Assembly: GCF_003434055.1 (NCBI RefSeq)
Contig: NZ_QVEX01000002.1
Span: forward strand, 235,314 to 299,313
Source: Enterocloster aldenensis
GTDB lineage: Bacteria > Bacillota > Clostridia > Lachnospirales > Lachnospiraceae
Direction: 5' to 3'
DNA length: 64,000 nucleotides
The translations under genes were made by a program, and so were the position numbers. Positions 1 through 64,000 of this stretch are shown piece after piece. How positions within the stretch are numbered: position 1 is the stretch's first letter; every line of letters begins with the position of its first letter. The notes under the pieces are model-generated. The model had not been told where the DNA came from, made no database searches, and saw only the letters and a list, made by a program, of their open reading frames with translations.

Positions 1-602
1 AATACTTCCGCCAATAATGGACGGGACGTAGTAGAGCGTCCGGTAAAGGCCAAGGCACTTGTGGTCCTTATTCAGCAGCATGGCTTCCAGCATGGGAGGG
101 GTAATCATCTGGATCTTATCGTTTACGCCGCTTACCTTGGACGCATAGTTATTCCACTCAATCAGGGACGCGCCGTCTCCGGTCACAACCGGGCCCGCCT
201 CCTGTCCAAGGGCCTGGATAGCCGCATATTCGTCGGGATTAGGCACAGCGCCCTTTGCCATCAGGTCTGCCCACATCTGGATGAAGTCAGCGCAGACCGC
301 ATCATCGGAATAGCCAATGGCTTTCTTATCATCGGAGAACAGGTCCTCCCCATGCTGTCTTACCCAGTAGTTAAAGATATTGGTATCATCTACCGGTCCA
401 TTGGCCATGCCGTACTTTCCTGTTTTTTCTTTTACAGTCTCCGCCATGGAAATCATGTCTCCCCAGGTCCAGCTGCTGTCCGGCACTTTAAGTCCTGCCT
501 CTGCCAGCACGTCCGGATTGAATCCAAAGGACTGGTAGGAACTTGCCAGGACCAATCCAACCATCTTATCGTTGATTTTACCGGAATTCAGCAGGTTCTC
601 AT
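1..602 (-). pseudogene. ABC sugar-type extracellular solute-binding protein, truncated at its start; runs off the window
   Basis: The minus strand is open from about 602 to the window edge and reads as the middle of a family 1 solute-binding protein: VGLVLASSYQSFGFNPDVL, then SSWTWGDMISMAETVKEKTG, then IQALGQEAGPVVTGDGASL. Such proteins are lipid-anchored and deliver sugars to an ABC permease. No start codon, signal peptide or N-terminal lobe is present. The frame begins abruptly inside the preceding response-regulator stub in a different frame, so the 5' part of the gene has been deleted. The far end lies outside the window, so I cannot say whether the rest is intact. It is downstream of a YesM-like kinase, the usual arrangement for sugar-responsive two-component loci. 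Confidence 0.8.
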
Positions 603-662
603 GATTGCAGCCATCCCCTCCCTCTCAATGTCCTCGTCATCCACTAAGATTACTTTATACAT
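588..662 (-). pseudogene. Response regulator stub (YesN/AraC type), 24 codons left
   Basis: The start codon at 662 overlaps the end of the histidine kinase gene by 13 bases, as in kinase-regulator operons. The first codons read MYKVILVDDEDIEREGMAAI, the classic opening of a receiver domain with its acidic DDE pocket. After about codon 20 the match ends, and a stop follows four codons later at 588. The phosphorylated Asp, the rest of the receiver and the AraC output domain are all missing. From about 602 onwards the DNA belongs to a solute-binding protein in another frame, so a deletion joined the two genes. No regulator function is expected. Confidence 0.85.
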
Positions 663-1537
663 GCGTCTTCCTGCGCCTCCCTTTTCGGAATGGTGATGAT
701 TACCGTGGTCCCCTGGTCCGGGGTACTGTCTATCCAGAAACCTGCTTCCTGGTAAAAGGCCATCTTCAGCCGCTCTGCAATATTCTTAAGGCCTATGCCA
801 TGGCCTTTGGGCCTGGCTGTGAATTTGCGCACGGCCAGTAGCTCCTCAGGCGTCATTCCCGGACCATCATCCGTGACAGTAATGCGGATAAGGTCCTCCT
901 CCCGCACCGTCACCGTAATCGTACATGGAGTCAGCATCTTCTCCACGCCATGGTATATGGCATTTTCCACCAGCGGCTGCAATGTCATATGCGGGATCAG
1001 ATATTGCCCGCCCACCTTTGCATCGATGGAAAAAACCGCACGTTTCTGATAGCGGTATTCCTGGATTGTAATATACTGCTCCAGCATATGAAGCTCTTCT
1101 TCCATGGTAAAATACTGCTCCCGGTTCAATGCCGCCCTGAGGATCGTCCCCAGCGCCACGGTCATCCTGGCCGCCGCCCCATTCTTCTTGGCACGGATCA
1201 TCCAGTTAATGCTGTTAAGGGTATTATAGAGGAAATGGGGATTGATCTGCGCCTGCAGCATCCGGTATTCCGTATCTTTTAAGAGGATCTGTTTCTCATA
1301 ATTTTCATGGATAAGGTTGTCAATCTTATCCAGGGTCATCTGGAACTCCTGGGTCAGAAGTCCGATTTCGTCATTGCCGTAACCTGTCCCCAGGAATTCC
1401 CTGGCCCCCAGGAAATCACCTGTCTCCACAATTGCCATACTTTCCGTCAGCCGTTCCAGCGGTTTTACCAGCCGGTAGGCCAGATGCACAACGCTTTGAA
1501 AAATATGCGGCAGTCCCATGGGAAGGACATACATCAC
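650..1537 (-). CDS. YesM-type sensor histidine kinase, sensor domain missing
   Basis: This is the cytoplasmic half of a two-component sensor kinase. Residues about 20-80 form the end of a membrane segment plus HAMP linker (RLVKPLERLTE). The His_kinase box QINPHFLYNTLNSINW carries the phospho-accepting His101. The ATPase domain shows the N box (LQPLVENAIYHG), G1 (DDGPGM) and G2 (GHGIGLKN). Family members are usually near 600 aa with a large extracellular sensor; here only 295 aa remain, opening at a GTG without a good ribosome site. Upstream DNA still encodes sensor-like residues in another frame, so the gene is frameshifted and probably dead. Its partner regulator is also destroyed. Confidence 0.85.
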   Translation of the reverse strand: MMYVLPMGLPHIFQSVVHLAYRLVKPLERLTESMAIVETGDFLGAREFLGTGYGNDEIGLLTQEFQMTLDKIDNLIHENYEKQILLKDTEYRMLQAQINPHFLYNTLNSINWMIRAKKNGAAARMTVALGTILRAALNREQYFTMEEELHMLEQYITIQEYRYQKRAVFSIDAKVGGQYLIPHMTLQPLVENAIYHGVEKMLTPCTITVTVREEDLIRITVTDDGPGMTPEELLAVRKFTARPKGHGIGLKNIAERLKMAFYQEAGFWIDSTPDQGTTVIITIPKREAQEDACIK

Positions 1538-1649
1538 TTCATTACTTTAGGAGCATGAAGGTCCGTGTCTCCCTCAGTTTTACCAGTTCCCTCTGATTGA
1601 TGAGGGAAGTCACATTTCTTCCTATATTCCACAAAGCAGCCTCACCCGT
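1538..1649 (-). pseudogene. Out-of-frame remnant of the kinase sensor and transmembrane region
   Basis: Between the kinase start and the TetR fragment the minus strand encodes GRNVTSLINQRELVKLRETR followed by TFMLLK and a stop. This resembles the end of an extracellular sensor leading into the second membrane helix of a YesM-type kinase, and it would join the kinase reading frame after a frameshift near 1537-1555. I read it as part of the original kinase gene. The assignment rests on position and pattern only. Confidence 0.5.
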
Positions 1650-1933
1650 TCATGCCCATATCCATTGCTTTTCAGTTCCGGCGCCAATCTCAAAATGGTA
1701 TTTCACAATGCCGGTATTAATTTGGGACATGGGACTATTGTCCTTTGTGCGGATGGACACGGTATTCCCATCAGCTTCAATGAGCAGCTCATCAATATTC
1801 CCAAAGTGATTATAACAGACAGCCGCCGATACACCGACTTTCTTCGCCGCCTTTCGTAAAGAAAACTTTTCAATCCCCTCCTCATGGATTAACTCAAGTC
1901 CCTGTTCAATGAGTGTTTCTTTTAAATTACCAA
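1650..1933 (-). pseudogene. TetR-family regulator, N-terminal DNA-binding fragment fused to unrelated sequence
   Basis: The reading frame contains a clear TetR helix-turn-helix: LKETLIEQGLELIHEEG, then KFSLRKAAKKVGVSAAVCYN and HFGNIDELL. After this the frame continues as about 40 residues (EADGNTVSIRTKDNSPMSQI onwards) that do not look like a TetR ligand domain and may be kinase sensor sequence. I find no plausible start codon immediately before the TetR part. It looks like a double-ended fragment trapped in the same deletion-rich zone as its neighbours. A second, unrelated TetR remnant lies near 40,000. Confidence 0.65.
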
Positions 1934-1956
1934 AACATTTTAATGGTATGTTACAT

Positions 1957-1993
1957 GAAAAAAATTGCCGGCCATCACACGGATGACCGGCAA
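1957..1993 (-). terminator. Rho-independent terminator of the surface operon
   Basis: On the minus strand an almost perfect hairpin (arms TTGCCGG-CATC and GATG-CCGGCAA) is followed by a run of seven T. It lies about 110 bases after the last small gene of the surface operon and before the decayed TetR fragment. It is the only strong leftward terminator I found between 16,000 and here, supporting one long transcript. Confidence 0.85.
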
Positions 1994-2105
1994 ACTGATT
2001 TTTCAAGTATCCTTCCCTGCCTTATTTCTTCTATATCCTTCTATTCCTTTTATTCTGTATCAGGAACATTGATAAGATCCAGGAAATCCGGTAATACTGC
2101 TCCCA

Positions 2106-2264
2106 TCATTCCCTGGACTCCGTGTATCTGTGAAGGTATTCCATCTGGGCATCATCGTCCGCCTGACGTCCGTATGGCGTTGTTCCTGCAGCACAGCAAT
2201 AGACGACAATTCCTATGATGCATACGGCTAAAAGTATCAGGATAACTGCTATCATCTTCTTCAT
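2106..2264 (-). CDS. Small membrane or secreted peptide, 52 aa
   Basis: A short gene begins with an ATGA overlap: its ATG (2264-2262) shares bases with the TGA of the O-antigen-ligase-like gene, a sign of translational coupling. The product starts MKKMIAVILILLAVCIIGIV, a strong hydrophobic helix, and ends with a short polar tail rich in Asp, Glu, Tyr and Arg. The adjacent Cys-Cys at positions 23-24 could suggest lipidation, but I see no proper lipobox. It is the last gene before the operon terminator. I do not recognise a family; a small membrane accessory of the preceding protein is a guess. Confidence 0.65.
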   Translation of the reverse strand: MKKMIAVILILLAVCIIGIVVYCCAAGTTPYGRQADDDAQMEYLHRYTESRE

Positions 2265-3898
2265 TCCTTTCCATCCTGCTTATGTATCAAGTCTGGGATG
2301 CCTTTATCGGTCCCATCCTCCCCGGATACCCCCATGGCCAGCAGCATCAGCATGACAGGCGTCACGATGGGGACGCTGATATTGACCGCTGCCTGGGCGG
2401 CATAACAGATTACGGCAAAGGCAATTGCCATCACGTAGGGCCGTTTCCCTGCCGAACGGATCATTTTCCGGATGGATGTAACCAGCAACGCCAGATAGGC
2501 CGCAAGTCCGGCCAGCCCCACCGTTATCAGATATTGAAGGTATTCATTATGGGCGCTGTCGAAAAATTCCCCATAGCGCATCACCATCTCATCATAATAC
2601 TTCTCCATGACAACCGCACCATATGTATCGGGTCCGGCCCCAAACAGTTTCTGTGTAAAGGGAAAGCCTCCATAGCTCTCCATTCCAATCCTCCATATGT
2701 ACCAGCGGTGCGTCCCCCAGTCGTCATTGATTGCCAGGTACTGCGCCAATCCGCCGTAGTTTCCTGCATTTCCACGGACATTCACATCATAAAGGGCAAA
2801 GCAGGCCAGGATGACCACCATGGACAGGAACGCCAGCCAGACCCACCGCCCCCTGTTCCCATCCTGCATAAGGGGGTGTGTATCCGGCAGCCTCTGTATC
2901 ATCCGGCACAGTATGAAGTACATGGCCCAAAGGGCCGCCACCAGGACAATCAGGTAATGGGAGCCGGATATGACCCGGTACAATCCTCCCATATGGCCTG
3001 CAGCGCCTGAAGACGGCTTTGTCATCCTGGGAAGAATCCAGAATTCCGACCCCAGCACTGCAAGTATGAAAATATAAGTCCTGGCCCCCCTCAGGTTCTT
3101 GAACGCGTACAGTGGTAAAAGCCCAACCAGGGCCAGTATTGCAAGGTAGGCATTATCGCTCATTCCGGTAATCAGTGCAAAGAACGAGACTGACATGCAA
3201 AGGAGATACCATGTTTTCCTTATCCCGGCCTCCTCCGTAAAGAATAGCAGGGCGGATGTCCCGGCCAACAGGGCTGCATAGGATGTATATGTGTTAATAT
3301 TCCCAATGGTGGATGTGAACATATAGTATTGTTCCGGATCCATCAGCTTCTTAAACCCAATGGGATCCATATCAAAATACTGAAGAATCCCTATGATGCA
3401 GGCCGCCATGCCGGCCCCCAGGAACAGATCCAGATACCATTGTCTTAACCGCAGGTTCTTACTTACGGCAAAATACATGAACGCATAGGTAATCCACAGC
3501 AGAAGGCCGGAAAACCTCCCATTGCTTCCCAACAGGGCCGCAACCGGAGACACGGACTTCAGGGTGGATACCCCTGCTATCAGTATGAAATCCAGCATGG
3601 ACCAGTCAACGGCGTTAAACAGCCGGTTCCTGTCCGGATTCCTCACACAGCCAAGATAGATTGACAGGCTCAGAAAGATTCCATTTGCCATCAGGAATAC
3701 GGCTGCAAAGATAATTACAACCCTATAATAAAAATATGTCTTAAAATTCAGTATATCAAAGTAATAATCCCTGAACACAAGGGGGAACACCCCAATTATG
3801 ATGACTGCGAAAACACCTGCCAGTGCACAATTCGTATTTTTCCATGCTGAATGGAATCTTACGATATTTAAAATGCCTGTCCTCTTACTATTATCCAT
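2261..3898 (-). CDS. O-antigen ligase-like (Wzy_C superfamily) polytopic membrane protein
   Basis: About 545 residues with a dozen or so hydrophobic helices, a large loop before residue 450, and the motif HNEYLQYLITVGLAGLAAYL at about 450, typical of the Wzy/WaaL/PglL superfamily. These enzymes transfer lipid-linked glycans to lipid A, to other glycans or to protein. A Gram-positive host has no lipid A, so glycan polymerisation, attachment to the wall, or O-glycosylation of the operon's surface proteins are the options; the last is inference from context. I chose the ATG at 3898 because AGGGAG lies five bases upstream; an in-frame ATG at 3946 lacks one. It overlaps the next small gene by four bases. 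Confidence 0.8.
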   Translation of the reverse strand: MDNSKRTGILNIVRFHSAWKNTNCALAGVFAVIIIGVFPLVFRDYYFDILNFKTYFYYRVVIIFAAVFLMANGIFLSLSIYLGCVRNPDRNRLFNAVDWSMLDFILIAGVSTLKSVSPVAALLGSNGRFSGLLLWITYAFMYFAVSKNLRLRQWYLDLFLGAGMAACIIGILQYFDMDPIGFKKLMDPEQYYMFTSTIGNINTYTSYAALLAGTSALLFFTEEAGIRKTWYLLCMSVSFFALITGMSDNAYLAILALVGLLPLYAFKNLRGARTYIFILAVLGSEFWILPRMTKPSSGAAGHMGGLYRVISGSHYLIVLVAALWAMYFILCRMIQRLPDTHPLMQDGNRGRWVWLAFLSMVVILACFALYDVNVRGNAGNYGGLAQYLAINDDWGTHRWYIWRIGMESYGGFPFTQKLFGAGPDTYGAVVMEKYYDEMVMRYGEFFDSAHNEYLQYLITVGLAGLAAYLALLVTSIRKMIRSAGKRPYVMAIAFAVICYAAQAAVNISVPIVTPVMLMLLAMGVSGEDGTDKGIPDLIHKQDGKE

Positions 3899-3972
3899 GA
3901 TTACTCCCTTTAAGGAAATCCCAGAAGCAGCCATGGCTGATACCATGGCTGCCTCCGATACTCCATCTGTTT

Positions 3973-4503
3973 TTACATCTTTAAATCCTTATTCTTCCGG
4001 TTCCTGCACATATAGGTATTGGCTTCATCCAGCATACGCATCAGTTCCAGCGCGCTGCGGAATGCGATATAATGCGTTCCTGTGTAACTGCACTGGATCC
4101 TCCCCTGCATGGAAGAATTCTGTCTATACAGCACATGGACCAGGATGACTGCCTTCGCAGCTGTCACATAGGGGAACATCTTCCCTGCCACATCCTCTTT
4201 GACCAGGACTTTATCGGACTTATTTTTCGTTTTCCCCCTAAGCGCCCGATACTGCTGCGCCCTTTCCTTTTGCAGGAAACGTGGTTCTGTGGTTGCCATG
4301 GGGACGCCTACCATTTCGCATACCTCATCAAGGGCCAGTATCAGCCCATGGATTCCTTTAAAGCTTACAGGACGGGGCAGATGATAATTCACAATGATAC
4401 CGTATGGCACATTATTTTCATTTCCATTGATACACACAAGCATCATGCATGCCCTGTCCGTACCTGCCATTTCAATCTGACGGCTCTTTTCTTCACTCAG
4501 CAT
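3973..4503 (-). CDS. Conserved-looking hypothetical protein, 176 aa
   Basis: I do not recognise a family. The protein is soluble, with no signal peptide or membrane helix. It has a compact first half (CMMLVCINGNENNVPYGIIV, then FKGIHGLILALDEVCEMVGV) and a basic, Gln/Lys-rich middle. The second half ends in HYIAFRSALELMRMLDEANT and a basic tail. The start has AAGGAG upstream. It sits between a giant surface protein and the O-antigen-ligase-like gene, in the same direction with short spacers. A cytoplasmic role in expression, or in supplying precursors for the surface layer, would fit its position but nothing in the sequence proves it. Confidence 0.6.
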   Translation of the reverse strand: MLSEEKSRQIEMAGTDRACMMLVCINGNENNVPYGIIVNYHLPRPVSFKGIHGLILALDEVCEMVGVPMATTEPRFLQKERAQQYRALRGKTKNKSDKVLVKEDVAGKMFPYVTAAKAVILVHVLYRQNSSMQGRIQCSYTGTHYIAFRSALELMRMLDEANTYMCRNRKNKDLKM

Positions 4504-4560
4504 GGTCTACTCCTTTGCAGCACAACCGCAGACATCTGTTTGGAACTTCAATCGCCTGTT

Positions 4561-7500
4561 TTACGGTGTTTCCCTCATCCATCTGCCATTTTCATCCACC
4601 GGATATCCATCCGGGGTCATTTCATTTACATATAATGTTCCCATCGGCCTTCCGTCCTGGCCTCCGGTGCTGAAGAAATACCAGTACTCCCCAAGCTTCT
4701 GCCATCCGGTTGCCATGCCTCCGGTAAACTGGTTCAGATAGTACCACTTCATGTCCTTTGCATCATAGTACCAGCCCATGACTAAACGTCCAAAGTCAGC
4801 TCCCAGATTATCATTAAGATAGTACCAGTGTCCGCCTGCGTCCATGTACCAGCCGTAATCCATGATACCGGCCGCATTAAAATGATAGGTGCAGGTCTGC
4901 CGGGCATCCTCGTACTTTATGTTGATCCATTGGTCTTTGATGGTTCTTCCGCTCCTCAGGATAAAGGACCATTGTCTTCCATCCGTGCCAATGCTTTCCC
5001 ACCGTCCTTCCGTGCCGACGGCATAGGTCCTGTAATCATTAAAGGTTGTTCCCGGCCCAAGGCTTCTGCCCCCGCCGGAGCCGCCGCGTGAGCCGCCTCC
5101 GCCGCCTCCGCCGTTGCCTCCCGGCCGGTTGGGATTGTCCGGGTTATCCGGATGGTCCGGGTCATCGGGGTTGTCCGGCGGATTGGGGTCATTAGGATCA
5201 TTGCCGCCGGAAGTGATGGAATCCACAAGGGCTTTTAAGGTATCATAGGTGTCCAGAAGCTCGTCCACGGTCGGACGGTAAATCCTGTTGGCAACTTCCA
5301 GTGCAATATCAATTGCATCGCTTAACTCTTCCTTATCCTCTTCGCTTACCGATGGATTGTCCTTTAATGCCTGGGCTATGGAAATCTGGGTCAAAAGCTT
5401 CTGCCTTGCCTCCTGCCACTGGGTATCATCTTCCATCTGGTAGAGCACATGCAGGGTCAGATTCTTTGTGACAGGTTCGCCCGTGTCATACCCGTTGTTC
5501 GAGGAGGCTGTCCTTCCCAGCCCATTATATTCCCATACAACCCCGGTAATGGGATCCGTATAGGCATCGAATATATCCAGGTCCATGAATCCCTGGGCAT
5601 CCTCCAGGGCCGTGCCGGACCTGACCTTGATTATATGTTCCACGGAACGCTTATCATCGATGATCCTCACTTCATGGGCCTTCAGGTATGTAAGTACATA
5701 GGTGCCTTCCACATTTGCATCAAAGGACACAACTCCTGTGAACCCGGAATCCGCGTCATCCGGATCCGGCTCCATGGGCACCTGCGTACATGTATATTCC
5801 CCGTCCAGGTCCTCCACGTTCCACAGCTGGTAATCCGTATAGCCTCGCATGCTGCGGTCAAGGACAGCGTATATCCTGATATCCGGCTCCTTGTCCACAC
5901 CGGGCGGGATATCCTTGTTGCTGCCTCCCACCTGTCTTGTCAGTACGGACGATAAGGTCCACGGTACCTTTACCGCATCATTGCCAACTTCGGCTTTTGC
6001 AGCCTCGGACTCTGATGCCTTGGGCGCCCGCTGGGTGAACTTGACTGTGTAGAGCACGTCAACCCCCGCTGTCATGGCGTCCTGGTCGCTGCTGTTATCC
6101 GTAAGTCCGTCAATCAGGTCCGCCATCCTGTCATCTGACAGGTCAAGGGCCACCGCCCCTGTCTTAGGCGTATAGTCAATGGAAGCATTACCGGGTGTCG
6201 CTGCCGACACTGCGGCATAATAATTTGCCTGAAGCACCAGGTTTCCCTCCGGCATGGTGATGGTGGGGTTCCTCCTGGTCTTATCGGCCAGTGTCAGCCT
6301 GCCGATCAGCGCGCTCCACTGCCGGAATGCCTGTCCCTGGCTGTTGGTGGTTTCCGCATCCAGGGAAATCAGATCCCCGGCCTTTACCACTGCTGTCTTA
6401 TCGTCGTCAAAGTCAACGGTCACGCCGCCCCGCACGATTTTAGTGATGAATCCGCCATTTGTAAGGGCTATGGTATAATCCTGCTGTTCCTGTGAATTTC
6501 CTATGACCGCTACCTGGGTGCCTAAAAGTATCTTATCGGCAGCCCCTGTGTCCTCTCCCGGCTGCTTTGCAACCACCACGTATAACTGGTTTGACTCCAG
6601 CCCGCCAAGAACGGCACGCGGCGTGGCGCCGGAAGACATGACCCATCCGTCCTCATCTGCACCGGGGACATCCATTACATCCCCTTCAATATTAAGGATT
6701 GCATACAGGGTTCCCGGATCTGCAGGCTCAACCACCACCTGTTTCATACCGGTCCCATCGTCCTGTACATCGTAGTTGCTGCCAAGGGCCGGTACCGTCA
6801 CTCGCGAAGGCGGGCTGAAGGTACCCGGGTCCAGGTTCTCCGGAAGGATTACCCCCACATCCGGGTTGGCGCCCTGGATCATCTCATAGACATAGTAGCT
6901 TGTACATGGGTTTAACCCGGTAAAACCGGCATTCTTTAACTGGCTTCCCAGTTTGGTCCCAACCACCTTATAATCCATATCAGTCAATGCGTACCTGCGG
7001 TTTTGGTTGGCGCCCGATACGCCCACCTTCCCGCTTCCATCGCTGCCTATGGTGCCCTGGGCATCCGGCATTGTCAGTATGTTGTCATCGCTGAGCCCGA
7101 TGGGGATGAACCTTGCCGTATAGGTCTGGTCCGCATTGATAGTCTGCGGGCCCTGCATCCTGTTCCCGTTTTCGTCAAACCAGCCGTCAAACATGTAGAA
7201 ATTATCGGGATGGGTGCTGGGAAGTATCAGGGACGACCAGGATGTGCCTATCTCCACATGGCTTGTCTTATTTCCTTCTATGGCGCCGTGAGGCCCGGAT
7301 ACAAACTTCAGGTCAAACCATTCGCCTTCTGTCTCCTCAAAATTCGCAAATAATTTGATGGAGGTATTGATTACCGTGTCATCTGCCAGTTTTGGTCCTG
7401 TTTTATTGCTTCCGTTGGATGTGGCCTTATACCAGCCGTCAAAACTGTAATGGGATGAAGGCGTGGGTATAAGCCCTTCCGTTACCTGGGCCAGGGTATT

Positions 7501-8961
7501 GTCCCCGGACTTTTTGACAAACTTAGGGGCCGTACTCCCGTTAAAGAATCCGTTCTGGCCATTGTAGAATTCTACTTTTGCCCAATAGTTCTCATCCGTC
7601 AGGTCTTCGGTGTAGGTGATGGTTACGGTACCACCCTGAAGATTCGGGGTCAGGTTCAGTTTCTTAGTCTCCTGGTTCAGGGATACCTCTGACAGGCTGT
7701 CCTCCCATACTATATTAGGAGGATAAACATAGCCTGGCATTTCATCCACGTCAACTTCCACCGGCACACCGGGATTCACGGCCCGCGTCTCCTCTTCCCG
7801 CAGGATATTGCCGTGGTTATCCATGCGCTTTACCCGGAGTATGGTTTCAAAGCTGGGGTCCAGTCCATATTGATAGGTAAATGTTATGGCCTGGTTTGGC
7901 ATCTTTCCTGTAAAGTAATAGTCAGATGTATTAAGACTGACCCCTGCATCCTCTGCAGAGATGACGCCCATACCGTCCAGGTCCGTGATTCCTCCGTCAG
8001 TCAGTTCCGCTGATTCAAGCAGATAGGAATTAATGACTGCCGGTTCAATGACATAGCCGGATTCCACCGGAAGGGTCCTGCTCTCCGGTGCTTTAATCTG
8101 ATTGCCTTCCATATCCACGTACCGCACCGTGATTTGGAATTTTTTCGCCGGGTCAGGTTCATAACGATAAGCCGCTGTCAGGCTGTCATTGGGCATGCTG
8201 CCCCTTACCGCATTGGTGGATGTGTTGATGCTGGCCCCGCCCTCTTCCATGGTGCCCTGTCCGCTTGCCTCGCCGTATTTGCGGACTTTATTGTTCTTTA
8301 AGAGCACGGACTTAAACCGGTATCCCGGTATATCCCTTCTGTAGGTTGCGGAAATAGGATTGTTGGCCATCTGTGTACTTTCCCAGGATGATTCGAAGAA
8401 TTTCCTTAAATCAGGATCCTCATAATCAGCCGGCCATCCGCTGCTTCCATCCGCCTCATCCCTTGCCGTGTTAAAGTCCCTGTAATGTTCTACCCTGAAT
8501 GTATAGGGAGTTGTCTCATTACTTTTCCACACCGCGTTGTAGGTTGTCACGGAATCATACGGGAAGGCATACGGGAGTGTCTCCACCCGGTTGCCGCTGG
8601 TTCCATACCAGCCGTCAAATGTATAGCCGTCCCATGTAATACCGCTAAAATCCGGTACCTTTGGCCTTGCCCCGGACCCAAAGTCATCCGTGGGCAAACC
8701 TGCAAAGTTGGCGGAACTGGTCAGGGGACTGCCTGCCTGCCCGCTTGCCACAAACAGATTGCCCTCCATGGCCCCGCCGGATGCCACACCGCTATAGCTG
8801 GAAAGCTGTACTCCCGGCCCATTCTGAGGATTGAACTTAATCTTAACCAAATCCCCAAAATCAACCGCATACGCCGGGTGTCCCGGGACAGCCATGGAAA
8901 ATACCATGACTGCCGCCAGCATCCCTGCCAGCTTTGATTTTATATTATATCTCTTTCTCAT
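4561..8961 (-). CDS. Giant secreted cell-wall-binding repeat protein (InlB-B, MucBP-like, choline-binding-type repeats), about 1466 aa
   Basis: The start at 8961 has AGGAGG six bases upstream and opens a signal peptide ending near residue 32 (GHPAYA). Then come repeated InlB-B type modules (YTFDGWYGTSGNRVETLPYA; SHYSFDGWYKATSNGSNKTG) and MucBP-like modules (ITVRYVDMEGNQIKAP). A helical FIVAR-like stretch follows near 1230-1300. A linker of Asn-Pro-Asp repeats and poly-Gly leads to about 150 residues of aromatic GWYYD/WYYLN choline-binding-type repeats that should hold it non-covalently to the wall. There is no LPXTG motif. It shares architecture and its last residues (NEMTPDGY) with the upstream 2073-aa protein, so the two are paralogues. 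Ligand unknown; adhesion or wall architecture is inferred. Confidence 0.9.
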   Translation of the reverse strand: MRKRYNIKSKLAGMLAAVMVFSMAVPGHPAYAVDFGDLVKIKFNPQNGPGVQLSSYSGVASGGAMEGNLFVASGQAGSPLTSSANFAGLPTDDFGSGARPKVPDFSGITWDGYTFDGWYGTSGNRVETLPYAFPYDSVTTYNAVWKSNETTPYTFRVEHYRDFNTARDEADGSSGWPADYEDPDLRKFFESSWESTQMANNPISATYRRDIPGYRFKSVLLKNNKVRKYGEASGQGTMEEGGASINTSTNAVRGSMPNDSLTAAYRYEPDPAKKFQITVRYVDMEGNQIKAPESRTLPVESGYVIEPAVINSYLLESAELTDGGITDLDGMGVISAEDAGVSLNTSDYYFTGKMPNQAITFTYQYGLDPSFETILRVKRMDNHGNILREEETRAVNPGVPVEVDVDEMPGYVYPPNIVWEDSLSEVSLNQETKKLNLTPNLQGGTVTITYTEDLTDENYWAKVEFYNGQNGFFNGSTAPKFVKKSGDNTLAQVTEGLIPTPSSHYSFDGWYKATSNGSNKTGPKLADDTVINTSIKLFANFEETEGEWFDLKFVSGPHGAIEGNKTSHVEIGTSWSSLILPSTHPDNFYMFDGWFDENGNRMQGPQTINADQTYTARFIPIGLSDDNILTMPDAQGTIGSDGSGKVGVSGANQNRRYALTDMDYKVVGTKLGSQLKNAGFTGLNPCTSYYVYEMIQGANPDVGVILPENLDPGTFSPPSRVTVPALGSNYDVQDDGTGMKQVVVEPADPGTLYAILNIEGDVMDVPGADEDGWVMSSGATPRAVLGGLESNQLYVVVAKQPGEDTGAADKILLGTQVAVIGNSQEQQDYTIALTNGGFITKIVRGGVTVDFDDDKTAVVKAGDLISLDAETTNSQGQAFRQWSALIGRLTLADKTRRNPTITMPEGNLVLQANYYAAVSAATPGNASIDYTPKTGAVALDLSDDRMADLIDGLTDNSSDQDAMTAGVDVLYTVKFTQRAPKASESEAAKAEVGNDAVKVPWTLSSVLTRQVGGSNKDIPPGVDKEPDIRIYAVLDRSMRGYTDYQLWNVEDLDGEYTCTQVPMEPDPDDADSGFTGVVSFDANVEGTYVLTYLKAHEVRIIDDKRSVEHIIKVRSGTALEDAQGFMDLDIFDAYTDPITGVVWEYNGLGRTASSNNGYDTGEPVTKNLTLHVLYQMEDDTQWQEARQKLLTQISIAQALKDNPSVSEEDKEELSDAIDIALEVANRIYRPTVDELLDTYDTLKALVDSITSGGNDPNDPNPPDNPDDPDHPDNPDNPNRPGGNGGGGGGGSRGGSGGGRSLGPGTTFNDYRTYAVGTEGRWESIGTDGRQWSFILRSGRTIKDQWINIKYEDARQTCTYHFNAAGIMDYGWYMDAGGHWYYLNDNLGADFGRLVMGWYYDAKDMKWYYLNQFTGGMATGWQKLGEYWYFFSTGGQDGRPMGTLYVNEMTPDGYPVDENGRWMRETP

Positions 8962-8971
8962 CCGGTTCCTC

Positions 8972-11900
8972 CTACTGAATCCATACACCGTCGGCGTCTG
9001 TCCGGTATCCGTCCGGTGTTATTTCATTCTTATACATGGCGCCTAAGGGACGTCCTGCGCCGCCTCCATAGGTCCACCGCTGTCTGACGGGGTCATAGGC
9101 ATATACGCCCGCCCCTACAGGGGAAAAGTAGTACCATTTCCCGTCTATCTTCCTCCAGCCCTGGGCCATCACGCCACTGGCCGGATCCAGGTAATACCAG
9201 TTGCCGTCTCCTGTATCCAGTCTCCAGCCTGTCATCATTTTCCCGTAAGGTAATTCAGTCTCCGTGTTGCAGTAATACCAGTTTCCTGCCATATCACGGA
9301 TCCAGCCAGTCTGCATGATACCCTTGTCGTCAAAATAATACCAGCCGCTGTCTTCCTGTCCGGCTCCTTCAGGATAATAAAGCTTGGCCCACATGCCGCT
9401 CAGGCGTGTTCCTCCGTTGAGCACGAAACTCAACTGTCTCTCACCGGACGGCCCGGTGCTCTCCACCCAGTTGCCGTTGGTACCTATCTGATAGTTCAAT
9501 GGCGCGGTTCCAGCAAATGGCGCCCTCTTACTTCCGCCTCCGCCGCCGCCTCCACCTTTGCTGCCGCCTTTGTTCCCGCTTTCCTGAAGGTCGTCGTAGT
9601 GGTCATACCGTCCATCCAGCAGTTCCTTGTACGGAGCCGTCCTATCCTTCAGCTCGCGCAGGGCTTCCTCCAGCTGGCCGATGGTTGCCTTGGGTTCTTC
9701 ACGGTCCAGGACTTCCAGCGCCGCCTCAATGTACTCCTTCAGCTTCTTGCTCTCGCCCTGCTTCAGGAAATGGTCATCGCTTATGCCGATGGACTCCCGG
9801 ATAGCCTCCTCCAGCTCCCTGCGGACATCGTCTAATTCTTTCTCATTGTTATCATAATATGCGTATACATAGGTCTTGCGGGTTATCTTGCGGTCCGGTT
9901 CAAACTCCCTGTAACGGTCCTGGCGGTAACTCCAGCCCAGATAGCTGTACTCCGCCCCTGCCGGGCTGATGAAATAGTCAAGCTGCGCTTCCAGTCCCCC
10001 ATACTCTGACTCATAATAGGAATCTGCCGGGGACTCCTCCCTGCGCACCTTGAACCAGTAGCGGTAGATATCCGGGGCCGTGTTATTGAGGAAATACACC
10101 CGGTACGCGCGGTTATACACCATTATGTACCGCCGTCCTTCCGTGGCAGTGAAGGTGAACAGGCCGCCCGTTTCTTCCGGTTCATAATCCATAGGCACCA
10201 GGCTTACCACCATTTCCGTATCCGGGTCCCCGCTGATTTCATACAGCTGGTAGTCCATCATATCCACATCCTGCCTGCCTAACTGCACATACGTATTGAA
10301 GGATGCCTCCGATGCGCTTGCACGGTTAACCTTCCTGCCGTTCACATATCTTTCGATGGAAACGTCCAGACCCCAGGCCGCCTTGTAGGATGCTTCATGG
10401 TCCGTATCGTAGCTGCCTCCCATCTTGATGGCATTGGATTCCGATGCGCGTACGCTGTTCTTTCTATATACCACCTTATAGGTCACGTCCGCATGGTTTA
10501 CGTCCAGCAGCTCCCGGTCCGCGTCCGTGGTAAGCTCATCCTCCAGAATCGGTATCTCTCCCGGATCCAGGGCCAGTTCCTCACGGCTGCCTCCCCGTAC
10601 CTCGTCCACCACAGTGGCGTTGCTTGGGGTTGCCGCCCGTTCATATACTGCTGTCAGGACCAGGTTCGTATCCGGCATGGTGAAGCTGGCTTCCCTGGAA
10701 TTAATCCTGTTTTCCATACCTTCAACCGAGCCGATGATGAACTTCCAGTGGGAGAAGGGACGGTTTTCATCGTTAACTGCTTCCGCCTTGATTTTCACTA
10801 AATCGCCTTTGTGGGCCTCTTCATAACGTTCTTCCCCTACGGCTTCATCCCCCACGCTTACCACCTCGCCGTTCAGTGTTTCGATGATGTAGGCCGGAAG
10901 TTCCAGGTCGCCGCCCGGATCCGTAGTGATGACGCTGCCATCTTCCAGGCAGCTTTCCGCAGTGACTGCGCTTAGGCCTTTTGGACGGGCCACCACCGTA
11001 TACTCCTTGTTATAGTCAAGACCGCCAAAGCTTACGCTTCCCGGGTTGCCTGACACCCCCTGCCATCCGCCTGCGCCGGTCTGGGGCGTGGTTACCACAT
11101 GGCCGCTGCTGTCCAGTACCGCATAATCCGATGCCGGGTCCGCCGGCCGGATAATCAGCCTCGTCTTACCCTCGTCTTCTTCGTCATATAGGATCTTATA
11201 GTTGGTATCCACCACCGGTGTCAATACCTCCACACCGTTGCTGAGCGTACCTTCCACATCCCCAATCATGTTTCCGGTCTGTACCGTTGTCTGTCCGGTT
11301 GCCTCGTATACCAGATAACGCATGCCGGGATACAGGTTGTCAAATACGGTGCGGCTTGTAAGTATGTTGCCCTTGTTGACTGCCAGCACCTTACCATCAA
11401 GGTCCGTAAGGATATATTTATACCCCTGTGTGGTGCCGAATACCGTGATGCGTCCCTTGCCCTGGCTGTTAAGTCCTGCTGCCGGTTCCGGGTCCGTCAC
11501 CTCCGTGCCGAAGATGGCCGGGTCCGGATAGAACTGGATAGTATAGGTCTGGCCGTTTACCAGGTCCATATCACCGTCCACCGGTTCGCCCTGTACATAC
11601 CAGTCATCCACCAGATAGTTTACCTCCGGTGTATAGGAAGGAAGGCTTGCCGTAATGTCCCCCCATTTCTTATCAAAGGTGGTGCGCAGGGTCAGGGGCT
11701 GCCCTGCATCAATGGAACCATGGCTGCCTGCTGCAAAACTGATATTGATCCAGGCATCCGGATTCTCTTCAAAATAGGCGGTTATGGTTGCCGAAGCCGC
11801 GAACCGGTAATCCTGGGGCAGGATTGTTTCCCCGTTGTCCAGGATCCCGTTTCCATCCGTGTCAATAAACCAGCCTCCGAAGCGGTAATAATTGTTCACC

Positions 11901-14900
11901 GGCCGGGTTTCCGGCATAAGCCGCCGTTCCTTTATGGCAGCCAAGGTATAGGACTGCTCCTGCCCCGCAGACGAACCGTCGTCCAACAGTACGCTGGCCT
12001 TAAATCTTCCGCCTGACAATGCCTGCACATCCTGGGATATGCTGCTTCCTCCCTGCAGGGTTCCGTTTGCGCCGGGCTTATATGTGATATCTCCCCACAG
12101 CGCCGGGATCCTGTCATGTTTATACGTAATTGTGACTTCATCATTGGGCATGATTCCGGACCAGTCATTGCCGCCAAACTGTATCTGTGAATCCGCCGGC
12201 CTGACCGTGTGTGATTCCAGGCTGTATCCATACTGCTCCCGGTATACGCCTTGCACATCGCTGTCCGCTGCATAAGGTCCTGAATTCTCAGGAGGTATGA
12301 TGTCCTTTAAGCGGCTGTCCGCGGTCCCGTTGTCTTCATATTTGACAGCTATCCCATATCCCTGGATGGATGATTCATACAGGTAGACAAGGCGCACCGG
12401 CTGGTTGGGCATGATGCCGCTGAACATTAAGCTTTCATCAAAATCCCCTCGCACGCCGTTTACCAGGCCGTCCGCCAGTTCGCCTGCCTCATCTCCCAGG
12501 TCGAACCGGTAACCGATGCACTGATAGCCGTAAACCTGTGCGGGCTGGGCAGTGATTTCATTTTCCGGATAGTACAGACCTGGCTGGGCAGCAGATACCG
12601 TGGTCCCGTTATTGGTTTCATGCAGGACCTCGAACAGGGACCTGGCATTGGGGTCATCATATCTCACTTTGTAGCTGTAGCGTATGGTTGCATCCTGCCC
12701 CGGCATCTTTCCGTTAAACGTGCCTGCACCGTCAAACTGGCCTATGGGCACTGATGTACCGCTGAAGTTATATTCCGACGGGGTTGTGCTGGAATCATCC
12801 CTGCTCCAGTCATATCCCCTGACCGTTTTTTTCTCCTCCAGAATCGGCGCTTCCACGCTATAGGCGCTGTCCAGGGTATTTGTATCAAACATGATGTCCC
12901 CTGAGACATTGGAATGCTCTACCGTATAATTAAACTTAACACTGGGGTCCGCCTCAAATATTGCATAGTAGGTTACAGGCGTCTCCGGGTAAACAGCCGG
13001 CAGCCTGTCGATAAACTGGGGATTGTCCCAGTCATTTACCGAACTCCAGCCTTTAAATATGTAACCATACCGTGTAGTTGTCGGAAGCAGTGAATTGACC
13101 GGATTCCCGGCAGTACCGACCAAGGTCTCTGGTTCCGGTGTCCCTCCGTTGCTGTTGAATATGATTTGTGACCCCACCTTTTGGTATTCATAATTCACTG
13201 CCACATCCTGGTTGGGCATGGTTCCCGTAATCCTGCCAAAGTCTGCCGACCCCGGCGTCAGGTCTGCCGTCAGGGACGGCGGTGTCCCCTGTTCAATGAC
13301 CACGTTGGACAGCTCGTATCCCGTGATTGCCGGCCCAGGCGCAATATCCACCGGTTCTCCCGAGCCCTTGGAAACCGGGGGAATCGGGGTAACGCCGGGA
13401 ATGGAACCGCCTGTCTGTGCATCTTTCACAACAAAGCTGATTTGAAGCCCGTTCCGTTTGATTACTGCATTTTTATCATTTCCCGTTCCTGCACCAGGCA
13501 GGTTCCTTGTTCCCACTGACACATACACACCGGTGCCGTCAGCTTTTGCCTGGTCTGCGAAAAAATTATCCGCAAAGGGGCTTGGAGCCGTATCCACGCC
13601 GCTCCCTGACAAGGGCACCGCTATTTTTATCTCCTGTCCGGTTTCCGTGGAGATTCCTCCCGGAGAGGCAGCCGGCTGCCGGGCCGTGGTGACCCCAATC
13701 CTTGAAGCGTTCAGGTCGCCTGTCACTGTAATGGTCCGTCCTGTTTCCAGATATATATTGGCCTTGGCGCCTGAGGAGGTTGTGTTGTCCTCTATCATAA
13801 CATCATTGAGCACATCAAACCTTCCCGTGCTGTTAAAGTAAACAGCGCCCTTTCCTTCTGACAGGTTTCCGGATACCTTGCCGTAGTTCATGGAGAGGGC
13901 CGCGCTTCCCGTTACATTGAGGGCGCTGCCCTGGCTTGCGCTGTCCCCATGACAGTTCCTAAGTTCCGCCCCGCTGTTTATCTCTATCCGGCCAGAACCT
14001 GCTGATACAAGTGGATTGCTGCTTACATTGCCGTTGCCGTCCAAAACAAGGTCCGTCAGTTTCAGGGTTGCCCCTGTCACGTCAAAAATCGGCCCGGTAT
14101 AGGAACCGGCGCGTCTCAATGTCTTGATATAATCCGCATCCTCGTTGGTAGGGTTGCCGTTCCTGTCATAATCCGTACTGGCTATGGTGATATCCTTACT
14201 GGAACCGGAGACCGTAATGGGGGCCGTAATATCCGGATAATCCATGATATAGATGTATCCTTTCTTATTCCCTATCTGCCCCATGGCATATTCGATTGTT
14301 TTAAAGGGACTGCTGTAGGTGCCGTCGGCAGCAGTTGAATCCACCCCGGATTCTGATACGTAGTAAGACGTGTCCCTGATTGCAAATGCAACCCGTTTAT
14401 GTACCATCTCATATGGATGAAGCTGGAAATGCCAGGAATAGGCCATACCGGAGTCAGTCCCGCTCAGGGAATCCCCGCCGCCTTCATTAAATACATTGCC
14501 TCCCCAGCTGCTATAGTGTCCAATCCACCTTGTAGTTGGGGGTGTAACACCAAGACTGCTGTCATTAGTGATACAGTCAAAGGTGGTTTTCACATACTGA
14601 TTCACCATATGGAAACCCCGGTTATTTTTATAAACCGTAGCATAATCATCTTCCCTGCTGCCGCCAATCATGACGTCCGTGCCTGTTCCCAGTTTTACGG
14701 ACCTGCCCGTGGTTCCGCCCTGACCAGTCTTGTCGTAGACATAATAATCTACAAACACATATTTATTGTCCGGGCTTGACGAAAGGGCAATCTTTAATTC
14801 AATTCCCATATTGGTCAAATCTTCCACCGAGCCATTGGCATTTCCATTGGCCTTATATTTTGTTCCGTTATCTACCTGGATATAGGTGGCGTACCCCTGC

Positions 14901-15193
14901 CAGCTATAAGAAGTCTTAATACCGCTTGTGCTATACCCTGTCTGTCCTGCCTGCAGACCGCACAGGTCGAAACGGTATGAGTTACCGGAGGGATTTTCCC
15001 CGGTTCCGCCTCTTGGTCCAATCCATGCATAAGCCGTTCCCTCGCTGGCTCCATTTCCCAGATTCTCATTGGGAAGCTCCGTGGAGGCATATGCAACCAT
15101 TGCCAGATGTGACGACCCAAGTCCCACAATCAGGCAGATTGTTAAAATCAAGGAAACAAAACGTTTCCATATCTGATATAATTCTTTATTCAT
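8972..15193 (-). CDS. Giant secreted surface protein with beta-helix, InlB-B/MucBP-like modules and cell-wall-binding repeats, 2073 aa
   Basis: A signal peptide spans residues 1-36 (AMVAYA). Residues about 40-280 are an unassigned N-terminal domain. Residues about 275-510 look like a right-handed beta-helix of the pectate-lyase/polymorphic-toxin-shell type (SSPFKTIEYAMGQIGNKKGY; LKLTDLVLDGNG). Several MucBP-like and InlB-B modules follow (RYGYIFKGWSS; YYRFGGWFIDTDGNG), then a charged helical region near 1800-1900. A poly-Gly linker and C-terminal GW-rich repeats (GNWYYLDPASGVMAQGW) close the protein, so it is probably wall-bound. I see no clear catalytic site. It ends 10 bases before the downstream paralogue starts. 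Confidence 0.9.
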   Translation of the reverse strand: MNKELYQIWKRFVSLILTICLIVGLGSSHLAMVAYASTELPNENLGNGASEGTAYAWIGPRGGTGENPSGNSYRFDLCGLQAGQTGYSTSGIKTSYSWQGYATYIQVDNGTKYKANGNANGSVEDLTNMGIELKIALSSSPDNKYVFVDYYVYDKTGQGGTTGRSVKLGTGTDVMIGGSREDDYATVYKNNRGFHMVNQYVKTTFDCITNDSSLGVTPPTTRWIGHYSSWGGNVFNEGGGDSLSGTDSGMAYSWHFQLHPYEMVHKRVAFAIRDTSYYVSESGVDSTAADGTYSSPFKTIEYAMGQIGNKKGYIYIMDYPDITAPITVSGSSKDITIASTDYDRNGNPTNEDADYIKTLRRAGSYTGPIFDVTGATLKLTDLVLDGNGNVSSNPLVSAGSGRIEINSGAELRNCHGDSASQGSALNVTGSAALSMNYGKVSGNLSEGKGAVYFNSTGRFDVLNDVMIEDNTTSSGAKANIYLETGRTITVTGDLNASRIGVTTARQPAASPGGISTETGQEIKIAVPLSGSGVDTAPSPFADNFFADQAKADGTGVYVSVGTRNLPGAGTGNDKNAVIKRNGLQISFVVKDAQTGGSIPGVTPIPPVSKGSGEPVDIAPGPAITGYELSNVVIEQGTPPSLTADLTPGSADFGRITGTMPNQDVAVNYEYQKVGSQIIFNSNGGTPEPETLVGTAGNPVNSLLPTTTRYGYIFKGWSSVNDWDNPQFIDRLPAVYPETPVTYYAIFEADPSVKFNYTVEHSNVSGDIMFDTNTLDSAYSVEAPILEEKKTVRGYDWSRDDSSTTPSEYNFSGTSVPIGQFDGAGTFNGKMPGQDATIRYSYKVRYDDPNARSLFEVLHETNNGTTVSAAQPGLYYPENEITAQPAQVYGYQCIGYRFDLGDEAGELADGLVNGVRGDFDESLMFSGIMPNQPVRLVYLYESSIQGYGIAVKYEDNGTADSRLKDIIPPENSGPYAADSDVQGVYREQYGYSLESHTVRPADSQIQFGGNDWSGIMPNDEVTITYKHDRIPALWGDITYKPGANGTLQGGSSISQDVQALSGGRFKASVLLDDGSSAGQEQSYTLAAIKERRLMPETRPVNNYYRFGGWFIDTDGNGILDNGETILPQDYRFAASATITAYFEENPDAWINISFAAGSHGSIDAGQPLTLRTTFDKKWGDITASLPSYTPEVNYLVDDWYVQGEPVDGDMDLVNGQTYTIQFYPDPAIFGTEVTDPEPAAGLNSQGKGRITVFGTTQGYKYILTDLDGKVLAVNKGNILTSRTVFDNLYPGMRYLVYEATGQTTVQTGNMIGDVEGTLSNGVEVLTPVVDTNYKILYDEEDEGKTRLIIRPADPASDYAVLDSSGHVVTTPQTGAGGWQGVSGNPGSVSFGGLDYNKEYTVVARPKGLSAVTAESCLEDGSVITTDPGGDLELPAYIIETLNGEVVSVGDEAVGEERYEEAHKGDLVKIKAEAVNDENRPFSHWKFIIGSVEGMENRINSREASFTMPDTNLVLTAVYERAATPSNATVVDEVRGGSREELALDPGEIPILEDELTTDADRELLDVNHADVTYKVVYRKNSVRASESNAIKMGGSYDTDHEASYKAAWGLDVSIERYVNGRKVNRASASEASFNTYVQLGRQDVDMMDYQLYEISGDPDTEMVVSLVPMDYEPEETGGLFTFTATEGRRYIMVYNRAYRVYFLNNTAPDIYRYWFKVRREESPADSYYESEYGGLEAQLDYFISPAGAEYSYLGWSYRQDRYREFEPDRKITRKTYVYAYYDNNEKELDDVRRELEEAIRESIGISDDHFLKQGESKKLKEYIEAALEVLDREEPKATIGQLEEALRELKDRTAPYKELLDGRYDHYDDLQESGNKGGSKGGGGGGGGSKRAPFAGTAPLNYQIGTNGNWVESTGPSGERQLSFVLNGGTRLSGMWAKLYYPEGAGQEDSGWYYFDDKGIMQTGWIRDMAGNWYYCNTETELPYGKMMTGWRLDTGDGNWYYLDPASGVMAQGWRKIDGKWYYFSPVGAGVYAYDPVRQRWTYGGGAGRPLGAMYKNEITPDGYRTDADGVWIQ

Positions 15194-15214
15194 TACTCAC
15201 ATTGTCTCCTCACA

Positions 15215-16855
15215 TTAAAAATTCAGCCGTTCTTCCCCCGGCAATCCGTCAAGCAGTGGTTCCATATTACTCCCTGCAATCAGACCGCCCGCATATTTAT
15301 CTTCCTTATTATCAGAATCATAATGATAGAATCCGGTTCCTTCTTCCCCCTTATGCCATCTTGGCTTAAACTCGTCATCTACCCTGGCCGCAAACCGGCT
15401 GTTTATGATTATAAGCCATCCCCCGTCTTTATCCCTAACAACCTTTTTATTTCCAGTGATGATCTTTCCATTGGTATTGACCACCCTGTAAGAATTTTCA
15501 TTCTCCCTGACCACGCCGTAACCATATTCCTCATCTGCTTCCAGCCTAAGTCCGTTTATATAGTAGGAATCCTTTACCCTCTTGAGGCGGTTGCGGTTTC
15601 CGTAGGCAACACCATCGCTTTTAAACCCAAAGGTGTACACCCCGTCCTCCAGCTCGACCTTCAGCTCATTTCCGGTCTGCATGGAGCCGTCATTCAGCTC
15701 GTCCGGGGAAAAGAAATAAAGGTCCGCCTTCTCAATACCATATATATTCCCCTCTATGAAATCCTCCGATGACCATGCGTCCATGTCATACTGGGCCACA
15801 AATGTACTGCGGGTGTCAAAGAGAACAAACCCTGTCTGCATCCTGCCAAGCCCGTCAAACGCATAATAACGGTCATTTACTTTCTTTATCTTATTCTGAT
15901 ATATCTTTCCATTCTGGTCCGTGCGCCACCAGCTGTACTCCCCGTCATCAGAGTCATCCTGTATCAGATTGTCCGACGGATACATCCAGAACCAGGAGTT
16001 TCTCAAAAGGCTTCCGCCGTCATATCCCGCAAAGAACTTAGCCGGCACATCGCTGGTGGGGTTGCTCTTATCCGCATTGCTGACGCTCGCCACCTTGGTC
16101 CACCAGGGAAGCATGATTCCATACTCGTCAAAGCCGTATGTGCTGCCGTCAATATTCTTTTGCACCAGACGGCCGCCATTGCTTTTCACCTTCTTGGAGC
16201 GGTTGTTAAAATACAGCCACACCTGGTCATATTCGTCATAATCCCTGCCGCTGATGTCACTGGACAGGTCCTCAAGTCCCCTTATCTCCAGCTGCGAATA
16301 ATCCAGCCAGCTCTCAGTCTTTAAGGCGCCGTCCGCATCCGCATAGTACACGCCTTCCTCCAGTGGATTGTCATCCTCGTCCAGCTGATTCCCATCCTCG
16401 TCAAACCATCCGGTCAGCATGCGGCCGCTTTCATCAAATATGTAACTCCTGCCATCCACGGTCCTTTTAAAAGAAGATGCGGTGCCGCGGTACGCCTTAC
16501 CGTTGGCGCCAAAATAATACCACCCGGCCTCATGTCCATCCTCATCCGCCTCATCCGCCAGGACCCATGTGTTTTCAGCCCGCGCCCCATCCTCAAACAC
16601 ATAATACAGGCTGTTTCCCTGTTCAATGAAACAATCCCTCATCATGATTCCCTGGCCGCCCAGATAGAACCAGGAATCCCTGGACTGCTTCCATGTATTT
16701 TGCAGCGGCTCATCATTCTCATCTAAATATCTCCACTCCTCACCTTGGCTCATCCATCCCTCGACCGCATAGGCGGTCACTGTCTGCAATTTAGTCATTG
16801 CAAAAGCCGTAACGGCCAGGGCGCCGGCAATAAGCATGATTCTCCTTTTCTTCAT
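15215..16855 (-). CDS. Secreted cell-wall-binding repeat protein, 546 aa
   Basis: A signal peptide (residues 1-30, ending VTAYA) is followed almost entirely by choline-binding-type repeats, for example WMSQGEEWRYLDENDEPLQN, GWYYFGANGKAYRG and DRYYAFDGLGRMQTGFVLF. They run through most of the chain and include acidic insertions (DEADEDGHEAG). I see no catalytic domain, so a scaffold or wall-coating role fits best. In this operon it is the third gene, between the 3D-domain protein and the 2073-aa protein. It could present the wall-binding module in trans or bridge the giant proteins to teichoic acids; that is inference. Confidence 0.85.
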   Translation of the reverse strand: MKKRRIMLIAGALAVTAFAMTKLQTVTAYAVEGWMSQGEEWRYLDENDEPLQNTWKQSRDSWFYLGGQGIMMRDCFIEQGNSLYYVFEDGARAENTWVLADEADEDGHEAGWYYFGANGKAYRGTASSFKRTVDGRSYIFDESGRMLTGWFDEDGNQLDEDDNPLEEGVYYADADGALKTESWLDYSQLEIRGLEDLSSDISGRDYDEYDQVWLYFNNRSKKVKSNGGRLVQKNIDGSTYGFDEYGIMLPWWTKVASVSNADKSNPTSDVPAKFFAGYDGGSLLRNSWFWMYPSDNLIQDDSDDGEYSWWRTDQNGKIYQNKIKKVNDRYYAFDGLGRMQTGFVLFDTRSTFVAQYDMDAWSSEDFIEGNIYGIEKADLYFFSPDELNDGSMQTGNELKVELEDGVYTFGFKSDGVAYGNRNRLKRVKDSYYINGLRLEADEEYGYGVVRENENSYRVVNTNGKIITGNKKVVRDKDGGWLIIINSRFAARVDDEFKPRWHKGEEGTGFYHYDSDNKEDKYAGGLIAGSNMEPLLDGLPGEERLNF

Positions 16856-16916
16856 CCTGCTATCCTTCCAATCTTTATTTTAAATATTTATATTGAACCC
16901 TTTATCAGGGATAGTT

Positions 16917-17783
16917 TTACTCCTCTAAATACACGTATTTATTTTTCCTGCCGTAAAGGACCGCCTCTTCGTGGGTATCAAAATAGATGTCCAGCTGGTT
17001 TCCCTTTACCGCCTTCCCGGTATCCTCCACCGTGTAAACCACGCCATCAATTACAATCCGGGTGCCAAGCAAAATCACGGACGGGTCCGCGGCAACGGTA
17101 TGGGCTGCCTTGGGTACGGTTTCCGTCTTGGTAAGAATTTCCTTCTTTTCCCCGCAGCACAGTGAACAGCTGCAATAGCCCGTGACCTGGAACTCCCCCA
17201 GATAATCCATTCCTTCTGAAGGCCCATCGGAATGTCTGTATACAGGACAGGTTTTCCGCCCGAACTGCTTTGCTTCCTCATAACTGGCAAAATAAATCCG
17301 CAGCTTCTCCCTGGCCCCCTCCTCCACCTTATCCTCAATCACATAGGAATTTCCATCAATCAGGACCGTATCCCCTATTTTGAAAACAGACAGTACGCCA
17401 GCCGCCGTACGCCCGTTAACAGGAACCGCACCGGAATACGTCAAATCCTTCCCATCCGAACTATAGGCAGTCACCTCAAGCTCCCCCAGATACGTAAACT
17501 CCGGTTGGGATACGGCCTGGACCACTGCCCGGGACGGTGCCTGAGGCGGGTTTAAATCCATCGCCTCCACCGGATACGGATTGTTAATGGTTCCCGCTCC
17601 CCCCGGATTCGTCCAGGCCTGTCCTGCACCTACCGTATAGAGCTGGGCCAATGTAAATCCGGCCGCCAGGACAGCGGGACCGCAGCCCAGGAGGAATGGC
17701 CTGAGATATTTCCTCATCATATTATGCCTTTGACAGGATTTCCTGAATTCCGTCACCCTGTATTCATGAATGTTATCTGTCAT
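16917..17783 (-). CDS. Membrane-anchored 3D-domain protein (double-psi beta-barrel, putative peptidoglycan-acting), two domain copies
   Basis: A basic N-terminus leads to one membrane helix (about 28-48), then a linker and two tandem modules. The second has the hallmark of 3D domains: TGYCSCSLCCG, then AADPSVILLGTRIVIDG, VEDTGKAVKGNQLDIYFDTH, with three conserved Asp. The first copy keeps the fold pattern (AYSSDGKDLTYSGAVPVNG through EEAKQFGRK) but has lost the Cys cluster and the Asp-Thr-Gly, so it is probably non-catalytic. 3D domains occur in RpfB/YabE-type and MltA-like enzymes that cut glycan strands. The ATG at 17783 has a G-rich ribosome site (CAGGGGGCG). It may remodel the wall for display of the large surface proteins. 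Confidence 0.85.
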   Translation of the reverse strand: MTDNIHEYRVTEFRKSCQRHNMMRKYLRPFLLGCGPAVLAAGFTLAQLYTVGAGQAWTNPGGAGTINNPYPVEAMDLNPPQAPSRAVVQAVSQPEFTYLGELEVTAYSSDGKDLTYSGAVPVNGRTAAGVLSVFKIGDTVLIDGNSYVIEDKVEEGAREKLRIYFASYEEAKQFGRKTCPVYRHSDGPSEGMDYLGEFQVTGYCSCSLCCGEKKEILTKTETVPKAAHTVAADPSVILLGTRIVIDGVVYTVEDTGKAVKGNQLDIYFDTHEEAVLYGRKNKYVYLEE

Positions 17784-17801
17784 CCCCACGCCCCCTGAGC
17801 A

Positions 17802-18578
17802 TCACAAATTATTATGCATGGAATCCGAATCCATATCTTTCTGCGTTAAAAACTTCCATGTGCTGCCTCCTAAACTTTTATCCCAGGTAATATCGCAGTA
17901 TCTCCACTCTCCGTCAATCCAGGTCCTGTTCCATGCATGGTTTCCGGCATATACAGGTTCACATATCAGGCCCGCGTTCCTGCACAGCATCAGATAGGCG
18001 GATACATATCCCCAACACACAGCGCTGCCGTTCATGACCGCATCATAGATGGTCCTGTTTTCCAGTGTCTGGTCATAGGAGACATTATCGTAGACCCAAT
18101 TATAAAAATATTCAGCTTTTTCCCTGTCCCCCAATGTCCTGCAGGCCTTAACCACACCGGAGAGCCTGTCCTGTACCTGTCTGTGTTCTGATACTGCCTT
18201 TTCCGGGTTCCCACATGAAACATAGATGGCATACTTCCCATTTTCATCAAATGAATACAGCGTCACTTCTTCTTTTCCCAGATATAGGTACCGGTAATAA
18301 TATCTGCCAAAGGAAAATGCCTCCTCCTCAGAATCAAAAACAATACCGGTTTTTATAAAACCGCCAATCTTCCCCCCTTCTTTAAGTGCATCCATCACAG
18401 CTTCCCCAAGGTTTTCAAATCCCGTATTCCGGCTGGTCATCTGACTGGCTGACCGGCCGGAGACTGCCTGGCCAGCAGATGATTCCGGCTGCTGCATTGC
18501 GAATGAATGTTCCTCAAAATGAATGTTCATGATAAACAAAAAAGCAAAAAAAAGGCAGATGGAACTGAACTTCTTAAT
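17802..18578 (-). CDS. Secreted transglutaminase-like cysteine protein with non-ATG start
   Basis: The transglutaminase-like core has the Cys-His-Asp triad in order: NGSAVCWGY (Cys188), AGNHAWNRTW (His214) and WRYCDITWD (Asp229). Bacterial members act as proteases, peptide cyclases or cross-linkers outside the cell. No ATG gives a sensible start: the first ATG (18530) lies inside the hydrophobic stretch. In frame upstream is KKFSSICLFFAFLFI, a perfect signal-peptide opening, preceded by the codon ATT at 18578 with AGGG seven bases before it and a stop codon just upstream. So translation either starts at ATT or the ATG was mutated; TTG at 18539 is a poorer alternative. This is the first gene after the invertible segment. 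Confidence 0.8.
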   Translation of the reverse strand: MKKFSSICLFFAFLFIMNIHFEEHSFAMQQPESSAGQAVSGRSASQMTSRNTGFENLGEAVMDALKEGGKIGGFIKTGIVFDSEEEAFSFGRYYYRYLYLGKEEVTLYSFDENGKYAIYVSCGNPEKAVSEHRQVQDRLSGVVKACRTLGDREKAEYFYNWVYDNVSYDQTLENRTIYDAVMNGSAVCWGYVSAYLMLCRNAGLICEPVYAGNHAWNRTWIDGEWRYCDITWDKSLGGSTWKFLTQKDMDSDSMHNNL

Positions 18579-18602
18579 TTTCTATCCCTCCCATCCTGTA
18601 TT

Positions 18603-18628
18603 TACAACTGAATATTTCTTTTGTTGTA
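18603..18628 (+). repeat. Left inverted repeat of the invertible segment (IRL)
   Basis: 26 bp that match the reverse complement of 18876-18901 at 25 positions; the only difference is position 7 (T here, G in the other). Each copy is itself a partial palindrome (TACAAC at one end, GTTGTA at the other), as expected for a site bound by two recombinase subunits. It lies in the leader of the surface operon, 24 bp before the putative ATT start of the transglutaminase-like gene. Confidence 0.9.
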
Positions 18629-18737
18629 ATTGAAAAACAGGGAGGGGGCTGATAAAACGGAGGAATTACTGACTATGGAAAAATTTAAGAGAATTGATTC
18701 TGAAGTTTAAGAAAAAGGCAAATAATAAATAATATGC

Positions 18738-18774
18738 AAAAATATCCAAGTTGGTTTAATTTGTGACCAAGCTT
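18738..18774 (-). terminator. Possible leftward attenuator or terminator inside the invertible segment
   Basis: On the minus strand AAG-C-TTGGT pairs with ACCAA-CTT (8 bp with one bulged C, 10-base loop) and is followed by GGATATTTTT. On the plus strand the same hairpin has no T-run, so termination would depend on orientation. The stem is short, so strength is doubtful. Confidence 0.45.
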
Positions 18775-18801
18775 GATTGTTATACCCTTTTTTATCGAAT
18801 T

Positions 18802-18830
18802 ATTTTTAAAAATATGTAGAATTTTGTCAA
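18802..18830 (-). promoter_or_regulatory. Candidate leftward promoter inside the invertible segment
   Basis: TTGACA (18830-18825) is the only perfect sigma-A -35 hexamer in the segment. At 16 or 17 bp spacing the -10 would be TAAAAA or AAAAAT, each four of six matches. It points at the surface operon. A TATAAC further on lacks a convincing -35. Confidence 0.4.
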
Positions 18831-18858
18831 TAAATGTAGTATACTTTTTCTAAATCTT

Positions 18859-19755
18859 TCAGGAGTATCCTAAAGTACAACAAAAGAAATATTCCGTTGT
18901 ATCCTGCAATAGCAGCTTCATTTTTTCAAGCTGCAATCTGTGCTGGCTCCCACTTTCCTTTGTATAAATCCTGGTCGTATTAATATCCCTGTGTCCCAGG
19001 ATATCCGCTAATTTTGACAGGTTTTTTTCTATTTCATAATATGTCCTTGCAAAAAGGTGCCTTAGGTTGTGGGGAAATATCTTTTCATTCCTGACTCCGG
19101 CCTCTATTCCCAGGGCTTTCATTTCCCTCCATATATTACTCCGGTCCAATGCCTTTCCGCTTTTTGTGACAAATATCATTCCTGTGCTTATATTCTTTTT
19201 TGATGCATAAGACTGCAGAATTGTACAAAGCTGTCTGGTTAACAGCACGGTCCTTATCCTGCCCTTACACTCAATCTCCGCCTGTCCCTTATGGATGGCT
19301 GCCACTGTGATGAACGACAGTTCAGATACGCGTATCCCGGTTACGCAGATGGTTTCCAGCACAAGGGCCAGCCGTTCGTTACCATTGGCAAAAGCCGTTT
19401 TTACCAGACGCTCATATTCGTTCTTTGTCAGTTCCTTCTGCTCAGGATAAAAGGAACTTTTGCTGATTTTTAAAAACTTACTTTCACAGCCATCCCATCC
19501 ACAATATTTGAAAAATCCGTTAAGTGCGGCTATGACGCAGTTGATGGTGACCGGGGTCAAACGTTCCCGCAGGTCTGCTTTCCATAACAGTACCGCCTCC
19601 TTGGTAACCGGCCCATCTCCTATGAACGCTTTAAACTGCTTTAAATAATGTCTGTATTTCTTTACTGTCTCCCTGCTCCTTTCACAACTTTCCAGCCATT
19701 GTCCATACTCCTCTATCTTCTGGTAAGTCATGATTCTTTCATTTTTTCTTTTCAT
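18859..19755 (-). CDS. XerC/D-like tyrosine recombinase, predicted DNA invertase
   Basis: 298 residues with an N-terminal SAM-like DNA-binding domain (KKYRHYLKQFKAFIGDG) and a complete catalytic domain: Arg142 (VTGIRVSEL), Lys164, His229 and Arg232 (FPHNLRHLFA), His255 (ILGHRDINTT) and nucleophile Tyr264 (RIYTKE). I chose ATG 19755 because AGGAGG lies just upstream; the frame could extend to 19860 but would then cover a terminator hairpin. The last codons overlap the right inverted repeat. Inversion would replace the tail TLGYS with a single Asn after CC, so both orientations give a full-length enzyme. Related recombinases next to inverted repeats control surface phase variation in Bacteroides and Clostridioides difficile. 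It is transcribed towards its own target. Confidence 0.9.
   Translation of the reverse strand: MKRKNERIMTYQKIEEYGQWLESCERSRETVKKYRHYLKQFKAFIGDGPVTKEAVLLWKADLRERLTPVTINCVIAALNGFFKYCGWDGCESKFLKISKSSFYPEQKELTKNEYERLVKTAFANGNERLALVLETICVTGIRVSELSFITVAAIHKGQAEIECKGRIRTVLLTRQLCTILQSYASKKNISTGMIFVTKSGKALDRSNIWREMKALGIEAGVRNEKIFPHNLRHLFARTYYEIEKNLSKLADILGHRDINTTRIYTKESGSQHRLQLEKMKLLLQDTTEYFFCCTLGYS
18876..18901 (-). repeat. Right inverted repeat (IRR), lying inside the recombinase coding end
   Basis: Reverse-complement partner of 18603-18628. It encodes residues TTEYFFCC near the C-terminus of the recombinase. The single mismatch with IRL falls on the third base of a Thr codon (ACG or ACT), so it is silent whichever copy is present. 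Confidence 0.9.
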
Positions 19756-19802
19756 TCCAGCCTCCTGTAAATGTGTACTTGGGTTTAGTCTGCTCAGACG
19801 GC

Positions 19803-19838
19803 AAAAAAACATCCAATATCCCCTTGAGGATGTTGGAT
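19803..19838 (-). terminator. Hairpin with T-run in the recombinase leader (terminator or attenuator)
   Basis: ATCCAACATCC pairs with GGATATTGGAT (one G-T wobble) and is followed by G and seven T on the minus strand. It lies about 50 bases before the recombinase start. It may end transcription from the broken PTS genes, or attenuate the recombinase gene itself. Confidence 0.75.
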
Positions 19839-19851
19839 TGTTCTGTTTATT

Positions 19852-19907
19852 ATTAGACATTTAAATCATATCATAGCGTTTTTTGAAGCTATGACATATA
19901 GTCTAAT
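19852..19907. repeat. Nested inverted repeat upstream of the recombinase
   Basis: Outer arms ATTAGAC / GTCTAAT (19852-19858 and 19901-19907) enclose inner arms TCATAGC / GCTATGA (19871-19877 and 19888-19894). It sits between the PTS remnant and the recombinase and could be an operator, an RNA hairpin or an old recombination site. Function not visible. Confidence 0.5.
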
Positions 19908-19968
19908 GAATAACTATATACGTTTTTTATTTCTTTGCATACTAATATTTTCTTACATTTTACATGAA

Positions 19969-21196
19969 TTATACATAAATTTTACTTATGTACTTCCAGG
20001 CCACTCTGTTTTCTTCTTTTAACTCCCGTTCCACAGCCTTACGTATCTCGCCCACCTTCAACCCATATATTATCTGTATGGTATTTTTGCCTGGCCGCAC
20101 AATAGCGGAACATTCTGTGGATTTCAATAACGCATCATTGGCTTTGGCGCCATCCAGCAGTTCTACCCGCAGTCTGGACATACAGGAATCCAAATCCATG
20201 ACATTCTCCTTTCCACCCAGCCCCTCTATAATTGCCAATGCTTTCGATTGCAGCGATTTCTCAGGTGCATCAAGCCTGACATCCCCTACTTCTGCTGCAA
20301 AGGCCAGGGCTTCTTCATTATCTTCTCCCCGTCCCGGTGTTTTTATATTAAACTTAATAATCCACCATTTGAACAGGAAATAACAGATAAGGCCTTCTAT
20401 GGCTCCTACAATCAGAATCCACCACCATTGGGACCCCGGGCGCATGGGACCATAGAGGATAAAACCAATGACACTGGATGTAATGCCTCCCACTTCACCC
20501 CCAAACGCATATAAAAGCATATAACTGAGACCGTTTAAAAGTGAATAAATCACATAGAGTGGAAATGCTGCAAATATAAATAAGAATTCATGGGAATCAA
20601 CAGCTTCTCCACTGTCCCATAAACAAAAGGACCAAACATCCCTAAATTACTGATTCCTCCGGCCAGCGCATTGATTCCTTTCGAAAACCATACCCACACA
20701 AACGGGAATACCTGACCGACCGCTACAAACACCAGCGTACTGGCAAACGGGATAAACCTGGATCCCTGGAAAAATGATAATACCGTTGGGAATTTTACAT
20801 GTCTTAACCTGGAATGAAGAACCGCCACTACAATTCCCACCAGCATACCGCCAAACATTCCCACATTTACAGTTTCAATCCCGAATACGGTAGTTCATAC
20901 TCCCTGTCCCCGTCGCAAAGAGCGGAAGCCAGCGTAACTGCATAGATGACCGGAAGATTGGACATGACAATGCTGCCAGATTTATTGACCAGTCCCGCAA
21001 TATATTTTATCCAAAAATTTCCAAATACCGGAATCTGTTCAATAATTAATTCATTTGTAAAAAATGATGATAACCCCATGACCAAAGAAGCCGCTGCAAT
21101 CAATGACGCTGGAATTAAAAACGCTTTTGCTATTTTCTGAAACGATTTCATGACACTTTTATTTCTTTCCCCTTTCATGACATCCTGCCTCTCCAT
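19969..21196 (-). pseudogene. PTS EIIBC (glucose/N-acetylglucosamine superfamily), broken by two internal deletions
   Basis: Three consecutive pieces of one permease lie in different frames. Piece 1 (21196-20867) is the EIIC start (FQKIAKAFLIPASLIAAASL). Piece 2 (20864-20550) has NVGMFGGMLVGIVVAVLH through VEKLLIP. Piece 3 (20553-19969) has the last helices, then NIKTPGR and an EIIB domain with the phosphocysteine motif MDLDSCMSRLRVEL. About 60 residues are missing after DGDREYE, and the central GLHH...TEPLE section after LLIP has gone. The protein would have moved and phosphorylated a sugar; substrate cannot be assigned. An RpiR remnant on the other strand was probably its regulator. The whole unit is decayed. 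Confidence 0.85.
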
Positions 21197-21268
21197 TTTT
21201 ATTCATCAGCCGCACTCCGGATTACTTCTGATGCTGTAAATGCATCATAGGAACCTCTTTGAACTTAG

Positions 21269-21380
21269 AAGCCCTTATCAACCATTTCCACTGCTTCCAT
21301 TGTCCGCACCATGAAAAAAATGGGTTTTTCAGGATATAGCGAGTTTAAGTTCCTGCTAAAAGGACAGGATTCAGATAATA
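21269..21380 (+). pseudogene. RpiR-family regulator fragment (helix-turn-helix only)
   Basis: The plus strand encodes STISTASIVRTMKKMGFSGY followed by SEFKFLLKG. This matches the recognition helix of RpiR regulators (usual form: ATIVRFCKKLGFSGYSEFK). A stop codon lies just upstream, and the sugar-isomerase effector domain is absent. It diverges from the broken PTS gene, a common regulator-transporter arrangement, and probably decayed with it. Confidence 0.65.
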
Positions 21381-21489
21381 CAGCACCCACACTCTATCGG
21401 GAATATGTGCGTTTTTGGCTGGAGAACAAAGAAACCACAGGGAGAAAAAAGATGGAATGCGTGTTTTTACAAACCAGCATTCCATCTTT

Positions 21490-22488
21490 TTATCTGACAG
21501 CACAGACCGACTTCCTTTCTATCAGTTCCCCCTTCATGAGAATGCGGCTGGCGGCCGCCCCATCTTCTATCTGGTGTATCAAACACCGCACACTCTCTTC
21601 CGCCAGGCGGTCAATTGGGGCATTATAAGTAGTCAGCGGGGGAATCATATACTCCGTCATGAATATATTATCAAACCCTGCCACGGAAACATCTCCCGGT
21701 ATAGTAAATCCATTCTCACTTATCCCGCTATAGATACCAATGGCCAATATATCCAAACTTGCAAAAAAAGCAGTAGGCCTGTCCTCCCTTAACATCACTT
21801 CCTGCGCGCACCTGTAAGCCTCCTCTATGGTATTGACATCATAGATAAAATATTTTTTATAGTTTTCTACCCCATATTCCTCCATGGCTCTTTTACACCC
21901 ATTATACCGCTCCCTGAATCTTTGCCTGCTGAAATCCCCAAACATTCCCGCAATCTTTCTGTGCCCCATATCCAAAAGATATTTAACCATGAGGTATCCA
22001 CCGTATTCATTGTCTACGGAGATACAGCTGATATCCTCTGTAAAATCCCTGTTTATAAGCACGATAGGCACCTTTTTTTCCTTTTGGAAACACAGCAGAT
22101 GACGGATGTCATCCTCAACGCTCATGCATAGGATCCCATCGATTCCCCGGCTCCCCAGCATTTCCAGATTCCGTTTTTCACATTCAATACTCTCATTATT
22201 ATTACAAAGAATGATTGAATACCCATTCTGCGTGGCGTACTTTTCAACGCTTTTCATAATCATGGGATAATACAGACTGTTAATATCAGGAACCAGCAAT
22301 GCAATGGTATACGTCCTGCCTTCCCGGAGCGCTTTTGCCATGATGCTGGGTCTGTAATTTAATTCCTCTACTGCTTTTAATACCTTTTGGCGTGTTTCTT
22401 CCTCTACGAATATCCTGTTGGACAGGGTTCTGGACACCGTGCTCGGTGACACTCCGGCTAACTTTGCAACCTCTTTGATTGTGCTCAT
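21490..22488 (-). CDS. LacI-family transcriptional regulator
   Basis: Start ATG 22488 follows GGGGGAAG. Residues 1-25 form the LacI helix-turn-helix (TIKEVAKLAGVSPSTVSRTL) with hinge RPSIMAKALREG, then a periplasmic-binding-protein-like effector domain (IALLVPDINSLYYP; GFDNIFMTEYMIPPLTT). The length of 332 aa is normal and all landmarks are intact. It lies just downstream of the CoA-transferase/TRAP cluster in the same direction but is separated from it by a hairpin. LacI-type operator sequences near 30,670, 32,760 and 32,915 make it the likely local repressor of that cluster. The effector is unknown, perhaps the imported acid or its CoA ester. Confidence 0.9.
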   Translation of the reverse strand: MSTIKEVAKLAGVSPSTVSRTLSNRIFVEEETRQKVLKAVEELNYRPSIMAKALREGRTYTIALLVPDINSLYYPMIMKSVEKYATQNGYSIILCNNNESIECEKRNLEMLGSRGIDGILCMSVEDDIRHLLCFQKEKKVPIVLINRDFTEDISCISVDNEYGGYLMVKYLLDMGHRKIAGMFGDFSRQRFRERYNGCKRAMEEYGVENYKKYFIYDVNTIEEAYRCAQEVMLREDRPTAFFASLDILAIGIYSGISENGFTIPGDVSVAGFDNIFMTEYMIPPLTTYNAPIDRLAEESVRCLIHQIEDGAAASRILMKGELIERKSVCAVR

Positions 22489-22604
22489 GATCTTCCCCCT
22501 CATATTCCGGTTATACATTACTATATACCAAAACCCTTCCCTAAATCAAGCTCACATGCTGCAAAATTCACTTTTAAGGAACAATACACGCCCTAAACAG
22601 AAAT

Positions 22605-22639
22605 ACACCGCCGGTTAACACGATTGTTTCCGGCGATGT
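22605..22639 (-). terminator. Hairpin at the end of the TRAP/CoA-transferase cluster
   Basis: The stem ACA-CGCCGG / CCGGCG-TGT is extended inside by AACA/TGTT. The minus-strand tail TATTTCTGTTT is only moderately T-rich. It follows the first CoA-transferase stop by about 8 bases, so it probably ends or weakens transcription before lacI. Confidence 0.6.
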
Positions 22640-22646
22640 ATGCATC

Positions 22647-24188
22647 TTATAATCTTAATTTTTTCTGGCTGAATATCCTTTCCGGCATATGGCATATACC
22701 ATCCGGAATGATGGGACTGAATTCCATGTTCCGCAGAATATCGTGCTCCAAATCCATACCAGGGGCAATTTCCTTCAATACGACCCCATTGCCCGTAAGC
22801 TGGAATACGGCGCGTTCTGTTACATACATTACATCCTGCCCTCTTTGCAGCGCATATTCAGCACTGAAACTTATCTGTGCAGCCTTAACCACAGCCTTTT
22901 TTATCCGCCCCTCTTTTTTAATCTGTATCCGGCCGTCCGCGATATCACATTCCAGCCCGCCGGCTGTCAGGGTCCCTACGAATATGACCTGCTTTGCGGA
23001 CTGGGATATATTGATGAACCCTCCCACCCCGTTTACACGTTCACCGAAGCGGCTGACGTTTACATTACCCTCCTGGTCAAATTCAGCAAATGATAAAACA
23101 GCAATATCCAGTCCGCCTCCATCGTACCAGTCAAACTGTGCCGGTTCCTCAAGGATTACCTCAGGATTATAGACCAGGCCGAAATTGCTGCCGGAAGCCG
23201 GAATCCCTCCTGTGATTCCCTGTTCTACGGAAAGCTTCATGAGGCCATCAGCCCCTTCTTCCCTGATGATGGAAGCAACTCCCGCCGGCATGCCAAAGCC
23301 CAGGTTCACGACAGCATTTTCCCTGATTTCCAAGGCGGCCCGGCGGGCAATGACCTTGCGTTCATCTAAGGGCATGGGCTTTAGCTTATCCTCAAGAGGA
23401 ATCCTGCACTCTCCCGATAATGCCGGATCATATCCGGTCAGAAGGGACTGGCGCTGGCCAGGGTCCTGCACGATGGCATCGATGAGGAAACCGGGAACCC
23501 GTATTAAGAGAGGGTTCAAAGTACCCTTCCTTACTATGCGCTTAACCTGTGCAATGACGATACCGCCTGAATTCTTAGCCGCCTGGGCAGCGGAAAGACT
23601 TTCCGGCAGGATTCCTTCCTGTTCAAAGGTCAGGTTTCCTTCTTCATCTGCCGTAGTGCCTCTGATAATCGTCACGTCAATGGGAAAAGAAGGATATAAA
23701 AGATACTCCTCCCCCTTGATATCCACCAGATCCGCTAACTGTTCATGGGAACATCCGTTCATGGATCCGCCCTCGACCCTGGGGTCCACAAAGGTTCCAA
23801 GTCCGGTTTTTGTAATCACGCCGGGACGCCCGCCTGCTATCTCCCTTGTCAATTGAGTCATTGTCCCCTGTGGAAGCACATACGCCTCGATTACTTCCCT
23901 TCTTGCCAGCTCCTGCATGTTCACGGACCAGGTCCAATGGCTTCCTATTACTTTCCTTACCATCCCCTCATGCGCAAAGCGGTCCACACCGCCGCCCTGT
24001 TTATCGCCAACTCCCGCACTGTGGCACAAGGTCATGCCATATGGATGTCCCGTATCCAAAAAACGCGATTCCAGCGCTTTCAGAAAATATGACGGTTCAT
24101 TGATTCCTCCACCTCCCGCAGCCAGCCAGACACATGCATTGTCTTTTATAAGGGCTGCTGCCTGTGATGCGCTCATCCGTTTATCCAT
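22647..24188 (-). CDS. Acyl-CoA:carboxylate CoA-transferase (family I, fused alpha-beta), copy 1
   Basis: 513 residues matching propionate/acetate CoA-transferase and ketoacid CoA-transferase enzymes. Visible are the oxyanion-hole glycines (VWLAAGGGGINEPSYFL), the catalytic Glu322 in SVEQGITGG, and the late GGGLDIAVLSFAEFDQEGNV segment. The active-site Glu forms a covalent glutamyl-CoA intermediate. It swaps CoA between acetyl-CoA (or similar) and an incoming acid. A second copy (29106-30650) lies in the same cluster, suggesting two acids or two steps. It ends the gene run trap-large permease, CoA-transferase with a 15-base gap. Confidence 0.9.
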   Translation of the reverse strand: MDKRMSASQAAALIKDNACVWLAAGGGGINEPSYFLKALESRFLDTGHPYGMTLCHSAGVGDKQGGGVDRFAHEGMVRKVIGSHWTWSVNMQELARREVIEAYVLPQGTMTQLTREIAGGRPGVITKTGLGTFVDPRVEGGSMNGCSHEQLADLVDIKGEEYLLYPSFPIDVTIIRGTTADEEGNLTFEQEGILPESLSAAQAAKNSGGIVIAQVKRIVRKGTLNPLLIRVPGFLIDAIVQDPGQRQSLLTGYDPALSGECRIPLEDKLKPMPLDERKVIARRAALEIRENAVVNLGFGMPAGVASIIREEGADGLMKLSVEQGITGGIPASGSNFGLVYNPEVILEEPAQFDWYDGGGLDIAVLSFAEFDQEGNVNVSRFGERVNGVGGFINISQSAKQVIFVGTLTAGGLECDIADGRIQIKKEGRIKKAVVKAAQISFSAEYALQRGQDVMYVTERAVFQLTGNGVVLKEIAPGMDLEHDILRNMEFSPIIPDGICHMPERIFSQKKLRL

Positions 24189-24203
24189 GGCTCTCCCCTT
24201 CCA

Positions 24204-25508
24204 TTAATATCCGGCCAGACCGGGAAGCCACGTGCTCACTGCCGGAATAAAGGTTACCAGCATAAGCACCGCAAAAATAACTGCATAGTAAGACAGGAGA
24301 GGTTTTATAACACCTTCCAGTTTAACCTTTGCCACCTTAACACCAACAAACAGGATATTGCCGACAGGCGGGGTTATGGTTCCGATGCACAGATTATAGG
24401 TAATCATAATACCGAACTGCAGTGCGCTCATTCCAAAGGATTGGCAGATTGGCAGGAAAATAGGGGTAAAGATTAAAACTGCCGGCGTGATGTCCATGAA
24501 CGTTCCCACAAACAGCAGGAAAATATTGATAATCAGTAAAATAACAACCGGACTTTTGCTGATTCCCAGCAATGCCGAGGAGATGGCCTCGGGGATTCCC
24601 GTGAATGTCATGACCCAGGCCATGATATTGGACGCCCCCACCAGGAAAATGATGATACCTGTCATCTTAGCGCTGTCTATGAGGATATGGACCAGTTCCT
24701 TCAGATCAATTGTCCTGTAAATGAAAAGGGAAAGGATGAGGCTATACGCCACTGCAATGGCGGAACCTTCCGTTGCAGTAAACACACCTGCGATAATGCC
24801 TCCGATTACAATGATGATCAGGAACAGGCTTGGCACAGCCTGCCATACAACAATCATCGCTTCCTTAAAGGTCAGCCTGACAGAGCTTTTGTAGCCATGC
24901 TTTTTGGCGTAAAAAAATGCGACTGCCATGCATGCAGCTCCCCACAGGATGCCGGGGATATAACCTCCCATGAACAATGCGGCCACTGATGTCCCGCCGC
25001 TCACAAGGGAATATGTAATCAGCACGTTGCTGGGCGGAATAAGAAGGCCCGTGGGCGCCGTGGCCACATTGACAGCCGCGGCAAAGTTATCATCATAGCC
25101 CTCTTCCTTTTCCACCGGGCCGATTATCGATCCCATGGCAGATGCCGCCGCCACACCGGAGCCTGAAATGGCTCCGAACAACATATTAGCCACTGCATTG
25201 GTATGGGCCAGGGAACCTGGGACACGTCCTGTAAGGACCTTTGCGAAGTTAATCAGCCGGATTGCGATACCGCCTTTATTCATGATATTTCCGGCTAAAA
25301 TGAAAAACGGAATGGCCAACAATGTAAAAATGGATATACCAGAAAAGATACGCTGGGTGGCTGTCAGCACAGTGGCTCCAAAATTCAGTGTGGGGAGAAT
25401 CGCCAGAATGGACGAAATACCCAGGGAAACCGCAATGGGGACGCCTGCAAGCAGCATGACAATTAAGACAATGGCTATGATCAGGCCTGAAAATAATGCT
25501 ATACTCAT
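24204..25508 (-). CDS. TRAP transporter large permease (DctM type)
   Basis: 434 residues of mainly hydrophobic helices with family landmarks: ILAGNIMNKGGIAIRLINFA, GAISGSGVAAASAMGSIIGP, and the ending NLCIGTITPPVGNILFVGVK. DctM forms the transport channel and uses a sodium gradient to import an organic acid delivered by the binding protein. Together with 25522-25998 (small permease) and 25991-27025 (binding protein) it makes a complete tripartite system in one operon. Substrate cannot be read from the permease. Confidence 0.93.
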   Translation of the reverse strand: MSIALFSGLIIAIVLIVMLLAGVPIAVSLGISSILAILPTLNFGATVLTATQRIFSGISIFTLLAIPFFILAGNIMNKGGIAIRLINFAKVLTGRVPGSLAHTNAVANMLFGAISGSGVAAASAMGSIIGPVEKEEGYDDNFAAAVNVATAPTGLLIPPSNVLITYSLVSGGTSVAALFMGGYIPGILWGAACMAVAFFYAKKHGYKSSVRLTFKEAMIVVWQAVPSLFLIIIVIGGIIAGVFTATEGSAIAVAYSLILSLFIYRTIDLKELVHILIDSAKMTGIIIFLVGASNIMAWVMTFTGIPEAISSALLGISKSPVVILLIINIFLLFVGTFMDITPAVLIFTPIFLPICQSFGMSALQFGIMITYNLCIGTITPPVGNILFVGVKVAKVKLEGVIKPLLSYYAVIFAVLMLVTFIPAVSTWLPGLAGY

Positions 25509-25521
25509 ATGAATTCCCTTT

Positions 25522-25998
25522 CTACTGTGCCTTAAGCTGCCTGCACAGGTTTGATATGTTGATGATACTGTAGATAGCTGTCAGTACCCCGCTGACAGGC
25601 ATGATGCTGTACACATATCCCATAGGAATGCCTAGGGATGCCGTTACCTGGGTCATGGTAAGCCTGGTTATGGATATACCTCCATATATCAACACCAATA
25701 TAGTAAATATGAGTATCACGCACTCCGTTGCCACAGCAAGTACAATCCCTTTTTTCTCCGTGAGCTTATCTGCAAAATATGCCAGGCGCATATGGTCCCG
25801 CTCCCCAAATACCAGGGTGGCGGCGAACATGGACATCCATGCAAAACTGTAGGTTAAAAGTTCTTCTGAAAATGAACTTGGATTGTTAAACACATAGCGT
25901 GTCACCACCTGGTACACTGCAATCACGGTCATAAAGCTGAACATGATGGCACACACTGCGCTCAGTATCTGGTCCATGGTTTTTTTCAACTTATTCAT
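25522..25998 (-). CDS. TRAP transporter small permease (DctQ type)
   Basis: 158 residues with four membrane helices. The usual DctQ pattern is present: MTVIAVYQVVTRYVFNNPSS followed by SEELLTYSFAWMSMFAATLV and a conserved GERDHMR. I set the start at ATG 25998, which has AAAGGAG upstream and overlaps the end of the binding-protein gene by 8 bases, indicating coupled translation. DctQ partners the large permease; both are required for transport. Confidence 0.9.
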   Translation of the reverse strand: MNKLKKTMDQILSAVCAIMFSFMTVIAVYQVVTRYVFNNPSSFSEELLTYSFAWMSMFAATLVFGERDHMRLAYFADKLTEKKGIVLAVATECVILIFTILVLIYGGISITRLTMTQVTASLGIPMGYVYSIMPVSGVLTAIYSIINISNLCRQLKAQ

Positions 25999-27025
25999 TC
26001 CGGCTCCTTTCTTCCCCATCCAAAGCTGCATTCTGGATGGACTGGATTGAATCATAAATGGGTACCAGCCTGGGATTATCTTTTAACACTTCCTCATGCA
26101 AAGGCAGTACTTTCTGCCTGAATGGTTCCATATCAGTCTCAATGAACACAACTCCCATTTCTTCCGCCTGTTTTTTTACATCCTCAATCTGTTCATCCCA
26201 CGCCTGAACCTCTACCTCTGTACTGATCCTGGCCGCTTCATCAAAGATTTTCCTTTCTTCGGGTGGTAATCCCTCCAGGAACTTTAAGTTTGCCACCAGC
26301 AGGTCAGGCACGATCTGATGCTGGTTATATGTATAATATTTTGCAACTTCCCCGTGCTTCATGGTGGTAAGCGCCATCTCACTGTTTTCCGCGCCGTCAA
26401 TCACTCCCTGCTGTATGGCAGTATAAACCTCCCCATAACTCATTGGCACGGCTGCCGCCCCCATTAAATCCATCATCCTGACATTTGTAGGGCTGGCCTG
26501 AACCCTGATTTTCATACCCTTTAAGTCATCCGGAGTATAAACCGGTTTTGTGGTATAAATATTCCTGACGCCCGCGGCATACCATGCCACCGCACGGAAC
26601 CCGGACTCATCCGTGGATCCGTAGATACTGTTCATAAAACCGTCATCCTTCATCACAGCGTCAAATCCTTCCATGCCGCGGAACAGATAAGGAAGACTGA
26701 ATATCTGATAGATATTATCAAATGTCTCCAGGTTACTTGTGCTGCTCACTACATAATCAATGGCTCCCGTCTGCACCAGCTCAATGGCCTTCTGGGAAGA
26801 GCCAAGAAGCTCATTGGGAAAAATCTGCACCTCGTATTTATCTCCCAGGTTTTTCTCTATATATTCCTTAAAAGCCAGTAAGCCGATGTTGTCAGGATGC
26901 GTCATGGGCTGTCCGTTGGATACCCTGATAATGCGTTTTCCATTTCCTATGGCTTTGCATCCGGCAAGGCTTGCCACCATTGCCATGCCCAGTATCCATA
27001 TCGCCGCTGTTTTTACTACTCTCAT
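25991..27025 (-). CDS. TRAP transporter substrate-binding lipoprotein (DctP type)
   Basis: 344 residues. A signal peptide ends in the lipobox LAGC (Cys23), so the protein is membrane-tethered outside the cell. Family motifs include EVQIFPNELLGSSQKAIELV, the ligand-carboxylate Arg region KGMKIRVQASPTNVRMMDLM, and QQGVIDGAENSEMAL. The conserved Arg contacts a carboxylate in most DctP proteins, so the ligand is probably an organic acid. It is the first of the three transporter genes and follows an SDR gene by about 40 bases. Confidence 0.93.
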   Translation of the reverse strand: MRVVKTAAIWILGMAMVASLAGCKAIGNGKRIIRVSNGQPMTHPDNIGLLAFKEYIEKNLGDKYEVQIFPNELLGSSQKAIELVQTGAIDYVVSSTSNLETFDNIYQIFSLPYLFRGMEGFDAVMKDDGFMNSIYGSTDESGFRAVAWYAAGVRNIYTTKPVYTPDDLKGMKIRVQASPTNVRMMDLMGAAAVPMSYGEVYTAIQQGVIDGAENSEMALTTMKHGEVAKYYTYNQHQIVPDLLVANLKFLEGLPPEERKIFDEAARISTEVEVQAWDEQIEDVKKQAEEMGVVFIETDMEPFRQKVLPLHEEVLKDNPRLVPIYDSIQSIQNAALDGEERSRNE

Positions 27026-27066
27026 ATATCCCTCTCCTTTATACTGATTTGATCCAGATAAGTGAA

Positions 27067-27834
27067 TCAGAGTTTCTTAATATGGAATCCGCCGTCAATA
27101 TCAATATAGTTGCCTGTGCTGTAAATGAACTTTTCACTGCAGAATGCGCTGACCGCATCTGCGATATCCTGCGGCGTTCCCCATCTTGCGATAGGGAACA
27201 CCCCCTGCTCAATGAGGCCGCTATACTTCTTATGGACCACTTTTGTCATATCCGTCTCAATCACGCCCGGACGGATTTCATATACCTGTATGCCGTCAGC
27301 TGCCAGGCGGTCGGCGTACAGGGTGGTCAGCATGGCCACGCCTGCCTTTGATACGCAGTATTCCCCCCTGTTCGTGGAGGACACGGTCACGGAACTGGAA
27401 CTGATATTCACGATCACGCCGCGGCGTCTCCCCTTCACCTCCTGCTTCAGCATCTGTTTTGCCACCAGCTGGGTCATGAACATGGTCCCTTTCGTATTGG
27501 TGCCCACCACATAGTCAAAGCTTTCTTCCGTCATTTCCAGCAGATCCTGGCGCACTTTTGGCGCAACACCTGCATTATTCACCAGAACATCGATATCACC
27601 GTATTTTTCTACCGTTTTTTGCAGAAACACCTCCCTGTCTTCCTGTGACGTGGTGCTTCCCTGGACATATAGGAAGTCGATTCCAAGCCGATTCAGTTCT
27701 TCCAGGCTATCCTTATAGTCCTGGGGATTATTCACATCCAGGATGGCTATACGATAGCCGTCCAGTCCCAGCTGACGGACAATGCCGTATCCTATCCCTC
27801 TGCTTCCTCCAGTTACAATTGCTGTCTTCTTCAT
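27067..27834 (-). CDS. Short-chain dehydrogenase/reductase (FabG-like)
   Basis: 255 residues of a classical SDR: cofactor motif TGGSRGIG (8-15), NNAG (about 88-91), catalytic Ser in ISSSSVT and the Tyr-x-x-x-Lys in EYCVSKAG. The protein should interconvert a hydroxyl and a keto group with NAD(P). Next to an enoyl-CoA hydratase and CoA-transferases it most simply acts as a 3-hydroxyacyl-CoA dehydrogenase equivalent, though a free hydroxy-acid substrate is possible. An AAAGGAGG ribosome site precedes the start. Confidence 0.88.
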   Translation of the reverse strand: MKKTAIVTGGSRGIGYGIVRQLGLDGYRIAILDVNNPQDYKDSLEELNRLGIDFLYVQGSTTSQEDREVFLQKTVEKYGDIDVLVNNAGVAPKVRQDLLEMTEESFDYVVGTNTKGTMFMTQLVAKQMLKQEVKGRRRGVIVNISSSSVTVSSTNRGEYCVSKAGVAMLTTLYADRLAADGIQVYEIRPGVIETDMTKVVHKKYSGLIEQGVFPIARWGTPQDIADAVSAFCSEKFIYSTGNYIDIDGGFHIKKL

Positions 27835-27878
27835 TGTACCTGCCTCCTTTTATTTTCTTCTTGTTCCACCATTACGCC

Positions 27879-28259
27879 TCATTTCAATTCACCGGCAGTC
27901 TCCTGGGCCCAATGTTCTGCAATCATCTTAGGCGCGTAGACAAACATCATATGCATGTCCTCCGTCCCGGTATTTACCAGTCCGTGGGATTTACCGCTTT
28001 CAATATAAATGGCATCTCCTTCCTGCACCGCTTCCGTCTCGCCATCAACAGTCATTTCGCCTTGTCCTTTTAATATGGTGTAAGTTTCTACCGTCACATG
28101 ATCGTGAAGCGGGATAGCGCCGCCCGGATAAATTACCACATATCCCTGGCAAAAATAATCCCCGTTGATTGCTCCGTTTTCTCCAATAACTACCCTTGTC
28201 CTTCTTCCTGCCGGAAACTCAGTTCCTTCAATCTCCGTAAACACATTTACCTTTTTCAT
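27879..28259 (-). CDS. Small cupin-fold protein
   Basis: 126 residues forming one cupin barrel. Metal-binding residues are visible in the two cupin motifs: PLHDHVTVETYTILKGQGEM (His, His, Glu) and, later, ESGKSHGLVNTG (His). Small cupins may be isomerases, dioxygenases or sensor domains. In an anaerobe and beside a hydratase and dehydrogenase, an isomerase or ligand-stabilising role is more likely than oxygen chemistry; this is inference. It lies 45 bases from the SDR gene and 6 bases after the enoyl-CoA hydratase. Confidence 0.85.
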   Translation of the reverse strand: MKKVNVFTEIEGTEFPAGRRTRVVIGENGAINGDYFCQGYVVIYPGGAIPLHDHVTVETYTILKGQGEMTVDGETEAVQEGDAIYIESGKSHGLVNTGTEDMHMMFVYAPKMIAEHWAQETAGELK

Positions 28260-28264
28260 AACTT

Positions 28265-29047
28265 TTATCTCCCTTCATATTTTGGCGGACGTTTTTCAAG
28301 GAATGCTGTCAGCCCTTCAATTGCATCGTGCGTGGTATATACAAATCCAAGGGCCAGCGCATCCCTCTGGGCAATATCCGTGGGCTGCCTGTTTGCTGCA
28401 TCGTATACCAGGCGTTTATCGATTTTCATGGTAATGGGCGCTTTCGACGCCAGCTCGACAGCCAGCTCCCCTGCTTTTTCCCTCATGACCGCCACATTTT
28501 CATAAACCTCCGCCACCAGGCCATAATCAAGCGCTTCCTGGGAAGTAATCATCTTGCCGCGCAGCAGCATATTCTTAGCCCTGCTTTCCCCAATCAGTCT
28601 CGGCAGGCGCAGGGTTCCTCCCCAGCCCGGAATCATACCGATATTGATTTCAGGCAGGCCGAACCTGGCATTAGCGGAACAGATCCGGATATCACAGCAC
28701 ATGGCGATTTCCAGGCCGCCTCCCAGGCAATATCCGTTGATTGCGGCCACAACCGGAATATCCATGGTTTCAATCTTGGAAAACAGCTTATGCCCAACCT
28801 CAATGGAATATCTGGATTCTTCCGGGGACATTTTCACCAGCTTTGCAATGTCGGCTCCCGCCACAAAGGATTTCTCGCCGCCACCCGTAATAACCAGGCA
28901 ATGAATGTCCTTATCCGCGATTACCGAATCTACCAGGGTATCCATATACTCCACAATTGGAACACTGAGGGCATTCCTGGTCTGTGGTATGTCCACGGAC
29001 AATATTGCATATCCTTCCTTTTTTTCCAAACTGATTCCTTCCATCAT
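28265..29047 (-). CDS. Enoyl-CoA hydratase/isomerase (crotonase family)
   Basis: 260 residues with crotonase landmarks: KSFVAGADIAKL (oxyanion loop), AAINGYCLGGGLEIAMCCDI (first catalytic Glu region) and FGLPEINIGMIPGWGGTLRL (second catalytic Glu). Both Glu are kept, consistent with true hydration of a trans-2-enoyl-CoA. AGGAGG precedes the start. Its place between a CoA-transferase and an SDR suggests a beta-oxidation-like or reverse sequence on an imported acid's CoA ester. Confidence 0.92.
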   Translation of the reverse strand: MMEGISLEKKEGYAILSVDIPQTRNALSVPIVEYMDTLVDSVIADKDIHCLVITGGGEKSFVAGADIAKLVKMSPEESRYSIEVGHKLFSKIETMDIPVVAAINGYCLGGGLEIAMCCDIRICSANARFGLPEINIGMIPGWGGTLRLPRLIGESRAKNMLLRGKMITSQEALDYGLVAEVYENVAVMREKAGELAVELASKAPITMKIDKRLVYDAANRQPTDIAQRDALALGFVYTTHDAIEGLTAFLEKRPPKYEGR

Positions 29048-29105
29048 AGTACTTAACCTCCTGTTTATAATGTAATTGGCTGCATTGCTTTTTTCGTCTT
29101 ATTAA

Positions 29106-30650
29106 TCATCTGTCCAGTCCCATGGGGTCTGTCATGAAAATCCGTTTATCCATCAGCTGCGGTTCCCGGGGCATCAGGGGCACAAAATCCATCTGCCCCA
29201 GTATATCCTTTTCCAGATTCATTCCCGGAGCGATTTCTTTTAGCACAAGACCTTCTTCCGTCATCTCAAAAACAGCCCGCTCCGTTACATAAAGTACGCT
29301 CTGTCCGGTTTCCCTTGCGTAATCCCCGCTGAATGTAATGTGTTCCACATCCTTCAGGAATTTTTTATGTTTTCCTTCCTGAAGGATCTCAAGCTTCCCA
29401 TCCTTTATTTCCGTTTTCAGACCGCCTGCCGTAAACGTTCCGCAAAATACACATTTTTTGGCTGTCTGGGATATGTCTATGAAGCCCCCGCAGCCTGCAA
29501 TGGTGGGGCCAAACCTGCTCACATTCACATTTCCATGGCTGTCAGCCTGGGCCAGTCCAAGACAGGTCATATCAAGCCCGCCTCCGCTGTAAAAGTCGAA
29601 CTGGGAAGGACCGTCAATCATTGACTCAGAGTTATAAGCCACGCCGAATATCGCCCCGCCTGCAGGCACGCCGCCGATGATTCCCTGCTCAATCGTCATC
29701 TTCACATACCCTTCAATCCCTTCTTCTGCCGCAACCCTTGCGACACCGTCCGGCATACCGAATCCAAGGTTAATCACGCTGCCCTTGCTGAGTTCCATGG
29801 CAGCCCTTCTGGCCACCACCTTACGCTGGTCTAAGGGCATGGGGACCATGCTTTCTACCAGCATCCTCACATCACCAGTCAGCGCAGGATCATATTCTCC
29901 CTCTATTGTCTGCATCTGTCCCGGATGGACCACCACCGCATCCACAAGGATTCCGGGAATCCGGACATTTTTGGGGTCCAGGGAACCTGCCTTAGCTGCA
30001 TACTTCACCTGGCAGATTACAATGCCTCCGCAGTTATGTACGGCCTGGGCAATGGCCAGCGCCTCCAGATAAGCCGGTTCATAAGCCAGTGATATATTTC
30101 CTTCCTCATCACCGATACTTCCGCGGATCAGTGCAACCGTCACCGGGTAGGTTTTATAGCGCAGCCATTCCTGCCCATCCATGGAAACCAGCTCTACCAA
30201 ATCCTCCTTTGTGACATCATTCAGTTTTCCTCCCGATACACGCGGATCCACAAATGTCTTAAGACCGGTCTGTGTGACCACCCCCACACGTTTTGCTGCA
30301 ATCTCACGGTACTGAAGGGCTATGATTCCCTGGGGCAGGTTATATGCCTCAATCTTATTATCATTGGCCATTTGCTGCATTTTCGGCGACCATCCCCAAT
30401 GTCCCCCCACTACCCGCTTAACCATCCCTTCATGGGCAAAGCGGCTGATACCGCCTCTGTCCTTATCACCAATTCCCGCAGAATGGGTAAGGGTAAGGTT
30501 CCCGGGACTGCCTTCATCTAAAAAGCGGTCCTCCAATGCCTCAAACAACGCATCCGGTTCCATGATTCCTCCCCCGTTGCCTGATACGGCTATGCTATCA
30601 CCGTCTTTAATTAGTTTTACCGCCTCTTTGGCCGACATGAATTTGCTCAT
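29106..30650 (-). CDS. Acyl-CoA:carboxylate CoA-transferase (family I, fused alpha-beta), copy 2
   Basis: 514 residues, clearly paralogous along the whole length to 22647-24188. The glycine-rich opening is DSIAVSGNGGGIMEPDALFE, the catalytic Glu321 lies in IEQGIIGG, and the late segment is GGGLDMTCLGLAQADSHGNV. Both copies share the same VTERAVFQ/E and LKEIAPGM endings. Two such enzymes in one cluster may act on different donors or at entry and exit of the pathway. The gene follows the flavoprotein gene by about 50 bases, a gap containing a LacI-type operator, so it may have its own controlled promoter. Confidence 0.9.
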   Translation of the reverse strand: MSKFMSAKEAVKLIKDGDSIAVSGNGGGIMEPDALFEALEDRFLDEGSPGNLTLTHSAGIGDKDRGGISRFAHEGMVKRVVGGHWGWSPKMQQMANDNKIEAYNLPQGIIALQYREIAAKRVGVVTQTGLKTFVDPRVSGGKLNDVTKEDLVELVSMDGQEWLRYKTYPVTVALIRGSIGDEEGNISLAYEPAYLEALAIAQAVHNCGGIVICQVKYAAKAGSLDPKNVRIPGILVDAVVVHPGQMQTIEGEYDPALTGDVRMLVESMVPMPLDQRKVVARRAAMELSKGSVINLGFGMPDGVARVAAEEGIEGYVKMTIEQGIIGGVPAGGAIFGVAYNSESMIDGPSQFDFYSGGGLDMTCLGLAQADSHGNVNVSRFGPTIAGCGGFIDISQTAKKCVFCGTFTAGGLKTEIKDGKLEILQEGKHKKFLKDVEHITFSGDYARETGQSVLYVTERAVFEMTEEGLVLKEIAPGMNLEKDILGQMDFVPLMPREPQLMDKRIFMTDPMGLDR

Positions 30651-30668
30651 CTTCTCTTCCTCCTTTTA

Positions 30669-30682
30669 TGAAATCGTTGTCA
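30669..30682 (+). promoter_or_regulatory. LacI-type operator candidate 1
   Basis: TGAAATCGTTGTCA fits the LacI-family consensus TGNAANCGNTTNCA at all but one fixed position. It lies in the short gap before CoA-transferase copy 2. Confidence 0.6.
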
Positions 30683-30703
30683 TCGCAGTGACACCAAATC
30701 CCC

Positions 30704-32734
30704 TTATGGCTGCTTCTGCAGATAGCCAGCCTCAGCCTTATTACCTTTAAAATATTCTCCTTCCCTGTACCGTTTCCATACTGCCTCAAACCAGCAGTCA
30801 TCTTCCGGAATGGGCCGCACATCCCTCCAGCTTATCCTGCTTGTGTCCTGGTAATACTCCAGCTCCTGTATCAGTTCAGACATCCCATGCTGTTCCAAAA
30901 GGGAACGGAAGCATTCCGGCAGCTTCTCCGAAGGTTTATCCCCATGCTCATCGTAAATCAGATAGGACCCCCTGCTCTTACCTCCGTGGGCGATGTAATC
31001 CTCCATGGCTTCCAGATATGCCTTCTGGCTCACAAGCAGATCCCTCAGCCTGTAGTAATGCTTTAAATCACCGGGACTATTGATACCGGAGGTTTCAATC
31101 CTCTGTCTCTGGATTCTGTTTTCCATCAGCGCTGTCCGTATTCCATCGTAAGACCTGATATGCGCCCCATATCGGGACATCCTCATGCCCAGCGCCTTGC
31201 GTTCCTCCCTAAGATCCAATACCGCATCCTGTTTTGCCAACGCCCTGGCCCCAAACTTAATTGCAGCCAGGATCTGCCCGCCGCATAATTCCCTTATTTC
31301 CTCACCAGACAAAGGCTTTTCCTGATAACAGTGTGCAATATACGCAGCCGCCCTCATACTGCCCACCTGGCCGGAATTGAGGGCGCTTCCGCCTGGCCGG
31401 TACACGCCATGGCTTCCATTGACTTCCCCCACCGGAAAGAAATGTTTCAGGTTACTCTCCCACCACCAATTGCCGGACAGACCTCCGTTATTGTGCTGCG
31501 CGCACACTGCAATCTCCAGTTTTTCCTCATGAAGATTGATTCCGTGGCTTCGGTACAGTTCGATTGCCGCAGGGTTCATATGCTCCAGCCGTTTAATTGG
31601 CGTATCCTGCAGACCCCCGGAGCTTTCCAGATACCCATATGCCTCCGGATGCAGAAGCGCAGTCTGAAACCGTCCATCCTTCTCGCTGCAGGACGGATTC
31701 CTTCGATAATCCAGAAACACCCGTCTCCCCTTTAATGTCATCTCCTGATAAACCAGGATATCAATGAGGGAGGAACCATGGTCCCTGGTTTTTCTCGGAT
31801 CAAAAGGCCACTGGTACCCTTTCAGGAAGATGGCGTACAACATATGCTCCGGGCAGTCAAAGTACCCGTCCAGAAACTCCCGTTCCCCGCTTCCATCCTG
31901 CTCCGTAGAAACATACCTTGGGATGACCTGCTGGTATGTCCCGGACAGGTTCCATCTGAACTTGGTAGATGCAAGGCCGAATTGTGATTCCGTCAGGTTT
32001 TTCCCTTTTGCCCCTGCTCTCAGCGCGGTTCCCAGTCCGCCAGTCTGGCTGACCGGGTATACGGATGTTTCATACATCCCTGCTTCCCCGCCCGTGGCAT
32101 AAACAATGTTCTCCGCGGAAAAGACGGCGTACATCTCCTCCAATCCCATCGCCCTGACATTTACGGCAAGAGCACCCCTTACCCGTTTCTCATTCCCTAT
32201 CTTCTCTGTCAGGATTTCAATCACCTGGTATCCGTCATATACAGGGATGGAGTACCTCTCCGCTTCATGCCACAGCGCCTCAGTCATGAATCTTGATGTC
32301 AGAGGTCCCGCTGATGTCCCCCTCCTGAATGGATCGTGGTCTGTTTTATATCCTATGTACTCTCCCGCCCCATTATGGGGAAATGGCACCCCTATATCTA
32401 CCAGATGGAAGAATCCCCTTACGGATAAAGCGGCTTCCACCAATGCCAGATCCCCATCCATGGCCTCCCCGCCAAATAGTGTCTGTGCCATCTGCCGCAC
32501 GCTATCAGCCTCTCCTGAACAGGTGGTCATCTTATAATAGGTCTGCTTATCCGAACCGGTATTCCGGGATGTTCCCATCATTTTCCCCTCAGTTACGATT
32601 GCAATGTCCTGCTGCCCCTCTTTGTAAAGTGATACCGCCGCATTTAATCCAGCCGCCCCGCTGCCTATTACGATGGTCTGAATTCTGTAAAGCGGGTAAT
32701 TATTTCCGTCTATACAGATAATGTCCTGTCTCAT
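30704..32734 (-). CDS. FAD-dependent fumarate reductase/succinate dehydrogenase-like flavoprotein
   Basis: 676 residues. The FAD fold opens with IVIGSGAAGLNAAVSLYKEG (about 21-40). The region HNNGGLSGNWWWESNLKHFF and VGEVNGSHGVYRPGGSALNS marks the flavoprotein subunit family of fumarate reductase, succinate dehydrogenase and L-aspartate oxidase. No iron-sulfur or membrane subunit is next to it, so it may use a soluble electron carrier. Reduction or oxidation of a double bond in the imported acid is the natural role, but the substrate is not determined. It is the first gene of the cluster and is preceded by several LacI-type operators. Confidence 0.85.
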   Translation of the reverse strand: MRQDIICIDGNNYPLYRIQTIVIGSGAAGLNAAVSLYKEGQQDIAIVTEGKMMGTSRNTGSDKQTYYKMTTCSGEADSVRQMAQTLFGGEAMDGDLALVEAALSVRGFFHLVDIGVPFPHNGAGEYIGYKTDHDPFRRGTSAGPLTSRFMTEALWHEAERYSIPVYDGYQVIEILTEKIGNEKRVRGALAVNVRAMGLEEMYAVFSAENIVYATGGEAGMYETSVYPVSQTGGLGTALRAGAKGKNLTESQFGLASTKFRWNLSGTYQQVIPRYVSTEQDGSGEREFLDGYFDCPEHMLYAIFLKGYQWPFDPRKTRDHGSSLIDILVYQEMTLKGRRVFLDYRRNPSCSEKDGRFQTALLHPEAYGYLESSGGLQDTPIKRLEHMNPAAIELYRSHGINLHEEKLEIAVCAQHNNGGLSGNWWWESNLKHFFPVGEVNGSHGVYRPGGSALNSGQVGSMRAAAYIAHCYQEKPLSGEEIRELCGGQILAAIKFGARALAKQDAVLDLREERKALGMRMSRYGAHIRSYDGIRTALMENRIQRQRIETSGINSPGDLKHYYRLRDLLVSQKAYLEAMEDYIAHGGKSRGSYLIYDEHGDKPSEKLPECFRSLLEQHGMSELIQELEYYQDTSRISWRDVRPIPEDDCWFEAVWKRYREGEYFKGNKAEAGYLQKQP

Positions 32735-33044
32735 CCACTCATTCTCCTCTCACATGAAATCGTTTGTGCAATCGTTGTCTTTATGTGTCCAGAATATCAC
32801 TTTTATGTAGTTACGTCAATATCTTTCTATTTGTTTCCATATTTTTATATAAAACTTACATTTTTTATATTGTATTTCATAGGATTTTATCCTTTTTCTA
32901 TGCAATATGTTTATGAAATCGTTGTCTTGCCTTTCTCACGAAGCCGCAGTTAACTTGCCGTCTGTGCCATACAGCCCTTTTTACGAGATGCCTTCCATAC
33001 AAACCAGCACGTCTCGGTAAGGCCCGCGATACTTTTCCGGGCAT
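32735..33044. promoter_or_regulatory. Regulatory region upstream of the flavoprotein gene, with LacI-type operators
   Basis: No convincing gene in this gap; a 72-codon minus-strand frame at 32898-33116 is compositionally odd and crosses a terminator, so I left it out. It holds ATGAAATCGTT-type sites at 32755-32770, 32767-32780 and 32914-32927. The last two are 147 bp apart, close to 14 helical turns, a spacing that suits repression looping. The stretch from 32810 to 32910 is AT-rich and could contain the promoter. Confidence 0.55.
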
Positions 33045-33093
33045 AAAAACACCCTCGTATAAGACTTTTATATTACATTGTCCTATACGAGGG
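33045..33093 (-). terminator. Strong terminator after the ATPase fragment
   Basis: A perfect 10-bp stem (CCCTCGTATA / TATACGAGGG, lengthened by GAC/GTC) is followed on the minus strand by TGTTTTT. It lies about 40 bases after the stop of the small ATPase fragment. Confidence 0.85.
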
Positions 33094-33130
33094 CAACGTT
33101 CCCTGCCGTCATACATCTCCTTGCCCCGGC

Positions 33131-33391
33131 CTACAGCTTCAGAATCAGCTCCGCTGCCTGTTCCGGCGGAATATCAGATACATCAATCCTGACCGTGTCC
33201 AATGCTTCATACAGACGCACCCTCTCCAGACTCCTCAAAACCACATCCGCTTTACGGATTCCCATATCCACATCCCTCTGCAGCCGCTTTTGTAAGGCTT
33301 CCCCGGTGCATATAAGTGATACCGCATGGACCTTGCATTGGGAGGTATCCAATCGTGACAAGATATAATCTATTATATCCTGCTCATGCAT
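33131..33391 (-). pseudogene. C-terminal fragment of a small P-loop nucleotide kinase-like ATPase
   Basis: The 86 residues (HEQDIIDYILSRLDTSQCKV, then HAVSLICTGEALQKRLQRDV) match the second half of AAA_33/shikimate-kinase-like proteins: a lid with Arg pairs followed by a final helix (PPEQAAELILKL). The frame continues upstream as NIIFCWV before the Met, typical of the core strand, but there is no P-loop (GxxxxGKS). The DNA before it does not restore one. I therefore treat it as a truncated gene. Its good terminator suggests the intact ancestor was a separate transcription unit. Confidence 0.6.
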
Positions 33392-33655
33392 TACCCAGCA
33401 AAATATGATATTCCCATAGGCAGTGCATCGGATACCGGTGGCGCATTATCCAATCCAAATCCGCCAATAAGTTCAGTTTACTATAATAAAAGTACCGCGT
33501 CCACAACAGGAATAAAAATCCAGATATAAGAATATTCAGATATAAGGATTCAGATATGGAACAAGGCAGCCGCACCATACAGTGCAGCTGCCCTTAGATT
33601 GATTCATAAAAAGGTTCATTTGAAAATCATGTCATGTACGATGGGCGGCATCCCC

Positions 33656-34219
33656 TTACTTCTTGTATCCGCACTTAGGGCAGACACCGTTTTCGTTTAA
33701 TGCAATACCGCATAACGGACAGCGGTCAATGGTCCTGGAAGGCTGGTATTCCTGGGTTGCGGCGTTGACGCCGCTGCTAAAGGTGATTTTTGCAATATTC
33801 AGCTTATCCTTCAGCAGGTCGTATACGATTTTTATCATACCTTCCACTGTCATGGTTTCTTTTGTCACCACCAGGCGGCACTCAGGATAGGCGGTGGCAA
33901 GCTCTGTCTTGAACGCCGGGCCTTTCATCTTGTTGGTTAGGGCGCCGTCCCGGATTCCCTGCTCTTCATAGACCTTGAGGATGGCCGGAAGCAGCGGATC
34001 GTCCTCCCTTAAAATCAGTGCGTGGTCAAAATTCTTCAGGACCTCCCAGGCGGTTTTCTGGATTTCGTTACATGGGAAAACCATGTTAACACCGGGTTCA
34101 ATGGAATCTTCCACTTCAATGGTCAGGATTCCCGTGTGGCCGTGCAGATACTGCGCTTCCCCTTTAAACCCAAAAAATCTGTGTGCATACTGAAGATCAA
34201 GTGTTGTAATACTTCTCAT
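33656..34219 (-). CDS. 6-pyruvoyl-tetrahydropterin synthase/QueD-like protein with C-terminal zinc ribbon
   Basis: 187 residues; QueD proteins are usually near 120-140. Residues 7-150 show the T-fold pattern: AHRFFGFKGEAQYLHGHTG (zinc His residues), NFDHALIL, and KITFSSGVNAATQEY. The tail CPLCGIALNENGVCPKCG is a treble-clef or rubredoxin-type zinc ribbon. The Cys found four residues before HGH in QueD is replaced by Ala here, with Glu one residue earlier, so the reaction may differ from 6-carboxytetrahydropterin synthesis. AAGGAGA precedes ATG 34219. No other queuosine genes are nearby; it stands alone, downstream of a Fur-family regulator gene. Confidence 0.8.
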   Translation of the reverse strand: MRSITTLDLQYAHRFFGFKGEAQYLHGHTGILTIEVEDSIEPGVNMVFPCNEIQKTAWEVLKNFDHALILREDDPLLPAILKVYEEQGIRDGALTNKMKGPAFKTELATAYPECRLVVTKETMTVEGMIKIVYDLLKDKLNIAKITFSSGVNAATQEYQPSRTIDRCPLCGIALNENGVCPKCGYKK

Positions 34220-34327
34220 ATTTTGTCTCCTTTTCATGCGATTTATAATTTACAGGCTTCTCGTCCCGGCCTGCATTCGCAGCAATTGTAGGTGGAGGGG
34301 GAAGCAGGCTTTATAACTTATGGATCA

Positions 34328-34705
34328 TTATTTACATTCCGGGCAGATTCCCCTGAACATAATATCGCAGCCTGTAAATTCAAACCCATGGGTATCCCTG
34401 ATTTTTTGGTATAAATCCTCGAAGACATCCATGTCCACATCAAAAACCCGTCCACATGTTTCACATAAAATATGGTAATGCTCCTGACAACGGTGGTCGA
34501 AACGGTCTGCTGCTCCCGGTATCTCTATCTTCCGTATCTTCCCAATCTGGGAAAGGCGGTTTAGGTTCCGGTATACGGTGGCCCTGCTGATATGAGGACA
34601 TACCCTGACAACCTCATCGTATACCTCAACCGCGGTCGCGTGACACTTCAGCTTGTTTACCGCTTCTAATACCATTGAACATTGAATTGTGTTTCTGTTA
34701 ATCAT
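34328..34705 (-). CDS. Fur-family metalloregulator (PerR/Fur/Zur group)
   Basis: 125 residues: winged helix (HISRATVYRNLNRLSQIGKI), then the metal region RFDHRCQEHYHILCETCGRV and the C-terminal CPEC that with CETC forms the structural zinc site. The Asp and His in DHR..EHYH match the regulatory metal site of PerR/Fur. Which metal or peroxide it senses cannot be decided here. An AT-rich dyad at 34724-34739 upstream is a likely site for self-control. The QueD-like gene follows about 110 bases downstream on the same strand. Confidence 0.9.
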   Translation of the reverse strand: MINRNTIQCSMVLEAVNKLKCHATAVEVYDEVVRVCPHISRATVYRNLNRLSQIGKIRKIEIPGAADRFDHRCQEHYHILCETCGRVFDVDMDVFEDLYQKIRDTHGFEFTGCDIMFRGICPECK

Positions 34706-34723
34706 GGTTCGTTTCCTTAATAG

Positions 34724-34739
34724 TAATTATTCTTAATTA
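34724..34739. promoter_or_regulatory. Possible Fur/PerR box
   Basis: TAATTATTCTTAATTA lies about 20 bp before the Fur-family start codon. It resembles the AT-rich 7-1-7 dyads bound by PerR and Fur, but the match to the consensus is only partial. Confidence 0.4.
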
Positions 34740-34841
34740 GGATTATATACCAATAAGAACCATATGTCAATAGCAGACTGCTGCAGGAAACAGAAAAATC
34801 ATTTATTGCGGAAGTAAAAAGACCATATAAAGATAATATAT

Positions 34842-34887
34842 AAAGAAAGAATACGCCGTCAGGCAGAGCGCTCTCCTGGCGGCGTAT
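34842..34887 (-). terminator. Terminator downstream of hisB
   Basis: ATACGCCG-CAGG pairs with CCTG-CGGCGTAT and is followed on the minus strand by TCTTTCTTT. It ends the five-gene operon 37,976-39,541 / hisB. The 160 bases between it and the hisB stop hold no gene I can support. Confidence 0.75.
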
Positions 34888-35050
34888 CCTTTCTTATAAA
34901 TAACATATCCGGATCATACAGCAAAATGGGCCAACGAACCTCTTATCAGTGTTTAACCAACCAGCTCATCCGTGCACCCTTCTTTTATTTGGAACAATGT
35001 CTGCGTTTTTATGGAGCCCTTAGCTATCAAACCCTTACATATCAAGTCCC

Positions 35051-35644
35051 CTATAATACGCCCTTGGTTGACCAAACGGACCCGTTCAGCCGTTCCTCAT
35101 GCATGGTCGCCATATCAAGGGCTTTACCAAACGCCTTAAAGCTGCTCTCTGCAATATGATGATTATTCACCCCATCCAACTGCTTGATATGAAGGTTCAT
35201 AAATGCAGAATATGACACGGCATAAAAGAAGTCATGAATCATCTCTGAATCCATTCCGCCTATCCGGGGGACCGTGAATTTTGCATCATATGAAAAGTAT
35301 GGCCTGCCGGACAGATCAATGGCACAGAGTACCAATGCCTCATCCATGGGAAGGATTGCGCTTCCGTATCGTTTAATTGCCTTTTTTTCCCCGATTGCCC
35401 TTTTTATTGCTTCTCCCAATACAATCCCGCAGTCCTCCACCGTATGATGGGAATCAACTTCCAGATCGCCTTTGCAGACAAGGTCCAGGTCAAATAATCC
35501 ATGACGTGCAAACCCATTGAGCATATGGTCAAAAAAGGCTATACCTGTCTGAAGATCACATTTGCCGCTCCCATCAAGGTTTAATGTCAGGGTGATATCT
35601 GTTTCCCTTGTAATCCTGTTAATTGTTGCAATCCTAGGTTCCAT
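35051..35644 (-). CDS. hisB: Imidazoleglycerol-phosphate dehydratase HisB
   Basis: 197 residues, full-length monofunctional HisB. All metal-binding motifs are present: FFDHMLNGFARHG, VDSHHTVEDCGIVLG, GVNNHHIAESSFKAFGKAL, and the ending STKGVL. HisB dehydrates imidazoleglycerol phosphate in histidine synthesis using two Mn ions. No other his genes are nearby. Here it follows a GntR regulator by 13 bases inside a sugar-type operon that also contains a degenerate HisB copy, so it may have been recruited to a sugar-phosphate dehydration or be a displaced his gene. ATG 35644 has GGAGAGAGG upstream. Confidence 0.93.
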   Translation of the reverse strand: MEPRIATINRITRETDITLTLNLDGSGKCDLQTGIAFFDHMLNGFARHGLFDLDLVCKGDLEVDSHHTVEDCGIVLGEAIKRAIGEKKAIKRYGSAILPMDEALVLCAIDLSGRPYFSYDAKFTVPRIGGMDSEMIHDFFYAVSYSAFMNLHIKQLDGVNNHHIAESSFKAFGKALDMATMHEERLNGSVWSTKGVL

Positions 35645-35657
35645 TTTATCCTCTCTC

Positions 35658-36383
35658 CTATCTTGGTAATATAGCCGAAAAGAAATATTTTTCTCCAATA
35701 TAATAGCACTCCACAAAATATAAGGGTGTTTCGTCCTCCAGCCGTGTGGTGCATTCCATTTTCAGGACCGGTGAATCGTGATTCAGCCTTAAACTTTCCT
35801 GTATCACGGAAGACGGAAGGTCTGCCTCCAGCCTTATCTTCCCATTACCCAATTTATAATGGTAAACCGTTTCATATATTTCATATAATGAACTGCGGTC
35901 GTCCAGATATTTCTGCATATCAGGACATAATTTCTGGGGCACATAAGCAATTTCATATGCCATGGGTTCCCCGTCGCCCTTTCTTATCCTGGTTATTTTA
36001 TAACACTTTTCCTCTTTACCGATTTCCAGCTCATTGATGATATGCTTATTTGAGATTGTATTCAGTTCAATGGAAACAAATTCGGAAGAAGGCTCTATCC
36101 CTCTTTTCCTCATCTGTTCGGAAAAGCTTTCCAGGCTTGAAAGTACATAATTGGATTTCTTATATTTGACAAATGTCCCTACCGCTGTCTTTTTGACTAT
36201 ATAGTCTTCATTTTCCAGCTTGCCGAACGCCTTACGTATGGTATCCCGGCTCACCCCATACTCCTGCTGGTACTCCTTCTCTGTCTTTAATTTCTCTCCC
36301 TGCAGGAATACCCCCTTTTCTATCTTATCTTTTATATCCTGATAAACCGATAAATAACGGAATTTTGTTGAACTGTCATCCAT
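35658..36383 (-). CDS. GntR-family regulator with UTRA domain (HutC/FarR subfamily)
   Basis: 241 residues. The N-terminal winged helix reads LKTEKEYQQEYGVSRDTIRK; the C-terminal UTRA domain (about 95-235) contains TRIRKGDGEPMAYEIAYVPQ and ETPLYFVECYYIG. UTRA domains bind small sugars, phosphosugars or amino-acid derivatives such as urocanate. ATG 36383 has GAGGTG upstream. A 17-bp perfect dyad immediately before the ribosome site is a likely autoregulatory operator. It probably controls the surrounding PTS-like/aldolase/HisB operon. Confidence 0.9.
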   Translation of the reverse strand: MDDSSTKFRYLSVYQDIKDKIEKGVFLQGEKLKTEKEYQQEYGVSRDTIRKAFGKLENEDYIVKKTAVGTFVKYKKSNYVLSSLESFSEQMRKRGIEPSSEFVSIELNTISNKHIINELEIGKEEKCYKITRIRKGDGEPMAYEIAYVPQKLCPDMQKYLDDRSSLYEIYETVYHYKLGNGKIRLEADLPSSVIQESLRLNHDSPVLKMECTTRLEDETPLYFVECYYIGEKYFFSAILPR

Positions 36384-36393
36384 CCCTGTCACC

Positions 36394-36410
36394 TCTAACG
36401 TATTGTTAGA
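36394..36410. promoter_or_regulatory. Perfect palindromic operator in front of the GntR gene
   Basis: TCTAAC-GTATT-GTTAGA lies 11 bp upstream of the GntR start codon and next to its ribosome site, where a bound repressor would block expression. I found no second exact copy in the window. Confidence 0.65.
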
Positions 36411-36481
36411 TATATCATAACAAAAAAGGATTTTTACTGCAATCCAATCTTATCCCCGCAATACTGCTTCTCCTGCATGTT

Positions 36482-37006
36482 TCAAGCCCTTGCAGGGGAA
36501 TATGCCATTTTAAGCGCCCGTCCAAAGGAATAAAACACCCTTTCACAATACCTGTCACTAAAATCATAGGTATCGAACTTCAGGCATAGCGATGCCCTGC
36601 CGGACAGATTCCCAAAGAATTTCGTGATGGAACGGCTGTCTTCTTTTATGCTGTGGGCAACCATTTCAAAGACCCAGTCCGTCCTGCCCGGAAGCATGAG
36701 CTTACAGCTGGTGGGGAAAAAGGCATCATCTGCAATCCCGCTTCCTGTCCCGCCATACTCTTCCAGTTCCATACACTGCTTACAGACAGCTTCAGCAAAT
36801 AAATCCCCCATGGCTCCCATCAGTTCCTCCCCGCCAATATCCTTGCTGCATATGAGCTTCAAATCAATGGAGGATGCTTCTGCAAAAGATTTCAGGCACA
36901 TTTCAAGAAAGGGATTATTAATCCCCGCCTCACATCTGCCGCTCCCCTCCAGGTTCCATTCCATAACCATCCCGTTGCCATCACTTTTAACTGTTATCGT
37001 CTTCAT
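36482..37006 (-). CDS. Degenerate HisB-like protein without metal-binding motifs
   Basis: 174 residues that follow the two-repeat HisB fold in outline. The opening (MVMEWNLEGSGRCEAGINNP) aligns with HisB's LTLNLDGSGKCDLQTGIAFF, and the end (ERVFYSFGRALKMA) with FKAFGKAL. The DHML...HG, HHTVED and NHHIAE motifs have all disappeared, so dehydratase chemistry is not possible by the known mechanism. It may form a mixed oligomer with the intact HisB 800 bases away, or bind a related phosphate ester. I chose ATG 37006 because GGAG is 8 bases before it. Confidence 0.65.
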   Translation of the reverse strand: MKTITVKSDGNGMVMEWNLEGSGRCEAGINNPFLEMCLKSFAEASSIDLKLICSKDIGGEELMGAMGDLFAEAVCKQCMELEEYGGTGSGIADDAFFPTSCKLMLPGRTDWVFEMVAHSIKEDSRSITKFFGNLSGRASLCLKFDTYDFSDRYCERVFYSFGRALKMAYSPARA

Positions 37007-37124
37007 TCCCATCTCTCCTTACAATGCACATGCCCGCCGGATTCATTTTAAAAGTAAATCCGTATATGCAGATATGCTAATGGAAATACGCCTTCCATTA
37101 GCATATCGGTAAGCAACTCTTATA

Positions 37125-37964
37125 TTAAAGGTTCAAAAACTCCTGTACGGCACCTGCCACCGCTTTCCCTGCCATCTTGTCAATGGAGGTCCCGATTACC
37201 AGGATATTTACGCCCGTATCCTTGAATGCTTTAAAGTTATCCAGATTAATGCCGCCTTCTGCCAGCGTGGGTACATGAACAGCCTCCACCATGGCACACA
37301 GTCTTTCCTTAAGGAATGGATGGATTTTCCCTGCCTCCACCCCTTCATAGCTCATCCCTGTCATCAGGCCAATCATGTCGGTTCCAATGCCCTCCATCTG
37401 TTTTGCGACCTTTGCCACTTCCTCCGGCTGTTCTGCCGAAATACCAAATGTATGTAAATCCGTGGGAAGCCCGATGTATGCATCCACGCAGAGTCCATAT
37501 CTGTGGGCTGTCTGAACCAGCTGTTCCAAATCATGAAGGCTGGATTTATGTGTATGCAGTCCGTCGGCCCCGCTTCTGGACATCATGAGGAAGTCCTCAT
37601 CCGTCAGGGGCGTTGGCAGGATTTCCGTGAAGCCGCCCGGTATACCCACCGTAATATATACATCGTTTCCAACCACGCTCCTGACACCGCGGGTAACCTC
37701 TGCCATCTGTGAAACAGTTATCTCATGGCGGATTTTCTCTGCTTCATGCATGGAAGTAACGCCTTTATATCCTCTGGCAAGGGCCAATGCCGGATGGTTC
37801 GGTTCCAGCATACTCACGCCTGCATCAACCACGGCCTTTGCCATCCTGGCATCATCACCTGTGATTCCTGTACTGAGGATTGTATGTCCATTCCCTTTTT
37901 CCAACGCCCTCTTTACCTTATCCATGCTGAACTGCATTTTTCTGTCCATATCATTTTGAAACAT
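37125..37964 (-). CDS. TIM-barrel aldolase/epimerase-like enzyme
   Basis: 279 residues with a single beta/alpha barrel. The phosphate-binding end is clear: PTLAEGGINLDNFKAFKDTG, then VNILVIGTSID. Earlier strands include HTILSTGITGDDARMAKAVV, DVYITVGIPGGFTEILPTPL and SGADGLHTHKSSLHDLEQLV. The pattern resembles KDPG aldolase, NanE, hexulose-phosphate synthase and HisA-like barrels but I cannot name the reaction. It lies 11 bases after the PTS-like permease gene and before the HisB-like gene, so a phosphosugar or related phosphate ester is the likely substrate. Confidence 0.7.
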   Translation of the reverse strand: MFQNDMDRKMQFSMDKVKRALEKGNGHTILSTGITGDDARMAKAVVDAGVSMLEPNHPALALARGYKGVTSMHEAEKIRHEITVSQMAEVTRGVRSVVGNDVYITVGIPGGFTEILPTPLTDEDFLMMSRSGADGLHTHKSSLHDLEQLVQTAHRYGLCVDAYIGLPTDLHTFGISAEQPEEVAKVAKQMEGIGTDMIGLMTGMSYEGVEAGKIHPFLKERLCAMVEAVHVPTLAEGGINLDNFKAFKDTGVNILVIGTSIDKMAGKAVAGAVQEFLNL

Positions 37965-37975
37965 CTTGTACTCTC

Positions 37976-39541
37976 CTATTCTTCTATTGCTTTATTTTTG
38001 TCAACCGTATTGCAGATTGCAGTAAATACAAACGCTGCCGCTGCTGCAAATACCATGCAGATGATTGCCTGTATCACCTTGTCGTTGGACATGAACGGGG
38101 CAAGGAAACACGGAACATATGCCGTACATTTCACATCCAGGAAACCGATCAATAATCCGGCCAGGGTGGAGGCCGCTATGGTAGAAGCAAAGACCTTCTT
38201 GCTGGAAAACATAAAGGGATAAGCAGCTTCGGCAAACGTCCCGAATGCCAGGTTAATGATAAGGTTAGGGATGCAGGCAATCCGGTCGCTCTCTTTGCGC
38301 GGCCGTACAATATTCGCCAGCTGGATGCCGGCGCAGACCATGATTAGTCCGCACAGGTCAATACATCCGAGAAAGCTGTATCCCGTGGCCTCCATCTCCA
38401 GCAGGATAATGGGCAGGATAGCCGCATGATAGACGCCGCCGATGATTGCAAACCAGATTGCAAAACCAGCGATACCGCCTGCAAGGATTGCATTGTAGTT
38501 CAGGGCCCAGTCAATTGCCATTTTTATCATATTGCCCACCCAGCCAGCTGCCGGCGCTACCAGGTACATGCCAGCAAGGCCAGATATCAATCCGGCAAAT
38601 CCGCCTGCTGCAATATTGGCCGTGGTTCCCGGGACTTTATATTTGAAGCACAGCGTAATGATATAGTAGGCCAGAATACCGGCAATGATACCCACGACCA
38701 AGCCGCCTATGATCCCGCCGTCTACCGACAATGCGCCACCCACAATACCGGCTACTATACCAACCTCATCCAGTCCCGAAATCTGCTTTGCAGCAATGGC
38801 AGCAAGGACGATGGGTAAAAAGCCCACCAATGTATTAAATATATCTTCCAGGCCAGCCAGCCCCGGTATCTTGCTTAAAGCAAGGCATAGTGCCATTGCA
38901 ATGAATCCCGGCATGGAGGCCATCATGATTCCACGGAAATTAATCCGCTTCCACACGCTGCCTTCCTGGACCTTTGAACTGCCGGAGGAGCCGATGATTG
39001 GGCTGTACTTCAACTTCCACTCTTTTGAAAAAGCTGAGACTGCCGAAATTGCCCTGGTGCGGTTCGTCGTACCTGTTGTACCGGAAGCAGCGATTACCCT
39101 GCATCCCATTGACTGGGTATTGGCCATGGAAGTTCCTCCAGTGCCTGCCAGCGGTATCTTTTTTTCTGCGGCTGCCTTCAAAGCCTCTTTATTTGCTCCT
39201 TTGGGATCGCAGCTCATCAGCATGATGCCATCAATTTTATCCTCACGTATGAGCCTGGCCAGCTCTTCATCATTTTTCCTTGATAAGCCGTTAATCTCTT
39301 GAAGTGTCATCTCTTCACTGCATTTGACTGAATTTTCCCCATCCAGTGTCCACAATCTGGCCTTTGCATCCATTGAGATGTTATCCATGGTCGTGTTCGT
39401 CCCAATGAACTGTATATAAGCAACTTCAATCCCCGCGGATCCGGCTTGTACAAAGATTTCTTCCATCATCTTCTTTGGATCATTACCACCTTGATTGTAC
39501 AAATTCCCGCCGCTGCTTCCGATAATTGCAAGCCGTTTCAT
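37976..39541 (-). CDS. PTS EIIC-like permease with an unusual N-terminal cytoplasmic domain
   Basis: 521 residues. Residues 1-190 form a soluble alpha/beta domain (RLAIIGSSGGNLYNQGGNDP; DKIDGIMLMSCDPKGANKEA; IPLAGTGGTSMANTQSMGCR; ASGTTGTTNRTRA). Residues about 210-520 form 9-10 membrane helices; the pattern FGTFAEAAYPFMFSSKKVFA resembles the fructose-type EIIC motif. I see no EIIB Cys-loop or EIIA His motif. The soluble part looks like a sugar-isomerase/ligand domain, perhaps replacing EIIB. ATG 39541 has GGAGGAG. It heads an operon with the aldolase-like, HisB-like, GntR and HisB genes. Confidence 0.65.
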   Translation of the reverse strand: MKRLAIIGSSGGNLYNQGGNDPKKMMEEIFVQAGSAGIEVAYIQFIGTNTTMDNISMDAKARLWTLDGENSVKCSEEMTLQEINGLSRKNDEELARLIREDKIDGIMLMSCDPKGANKEALKAAAEKKIPLAGTGGTSMANTQSMGCRVIAASGTTGTTNRTRAISAVSAFSKEWKLKYSPIIGSSGSSKVQEGSVWKRINFRGIMMASMPGFIAMALCLALSKIPGLAGLEDIFNTLVGFLPIVLAAIAAKQISGLDEVGIVAGIVGGALSVDGGIIGGLVVGIIAGILAYYIITLCFKYKVPGTTANIAAGGFAGLISGLAGMYLVAPAAGWVGNMIKMAIDWALNYNAILAGGIAGFAIWFAIIGGVYHAAILPIILLEMEATGYSFLGCIDLCGLIMVCAGIQLANIVRPRKESDRIACIPNLIINLAFGTFAEAAYPFMFSSKKVFASTIAASTLAGLLIGFLDVKCTAYVPCFLAPFMSNDKVIQAIICMVFAAAAAFVFTAICNTVDKNKAIEE

Positions 39542-39565
39542 CTTACTCCTCCATTCGTTTTTGTT

Positions 39566-39606
39566 CATAGTTAACTATGTATATAGGATATCATATTGTA
39601 CGTACA
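39566..39606. promoter_or_regulatory. Two palindromes upstream of the PTS-like operon
   Basis: CATAGTTAACTATG (39566-39579) and TGTACGTACA (39597-39606) are perfect dyads in the leader of the operon. The AT-rich DNA to about 39,740 probably holds the promoter; I see no gene there. The dyads differ from the one in front of the GntR gene, so they may serve another regulator. Confidence 0.5.
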
Positions 39607-39824
39607 TTGTAAATCGACTTTGTTTATAGTTTTCATTGTCTTATATTGTATAATTTGCACAATATATATCGGTTTTTTCGTGCATTTTTTATCATTTGTA
39701 CGCATACTTATGGAGACAAATGTATGTATATAAATGTATCTTTCTATGGTTTGTCAATGATTTCCTGATTGCACGCCCCGCAAATATACGTATATTCTAC
39801 ATGGATATTATTGTTTCAATCAAC

Positions 39825-39861
39825 CCAAAAATCCCCTGGTCCACTGCCTGAACCAGGGGAT
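39825..39861 (-). terminator. Terminator after the TetR remnant
   Basis: ATCCCCTGGT pairs perfectly with ACCAGGGGAT and is followed by TTTT on the minus strand. It is 30 bases after the stop of the TetR remnant. Confidence 0.8.
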
Positions 39862-39888
39862 AATACCCAGGTGTGTCTAACCCCCGCC

Positions 39889-40330
39889 CTAACATTCATG
39901 ATTCAAAATCCTCAGGAACTCATCTGCCATTGCCTCCGGCTCTTCTTTCATGCCGTTTTCCAGCCAGCAAAGCATTATGTTATAAAATGCCCCGGGATAA
40001 TAGTACAGCTCATATTTTAATATGGAGCTGGCAGACATATCGCCGTGGGCTTCGATTTCACAGTCAGTAATCACATCCAGCAGCGTGGTTGCTGCCTTTG
40101 CATGATGGAACGCCAAGACAATCCCGGCATTTTCCTGATAAAACCGGAACTTATACAGCACTGCCTTCGTGCTGAAGGATGATATCAAACCATTCGAACA
40201 AACAGCGGTACGGTTCTTCCGGCGGATTCTTCCGCTCATGAAACTGGTGAATTTTCCCCATGGCAACCAATCATTCCCGGTCCTTGCGCAGGATGCTTGG
40301 GTTAAAACGCGGGGATAAAGTCGTAATGAC
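39889..40330 (-). pseudogene. TetR-family regulator, frameshifted C-terminal remnant
   Basis: The last 90 residues of the open frame (KFRFYQENAGIVLAFHHAKA, ELYYYPGAFYNIMLCWLENG, PEAMADEFLRIL) match the ligand-binding half of TetR regulators of the YcdC/TetR_C_8 type. Upstream, matching sequence continues in a second frame (AMGKIHQFHERKNPPEEPYR) but is interrupted by stops, and the DNA-binding domain is missing. It is a different gene from the TetR fragment near 1,800. Confidence 0.65.
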
Positions 40331-40469
40331 ATTGGTTCTTGGCTATTCCGGCGTGACCTATCACCGGACCGCACAAAAGGAGCCGGCTTCTGTCCGGCAG
40401 TTTTAGCAGGAGCCGGATTGAATGTCCGGTATGAATTGAATGTCAGATATAAACAGAACAGCAGCCCTA

Positions 40470-40660
40470 TGCCGCGCTGTGTATTGCCTAATAAGGATGA
40501 AAAACCGGCTGCAAGTAATGCAATCCCCATAACAACCGGCGCCGCCTTGCCCCAAAAAGGAACAAGCAGCCCGCCTAGCTGGGCAGGCGCCGTACTCTTT
40601 GTTCCCGACGGATGAAGGACAATGGCACCCACCAGAAGGATTGCAAACGTAATCCATGCC
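40470..40660 (-). pseudogene. Nramp-type transporter fragment
   Basis: An open stretch encodes GGLLVPFWGKAAPVVMGIAL followed by LAAGFSSLLGNTQRGIGLLF, resembling the late helices of Nramp metal transporters. The same frame then runs by accident into the TetR remnant. Neither the start nor the rest of the transporter is present. Confidence 0.45.
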
Positions 40661-40666
40661 AGTCGT

Positions 40667-40706
40667 AAAAAAACCGCCCGACTTCATACAAAAAGCCAAG
40701 CGGTTT
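40667..40706 (-). terminator. Terminator after the amidohydrolase gene
   Basis: AAACCGC pairs with GCGGTTT across a 22-base loop and is followed by T's on the minus strand, about 40 bases after the amidohydrolase stop. It probably ends the hydroxyproline-type operon. Confidence 0.7.
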
Positions 40707-40746
40707 CCCGTTATTAAAAGTATATCGGCCTGGTACTTCCAACCTT

Positions 40747-41988
40747 TTACAGCCGTTTCTTTATAAAGTCCCCCTCTTTCATGATTACGTCCATATGATC
40801 AACTGTAAGTTCCCTTATGTTTCTCAGCGGATTTCCATTGATAATCAGCAGATCGGCGCTCTTTCCCACTTCAATGGAACCAGTCACATCATCTACACGA
40901 AGTACTTTGGCGCCATTTAATGTGGCGGCCACAATGGTATCCATCTCACTGATGCCGGCGCATTCCACGAAAGCGTGGAGTTCTCCTACTGCCGTTTCCC
41001 CATAAGGTGTCATCTGTGAATTGAATGAATCTGAACCAATGGTCAATAGGATTCCTTTGTCCTTTGCCTTCTTAAGATTTGCATAAATACGGTTCAAATC
41101 CTTCTCAGCAACGGTCTCACCCGGATACTGGTCATGAAGCTTCGGATCATATTTCGGAGGAAATGTCGTCAGCCAGGCAGGCATGAAATTAATGGTAGGG
41201 CAGAGTGCAATTCCCTTTTCAGCCATCAGGTCAAGTGTCTCTTCATCCAGGGACTGGCCGTGGATAATCAAATCCACGCCAGCCTTCACGGAATTATATG
41301 CACTGCCAAAACAGTGTGACCAGACAGGAATATGCCTCATTTTACACTCATCCACAACCGCCTGTACCTCTTCCATGGTATAGTGCTGGTCCATGGCAGT
41401 CTCCCATCTCCAGATACCGCCGCCTGTTGCCCAGATTTTAATGGCATCGGGATTTTCACGGAGCCTGCGCCGGACGGCTTTTCTCAAATCCCACGGACTG
41501 TCCACGCACTCACCCCATGGATGGCCTTCCAGGTTCCGTTCAATGGAAACCTTATGTGAGTCGCCGTGTGAACAGGTAGCGCAGAATCCTCTTCCAGTTG
41601 CCACCACACGTGGTCCTTTCATCACCTTTGCTTCAATCATATTGCGGATGTGTATGCCGAACAGTGAGACTTCCCCAACTGTGGTAAGCCCTGCTTCCAG
41701 ACACTCATGGGCCTGCTGCACAGCGACCACCGCTTTCTGAAGATTGTCTTCCGTAGGCCAGTCTGTATCATTATCCGTCAAATTTCCCGAAAAATGGAGA
41801 TGTGCGTCAATCAGTCCCGGCATGATGGTCTTTCCGGCAATATCATGTATTTCATATCCGTCCGGAATCTCCCTACCGCTGCCGGCATACGTAATCTTGT
41901 CATCATCCACAAGGACAAGGCAATCACTGATGGCTGCAGCTCCTGTTCCGTCAATCAGCAGTCCGCCCCGGAACGCATGTCTACCCAT
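40747..41988 (-). CDS. Amidohydrolase-superfamily metallohydrolase (imidazolonepropionase/prolidase-like)
   Basis: 413 residues. Metal and catalytic motifs are in order: PGLIDAHLHFSG (HxH), the Lys in DAIKIWATGGG, His in PVWSHCFG, His in LIIHGQSLD, and Asp in LTIGSDSFN; the end GKSADLLIINGNPL is typical. This binuclear arrangement hydrolyses cyclic amides or dipeptides. Beside hydroxyproline-type genes, cleavage of a prolyl or hydroxyprolyl derivative is a fair guess. ATG 41988 has AAGGAGGA upstream; an earlier in-frame start at 42033 lacks one. Confidence 0.88.
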   Translation of the reverse strand: MGRHAFRGGLLIDGTGAAAISDCLVLVDDDKITYAGSGREIPDGYEIHDIAGKTIMPGLIDAHLHFSGNLTDNDTDWPTEDNLQKAVVAVQQAHECLEAGLTTVGEVSLFGIHIRNMIEAKVMKGPRVVATGRGFCATCSHGDSHKVSIERNLEGHPWGECVDSPWDLRKAVRRRLRENPDAIKIWATGGGIWRWETAMDQHYTMEEVQAVVDECKMRHIPVWSHCFGSAYNSVKAGVDLIIHGQSLDEETLDLMAEKGIALCPTINFMPAWLTTFPPKYDPKLHDQYPGETVAEKDLNRIYANLKKAKDKGILLTIGSDSFNSQMTPYGETAVGELHAFVECAGISEMDTIVAATLNGAKVLRVDDVTGSIEVGKSADLLIINGNPLRNIRELTVDHMDVIMKEGDFIKKRL

Positions 41989-42053
41989 AATCTTCCTCCT
42001 TAAATCGAACCTTTTTTTAATCAATCTGCCCATTTATACCATGGGCGGAATCA

Positions 42054-43118
42054 TCATGCCCAGATATCACCGATTGTAAAGCCTTCTGTAAATGGGTCAG
42101 TTGGATCCAGTACAAGGTTTCCATATCCATAAATCCAGGATTCACCGGCAATCGTCGGTATGACTGCCTTATGCCCGCCAATCTCAGTCTCCTCTACCAG
42201 CTCGCCCTTATAAACAACACCCAGTAATCCCTGATGGCGGAATGTCTCATTCAACTTTAATTCGCCTTTTGCGTACATGGCTGCCATCCTTGCACATGTA
42301 CCAGTTCCACAAGGACAGCGGTCCAAGGCACCAATCCATGTGGACGGATTATCAAAATCAACTGCTCCGCTGGCAACCGTCACCGCATTCCTGATATCAG
42401 CCCTTGGATCATCTGTAGGACCAAATAACTGGGATATGGTGATACCCACGCCTGGATAATTAGGATGTTCTACCGGAAGCTGGTCCTGGGCAGCCTTTAA
42501 TATCAGTGAGGAAACACGCGTGATTTCACGTCCCATCTCCGGTGTCAGCTCAATCCACGGGAACTGGCGTACATCTGCCATGGCATAGAACATACCGCCC
42601 CACGCAACATCCACTTTAACCTTCTCAACACCATGTCCAATGTGGGGAACTGTGATTTCGGTGTCTGTATATACTGCAAAGGCGGGAACATTTTTAAATG
42701 TAACCTCTGTGACTTTTCCGTTCTCACATTTTGCCTTGATTCCAATCAGTCCGGCCGGTGCTTCCAGCTGGAACTCCGTATACGGTTCTTTCATCTCAAT
42801 CATTCCCGTCTCCAGAAGGACCGTGGCAACGGAGATGACATTGCCCCCTGACATCATGGGGTATTCCGTCTGCTCCATGATGATGAAGCCTGCAGCAGCA
42901 TCCGGGTGTTTTGGCGGGACAATGATATTACAGCACATTGGGGGGTACCCCCGGGGCTCGCGCAGCAGGAACTTACGCAGTCCGTCATTGTATAGTCTTA
43001 AATATTCCTCCATCTCATAAACACTGTTGCCCGGTATATGCCCCACTCCGCCTGTCACGACGCGCATGGGCTCCCCATCATGAGTCTCCACAACATTGAT
43101 TACTCTTTTAAAACTCAT
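42054..43118 (-). CDS. Proline racemase superfamily protein (hydroxyproline epimerase or 3-hydroxyproline dehydratase type), Ser/Cys variant
   Basis: 354 residues with the two halves of the proline racemase fold. The first catalytic position, normally Cys in MCGHGTI-type motifs, is Ser here (MMSGGNVISVATVLLETG). The second keeps Cys (DRCPCGTGTCARMAAMYAKG). The superfamily includes proline racemase and 4-hydroxyproline epimerase (Cys/Cys) and trans-3-hydroxyproline dehydratase (Cys/Thr). Ser/Cys members are known but less well defined, so function is open among these. Next to aconitase X, the likely substrate is a hydroxyproline isomer. AAGGAGGG precedes the start. Confidence 0.88.
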   Translation of the reverse strand: MSFKRVINVVETHDGEPMRVVTGGVGHIPGNSVYEMEEYLRLYNDGLRKFLLREPRGYPPMCCNIIVPPKHPDAAAGFIIMEQTEYPMMSGGNVISVATVLLETGMIEMKEPYTEFQLEAPAGLIGIKAKCENGKVTEVTFKNVPAFAVYTDTEITVPHIGHGVEKVKVDVAWGGMFYAMADVRQFPWIELTPEMGREITRVSSLILKAAQDQLPVEHPNYPGVGITISQLFGPTDDPRADIRNAVTVASGAVDFDNPSTWIGALDRCPCGTGTCARMAAMYAKGELKLNETFRHQGLLGVVYKGELVEETEIGGHKAVIPTIAGESWIYGYGNLVLDPTDPFTEGFTIGDIWA

Positions 43119-43159
43119 TTCCCTTCCTCCTTCTACTTGATTATGTGCTTCTTTATCAT

Positions 43160-43585
43160 TTAATAGTATATATCGATTTCATCCCTGTCGGCAAAGAATT
43201 CCACCTCTCTGGCGCCTTCCAGCTTTGCATAGTCCTCTTCGCTTATATTTACCACGGGTATGTCCACGTTATAGAAACGTTTGGCGATAATCGGTCCGGT
43301 AAGCACAACCGGGTCACTGCGCAGATTGATGATGGCGGCAGGCGCACAGCCTGTACGCACCTGCTCCAGGATAATCAGCCCTGTGCCGCTACTACCCTTT
43401 GGTGTGGTAAATGCCAGCACCTTGCCGGACATGTTCTTCTGGTACAGAGCGTGGCGGTTATCTCGGATTACGCCGGTCTGCGGGTCCACAGTCCCCCAAA
43501 AACTCATGGGCTCGTTAGCCCAGAGCAGTTCAGCCCTGACATTACCATAGACTGCTGTCTTACATTTTACAGTTATTTTCTCCAT
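43160..43585 (-). CDS. Aconitase X swivel (small) subunit
   Basis: 141 residues matching the DUF126 swivel domain of aconitase X: GNVRAELLWANEPMSFWGTV, GKVLAFTTPKGSSGTGLIIL, DPVVLTGPIIAKRFYNVDIP. In the known cis-3-hydroxy-L-proline dehydratase of this type, the small and large parts together dehydrate cis-3-hydroxyproline to pyrroline-2-carboxylate; archaeal members act in mevalonate synthesis. The gene overlaps the end of the large-subunit gene by 13 bases, so the two are translated together. Confidence 0.9.
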   Translation of the reverse strand: MEKITVKCKTAVYGNVRAELLWANEPMSFWGTVDPQTGVIRDNRHALYQKNMSGKVLAFTTPKGSSGTGLIILEQVRTGCAPAAIINLRSDPVVLTGPIIAKRFYNVDIPVVNISEEDYAKLEGAREVEFFADRDEIDIYY

Positions 43586-44838
43586 GGCTTCTCCTCCTTT
43601 ACCACCTTGCCCGCAACCGCGGATTCAATGCACTCCCTCATACTTCCGAATACCGGCTGCAGTCCGCGCATAGAGAAACAGTATGTATCAAATTTACCTG
43701 AATTCGACATCATGGTCCTGGTTCCCAGATTCTTATTCCTGTACTCCAGGATACAGCCATCGCAGTATATCTCCACCCCAAGGCGGGTCAGCCGCTCATA
43801 CAGGCCGCTGTCCTTTAAACGGTCATTCACGCTTCTGGGGGTAATCAGCCAGAAGTTCACATTGTCATGAACCCTTCTGCCATGGAGCAGTTCCTCAATC
43901 CTGGCGCACTCATTGTAAGAGCAGTGGGGACATCCCAGTACAACGGCATCCAGGTCCGTCACATCCGGATTGGTAATCTGCCTCTCCGCATCGGCCAGGT
44001 CCGACAGATGGATTTCCACCACTTCTTTTGGTTTCCTGCCGTTAAATGCCTGTTCCTTAGTCTGGGCCTCCGGCGTGACCCCTATCATGTGGAACAATGC
44101 AATCCCGCCGGAGGAAGCAGCGGTAGCGCTGAACTGCTTTAAAATCTCATTGGTGATTCCCTTTGCCGGCATCCCCTCCAATGCCCAGATACGGTCTGCC
44201 ACAATGGATCCGTAGGCATAAGAAACCAGGTTGAAAATATCTTCCTCCTCAAAATACTCCGGTCTGATATCATCCCCCAGCTTCACAAGCCCCTCCGCAT
44301 ACCGGTTCTCCGGTACATGCAGGCCGAAGTAAGGAACGCGTCCGGCAATGCCGCAGAGCAGTTCCAGCGGACCCGCGTAACGGTTGGTGCGGGCTCCGAT
44401 GATTGAATTGTAATAGCAGATTACATTGGATTCCGCACTGGCAAACTGCTGTCCAAAGGATGGAGCCACACCGATATGATAAGGGGCGCAGGACCATGTG
44501 GGGATGGCTCCCATCTTCACGTGGGCCGCTTCTATGCGGCGGGTAGCTGCCATGGTTTCCACATCATGCTTCTGCCGGTCCCAGAGATTGATATCACATG
44601 CGGTTGCATTGGTAGTGGTGGGAACAGCGAATTTCGCTCCGTTGTCAGCCAGATGTTCCGCAAACGCCACCTGCGCTTCGCCGGCATAAACCGTACTGTC
44701 ATCATGACATCCCACAACCTCTACAAATTCCTCTACATCGTAAAACCTTGCCAGGTCACACAGGGCCTGCATGGCCTGCTGGCGCATTTCCCCATGTTCC
44801 CCGTCAAGCATTGCTTTTTCATAATCAGTCAGTCTCAT
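43573..44838 (-). CDS. Aconitase X catalytic (large) subunit
   Basis: 421 residues of the DUF521/AcnX family. Three Cys that could bind an Fe-S cluster are visible in typical places: IPTWSCAPYHIG, VLGCPHCSYNECARIEELLH and EIYCDGCILEY. Together with the small subunit the most likely activity is dehydration of cis-3-hydroxy-L-proline or a related compound; this follows from the proline-racemase homologue beside it. The start codon overlaps the BCCT transporter stop (ATGA). Confidence 0.9.
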   Translation of the reverse strand: MRLTDYEKAMLDGEHGEMRQQAMQALCDLARFYDVEEFVEVVGCHDDSTVYAGEAQVAFAEHLADNGAKFAVPTTTNATACDINLWDRQKHDVETMAATRRIEAAHVKMGAIPTWSCAPYHIGVAPSFGQQFASAESNVICYYNSIIGARTNRYAGPLELLCGIAGRVPYFGLHVPENRYAEGLVKLGDDIRPEYFEEEDIFNLVSYAYGSIVADRIWALEGMPAKGITNEILKQFSATAASSGGIALFHMIGVTPEAQTKEQAFNGRKPKEVVEIHLSDLADAERQITNPDVTDLDAVVLGCPHCSYNECARIEELLHGRRVHDNVNFWLITPRSVNDRLKDSGLYERLTRLGVEIYCDGCILEYRNKNLGTRTMMSNSGKFDTYCFSMRGLQPVFGSMRECIESAVAGKVVKEEKPWRK

Positions 44839-46400
44839 TCCTTCTCCTCTTCTTCCGGAGTTTCAATATAGCCGGAGTTTGGTAAATAGAAACATTTCTT
44901 TGCATATTTAAACAGTACAATCGCACATAGGATCATTACAATGCTCTGCAGCAGCCCTACCAGGGTGAACATCCCCTTCACCGAGTTAATGCCTCCGGTG
45001 GCAACCAGTGTGTATGCAGTGCCTCCCAGTATGCATCCAACCAGTATTTTCTGCTTCTTTGGCGCCTCATCTTCAGCGGAAAGACCATTTACGGACAGTG
45101 TGGCTGCCACGGATGCCATGGGGTCTGCCAGGGTACAGAAGCTTAAGGTTACGGTGCACAGGAACAGGACCGTGATAATCTTGCTGAAAGGCAGTGTCCC
45201 GATAATCTGGAATACCGTTGCCTGCATGCCGGCGCTGCTTACAGCTTCCCATACATCCAGTGTTCCGGAGGTCTGCAGGTAAATGGTCTGACCGCCAAAC
45301 ACGCCAATCCAGATAATACAGAATATGGACGGGACAAGAATCTGAACCAGCATGAAGGTCCGGACCGTGCGGCCTTTTCCCATACGGGCAAGAAACATAC
45401 CGATAACAGGCGCGTATACGATGAAGGAAGCCCAATACTGGACAATCCAGTCCGCAAACCATTTATCATGGGAAGCCATCGCATTGGCCATGGTAGTCTG
45501 TGTTCCCCAGTTATCCACAATGAAACCGATGGCTTCTGAAGAAATCTTTGTGATGAACTCGGTATTTCCAAATACGAAGACATATGCCAGCAGGAAAAAG
45601 AAGAAATACATGCAGGCGGAGGATACCAGCTTAAGCCCTTTTCCAATACCGGAAACACAGGAAAGGACAAAAATCGCTGTGACAAATATTGCTGCAAACA
45701 GCCATGTTACCGCTGACTGAGGTATACCAAACGCAGCCTCCAGTCCGGCGCCAATCTGCATCAGCCCCACGCCCATGGAGTTGGATGTGGCTCCCATAAG
45801 ACAGAAGATGACGATTGCGGCCACCAGTGTATTCAGCCATTTGATTTTTTTACCGGTAGCACACTCCACAATGGAATTAAAAGATAAACTCTTTTTCCTG
45901 TTGTAGCAGATGATTGCAAATGCAGCCCCGCAGATGGCATACATACAATACTGGACAAAACTCCAATCCCACATGGCCTGGGCCACGGCGAAGATTCCGG
46001 CCCTGCGTGTACCCGGGTCACCCATTGCCACGGGAGTCGCCATAAAGTGGAAAATCGGTTCGCCCATGGCCCAGAACAGAAGGCCCGTGCCGATACCGGA
46101 ACAGATGGACATGGCGCACCAGGATGCCATGCTGTATTCCGGTTTTGCATCTTTACCGCCGATAACCACATCGCCGTACCGTCCGATTAGGAACACGACT
46201 GCAAGAATAATGAATGTAAGAGAAATAAGATTTATGTAAGCCCCAAAGTAATCCGCCATCCCATACAGAAGCTTTGTCATCAAAGCCCCAACCTGTTCCG
46301 TCCATATAATACCTGCAAGGATAAACGCAACAAGGATGACAATTGCTGGCCAAAACGCCCATTTATTGATTTTCAGATTATCCGTAGTTTTATTCTCCAT
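44835..46400 (-). CDS. BCCT-family transporter (betaine/carnitine/choline type)
   Basis: 521 residues, 12 predicted helices. Landmarks are SGIGTGLLFWAMGEPIFHF (the MGEP/WGxxEP region), GIGKGLKLVSSACMYFFFFL and the loop FLARMGKGRTVRTFML that follows transmembrane helix 8. Family members import zwitterionic N-methylated compounds. Proline betaine or hydroxyproline betaine would fit the downstream aconitase X and proline-racemase genes. The gene overlaps the aconitase X large subunit by four bases. Confidence 0.92.
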   Translation of the reverse strand: MENKTTDNLKINKWAFWPAIVILVAFILAGIIWTEQVGALMTKLLYGMADYFGAYINLISLTFIILAVVFLIGRYGDVVIGGKDAKPEYSMASWCAMSICSGIGTGLLFWAMGEPIFHFMATPVAMGDPGTRRAGIFAVAQAMWDWSFVQYCMYAICGAAFAIICYNRKKSLSFNSIVECATGKKIKWLNTLVAAIVIFCLMGATSNSMGVGLMQIGAGLEAAFGIPQSAVTWLFAAIFVTAIFVLSCVSGIGKGLKLVSSACMYFFFFLLAYVFVFGNTEFITKISSEAIGFIVDNWGTQTTMANAMASHDKWFADWIVQYWASFIVYAPVIGMFLARMGKGRTVRTFMLVQILVPSIFCIIWIGVFGGQTIYLQTSGTLDVWEAVSSAGMQATVFQIIGTLPFSKIITVLFLCTVTLSFCTLADPMASVAATLSVNGLSAEDEAPKKQKILVGCILGGTAYTLVATGGINSVKGMFTLVGLLQSIVMILCAIVLFKYAKKCFYLPNSGYIETPEEEEKE

Positions 46401-46429
46401 TTTTTAATTACCCCCTCCTGATTTAAAAC

Positions 46430-47032
46430 CTATCTTTTAACTCGCTCTACCCCTTTATAAGAATATATCATATCAATTGCTTTTGAACAGACCAAAGTAT
46501 AAACAACAGAGTACAGTAACCCGGTAAAACTCTTAAGCAGAATGGAACCTGCAAGGATAACCGTGGTATCCATGATAAATAATGCGTTTCCCATATTCAT
46601 TGCAGGATGCTTCTTCTGAAGGATTCTTCCAATGGCGGTCGTCCCGCCCATGGTCCCGCCTGCCCGCATCAGAAGGCCGGCCCCAATTCCCATCAGGACA
46701 CCGCCAAGAACAGACAACAGCAGTCCATGCTGCGAAAGAATGGCCGGAAAGAACGGCAGCCACCAATCAATTAATATGGAAGTACAGACGATAATGAAAA
46801 TCGTATACATCAGTATCTTTTTCCCAAAACACATGGTGCATAAAATCATGATTGGCGCATTGCATATCAGGTTGACCACGCCGATGGGTACTCCCAGAAG
46901 ATTATGTGCAACCACCGAAACGCCAAGGACGCTCCCTGGAACAATATTCACCGGATTGATTAAAATTGCAGACAATGTATATAGGATACAGCCTATGCTG
47001 AGTATTGCTGCTTCTTTCCACAACCCGTTCAT
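46430..47032 (-). CDS. YitT-family membrane protein
   Basis: 200 residues, five or six helices, with the YitT pattern NPVNIVPGSVLGVSVVAHNL, GVPIGVVNLICNAPIMILCT and GIGAGLLMRAGGTMGGTTAI. The usual C-terminal DUF2179 domain is absent, so this is the short form. Family function is not established; transport is suspected. Its ATG (47032) lies just after the RidA stop with AGGATAAGG upstream. It may move the pathway's substrate or product. Confidence 0.85.
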   Translation of the reverse strand: MNGLWKEAAILSIGCILYTLSAILINPVNIVPGSVLGVSVVAHNLLGVPIGVVNLICNAPIMILCTMCFGKKILMYTIFIIVCTSILIDWWLPFFPAILSQHGLLLSVLGGVLMGIGAGLLMRAGGTMGGTTAIGRILQKKHPAMNMGNALFIMDTTVILAGSILLKSFTGLLYSVVYTLVCSKAIDMIYSYKGVERVKR

Positions 47033-47036
47033 CGCC

Positions 47037-47420
47037 TTATCCTGCAAAGGCAATCATGGATGCCTCAAGCGGCACATCCCCCGGAAGCGCGGCTACCTGC
47101 ACGCAGACGCGGGTGGGTTTATGTTCGCCGAAAAACTCTTTGTATGCCTCATTAATCACGCCGAAATCCTTTAAATCCTTAATATAGACATCCACCCTGG
47201 CAATGCTCTCCCTGCATCCGCCTCCTGCTTCCACAATGCTTAAAAGATTATTCAGGACCAGGGTAGTGGCTTGTTTGATTTCAAATACATATTCGCCATC
47301 CTTTGTAAGCGGAATCTGTCCGGATGTGATGATCATGTCCCCATACTTGCGTCCATGGCAATACGGCCCCAATGCCGGTGATGCTTCCGGACTCACTAGT
47401 TCTTCCAGTTTCATCTTCAT
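47037..47420 (-). CDS. RidA-family enamine/imine deaminase
   Basis: 127 residues. Family residues include YCHGRKYGDMIITSGQIPLT, the carboxylate-binding Arg in KPTRVCVQVAALPGDVPLEA and the Glu following it. RidA hydrolyses reactive enamines and imines such as 2-aminoacrylate. In a hydroxyproline-type operon it could open or protect against pyrroline-2-carboxylate. It is the first gene of the leftward operon that includes YitT, BCCT and aconitase X, and its promoter carries 20-bp-spaced TTTCA motifs. Confidence 0.9.
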   Translation of the reverse strand: MKMKLEELVSPEASPALGPYCHGRKYGDMIITSGQIPLTKDGEYVFEIKQATTLVLNNLLSIVEAGGGCRESIARVDVYIKDLKDFGVINEAYKEFFGEHKPTRVCVQVAALPGDVPLEASMIAFAG

Positions 47421-47446
47421 AGACTTTTACCTCTCATTCTTTTTAT

Positions 47447-47494
47447 TTGTTTCATATTTTATTTTATTGTTTCACTTTTTGTTATTATATATCA
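47447..47494. promoter_or_regulatory. 20-bp-periodic TTTCA repeats upstream of the RidA operon
   Basis: TTTCA occurs at 47450 and 47470, and TATCA at 47490, exactly 20 bp apart. The first two are within TTGTTTCA. The 14-mer TTGTTTCACTTTTT (47467-47480) occurs again upstream of the ferredoxin gene at 52400-52413. I read these as binding sites for the IclR regulator. Confidence 0.6.
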
Positions 47495-47614
47495 TATAAT
47501 ACGACCATGTGTGCAATTTGTCAATAATTAGTTTCAAACTTTTTATGTGTTCGTCATTATTACCAAATGGATATACGGTTTTTGGTGACAATATCCAGGG
47601 GGGCATAAATTGGC

Positions 47615-47645
47615 GGGGAAGGCAGGTTCATCCCTGCCCTTCCCC
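47615..47645 (-). terminator. Hairpin at the end of the 2-oxoacid oxidoreductase operon
   Basis: GGGGAAG-GCAGG pairs with CCTGC-CTTCCCC, 12 bp with one bulge, just after the acyl-CoA synthetase stop. The T-tail on the minus strand (CCAATTTATG) is weak. Confidence 0.6.
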
Positions 47646-47652
47646 CTTACCC

Positions 47653-49734
47653 TCAGTCATCATACAATACTAATAATGCATCGGCGATGGCTGCCCCGTC
47701 TTCTGTGATGAATACAGGGTTGATGTCCAGTTCCTTTACCTTATCCTTGCCTTCTGCCGCCATCTCACTGATTTTCACAAGTAAATCCGCAAGGGCCTCT
47801 TTGTCGCAGACCGCGCCTCCCCGGTAGCCGCCCAGCAATGGATAGGATGCAAGGCTTTCTATCATATCCATTGCCTGTTTTCCGGTAAGGGGCGCCGGAG
47901 CCAGAGCCACATCTTTAAACAGTTCCACAAACACGCCGCCCATCCCTACCATGATCATAGGCCCAAAATCCCTGTCATTGTTCACGCCGATGATCATTTC
48001 CGTGCCGTATTTAAGCATGGGCTTAATAAGGACGCCTTCCAGCTTTGCGTCCGGGGCATTTTTCGCGCAGTTGTCCATGACCGCGGCAAATGCAGCGCGC
48101 AGTTCTGCCTCGTCCCTGATATTCAGCTTCACCCCGCCCACGTCCGATTTATGCTGGATATCCCTGGAATGTATTTTAACAGACACGGGATATCCCAGTT
48201 TTCCTGCTTCCTCTGCAGCGGCATCCGCTGTTGCCGCAATAGCCTGAGGAGGAATCGGAACGCCGTGGTCACTGAGATAGTTCAGGCTCTCAAACTCGCT
48301 TAAGCTGTGGGAACTTCCATGCTTTTTCTCCGGAACCGCGGGTTCCATGGGTTCGAATGTGCGCACGGCAAAATCCAGTATCTTTTTAAGCGCGGTGCAG
48401 CCATAACGTCCGGTGGGAAGCAGGGGCGTGCCCGCGGCCTTCAGGATGTCCGCGCTTTCCTGGTGCCTTGTGTGCTCGATGAAGGGAATCCAGAACACTG
48501 GTTTCAGCGCCTTGTCCCGGCGCGCAATGGACACTGCCTCAACCATATGGGTAATGGTGTCATCCCAGATTTCAGGGGTGATTGTATATGCCACCACGAT
48601 GGCGTCCACGCCCGGGTCCTTAGAAATCGCTTCCATGGCCTGCACCATCACAGGCGTGTTGTAGCCGATGCCGGCCGTCATATCAAAGGGGTTGTTCACG
48701 GAGCCATAGTCCGGAACCAGGGTCTTAAGGTACGCCTTTGTCTCCTGCTGCATTTCCGCCAGCTGGATGCCGTATTCCTCGGACAGGTCGGCCATGACGC
48801 CGGCCTCGCCGCCGGACACGTTCATGAACACGCAGCGTTCCCCCTTTGGCAGTTCTTCCAGCCATGAGAATGCCGCCGCAAGACTCATAAGTTCCTCCAG
48901 GTCGCCGGCCTCCACGACGCCATACCGTTTAAACACGGCCCGCAGCACCTTGTCTGCCCCGGACAGGGAGCCTGTGTGTGACTTGGCCAGCTCCTGCGAC
49001 TTGGCGGAACGCCCTGTCTTTAAGACCACCACCGGTTTCTTCTTCAGGGCAGCTTTCTGGAAGGCTGCAACCAGCTTCTCAGGCTTTGTGACGCCTTCCA
49101 TGTATGCGGCCACCACCTTGGTATCCTCATCGTCCACCAGGAAATCCAGATAATCCTCCACCTTCACATTACAGGAATTGCCTGAGGATATCACATGGCT
49201 GAAGCCCATGTTGGGGCTGTCCAGACCGCCTAACACAATCTGTCCGCTTTGGGAAATCATACCGATATTGCCCCCGCGCTCGCGCTCCTCCACCAGGAAG
49301 GCAAATGCAAAGATCCCGTCCACAAAATTGGCGAAACCCGCGCAGTTCGGCCCCATGACGGCAATGCCAAGGCGGTCGGCCGCCTCCACCAGTTCCCGCT
49401 GGCGCTCCCTGCCCTCCGGCCCCACTTCACCGTAACCGCTGGCAAATACAACCGCGCCGCCGCAGTTTTTCCCCGCTGCTTCCTCAAGCAGCGGGATGAT
49501 TGTCTTCTGAGGGGTGCACAAAATAACCAGGTCCACATCCCCTTCTATCTCTGAAAGGCAATGATAGGCGCGGCGGTTGAATATGGTATCCCTGCCCGGA
49601 TTCACAAGATAAAGCTGGTCCAGGTTTTTGGAGAATTTAAGATAGTTTCTGGTGGTATCACCGCCGAATCCGGCCTTTTCGCTTGCGCCCACAATCGCAA
49701 TGGTTCTTGGTTTTAATAATTTATTAAGATTCAT
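47653..49734 (-). CDS. ADP-forming acyl-CoA synthetase (acetyl-CoA synthetase, fused alpha-beta)
   Basis: 693 residues, full fused form. The N-terminal CoA-binding domain opens PRTIAIVGASEKAGFGGDTT. The phospho-His is His253 in AKSHTGSLSGADKVLRA. The C-terminal ATP-grasp domain (about 470-690) shows VSVKIHSRDIQHKSDVGGVK and ELDINPVFI. The enzyme converts acyl-CoA, ADP and phosphate to acid, CoA and ATP, so it earns ATP. It is the last gene after the 2-oxoacid:ferredoxin oxidoreductase, giving oxidative decarboxylation followed by substrate-level phosphorylation. Confidence 0.93.
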   Translation of the reverse strand: MNLNKLLKPRTIAIVGASEKAGFGGDTTRNYLKFSKNLDQLYLVNPGRDTIFNRRAYHCLSEIEGDVDLVILCTPQKTIIPLLEEAAGKNCGGAVVFASGYGEVGPEGRERQRELVEAADRLGIAVMGPNCAGFANFVDGIFAFAFLVEERERGGNIGMISQSGQIVLGGLDSPNMGFSHVISSGNSCNVKVEDYLDFLVDDEDTKVVAAYMEGVTKPEKLVAAFQKAALKKKPVVVLKTGRSAKSQELAKSHTGSLSGADKVLRAVFKRYGVVEAGDLEELMSLAAAFSWLEELPKGERCVFMNVSGGEAGVMADLSEEYGIQLAEMQQETKAYLKTLVPDYGSVNNPFDMTAGIGYNTPVMVQAMEAISKDPGVDAIVVAYTITPEIWDDTITHMVEAVSIARRDKALKPVFWIPFIEHTRHQESADILKAAGTPLLPTGRYGCTALKKILDFAVRTFEPMEPAVPEKKHGSSHSLSEFESLNYLSDHGVPIPPQAIAATADAAAEEAGKLGYPVSVKIHSRDIQHKSDVGGVKLNIRDEAELRAAFAAVMDNCAKNAPDAKLEGVLIKPMLKYGTEMIIGVNNDRDFGPMIMVGMGGVFVELFKDVALAPAPLTGKQAMDMIESLASYPLLGGYRGGAVCDKEALADLLVKISEMAAEGKDKVKELDINPVFITEDGAAIADALLVLYDD

Positions 49735-49771
49735 TCCGAACCCCTTCCTCCTGTTCCATTTCCATTACAGA

Positions 49772-50311
49772 TCAGCAGATCCTCCCTGCTTTCTCATATC
49801 CTGTTTCAAAACACTGCACGTTCTTCTCACTGGGTATGCCCTTGTGGTCAAAGTAATCCTTAAGCGTATCAGAGAACTGCTGTTTATCCATCATCTGTGT
49901 GGCCGCAATCATGGCGCCCATCATAACCAGGTTGGCGCCCCTGGTATTGTTAAGTTCCGCGGAAATGCCCATGGCATCCACCCCGAACACCTCCACATGG
50001 GAAGGATACTCCCTTTGGCTGAACAGCGACTGATTGATAATGACCTTGGCACCGTCCGCCACCTGGCCAATATATGTATCGTAGGCATCCTCGTTCATGC
50101 ACACCAGGACGTCCAGCGTATCCGGGTAGGGGCTGCCGATTTCCTCGTCGGATACCACCACGCGGCAAAGGGCGATGCCGCCGCGCATCTCTGCGGAATA
50201 CTCGCTGGTCCAGCTTACATTCTTACCATTCTCCGCAGCAATCTGAATCAAAATCTTACCGGCTGTCAGGACACCCTGACCGCCAATTCCTGCAAACATT
50301 ATATCAGCCAT
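49772..50311 (-). CDS. 2-oxoacid:ferredoxin oxidoreductase, gamma subunit
   Basis: 179 residues: ADIMFAGIGGQGVLTAGKIL at the start, then SEYSAEMRGGIALCRVVVSD, typical of the catalytic gamma domain of pyruvate/2-oxoacid oxidoreductases. It overlaps the beta gene by 8 bases. With alpha, beta and a two-cluster ferredoxin subunit it makes a four-subunit enzyme of the KGOR/VOR type. Confidence 0.93.
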   Translation of the reverse strand: MADIMFAGIGGQGVLTAGKILIQIAAENGKNVSWTSEYSAEMRGGIALCRVVVSDEEIGSPYPDTLDVLVCMNEDAYDTYIGQVADGAKVIINQSLFSQREYPSHVEVFGVDAMGISAELNNTRGANLVMMGAMIAATQMMDKQQFSDTLKDYFDHKGIPSEKNVQCFETGYEKAGRIC

Positions 50312-51062
50312 TTGCTACACCCCCGTTATTTGTATGGTCCACGTATACCTTTACCGGAAATACCTTTTCATTTTCTTCTTTCAGTTTCTTCATCGAGTCC
50401 ACCGGAGTCATCTTCCAGTTGGTCGGACACGGCGACAGCACCTCAATGATGGAAAACCCTTTATCGTTCATCTGGTTCTCAAATCCCTTTTTAATCATCT
50501 TCTTTGTCTCATTGATGTGCTGGGGATCGTAGAGAGCGCCCCGGGCAGCGTATTCAATGGGATACTGGCTGATAATGTTCAGCATGTCAAATGGCTGACC
50601 TGCAACCCGGTCATCCCTGCCCTTCTTGCTGCTGGTTGTCTTATCCCCCACCAGGGTGGTAGCAAGGCACATCTGCCCTCCGGTCATGCCAAAGATCCCG
50701 TTGTTCACCACAATCATGGTGATGGGCACGTTTCTCTGCGCCGCAAAGCACGTCTCCGAAAGTCCGATTACATAGGAACATCCGTCGCCGGCATGCACAT
50801 ATACATTTGCCTCCGGGCGCACCCTTTTGATACCTGTGGCAACAGCGGCGCAGCGTCCGTGGGGACCTGCAATCCCATCGCAGTTCAAGGTGTCGATGGA
50901 CCAGTAGGCGCAGGCGATATCCACCACCTGAACGGTCTTCTCCACAATTCCCAATTCCTCACAGCATTCCGCAATCAGTCTCTGTATGATACCATGTCCG
51001 CAGCCGCCGCACCAGCCTACCTGCTGATTGATCATTTCCGGTTTTGTTAACTTCACAGCCAT
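50304..51062 (-). CDS. 2-oxoacid:ferredoxin oxidoreductase, beta (thiamine pyrophosphate) subunit
   Basis: 252 residues. Cys ligands for an Fe-S cluster are seen in GWCGGCGHGI and the later Cys, and the thiamine-pyrophosphate motif GDGCSYVIGLSETCFAAQRN followed by VVNNGIFGMTGGQ. ATG 51062 has GGAGG upstream and begins one base after the alpha stop. The substrate (2-oxoisovalerate, 2-oxoglutarate or another) cannot be read from this sequence alone. Confidence 0.93.
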   Translation of the reverse strand: MAVKLTKPEMINQQVGWCGGCGHGIIQRLIAECCEELGIVEKTVQVVDIACAYWSIDTLNCDGIAGPHGRCAAVATGIKRVRPEANVYVHAGDGCSYVIGLSETCFAAQRNVPITMIVVNNGIFGMTGGQMCLATTLVGDKTTSSKKGRDDRVAGQPFDMLNIISQYPIEYAARGALYDPQHINETKKMIKKGFENQMNDKGFSIIEVLSPCPTNWKMTPVDSMKKLKEENEKVFPVKVYVDHTNNGGVANG

Positions 51063-51063
51063 A

Positions 51064-52149
51064 TTAGTAAACCTCCAGTTCCTTTTCTTTTCCTTCAAGT
51101 ACCCGTTTGCAATAGTCCACGATTCCCTGTGTCTTAGGAACATACTTGGATGTCAGGTAAGCATATACAGGCAGGGAGAATCTGGAAGCCAGACAGAGAT
51201 CCTGGCCCATCTGCGCGGACAGGCTCATCTCCACAGAAACAAGTCCCTTCACGCTGTCTGGTAAATTTTTAAATGCCTTTTCCGGATAAGGCCATGCGCT
51301 GATCAGACGGATCAGGCCAAGCTTCATGCCCTGCATTCTTGCGCGGCGGACCGCTGACTTACATACCCTGGAGGAGATTCCATATGCCACCAGGACCAGG
51401 TCGGCGTCATCCACCATGAATTCCTCCCAGCGCTGCTCATTATCATGCATCTCTTTGAACTTATCCCGCATCATGCAGTCATAGGCTTCATAATTCATGG
51501 ACCGGTCCAGATTGGTCACCTTTACCTTTGGTTCATCTTTTTCCTTATATCCTTTGATAGCCCAGTCAAACTCATCCTTGTCGTGCTCCTTTTCCTCAGG
51601 CAGCACCACCTTTTCAATCATCTGGCTGATTCCGCCGTCGCTTAATATAATCACAACCGTGCGGTACTTCTCCGCCAGGTCAAAGGCCAGATATGTAAGG
51701 TTGGCGCACTCCTGGACCGAAGCAGGGGTCAGGACAATCTGCCTGGAATCCCCGTGCCCGCCTCCCCGGACCGCCTCCCAGTAGGAATCCTGTCCTTCGG
51801 TAATCTCGCCGTCGCCTACACCGTATCTCATTACATCAACAAGGACGGCCGGAAGGTTGTAGGATGCCAGATAGGAAATTCCTTCCTGCTTAAGGTCGTA
51901 TCCTGGCCCGGACGAACTTGTCATGACCCTTTCCCCGCAGGCAGCCGCGCCCCACAGCATACTCATGCTTGCGATTTCGCTTTCTCCCTGAATGAATACA
52001 CCTCCTCTGGCAGCCATATTGGCTGACATGTATTCCAGGATCTCACTCTGCGGTGTAATCGGATACCCTGCATAAAAACGGCATCCTGCCCGAAGCGCGG
52101 CCTCCGCGATTGCTTCGTTTCCTTTCATAAGCCTAAATTTTTCACCCAT
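51064..52149 (-). CDS. 2-oxoacid:ferredoxin oxidoreductase, alpha subunit
   Basis: 361 residues with pyrimidine-binding motif GCRFYAGYPITPQSEILEYM, then GESEIASMSMLWGAAACGER and SSSGPGYDLKQEGISYLA. The C-terminal transketolase-like domain contains LIRLISAWPYPEKAFKNLPD. The arrangement ferredoxin-alpha-beta-gamma is that of 2-oxoglutarate and branched-chain 2-oxoacid oxidoreductases. The gene lies 20 bases after the ferredoxin gene. Confidence 0.93.
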   Translation of the reverse strand: MGEKFRLMKGNEAIAEAALRAGCRFYAGYPITPQSEILEYMSANMAARGGVFIQGESEIASMSMLWGAAACGERVMTSSSGPGYDLKQEGISYLASYNLPAVLVDVMRYGVGDGEITEGQDSYWEAVRGGGHGDSRQIVLTPASVQECANLTYLAFDLAEKYRTVVIILSDGGISQMIEKVVLPEEKEHDKDEFDWAIKGYKEKDEPKVKVTNLDRSMNYEAYDCMMRDKFKEMHDNEQRWEEFMVDDADLVLVAYGISSRVCKSAVRRARMQGMKLGLIRLISAWPYPEKAFKNLPDSVKGLVSVEMSLSAQMGQDLCLASRFSLPVYAYLTSKYVPKTQGIVDYCKRVLEGKEKELEVY

Positions 52150-52169
52150 GTCTCTTCTTTCCTCCCCTG

Positions 52170-52382
52170 CTATTCTACGGTACTGATGGTAAATACGTAA
52201 TCCGGACAGATTGTGTAGCAGCGTCCACAGCCAATACAGGTATCCTCATGAATCCGGATAATCTCATATCCCTTTTTGTTGATTTCCTCCAGCGGTTCAA
52301 TCGCCTGGACGGGACAGGCGCCCACACAGAGCCGACATCCTTTGCAGAGACTTACATCTGCGCTTGCTTTTGCTTTTGCCAT
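52170..52382 (-). CDS. 2-oxoacid:ferredoxin oxidoreductase, delta (2x[4Fe-4S] ferredoxin) subunit
   Basis: 70 residues with two complete CxxCxxCxxxCP motifs (CKGCRLCVGACP and CIGCGRCYTICP). It passes electrons from the thiamine-pyrophosphate site to free ferredoxin. It heads the operon; the divergent IclR gene and the 20-bp-repeated TTTCA motifs are directly upstream. Confidence 0.93.
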   Translation of the reverse strand: MAKAKASADVSLCKGCRLCVGACPVQAIEPLEEINKKGYEIIRIHEDTCIGCGRCYTICPDYVFTISTVE

Positions 52383-52399
52383 TTCTACCTCCTGTTATT

Positions 52400-52507
52400 T
52401 TGTTTCACTTTTTATATTTTTATTTCATTATTTATTTTATAATTTCATATTATCACCATTTGTACTATTTTTCAAGTGTTATTTTATAATTATTTATTGA
52501 AATTTCA
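52400..52507. promoter_or_regulatory. 20-bp-periodic TTTCA repeats between the ferredoxin and IclR genes
   Basis: TTTCA starts at 52403, 52423 and 52443, exactly 20 bp apart, and again at 52503, in the same phase. The last lies in the perfect palindrome TGAAATTTCA (52498-52507), just upstream of the IclR gene. The 14-mer at 52400-52413 is shared with the RidA promoter. The divergent promoters must overlap this AT-rich 228-bp gap. Confidence 0.65.
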
Positions 52508-52610
52508 CTAATCTTTTTTTGCTTGCAAAAGACACCACTTTCTCCTATAATAGTAAATAATAGTGTAACGTCCGTCTCAAAATGCGGCCGTTCAGCGCTA
52601 AGGAGGAGTC

Positions 52611-53390
52611 ATGATGGCAGAAGAAACCGTAAAAACAGAGACCATACAGGCCGTTGACAGGGCATTGCAGATCCTGGAAACCATAGGGCGTGTGAACAGT
52701 ATGAGTCTTGCAGAATTAAACAGGGAAATCAAAGTAAATAAGGCGTCCCTTTCACGTCTGGTGTATACGCTTGTACAGAATGGATATCTTGCAAAGAACG
52801 AGAAAAGCGGAGAGTTTTCCCTGACCTTAAAAACATATGAGGTAGGGTTAAACGCAGTACAGAACCTGGACAAACTGTCCCTGATTAAGTCTACCCTGGT
52901 GGACCTGAACAGCCGGTGCGGCCGGATTGCCCAGTTTTCCGTGGAAGACAACAACCAGCTTTTATGCCTGCAGAGCATTGGAAAGGAGGCCATGTCATTT
53001 TCAGTCTACACCAGCGTAGGCCACCGCTCCCCGCTCTACAGCACCAGCGCGGGCAAAGCCCTGTTATCTGCTTATTCCAATGGGGAAATCATAGAAAAAT
53101 GGGACCGGATGAACATCCAGTCCCTGACGGAAAATACCTTGACAGACCTGCAGCTGTTCCTGCAGGACATTGGGTTGACCCGGCAGCGCGGATACGCCCT
53201 TGACCGGGAGGAAAATGAATACCATGTATTCTGCGTGGGCGCCGTTGTCATGGATTTCTCCAACCGGCCGATTGGCGCCATCAGCATCAGCGGCAGCACC
53301 CTTACGCCCCAGGAAGAAAAGGAGGTAAGCAGCATGCTGCTCTCCTCCAGCCGCAAGCTTTCCGGTCTTTTAGGGTATGCGGTACGGTAG
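52611..53390 (+). CDS. IclR-family transcriptional regulator
   Basis: 259 residues: winged helix (AELNREIKVNKASLSRLVYT) and IclR effector domain (SPLYSTSAGKALLSAYSNGE; RGYALDREENEYHVFCVGAV). AAGGAGGAG precedes the start. It diverges from the 2-oxoacid oxidoreductase operon. Iterated TTTCA sites at its own promoter and at the RidA operon make it the likely shared regulator of both. The ligand may be a pathway acid. Confidence 0.92.
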   Translation: MMAEETVKTETIQAVDRALQILETIGRVNSMSLAELNREIKVNKASLSRLVYTLVQNGYLAKNEKSGEFSLTLKTYEVGLNAVQNLDKLSLIKSTLVDLNSRCGRIAQFSVEDNNQLLCLQSIGKEAMSFSVYTSVGHRSPLYSTSAGKALLSAYSNGEIIEKWDRMNIQSLTENTLTDLQLFLQDIGLTRQRGYALDREENEYHVFCVGAVVMDFSNRPIGAISISGSTLTPQEEKEVSSMLLSSSRKLSGLLGYAVR

Positions 53391-53426
53391 GGTGTGTTTG
53401 AAAAACCTTAAAAATCCACTCAATGC

Positions 53427-53456
53427 AAAAGACGCCCATTTTCCTGGACGTCTTTT
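53427..53456 (+). terminator. Terminator after IclR, possibly bidirectional
   Basis: AAAAGACG pairs with CGTCTTTT and is followed by ACTTTTT on the plus strand; the A-run on the other side gives T's leftwards. It separates the IclR gene from the convergent symporter gene. Confidence 0.75.
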
Positions 53457-53504
53457 ACTTTTTGGATATTTGCAGGGCCTCGATACATTCCTATATCGTA
53501 TTTT

Positions 53505-54770
53505 TCAAAACTTGGTTGACAATGATATTGCATTCCCCCCATGGCTTAAATCTTCTTTTCTGTCAGTCCGCCGTCGTTCCAGCCTGTCAATGATAATCGT
53601 GGCTGATATATCTCCTAAACAGTTCACCGAAGTGGTTCCGATATCAAATAACCGATAAAACCCACCTACAATCATAACAATATCTAGCGGTATCCCTACG
53701 GCCGCGGCCACCATAATCATATTCATGATGCCTCCGCCGGGGAGCCCTCCATTCGCGCTTGTTATCATAAGCGTCACAAAAACCAGATTCAATATCCGCC
53801 CCATGGTCAGAGGAATTCCCATAGCCTGGGAGCTGAATACCATGACTATGCCGCACAATATGGCCGTGCCATCCTTATGGATTGTTGACCCGAAGGTAAC
53901 ACCTAAGCCGGCCACGGAATCCTGAATACCGAAACTCTCTGTGGCCGTTCTCATGGAGACAGGAATTGTAGCATTGGAACTGCATGTACTGGAGGCTACC
54001 GCCAGGATAGGAAGCATCTTCTTCAGGAAAGCAAGCGGTTTTACACCGGTTATCACCTGGAGCGGTATACAATCTACAAGAATCAGGTGGATGAGACAGA
54101 TAACATAAAAAGCAATCAGGATTCTTGCAATTGTCAGCAACATGCTTACGCCATATTTTCCCATACCGGATGCCATAAGAGAGAACCCTCCTATGGGTGC
54201 CAGCTTCAGCGCAATCTTTACTAAAGATATCATCATATCCGTCATGGCAAAGAACCAGTCCCTGACAGGCTCCCTCCTGCCCTCCGGAAGCTGCAATATG
54301 GCAATTCCCATAAAACAGGATATGACAATGACCTGAATCACATTTCCCTCAGAAAAGGTTTTAAAAACATTGCTGCTAAAAAGGCTTTTTAGGTATTCCA
54401 CAAAAGAAGGGATTTCTGCCAGCACCACATCTTGAGTCTGTTTTTCAAAGATAAAGTTGTGTCCGATTCCTGAAACGGATGTAATGGTAATTGCCAGTAA
54501 TACCGCCAAAACCGTGGTAAATGCATAGACTGCAATAAAACGTATACCAATACGCCGGAATGCGCCCGGATTTTCCAATGTGCAGATTCCCTTTACCAGC
54601 ATACACACCACAATCGGCACCAGAAACATTTTCATGATATTAAGCCAGATATCACCGATAAACTGAAGCTTTGCCGCCGGTTCCCCGATGATAAGCCCAA
54701 CCATGGCCCCCAGCAGCATAGCAAGCAACATCTTTATCACATCATTCAGTTTGCTTATCTTCTCCCTCAT
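53505..54770 (-). CDS. Dicarboxylate/amino acid:cation symporter (DAACS/GltP family)
   Basis: 421 residues with the family's serine-rich re-entrant loop AVASSTCSSNATIPVSMRTA, the sodium-site region FGSTIHKDGTAI, and GGFYRLFDIGTTSVNCLGDI. The binding-site residues of the aspartate transporters are partly altered (NCLGD in place of NxxGD), so the substrate may be a neutral amino acid or C4 acid. It is a single gene, converging on IclR. AAGGAGG precedes the start. Confidence 0.92.
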   Translation of the reverse strand: MREKISKLNDVIKMLLAMLLGAMVGLIIGEPAAKLQFIGDIWLNIMKMFLVPIVVCMLVKGICTLENPGAFRRIGIRFIAVYAFTTVLAVLLAITITSVSGIGHNFIFEKQTQDVVLAEIPSFVEYLKSLFSSNVFKTFSEGNVIQVIVISCFMGIAILQLPEGRREPVRDWFFAMTDMMISLVKIALKLAPIGGFSLMASGMGKYGVSMLLTIARILIAFYVICLIHLILVDCIPLQVITGVKPLAFLKKMLPILAVASSTCSSNATIPVSMRTATESFGIQDSVAGLGVTFGSTIHKDGTAILCGIVMVFSSQAMGIPLTMGRILNLVFVTLMITSANGGLPGGGIMNMIMVAAAVGIPLDIVMIVGGFYRLFDIGTTSVNCLGDISATIIIDRLERRRTDRKEDLSHGGNAISLSTKF

Positions 54771-54814
54771 AGTGCCTCCTTGTGCGACAGTCAGCGTAAT
54801 GCGTGTTTTAAAAC

Positions 54815-56014
54815 TTATTTGAATTTTTCTTCTTCCTGTTTAAATGCATCAATGATACGGTCAAGCCCTTGTGCAACAACAGGCTTTGGCGATGTAAGAC
54901 AAAGCCGTCCCCACTCGTCTCCGTCTTTATCAGAGAATACAGACCCCATTTTCAACATGACATGTTTGTTTACAATACGTCTGTTCACTTCTGCCCCGCC
55001 TAGCTTATATGGACGGAAGTCAACCCAGATACAGTATGTCCCCTCAGGAACAGCTACCTTTGCATGCGGAAGTTCTTTGTGAAGCCGTTCAACCGAATAG
55101 TGTATCAGCATGTCAATATACTCATTAAGTTCATCAACCCATTCCTCGCTTTCGTTATATGCAGCCATGACTGCGGAGATACCAAATGGGGTAGAATTCT
55201 TTTTCTCCGTGTATTTTGCTTTAAGTTCCGGATCCTGGATGATAACATTTGTCATGGCAAGCCCAGCCGTATTGAAGGTCTTGTTAATCGCGGTTGTCGA
55301 TATGACGCCTTTTCCTCCAAGAACCTTCATGACCGGCAGGCAGGTGTTGCCTTTACGGATGATATCAACATGGACTTCATCCGACACGATGATGACATTA
55401 TGAAGCCGGCAAATCTCTCCGATTTTTGTGATTTCTTCCGCAGTAAAGATTCTTCCTGTGGGATTATGGGGCTGAATCAGAATAATCATTGTATTCTTTG
55501 GATCTTTAGCTGCCTCCTCGAGCGCATTATAATCAATGGTATAATAGCCCTCTGTTTCAATGAGCTGAACATCTACCTCGTGTCTTCCCAGGGGCTCGAT
55601 ATCTTTTCTGTAACCGTAGCTTGGTACAAGAAGAAGGATTCCGTCCCCAGGCTCAGTATAATGCCTGATACAGTTCTGAACAGCTACGTGTGTACCGTTC
55701 ATGCAAGGGAATATGTCATCCTTCCCAAAATGCCAGTCACATCTCCTTGCAAACCAATTAATAACCGCATCATAATATGTATCAGGAATTTCTGTATATC
55801 CAAAAATACCATGCTCAGCAGTCTTAACAAGCGCGTCAACAACCGCAGGCGGACACTTAAAATCCATATCCGCTGTCTGCATCGGAATCCTGTCTGCCGG
55901 AAGCGGATTGCCATAATTATACCTGTCCCTGTTTGATTGAATATCACTCCACTTGCTGCTGTACTGATAAGGTGCACTAATCCTATCAATAATTGAATCG
56001 AAATTGTATTTCAT
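54815..56014 (-). CDS. PLP-dependent C-S lyase (MalY/PatB type)
   Basis: 399 residues of fold-type I. MPMQTADMDFKCPPAVVDAL-like opening, NPTGRIFTAEEITKIGEICR, SDEVHVD and the PLP Lys in AINKTFNTAGLA are visible. MalY/PatB enzymes cleave cystathionine or cysteine; some act as aminotransferases. ATG 56014 follows AAAGG. It sits 36 bases after a DcuC-type carrier gene, with a divergent LysR regulator beyond: together probably uptake and use of a sulfur-containing or dicarboxylic amino acid. Confidence 0.9.
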   Translation of the reverse strand: MKYNFDSIIDRISAPYQYSSKWSDIQSNRDRYNYGNPLPADRIPMQTADMDFKCPPAVVDALVKTAEHGIFGYTEIPDTYYDAVINWFARRCDWHFGKDDIFPCMNGTHVAVQNCIRHYTEPGDGILLLVPSYGYRKDIEPLGRHEVDVQLIETEGYYTIDYNALEEAAKDPKNTMIILIQPHNPTGRIFTAEEITKIGEICRLHNVIIVSDEVHVDIIRKGNTCLPVMKVLGGKGVISTTAINKTFNTAGLAMTNVIIQDPELKAKYTEKKNSTPFGISAVMAAYNESEEWVDELNEYIDMLIHYSVERLHKELPHAKVAVPEGTYCIWVDFRPYKLGGAEVNRRIVNKHVMLKMGSVFSDKDGDEWGRLCLTSPKPVVAQGLDRIIDAFKQEEEKFK

Positions 56015-56050
56015 AACTGTTTGCCTTTCTTTCATTTAATGTAGTTTTAT

Positions 56051-57322
56051 TTAACGGAGAACAAAAAACATGACATAAAGTACGACCAGATTAATCAGCC
56101 AGCCTGGAATCTCTTTCTTTACGATTTCCCCAATGGAGACCCCTGATACCCCTGCCAGAAGAATCATCTGTCCGGCAACAGGAGATAAGGGATTGGACAT
56201 CTGAGTGACAATTGTTACCATGCCTCCCATATCCAGCATATTGATTCCGAATGCAGCTGCATTTGCTGTTACCGCCTCATTAAAGGCAACTGCCATACCA
56301 GTACCTGTGCCTGTTAATATGGTAAGCAGCGCAGGTCCGATGGTAGTTGTAAGCTTTGCCAGTGCCGGAACCCCTGTAAACAATGTAATCATTGCAGCAA
56401 TCAGTCCAATGCTGGTCATACCTGTTACAAAAGTTTTAGCGCATACAACAACTGAAAATGCACCTTTAAAACCGCTGGCCGCACCTTCCCAGAAGTGCTT
56501 CATGACTTCCTTAGGGCCTGTACGTGTAACAACACAGTCAAAAATAGCGCCTATGAGCATTGCATGCTCAACTTTTATCGGTTTGAGCAGTTCGATTTTC
56601 GTACCAAGCAAAAGTACCGTAATAGGAAGGAATACAGCTAAGGCGTGTACCGGATTTATCTTGAACGCCTCATCAACTTCTGATTTCTGACCTGCAAATG
56701 TTCCTTTATACTGATCAGCTTTGGTAATTTTAATCATAATCATCATGATTACGATATAGACTGCCTCAGTTACCAGTACAGGTACAACTTGATTTGAAAC
56801 AACATTCATTACATCTATTCCCGCCAACTCTGCAACAAGATTATTACTGGACTGGCTGGGATTCAGTGTCGATGCATAGCAGGAAACATGGAACGCAGCA
56901 GCAACTGCTGCCGGATGGTATCCTGCCGCCACCAAAATCGGAATCATAATAGTTCCTAATGAAGCAATGGTACCATTTGCACTGCCAAGCGCAAAATTAA
57001 CAATTGCAGCGAAAACCATGGTCATTGGCAGGGCCAATGTCTTAGCCCACTTTGTCCTAAGTATCTTTAGGACCGCATGGGTCAGATGATCCGAGCATCC
57101 GGTAATCTTACTTACCGCTGCAAATGCAGATGCAGATATGATAGCGTTCATAATGGACGTAGATGCAAGACCATCGCTGTATCCCTGAAGCCCCTCTATC
57201 AGGTTCCCCCCAAGAAATGCCATAAGAAGGCCGCTGCATAAAAGCACTACTTTACTGTCAACCTTTCTTACCATCAGCACAATAGCAATGACAAGTATTA
57301 ACGAACCGATTGCAATATTCAT
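56051..57322 (-). CDS. DcuC-type C4-dicarboxylate/anion carrier
   Basis: 423 residues of strongly hydrophobic helices. Features include FALGSANGTIASLGTIMIPI, HVSCYASTLNPSQSSNNLVA, LTGTGTGMAVAFNEAVTANA and MSNPLSPVAGQMILLAGVSG, which match the DcuC/citrate-lactate ion-transporter superfamily. DcuC exchanges succinate with other C4 acids in anaerobes; here the partner lyase suggests an amino-acid-derived acid. GAGAGGGG precedes the start; the divergent LysR gene lies 294 bp away. Confidence 0.85.
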   Translation of the reverse strand: MNIAIGSLILVIAIVLMVRKVDSKVVLLCSGLLMAFLGGNLIEGLQGYSDGLASTSIMNAIISASAFAAVSKITGCSDHLTHAVLKILRTKWAKTLALPMTMVFAAIVNFALGSANGTIASLGTIMIPILVAAGYHPAAVAAAFHVSCYASTLNPSQSSNNLVAELAGIDVMNVVSNQVVPVLVTEAVYIVIMMIMIKITKADQYKGTFAGQKSEVDEAFKINPVHALAVFLPITVLLLGTKIELLKPIKVEHAMLIGAIFDCVVTRTGPKEVMKHFWEGAASGFKGAFSVVVCAKTFVTGMTSIGLIAAMITLFTGVPALAKLTTTIGPALLTILTGTGTGMAVAFNEAVTANAAAFGINMLDMGGMVTIVTQMSNPLSPVAGQMILLAGVSGVSIGEIVKKEIPGWLINLVVLYVMFFVLR

Positions 57323-57616
57323 ATTGTTCCCCTCTCTTTTGCGAATGAGTCATACCTCAAATCAACTGCATCCATAGTTATATTAACTTGGCTAACCTGT
57401 CCGGATCCCCATTAAATTAAATAGCAATTTAGATGACATTATGCGCGCTAATGTTTGAATTATCCAAGCACTTAATTCCTATGATGCAGCAATATTGAGT
57501 TTTAACTAATTAAATAGTAAACTCTTTTGTTTTATTTGTAAAATATTTATAAATATATACAAACTATATCATATATGTTATACTTTATGCCAAGAGTCAA
57601 AAGGAGCTGATAGGAT
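57323..57616. promoter_or_regulatory. Divergent promoter region of the DcuC-type gene and LysR gene
   Basis: No gene. The sequence is AT-rich; AATTAAATAG occurs twice in the same direction (57415-57424 and 57508-57517). Near the LysR start, tracts such as TATACAAAC and ATATGTTATACT may supply a -10. LysR sites (T-N11-A) are too degenerate to fix by eye. Confidence 0.45.
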
Positions 57617-58555
57617 ATGGATTTAAAAGAATGCCGATATATATTGAAAATCGCCACAACAAAAAACATTTCAAAAGCTGCTGCGGAACTGTATGTCTCT
57701 CAGCCCGCATTAAGCCGCTATCTTAACAATGTTGAAGAGGATTTGGGAATCAGACTGTTTGACCGGACAACATATCCCATCTCCCTCACTCCGGCCGGTG
57801 AGGTGTATGTTGCCAATGCACACGCCATCATCGACATTTACGAAAACATGGTTTTATCCATCAATGAAATCAAGAATACCAAGAAAGGAAAGCTTACCAT
57901 TGCTGCATCAAATTTCCGGGCCTTTTGTATTTTTCCCAGACTTGCCGCTGGTTTTACCAAGCTATACCCCTGGATTGAACTTCAGCTCTTTGAAGCGGAA
58001 CATGTAAATTATGAATCTTCTGTAAAAAATGGCGATGTAGATTTTTCAATTTTCCCCGGTCATCCTGCTGACCCCAGGGTATTTGACTCCTACTACCTAT
58101 GTAAAGATGAGATATACGTAGTCCTTCCTCCGGACCACCCATATAATAAAGAGCATGCGAAACATAATAATCCATCGCATCCCCTGTCCATAGATCTTTC
58201 CGTCCTAAAAAATGATAAATTCCTTCTGCTCTCCAAAAACCAGGATATGTATCAGCGCTCCATCGACCTTTGCCTGCAATTTGGCTTTGTACCACAAATC
58301 AAATTACAGACCCCATTACTGCTTACCTGTTACTCAATGTGCATGTCCGGTTTAGGGTGCACGTTTATGTATTCCAGCTTCTTCGATGCAATGGACACTG
58401 CGGATTTCGGATATGCATATCGAATAGCACCCATATATCCGAAATATGATCTATATATCATAAAAGATAAAAAAGTTACAAATAATACGAGTGTGAATTT
58501 ATTCGTGGAGTATATAACAAAACATGGGCTGGATTCCGGCAGACTAACACTTTAG
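57617..58555 (+). CDS. LysR-family transcriptional regulator
   Basis: 312 residues. The helix-turn-helix is KNISKAAAELYVSQPALSRY followed by LNNVEEDLGIRLFDR. The effector domain (about 90-300) opens KGKLTIAASNFRAFCIFPRL. AAAAGGAG precedes the start. It diverges from the DcuC-type/C-S-lyase pair and is probably their activator. A good terminator follows. Confidence 0.93.
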   Translation: MDLKECRYILKIATTKNISKAAAELYVSQPALSRYLNNVEEDLGIRLFDRTTYPISLTPAGEVYVANAHAIIDIYENMVLSINEIKNTKKGKLTIAASNFRAFCIFPRLAAGFTKLYPWIELQLFEAEHVNYESSVKNGDVDFSIFPGHPADPRVFDSYYLCKDEIYVVLPPDHPYNKEHAKHNNPSHPLSIDLSVLKNDKFLLLSKNQDMYQRSIDLCLQFGFVPQIKLQTPLLLTCYSMCMSGLGCTFMYSSFFDAMDTADFGYAYRIAPIYPKYDLYIIKDKKVTNNTSVNLFVEYITKHGLDSGRLTL

Positions 58556-58560
58556 ATTAC

Positions 58561-58598
58561 AAAAAGAGCCTGATTCAACAGAATCCGGCTCTCTTTGT
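58561..58598 (+). terminator. Terminator after the LysR gene
   Basis: AAAGAGCC-GATTC pairs with GAATC-GGCTCTCTTT (one bulge), followed by GTGTTCC; the A5 on the other side gives T's leftwards for the convergent gene. Probably bidirectional. Confidence 0.75.
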
Positions 58599-58624
58599 GT
58601 TCCATCTTTCATTCATTGTCTTCT

Positions 58625-59431
58625 TTACTGGTAAATCTGGTTAATCTTCCAATACCCATTGATTTTTCTCAGGTTAATGCCTGAATCACCGCCCATCATG
58701 ACTCCCGCATCCCCTACCTCCTGGAGTTTCGACACATCCACCTGGTCAATGGCTTTTAACAGCTTTTCTGTCAGGACTTTCTTCTCCCCAAGCTGAATCA
58801 GCTGCTGCTGCGTGCTGATGTCCTTATTGGTGCCGTCTGCAAAGGAGAGGGTCATAGGGTAATTACACATTCTGGCAAGTGTGTCCAGGTCCCCGTAAGA
58901 ACAGGTCTTCTGGATCTGCTGCGCCATCTCTGCCAGGCTGCTGATATTGACTGCCTGCGTATCCGCGTTTGCACCCGCATCCAGATAAAAATTATTTATC
59001 TTCCATTTTCCCTTAAATTTAAACAGGGCAAGACCGCAGTCCCCGCCCATCTGGACCCCTGCTTCGCTGCTGCCGGTCAGCTTTGCCACATTGGCAGAGG
59101 CTATGGCGTCCAACATCCCCTGGGTAAAGAAGGTTCCGCTTCCAAGAGCTAAAAATTGTGATTTATCCTTCACCTCAGCCATGCTTCCGTCCGCATAAGA
59201 AACCAATACCGGATAGTTGCATAATCTGGACAGCTTCTTCAAATCCATCTTATCAAAAGCTTTCTGTACCTCCTCCGCCGCAGCCCTCATCTTCTGTGTA
59301 TCCGACCGGTTGGAACGCGCCTCGGCGCCATAGGCCTGACTGGTCTTTGCATAAACAGGCGCGGCCGGTACCATGCTTACCATGGCAAGTGTGCACATCA
59401 TGATTACCATATTCTTTTTCGTGATTTTCAT
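58625..59431 (-). CDS. Secreted protein with two tandem NTF2/SnoaL-like domains
   Basis: 268 residues from ATG 59431, which has AGAGGAATAAG upstream. A signal peptide (MKITKKNMVIMMCTLAMVSM, then VPAAPVYA) is followed by two similar domains of about 95 residues. Copy 1 contains LSRLCNYPVLVSYADGSMAE and GVQMGGDCGLALFKFKGKWK; copy 2 contains LARMCNYPMTLSFADGTNKD and GVMMGGDSGINLRKINGYWK. The pattern suggests the cystatin/NTF2 fold used for ligand binding. No catalytic residues are obvious. I do not recognise a named family. Confidence 0.75.
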   Translation of the reverse strand: MKITKKNMVIMMCTLAMVSMVPAAPVYAKTSQAYGAEARSNRSDTQKMRAAAEEVQKAFDKMDLKKLSRLCNYPVLVSYADGSMAEVKDKSQFLALGSGTFFTQGMLDAIASANVAKLTGSSEAGVQMGGDCGLALFKFKGKWKINNFYLDAGANADTQAVNISSLAEMAQQIQKTCSYGDLDTLARMCNYPMTLSFADGTNKDISTQQQLIQLGEKKVLTEKLLKAIDQVDVSKLQEVGDAGVMMGGDSGINLRKINGYWKINQIYQ

Positions 59432-59551
59432 TCTTCTTATTCCTCTTTTCTTTCTCTGTTTTTTGGTGCTTGTAATCTTTAGACGTGGGGACACTGGAAA
59501 AAGTTTCATGGACGGGATATTTTTTTACTTCCTGCTTCTATCTATCTGCAG

Positions 59552-59586
59552 CACAGAAGACGCCCATGTCATGAGCGTCTTCTGTG
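59552..59586. terminator. Perfect 12-bp hairpin downstream of chemotaxis gene 1
   Basis: CACAGAAGACGC pairs perfectly with GCGTCTTCTGTG. Neither side has a convincing T-run, so it may be a terminator, an RNA stabiliser or a regulatory dyad between the chemotaxis gene and the secreted protein gene. Confidence 0.55.
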
Positions 59587-59613
59587 ATTTGTGCATTTAA
59601 TATGGAAATGTAA

Positions 59614-61371
59614 TTAATACTTTGCGTCCGTTACAGGCTGTGCTGCCTCTGCCGCCGGATAAGCAGCCGCATCGCGGGACTCAGGCATCCTATATCCTTC
59701 CGCCCTTCTCAGCTTGAATTTGCTAATAAGCGTCTTAAGCATCTGTGCCTGTCCTGAAAGTTCCTCACTGGCTGCCGCGCTCTCTTCCGCCGTAGCCGAA
59801 TTGGTCTGCACCACATTGGAAATCTGGTCAATCCCCAGCTGAACCTGGGCCGCGCCCTTGGATTGTTCAGAGGACGCTGCGGCAATCTGATTAATCTGGC
59901 TGGCTATTTCCTTTGTGCCTTCCACAACAGAAAGAAGTGACTGTGCCGTTTCATCAGCAATGCGGGTACCGTTCTCCACCGCCTTTAGTGAATTTTCAAT
60001 CAGCGCCGCCGTGCTTTTGGATGCATCGGATGATTTGCTGGCAAGACTCCTGACTTCATCTGCAACCACCGCAAAGCCTTTTCCTGCCTCTCCTGCCCTT
60101 GCTGCCTCCACAGCCGCATTCAGGGCAAGGATATTGGTCTGGAATGCAATATCCTCAATAGTCTTGATAATCTTACCTATTTCACTGGAAGAAGCACTGA
60201 TTTCGCCCATTGCCTTTGTCATTGTCTGCATCTGCTGGTTGCTTTCAAGTATCTTCTCCCCTACCCCGTCCACGGTCTGACTGGCCTGCAGGGCGCTCTG
60301 GGCATTATTCTGTATCTGACCGGACATCTCAGTAATGGTAGCTGCCAGTTCTTCGATGGAGGACGCCTGTTCCGTCGCTCCCTGGCTGAGGGCCTGGGCG
60401 CCGCCTGAAACCTGGTCCGCACCGTTGGAGACCTGGTCCGCGCTTTGTCCGATCTGTCCAAGGGTATCATTCAAAGCCCCCACCAATGTTCGGATTGAAT
60501 CCTGTACAGGCTTAAAATCCCCAAGGAAGGCTTCACGTTTTTTTACATCCAGATTGCCGATGGAGAGCTGCTGCATGGCGTCTGAGATTTCCCCCATATA
60601 ATAGGATACCCGCTCCGACATCGTGCGCATACTGTCCGCCAGGTTCCCCAATTCATCTTTTGAAACATAACCGACATTGATTTTCAGATTTCCTTTGGCC
60701 ATCTCATTGGCAGCCGAATCCAGCTCCCGGATAGGACGCGTCAGGCTCCTGGTAATATATATGGACAGGTAAATGGTGGCTGCCAGCGCCACTCCCACAA
60801 CCCCAACAATAAGTAAAGCCGTGAATGTCTGCCTTTTAGATGATTGGGAATAATTGTCATCCGCAAGAACAGCGGTTGCTTCGTCCGCCTTGGTCATCAA
60901 ATCCTGTATCTGAATCAAAAGCGGTTCATACTGCTGGAAAAATATCTCCATGGCCTCGTCATTCTTATTCTGCGCAGCCAGTTCCAGTATCTGGCTGCGC
61001 AGCGGTGTTGCCCTCTCCATCAGGGCCTGGGCATCATTGATAATAGACATATCCCCGCGGAAATTCTGCTTCATGAAATCAAATCCTTGGTTGACCCCCT
61101 GCATCTGTGTCTCCACCTGGGAAACATACTCCTGTGTCTTCTGCGCGTCAGAAGTCAGCATACTCAGCGAAAGCGCCTTCATAGCGGTCTGTATGCCGCG
61201 GCGCATGTCAGTTGTCTTGTTGGACACCGGATACCCGTTGGTGTAGAAATCCCGGAAGTTTCCTCCCGTATTATTAAGCCCCACAATGGCCAATACTGCG
61301 CTCATTATAAACAACGCGATGATAATCCCAAATGTCACAGTCAGCTTTTTCCCAATTTTTAAGTTTTTCAC
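59614..61371 (-). CDS. Methyl-accepting chemotaxis protein 1 (4-helix-bundle sensor)
   Basis: 585 residues. One membrane helix (about 12-32) leads to an extracellular four-helix-bundle sensor of about 150 residues, a second helix near 185-208, a HAMP region ([20 protein letters not shown]) and the coiled signalling domain. The CheA/CheW-contact tip is intact: [20 protein letters not shown], then [20 protein letters not shown]. There is no C-terminal CheR-binding pentapeptide. No other chemotaxis genes are in the window, so its kinase is elsewhere. Confidence 0.93.
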
Positions 61372-61662
61372 CCTTGTATCTCCTTCCTTTTTTCCTTCAC
61401 TCCATAGTTAACGTACTGGGGTGTGTTTGAAAATTGCTTACCGTCAGCTGTGCGTCCCACTTTGTGGGAGATTTGGTCCCGGTAAGGGAGGCGTAGCGGG
61501 CTACGTTGACCGTATTGGGACAAAATATGCCGCGAAGCGGGGCGGGCTTTGCCCTAAGGGGTACCTATGGCGGATTCCTTAGGGCAGATGGCGGAAATAA
61601 AACGTGAGTCCAACCTTCTTATTTACACATCCTGCAATATAGTGCAGCCCTGCACAAGTCAT
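61372..61662. ncRNA. Structured intergenic element between the chemotaxis genes (possible repeat or RNA)
   Basis: About 170 bases of this 290-base gap are GC-rich and full of short hairpins: TCCCAC-TTT-GTGGGA, CGTAGC-GG-GCTACG, CCGC-GAA-GCGG, GGGC-TTT-GCCC, and GCCCTAAGG / CCTTAGGGC (61551-61585). GGTCCC and GGGAC also pair over a longer span. Its edge GGGTGTGTTTGAAAA (61421) recurs at 53391 after the IclR gene. It is unlike the AT-rich gaps elsewhere and looks like a mobile palindromic repeat or a structured transcript. Confidence 0.45.
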
Positions 61663-63633
61663 CTATCTGGTCTTAAACTGCCCAACCAATTCCTTAAGGA
61701 TTACCGCCTGCCCCGACAATTCCTCACTGGCGGCCGCGCTTTCCTCCGCGGTTGCAGAGTTGGTCTGGACCACGCTGGATATCTGGTCCATGCCCTGGGT
61801 CACCTGGGAGACGGCCTGGGACTGCTCTGCGGCGGCATCTGTTATCTTATCCACTGCTTTTACCGTTTTTTCAGTGGAAATCACTGCTTTCTGCAGGGAT
61901 GCGGCTGTCTCATCCGCAATCTTCATCCCTTTTTCCACGGAACGGGCAGAACCTTCGATTAAAACAGAAGTGCTTTTGGATGCTTCCGCACTTTTGCTGG
62001 CCAGATTCCGCACTTCATCCGCCACCACTGCAAATCCTTTGCCTGCGGTACCAGCCCGTGCAGCTTCCACCGCTGCGTTCAGGGCCAGGATATTGGTCTG
62101 GAATGCAATATCCTCAATGGTTTTTATAATCTTTCCAATCTGTGAAGAACTCTCACCTATTTCCCGGACCGCCTTTACCAGTTCAAGCATCTGATTATTG
62201 CACTGCTCCACCTCCCTTCCGGTCTCGCTGCTCTGGCTGTGCACATCCCCGGCGCTGTCGGCCGTTGCTTTAATCTTACCGGATATATCGTTAATCGTGG
62301 CAGCCAGCTCCTCAATGGCGCTGGCCTGTTCCGTTGCTCCCTGGGACAGGGCCTGGGCTCCGGCTGATACCTGCTCGGCCCCGGCTGATACCTGGTCCGC
62401 TGACCGGTTAATCTGACGCAGGGTGTCACTGAGCTGTGCGCTCAGTTTTCTGGCTGAATCCAGAAGTCCCCTGTACCCTCCTACATATGCTTCTTCACAT
62501 TTAGTATCCGCGGTCAGGTTGCCTCTTGACATCTCTGCCAGCATATCATCCATATCCTGAATCATAAGCCTGAAGCCCTGGACAAGGGTCCTGGCCGAAT
62601 CAGCCAGTATCTGCGTCTCATCCCCGGTATGTATCTCATTAACAGGTGTATCCAAATCACCTTCTGCCAAAAGCCTTAACCGCTGGGCACAGTCCTTAAC
62701 CGGCTTACCAATCTGCATTGCCAGCCTGTAGGCCATATAGGAGGATATTAGCAGGAATACCACCATGAGTACGATTGTAATCATGATACCATTCACTGTG
62801 GATTGGGTAAAATCCTTTGTGGGCGCATTGATTGCAAGGCTCCAGCCCTCCGTGCCTTCGATAGGTGCGAAAGCCAAGAACTTCCTGCTTCCCCCGTATT
62901 CATAACGTCCGAATCCGGATTGTCCCAATGTCATGCGGACTTCCAGGGCAGCCAGGTCCTTTAGTTTTTTATCTGTTTTTGCATCTTCCTGTGTATTTTC
63001 CCGGTTTTTTACATTGTCCATATTCTTATGGGCAATTGTGTAACCCGCATTGTTAAGGATATAGGCGCTGCCGTTGGGACTAATCTGGAGTGAGGCCACT
63101 ATGTCATTTAAAAATGTCTCATCCGGTACAAAATATACCACCCCTGCAACCCTGTTTCCAGGTACTCCGCCCTCCCAGATAGGGGCTGACACCATGATGC
63201 TCAGCTGACCTGTTATCTTGCTGACCAGCGGCTCCGAAACCGCGGTCTCCCCTTTCATGGCAGACTTCACATAGGCGCGGTCAGAATAGTCATTGCCGTC
63301 CAGGATACTGATTCCATCCAAACCAATTATATTGCCTCTTTGGAGTCCGTTGGCAAGGGCCTGGTTTTCAACAACAGCCCGCTTTTCTGCCACTGTGGCT
63401 GTCCGGTCAGAAAGCGTTGAGTTACAGCCCGTGACAGAAGCAATGTTTTTATATGCATTCAGTTCCTCCTCAATACGTTCCGCAGCAGTATCAGCCATCT
63501 CGGTCATGGTCTGCCCCAGTGTGTCAATTGTACTGCTATAGCTGAGCCATGCGCTTATCCCGCCTACCGTTACCAAGGAAATCAGTATGGCAATGAGCAT
63601 GCATGTAATGATTTTCATACGGATACTTTTCAT
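61663..63633 (-). CDS. Methyl-accepting chemotaxis protein 2 (dCache-type sensor)
   Basis: 656 residues from ATG 63633, preceded by AAAGGAGTGGGG. After a first membrane helix (8-30) comes a double-Cache sensor of about 250 residues ([40 protein letters not shown]), a second helix near 280-305, a HAMP region ([20 protein letters not shown]) and the signalling coil with the tip [20 protein letters not shown]. dCache domains bind amino acids or small acids. The signalling half is closely related to the first chemotaxis protein, so these are paralogues. Confidence 0.93.
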
Positions 63634-64000
63634 AATCCCCACTCCTTTAAGCTGTCATATTTTCATTCTAAAAAAAACTTATAATAACTTTATCGGCATT
63701 TTTGTGAAAATAATAAATAATTTTGTTACCCCTATTGTACAACTGTATTTTCTTCTCATATGAGCCATTATCGTCAGTTATCAGAGCAGGAAATCTGCTA
63801 AAAGCATACCCATGTTATGTATATCGACAAAAATTACTATATTATAATGGTTGTTTTTATGGTAAAGATAAAATATCTTTATATTTTAATACTCTTTCAA
63901 AGGCCATGCCGGGAGGATTCCATTAAATCATTTAAAATAAGGTTGCCATAATGGCTCTTATAGGAAGAAACAATGAATGTTTTATGCGTTTTTTAGGAAC
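63634..64000. other. AT-rich end of the window without a supported gene
   Basis: The 5' side contains the promoter of chemotaxis gene 2. A plus-strand frame opening at ATG 63951 (MALIGRNNECFMRFLG) runs off the window with only a weak ribosome site, so I do not call it. A 67-codon frame at 63723-63926 has no ribosome site or recognisable protein features. Confidence 0.5.

What the first reader, a model, noticed from the sequence alone, without database searches (positions are those of the whole stretch)
18603..18901. Invertible switch in front of a giant surface-protein operon
A 247-bp AT-rich segment is bounded by 26-bp inverted repeats, 25 of 26 identical (18603-18628 and 18876-18901). It sits between an intact tyrosine recombinase and the first gene of a 16-kb operon of wall-binding proteins. 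Seen in sequence: the repeats, the recombinase active-site residues, candidate promoter and terminator elements inside. Known: tyrosine recombinases flip promoters of surface genes in Bacteroides and C. difficile. Inferred: the whole operon is phase-variable.
Basis: partly seen in the sequence, partly recalled or inferred. Interest (0 to 1): 0.93.

Follow-up and report, generated by a model that had tools for sequence, protein, structure and literature searches.

The report
Flip switch overlapping its own recombinase
In a gut bacterium, a 247-letter DNA segment lies between two mirror-image repeats, one of them inside the gene for the enzyme predicted to flip it; flipping would likely turn on a large block of cell-surface protein genes, which is predicted to be off in this genome.

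Summary
In detail: inverted repeats identical at 25 of 26 positions frame 247 bp, the only inverted pair of that strength within 1.5 kb in the 64-kb window. The right repeat is not between recombinase and operon but inside the recombinase's 3' end.

Comparative evidence strongly supports a promoter switch. Of 91 loci with room (window included), 80 have such a pair just downstream of the recombinase; upstream, 1 of 102. The core differs between loci (51 versions) yet matches, inverted, within 73 of 76 pairs. Two sets of orthologous loci lie in opposite orientations between parallel flanks. Promoter direction follows segment orientation in 59 of 59 strong comparisons. By that promoter the window is predicted OFF, the promoter pointing antisense into the recombinase.

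The operon, or part of it, sits behind the same cassette in six other loci, from Enterocloster to Hungatella. Inversion in the window itself was not observed; its assembly is not held. The family may correspond to a published Clostridia inverton group (PMC11892184). The site that codes the recombinase's own C-terminus is the new part. New variant of a known kind.

The parts
18603..18628 (+). operon-side inverted repeat (arm 2); with one base on each side it reads as a 28-bp 11-6-11 site
   Evidence: 25 of 26 identical to the other arm inverted
18876..18901 (-). recombinase-side inverted repeat (arm 1), inside the recombinase ORF, coding for ..TTEYFFCC
18629..18875 (.). 247-bp predicted invertible segment, 27.5% GC
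   Evidence: segments of more distant relatives are found in both orientations
18817..18845 (+). predicted promoter: -35 TAGAAT, 17-nt spacer ending TGTAG, -10 TATACT; points to the recombinase in this orientation (OFF)
   Evidence: TGTAG-TATAAT-type motif 18-32 nt from an arm, pointing outward, in 20 of 21 loci picked by repeat type (19 toward arm 1, L096 toward arm 2; none in L005); coordinates
18746..18775 (.). central imperfect palindrome, predicted weak hairpin; counterpart of stronger hairpins in relatives
   Evidence: -9.1 and -11.8 kcal/mol on the two strands here; about -22 to -37 in 7 of the 11 relatives folded (L004, L006, L016, L041, L085, L093, L096)
18859..19755 (-). tyrosine recombinase, 298 aa from Met36 of the 333-aa ORF; predicted to flip the segment
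   Evidence: PF00589 E 1.7e-27; catalytic residues invariant; XerC/XerD-like PDB matches
17802..18578 (-). first operon gene, transglutaminase-like; likely starts at an ATT codon at 18576-18578
   Evidence: PF01841; start
16917..17789 (-). 3D-domain protein
   Evidence: PF06725 E 1e-13
15215..16855 (-). choline-binding-repeat protein, 546 aa
   Evidence: PF19127
8972..15193 (-). 2073-aa surface protein with Listeria-Bacteroides repeats and choline-binding repeats
4561..8988 (-). 1475-aa surface protein with InlB-type, MucBP and choline-binding repeats
3973..4503 (-). 176-aa protein without Pfam match; homologues are the first gene behind the switch in L004, L085, L093-L096
2261..3946 (-). Wzy_C (O-antigen ligase family) membrane protein; operon membership uncertain because of a hairpin at 3958-3921

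Best explanation
The 247-bp segment is very likely an invertible promoter, predicted to be flipped by the tyrosine recombinase whose gene contains one of the two inverted repeats, and it would switch a surface-protein operon on and off. Shown by sequence: the repeats, the recombinase, the overlap of repeat and gene, the operon, and the same cassette in relatives. Predicted: in the present orientation the one promoter motif kept across related loci (18817-18845, + strand) faces away from the operon and into the recombinase's 3' end, so this genome is in the OFF state. Predicted: strand exchange in the matching core (TATTTC as read on the + strand of the left repeat) turns the segment round; the promoter then lies about 30 nt inside the operon-side repeat and fires into the operon. 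The central palindrome, a strong terminator-like hairpin on both strands in 7 of 11 relatives folded and weak here, would keep recombinase read-through out of the operon (inferred). Predicted side effect: inversion changes the recombinase's own end from CCTLGYS to CCN and starts or stops antisense transcription over its 3' end.
For: Repeat pair at the recombinase 3' side in 80 of 91 loci against 1 of 102 upstream, and in 0 of 90 base-shuffled downstream regions at score 14 or more. Sites located without using the core: 73 of 76 cores match inverted, 51 different cores, shuffled partners mean 2.1, maximum 7; the window itself was mis-hit in that test, but its two 6-bp cores are identical. Orthologous loci in opposite orientation: L085 and L096, recombinase flank 85% and downstream flank 79% parallel, segment reversed; L070 against L088 and L089 likewise. 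A protein 99.3% identical to the L004 recombinase ends where the inverted form of L004 would end. Promoter-defined state agrees with relative segment orientation in 59 of 59 strong comparisons, shuffled maximum 54. The first gene beyond the far repeat runs away from the switch in 65 of 73 loci. The operon or part of it lies behind the same cassette in L001, L002, L003, L005, L082, L084. Clostridia invertons of similar geometry next to tyrosine recombinases changed orientation in culture (PMC11892184, section 8 and passages of section 10).
Against: No inverted copy was seen in the window's own clade: window, L001, L002, L003 all have the same orientation, and the cluster representatives P0002-P0005, P0009 and P0057 all carry the tail TLGYS of that orientation. 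11 of 91 loci lack the pair. The window's -35 is poor and its hairpin weak, so strength and direction of transcription are uncertain; a TTGACA-17-AAAAAT site points the other way. Among weak segment comparisons 4 of 41 disagree with the promoter rule. One of the 7 ON calls, L046, looks wrong: its segment runs parallel to the L013, L017, L018 and L020 segments, whose best site points the other way. 18 of 80 segments could not be called.
Confidence: 0.88

Rival explanations
1. Invertible, but the window is in the ON state: the TTGACA-17-AAAAAT site at 18830-18802 (- strand) drives the operon now, and inversion turns it off.
For: 10 of 12 consensus matches, pointing to the operon; TTGACA is kept in L001, L002 and L003.
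Against: Its -10 is poor and varies; it would have to read through the central palindrome; I saw no consistent counterpart among the other loci listed (not tested further), whereas the TGTAG-TATAAT motif is kept and flips with the segment.
Confidence: 0.15
2. A cwpV-type switch: a promoter outside the segment (for example the recombinase's own) reads through, and inversion makes or breaks a terminator.
For: Recombinase and operon are on one strand and the segment holds a hairpin; the cwpV switch works this way in C. difficile (passages of PMC2784873).
Against: The central palindrome folds on both strands and should act much alike in both orientations; an outward promoter site is present in 62 of 80 segments.
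Confidence: 0.07
3. Relic: the recombinase and repeats no longer recombine in this lineage and the segment is fixed.
For: All four loci of the window clade have one orientation.
Against: Recombinase ORF uninterrupted with the catalytic residues, arms and core still matching. Four assemblies are a tiny sample, and 55 of 62 callable loci family-wide are OFF anyway.
Confidence: 0.06
4. The repeats are attachment sites of an integrated element, or merely a cruciform or terminator, not an inversion system.
For: Integrase-family enzyme next to a repeat.
Against: The sites are inverted and 78 to 353 bp apart in 80 of 91 loci, with cores matching in inverted sense, and segments are found in both orientations.
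Confidence: 0.02

Closest known systems
Inverton group 139 with tyrosine invertase group 35, mostly Clostridia, hCom2 community (PMC11892184; sections 6, 7, 8 read, passages of others)
   Same: Short Clostridia invertons next to a tyrosine recombinase in non-regulatable orientation; the Clostridium sp. D5 example has 26-bp repeats about 205 bp apart, the geometry of this family; orientation shifts in culture. The authors already suggest co-evolution of invertase and repeat sequences.
   Different: Membership not testable here (group sequences not available; another member, of Intestinimonas, has 14-bp repeats as given). The sections read do not describe repeats inside the recombinase ORF, cores private to each locus, or the surface operon of this window.
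E. coli fim switch, FimB/FimE (as described in a passage of PMC2784873, otherwise recalled)
   Same: Promoter between inverted repeats, nearby tyrosine recombinases, surface structure downstream.
   Different: In fim (recalled) the recombinase genes do not contain the repeat; here the repeat is part of the coding sequence of a single recombinase.
C. difficile cwpV switch and RecV (passages of PMC2784873 and PMC5903667)
   Same: Clostridial cell-wall protein switched by a segment of similar size (195 bp, 21-bp repeats) and a tyrosine recombinase.
   Different: RecV is not near cwpV and acts on several switches; the cwpV promoter lies outside the segment.
Bacteroides fragilis invertible regions with Mpi (passage of PMC5903667)
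   Same: Invertible promoters of surface loci.
   Different: One master serine recombinase for at least 13 regions; here co-resident cassettes have different repeats and each its own recombinase.

Membership tests
Invertible promoter (inverton) | inverted repeats flanking a short, mostly non-coding segment | tested here: met
   the last recombinase codons lie in it
Invertible promoter (inverton) | promoter inside that would drive the adjacent gene in one orientation | tested here: inconclusive
   met by motif and comparison; poor -35 in the window and no transcript data
Invertible promoter (inverton) | both orientations occur | tested here: inconclusive
   met in homologous loci, not seen in the window clade
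Tyrosine recombinase, Xer-like | Phage_integrase domain with R-K-H-R-H-Y | tested here: met
Tyrosine recombinase, Xer-like | sites of two inverted arms around a short core | tested here: met
   11-6-11 layout in the window; core matching in 73 of 76 loci
Inverton group 139 / invertase group 35 | clusters with that group by repeat and protein sequence | not testable with these tools
cwpV-type switch | promoter outside the segment, terminator formed in OFF only | tested here: inconclusive
   palindrome folds on both strands and an internal promoter motif is present, which speaks against it; no transcript data

The most novel reading that the evidence does not exclude
The switch rewrites its own flipper. 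One crossover site is the end of the recombinase gene, so each inversion exchanges the recombinase's C-terminal tail and turns an antisense promoter over its 3' end on (operon OFF) or off (operon ON). The segment thus sets its own flipping rate: OFF silences the recombinase and is stable, ON frees it and is short-lived, which would explain why 55 of 62 callable assemblies are OFF. Because co-resident loci have different cores and each its own recombinase, a genome carries several independent one-bit memories.
Probability: 0.22. Interest if true: 0.75.

Novelty: new variant of a known kind. Interest (0 to 1): 0.56.

Why it matters
If right, it gives Clostridia a recognisable self-contained switch cassette (recombinase, embedded site, promoter, central hairpin, far site) that can be found from sequence alone and in many cases read for ON or OFF state in an assembly. 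Where the stop lies inside the segment (10 of 80 loci, among them the window clade and [Clostridium] asparagiforme) the annotated C-terminus itself should report orientation. It predicts that a roughly 15-kb set of wall-binding surface proteins in a gut commensal is made by only part of the population. The many different cores make a natural collection of candidate orthogonal recombinase-site pairs.

Tried and rejected
Own genome: not held, so neither paralogues in it nor its reads could be examined. A first run of the repeat statistics gave, at score 14, 70 of 91 downstream and 12 of 100 upstream, because 18 loci from the genome search had not been turned to the recombinase strand; corrected (which also adds the window), whose numbers are used. 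Its shuffled control (0 of 90) comes. Dropped before the counts: L079, L080, L081, L086 (same places as L001, L002, L004, L070) and L011 (run of N). The 91 still contain near-duplicates (such as L013/L014, L053/L054, L060/L062, L065/L069, L088/L089). In one search, of 91 loci 12 had fewer than two motif hits, 3 were dropped for odd spacing (L059, L067, L076) and 76 were counted; the three mismatches are WIN, L002 and L101; in WIN and L002 the scan hit a spot inside the segment instead of the true far arm. Consensus promoter scanning of the window alone was uninformative. The viral collection gave one relative, 47% identical, not used. The structure model of the recombinase has mean pLDDT 75.3 and a tail below 50 (322-333), so it says nothing on the effect of the tail swap. 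Literature: searches found no paper; one search listed PMC11892184 and PMC5903667, one search listed PMC2784873, one search gave a listing only; one search was swamped by unrelated words; one search failed; one search listed one review, not opened. No claim that the embedded site is absent from print goes beyond these searches.

Full report
OBSERVATION. No other inverted pair within 1.5 kb in the window reaches score 16; this one scores 23, and the best in 40 first-order Markov windows was 17. With one flanking base each side the left site reads as 11-6-11: two inverted arms (TTACAACTGAA / TTACAACAAAA) around TATTTC; the right site has the same six central bases. This is the layout of Xer-type sites (recalled).

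ANATOMY. Everything runs on the - strand: recombinase, repeat, segment, repeat, operon. The recombinase ORF does not stop before the repeat. It reads through it (..DTTEYFFCC) and takes TLGYS and its stop from inside the segment; inverted, it would end CCN. In most listed relatives the protein letters match the same repeat read in another frame, TAC AAC .. TTG TTG TAA, which supplies the last eight codons and stop: of the 120 best of 7997 scored homologues, 88 end this way, 7 have this plus a tail, 10 use the window's frame and 15 fit none of the patterns used (DNA was seen only for the loci). Among the 80 loci with a repeat pair the stop lies before the first repeat in 50, within it in 20, inside the segment in 10.

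FAMILY TEST. Loci were collected by recombinase similarity alone (78, 30, and the window; five dropped, see Tried and rejected). A repeat pair of score 15 or more lies at the 3' side of the recombinase in 80 of 91 loci with room; at the 5' side in 1 of 102. Misses: L028 (has a pair further out), L045, L052, L058, L068, L076, L090, L091, L101, L105, L108. A pair found by similarity will tend to have matching cores, so the core was tested separately: two palindromic motifs per locus were located without using the four central bases. The cores then matched in inverted sense in 73 of 76 loci, with 51 distinct cores; shuffled partners gave 2.1 on average, 7 at most. A match within each locus, with change between loci, is what strand exchange demands (inference). 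In the nine genus genomes with two or three fetched pairs the co-resident repeats all differ, in G006 by a single base in the stretch both share.

NATURAL INVERSIONS. L085 and L096, from two genomes of one genus, share recombinase flank (85%) and downstream gene (79%) in the same direction, while the segment between is reversed. L070 against L088 and L089 shows the same: flanks about 76% and 72% parallel, segment 88% and 93% identical reversed over 59 bp. L035 is reversed against L032, but their downstream flanks do not match. P0012 is 99.3% identical to the L004 recombinase and lacks the tail YSEAWAR, as the inverted L004 would; a contig edge could mimic this, since its longest contig is 2904 bp. 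In the window's clade (window, L001, L002, L003) all copies are parallel, 83-92% identical.

PROMOTER AND STATE. Among 21 loci picked by repeat type, 20 carry a TGTAG-TATAAT-type motif (loosely matched in L004) 18-32 nt from a repeat, pointing outward: 19 toward the recombinase, and L096, the reversed one, toward its downstream gene; L005 has no match. The pattern was drawn from these data, so its recurrence is descriptive. Strict sigma-70-type sites 10-60 nt from a repeat occur in 49 of 80 segments against 94 of 1600 shuffled ones; the window is not among the 49. With both rules 55 loci are OFF, 7 ON, 18 uncalled; in all 59 strong segment comparisons between called loci parallel means same state and reversed means different state (8 reversed; shuffled mean 42, maximum 54); among 41 weak comparisons 4 disagree, and the ON call of L046 is doubtful. 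The window's motif (18817-18845, + strand) points into the recombinase: predicted OFF. The competing TTGACA site on the - strand is kept in L001-L003 only as far as seen.

HAIRPIN. Twelve segments were folded. L004, L006, L016, L041, L085, L093 and L096 have central hairpins of about -22 to -37 kcal/mol on both strands; the window, L001, L002, L003 and L088 only about -5 to -12. The terminator and insulator role is inferred.

OPERON. Transglutaminase-like, 3D, choline-binding, 2073-aa and 1475-aa surface proteins and a 176-aa protein follow with small gaps. A hairpin at 3958-3921 may end the operon before the Wzy_C gene. Behind the same cassette, L001 and L003 have the first four genes, L002 the first three (its contig ends), L005 (Hungatella hathewayi) the first four and more, L084 the 3D, choline-binding and giant genes, and L082 the choline-binding and giant genes; homologues of the 176-aa gene come first in L004, L085 and L093-L096. 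Across the family the cargo varies: of 48 co-directional first genes in L001-L078, 38 were scanned, giving zinc-ribbon proteins (5), Band_7 proteins (4) and many single families, so the cassette is not tied to surface genes. The first gene, by mechanical ORF calling, is co-directional in 65 of 73 loci.

KNOWN AND NEW. Jin et al. (PMC11892184; sections 6, 7, 8 read, passages of others) report inverton group 139, 33 invertons of which 32 are from Clostridia, next to tyrosine invertase group 35, suggest co-evolution of invertases and repeats, and show orientation shifts in culture for two members. The geometry of one member (26-bp repeats, about 205 bp apart) fits this family; identity could not be tested. 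New here, as far as the searches reach: the repeat as coding end of the recombinase, cores private to loci tested without using the core, orientation readable from promoter and in some clades from the C-terminus, and the conserved link to this surface operon.

Noticed in passing
window 18576-18578 (-), start of the first operon gene: The transglutaminase-like gene seems to start with ATT (ATC in L001, L002, L003): same ribosome site and 7-nt spacing, an in-frame stop two codons upstream in all four, and a conserved signal-peptide-like reading frame; the Hungatella homologue (L005) has ATG near the same place. A rare AUU/AUC start on a phase-variable operon could be a second brake.
   Followed up: partly
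L001-L108: By the promoter rule 55 of 62 callable loci are in the OFF orientation; it could be biology or culture and assembly bias.
   Followed up: partly
L004 and proteins P0011, P0012: C-termini of near-identical recombinases differ as the two orientations predict; protein databases may serve as orientation records.
   Followed up: partly
window 3973-4503 (-): 176-aa protein without Pfam match; homologues are the first gene behind the switch in L004, L085 and L093-L096: an unnamed family repeatedly behind such switches.
   Followed up: partly
window 19811-19838: Terminator-like hairpin just upstream of the recombinase, with a T run on the other strand too by eye, apparently separating it from the PTS gene upstream.
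   Followed up: no
window 18815-18839 (+): TGTAG occurs twice, 20 bp apart, at the -35 and -10 regions, also by eye in L001-L003, L005-L010, L012, L082 and L084; it may be a regulator site.
   Followed up: no
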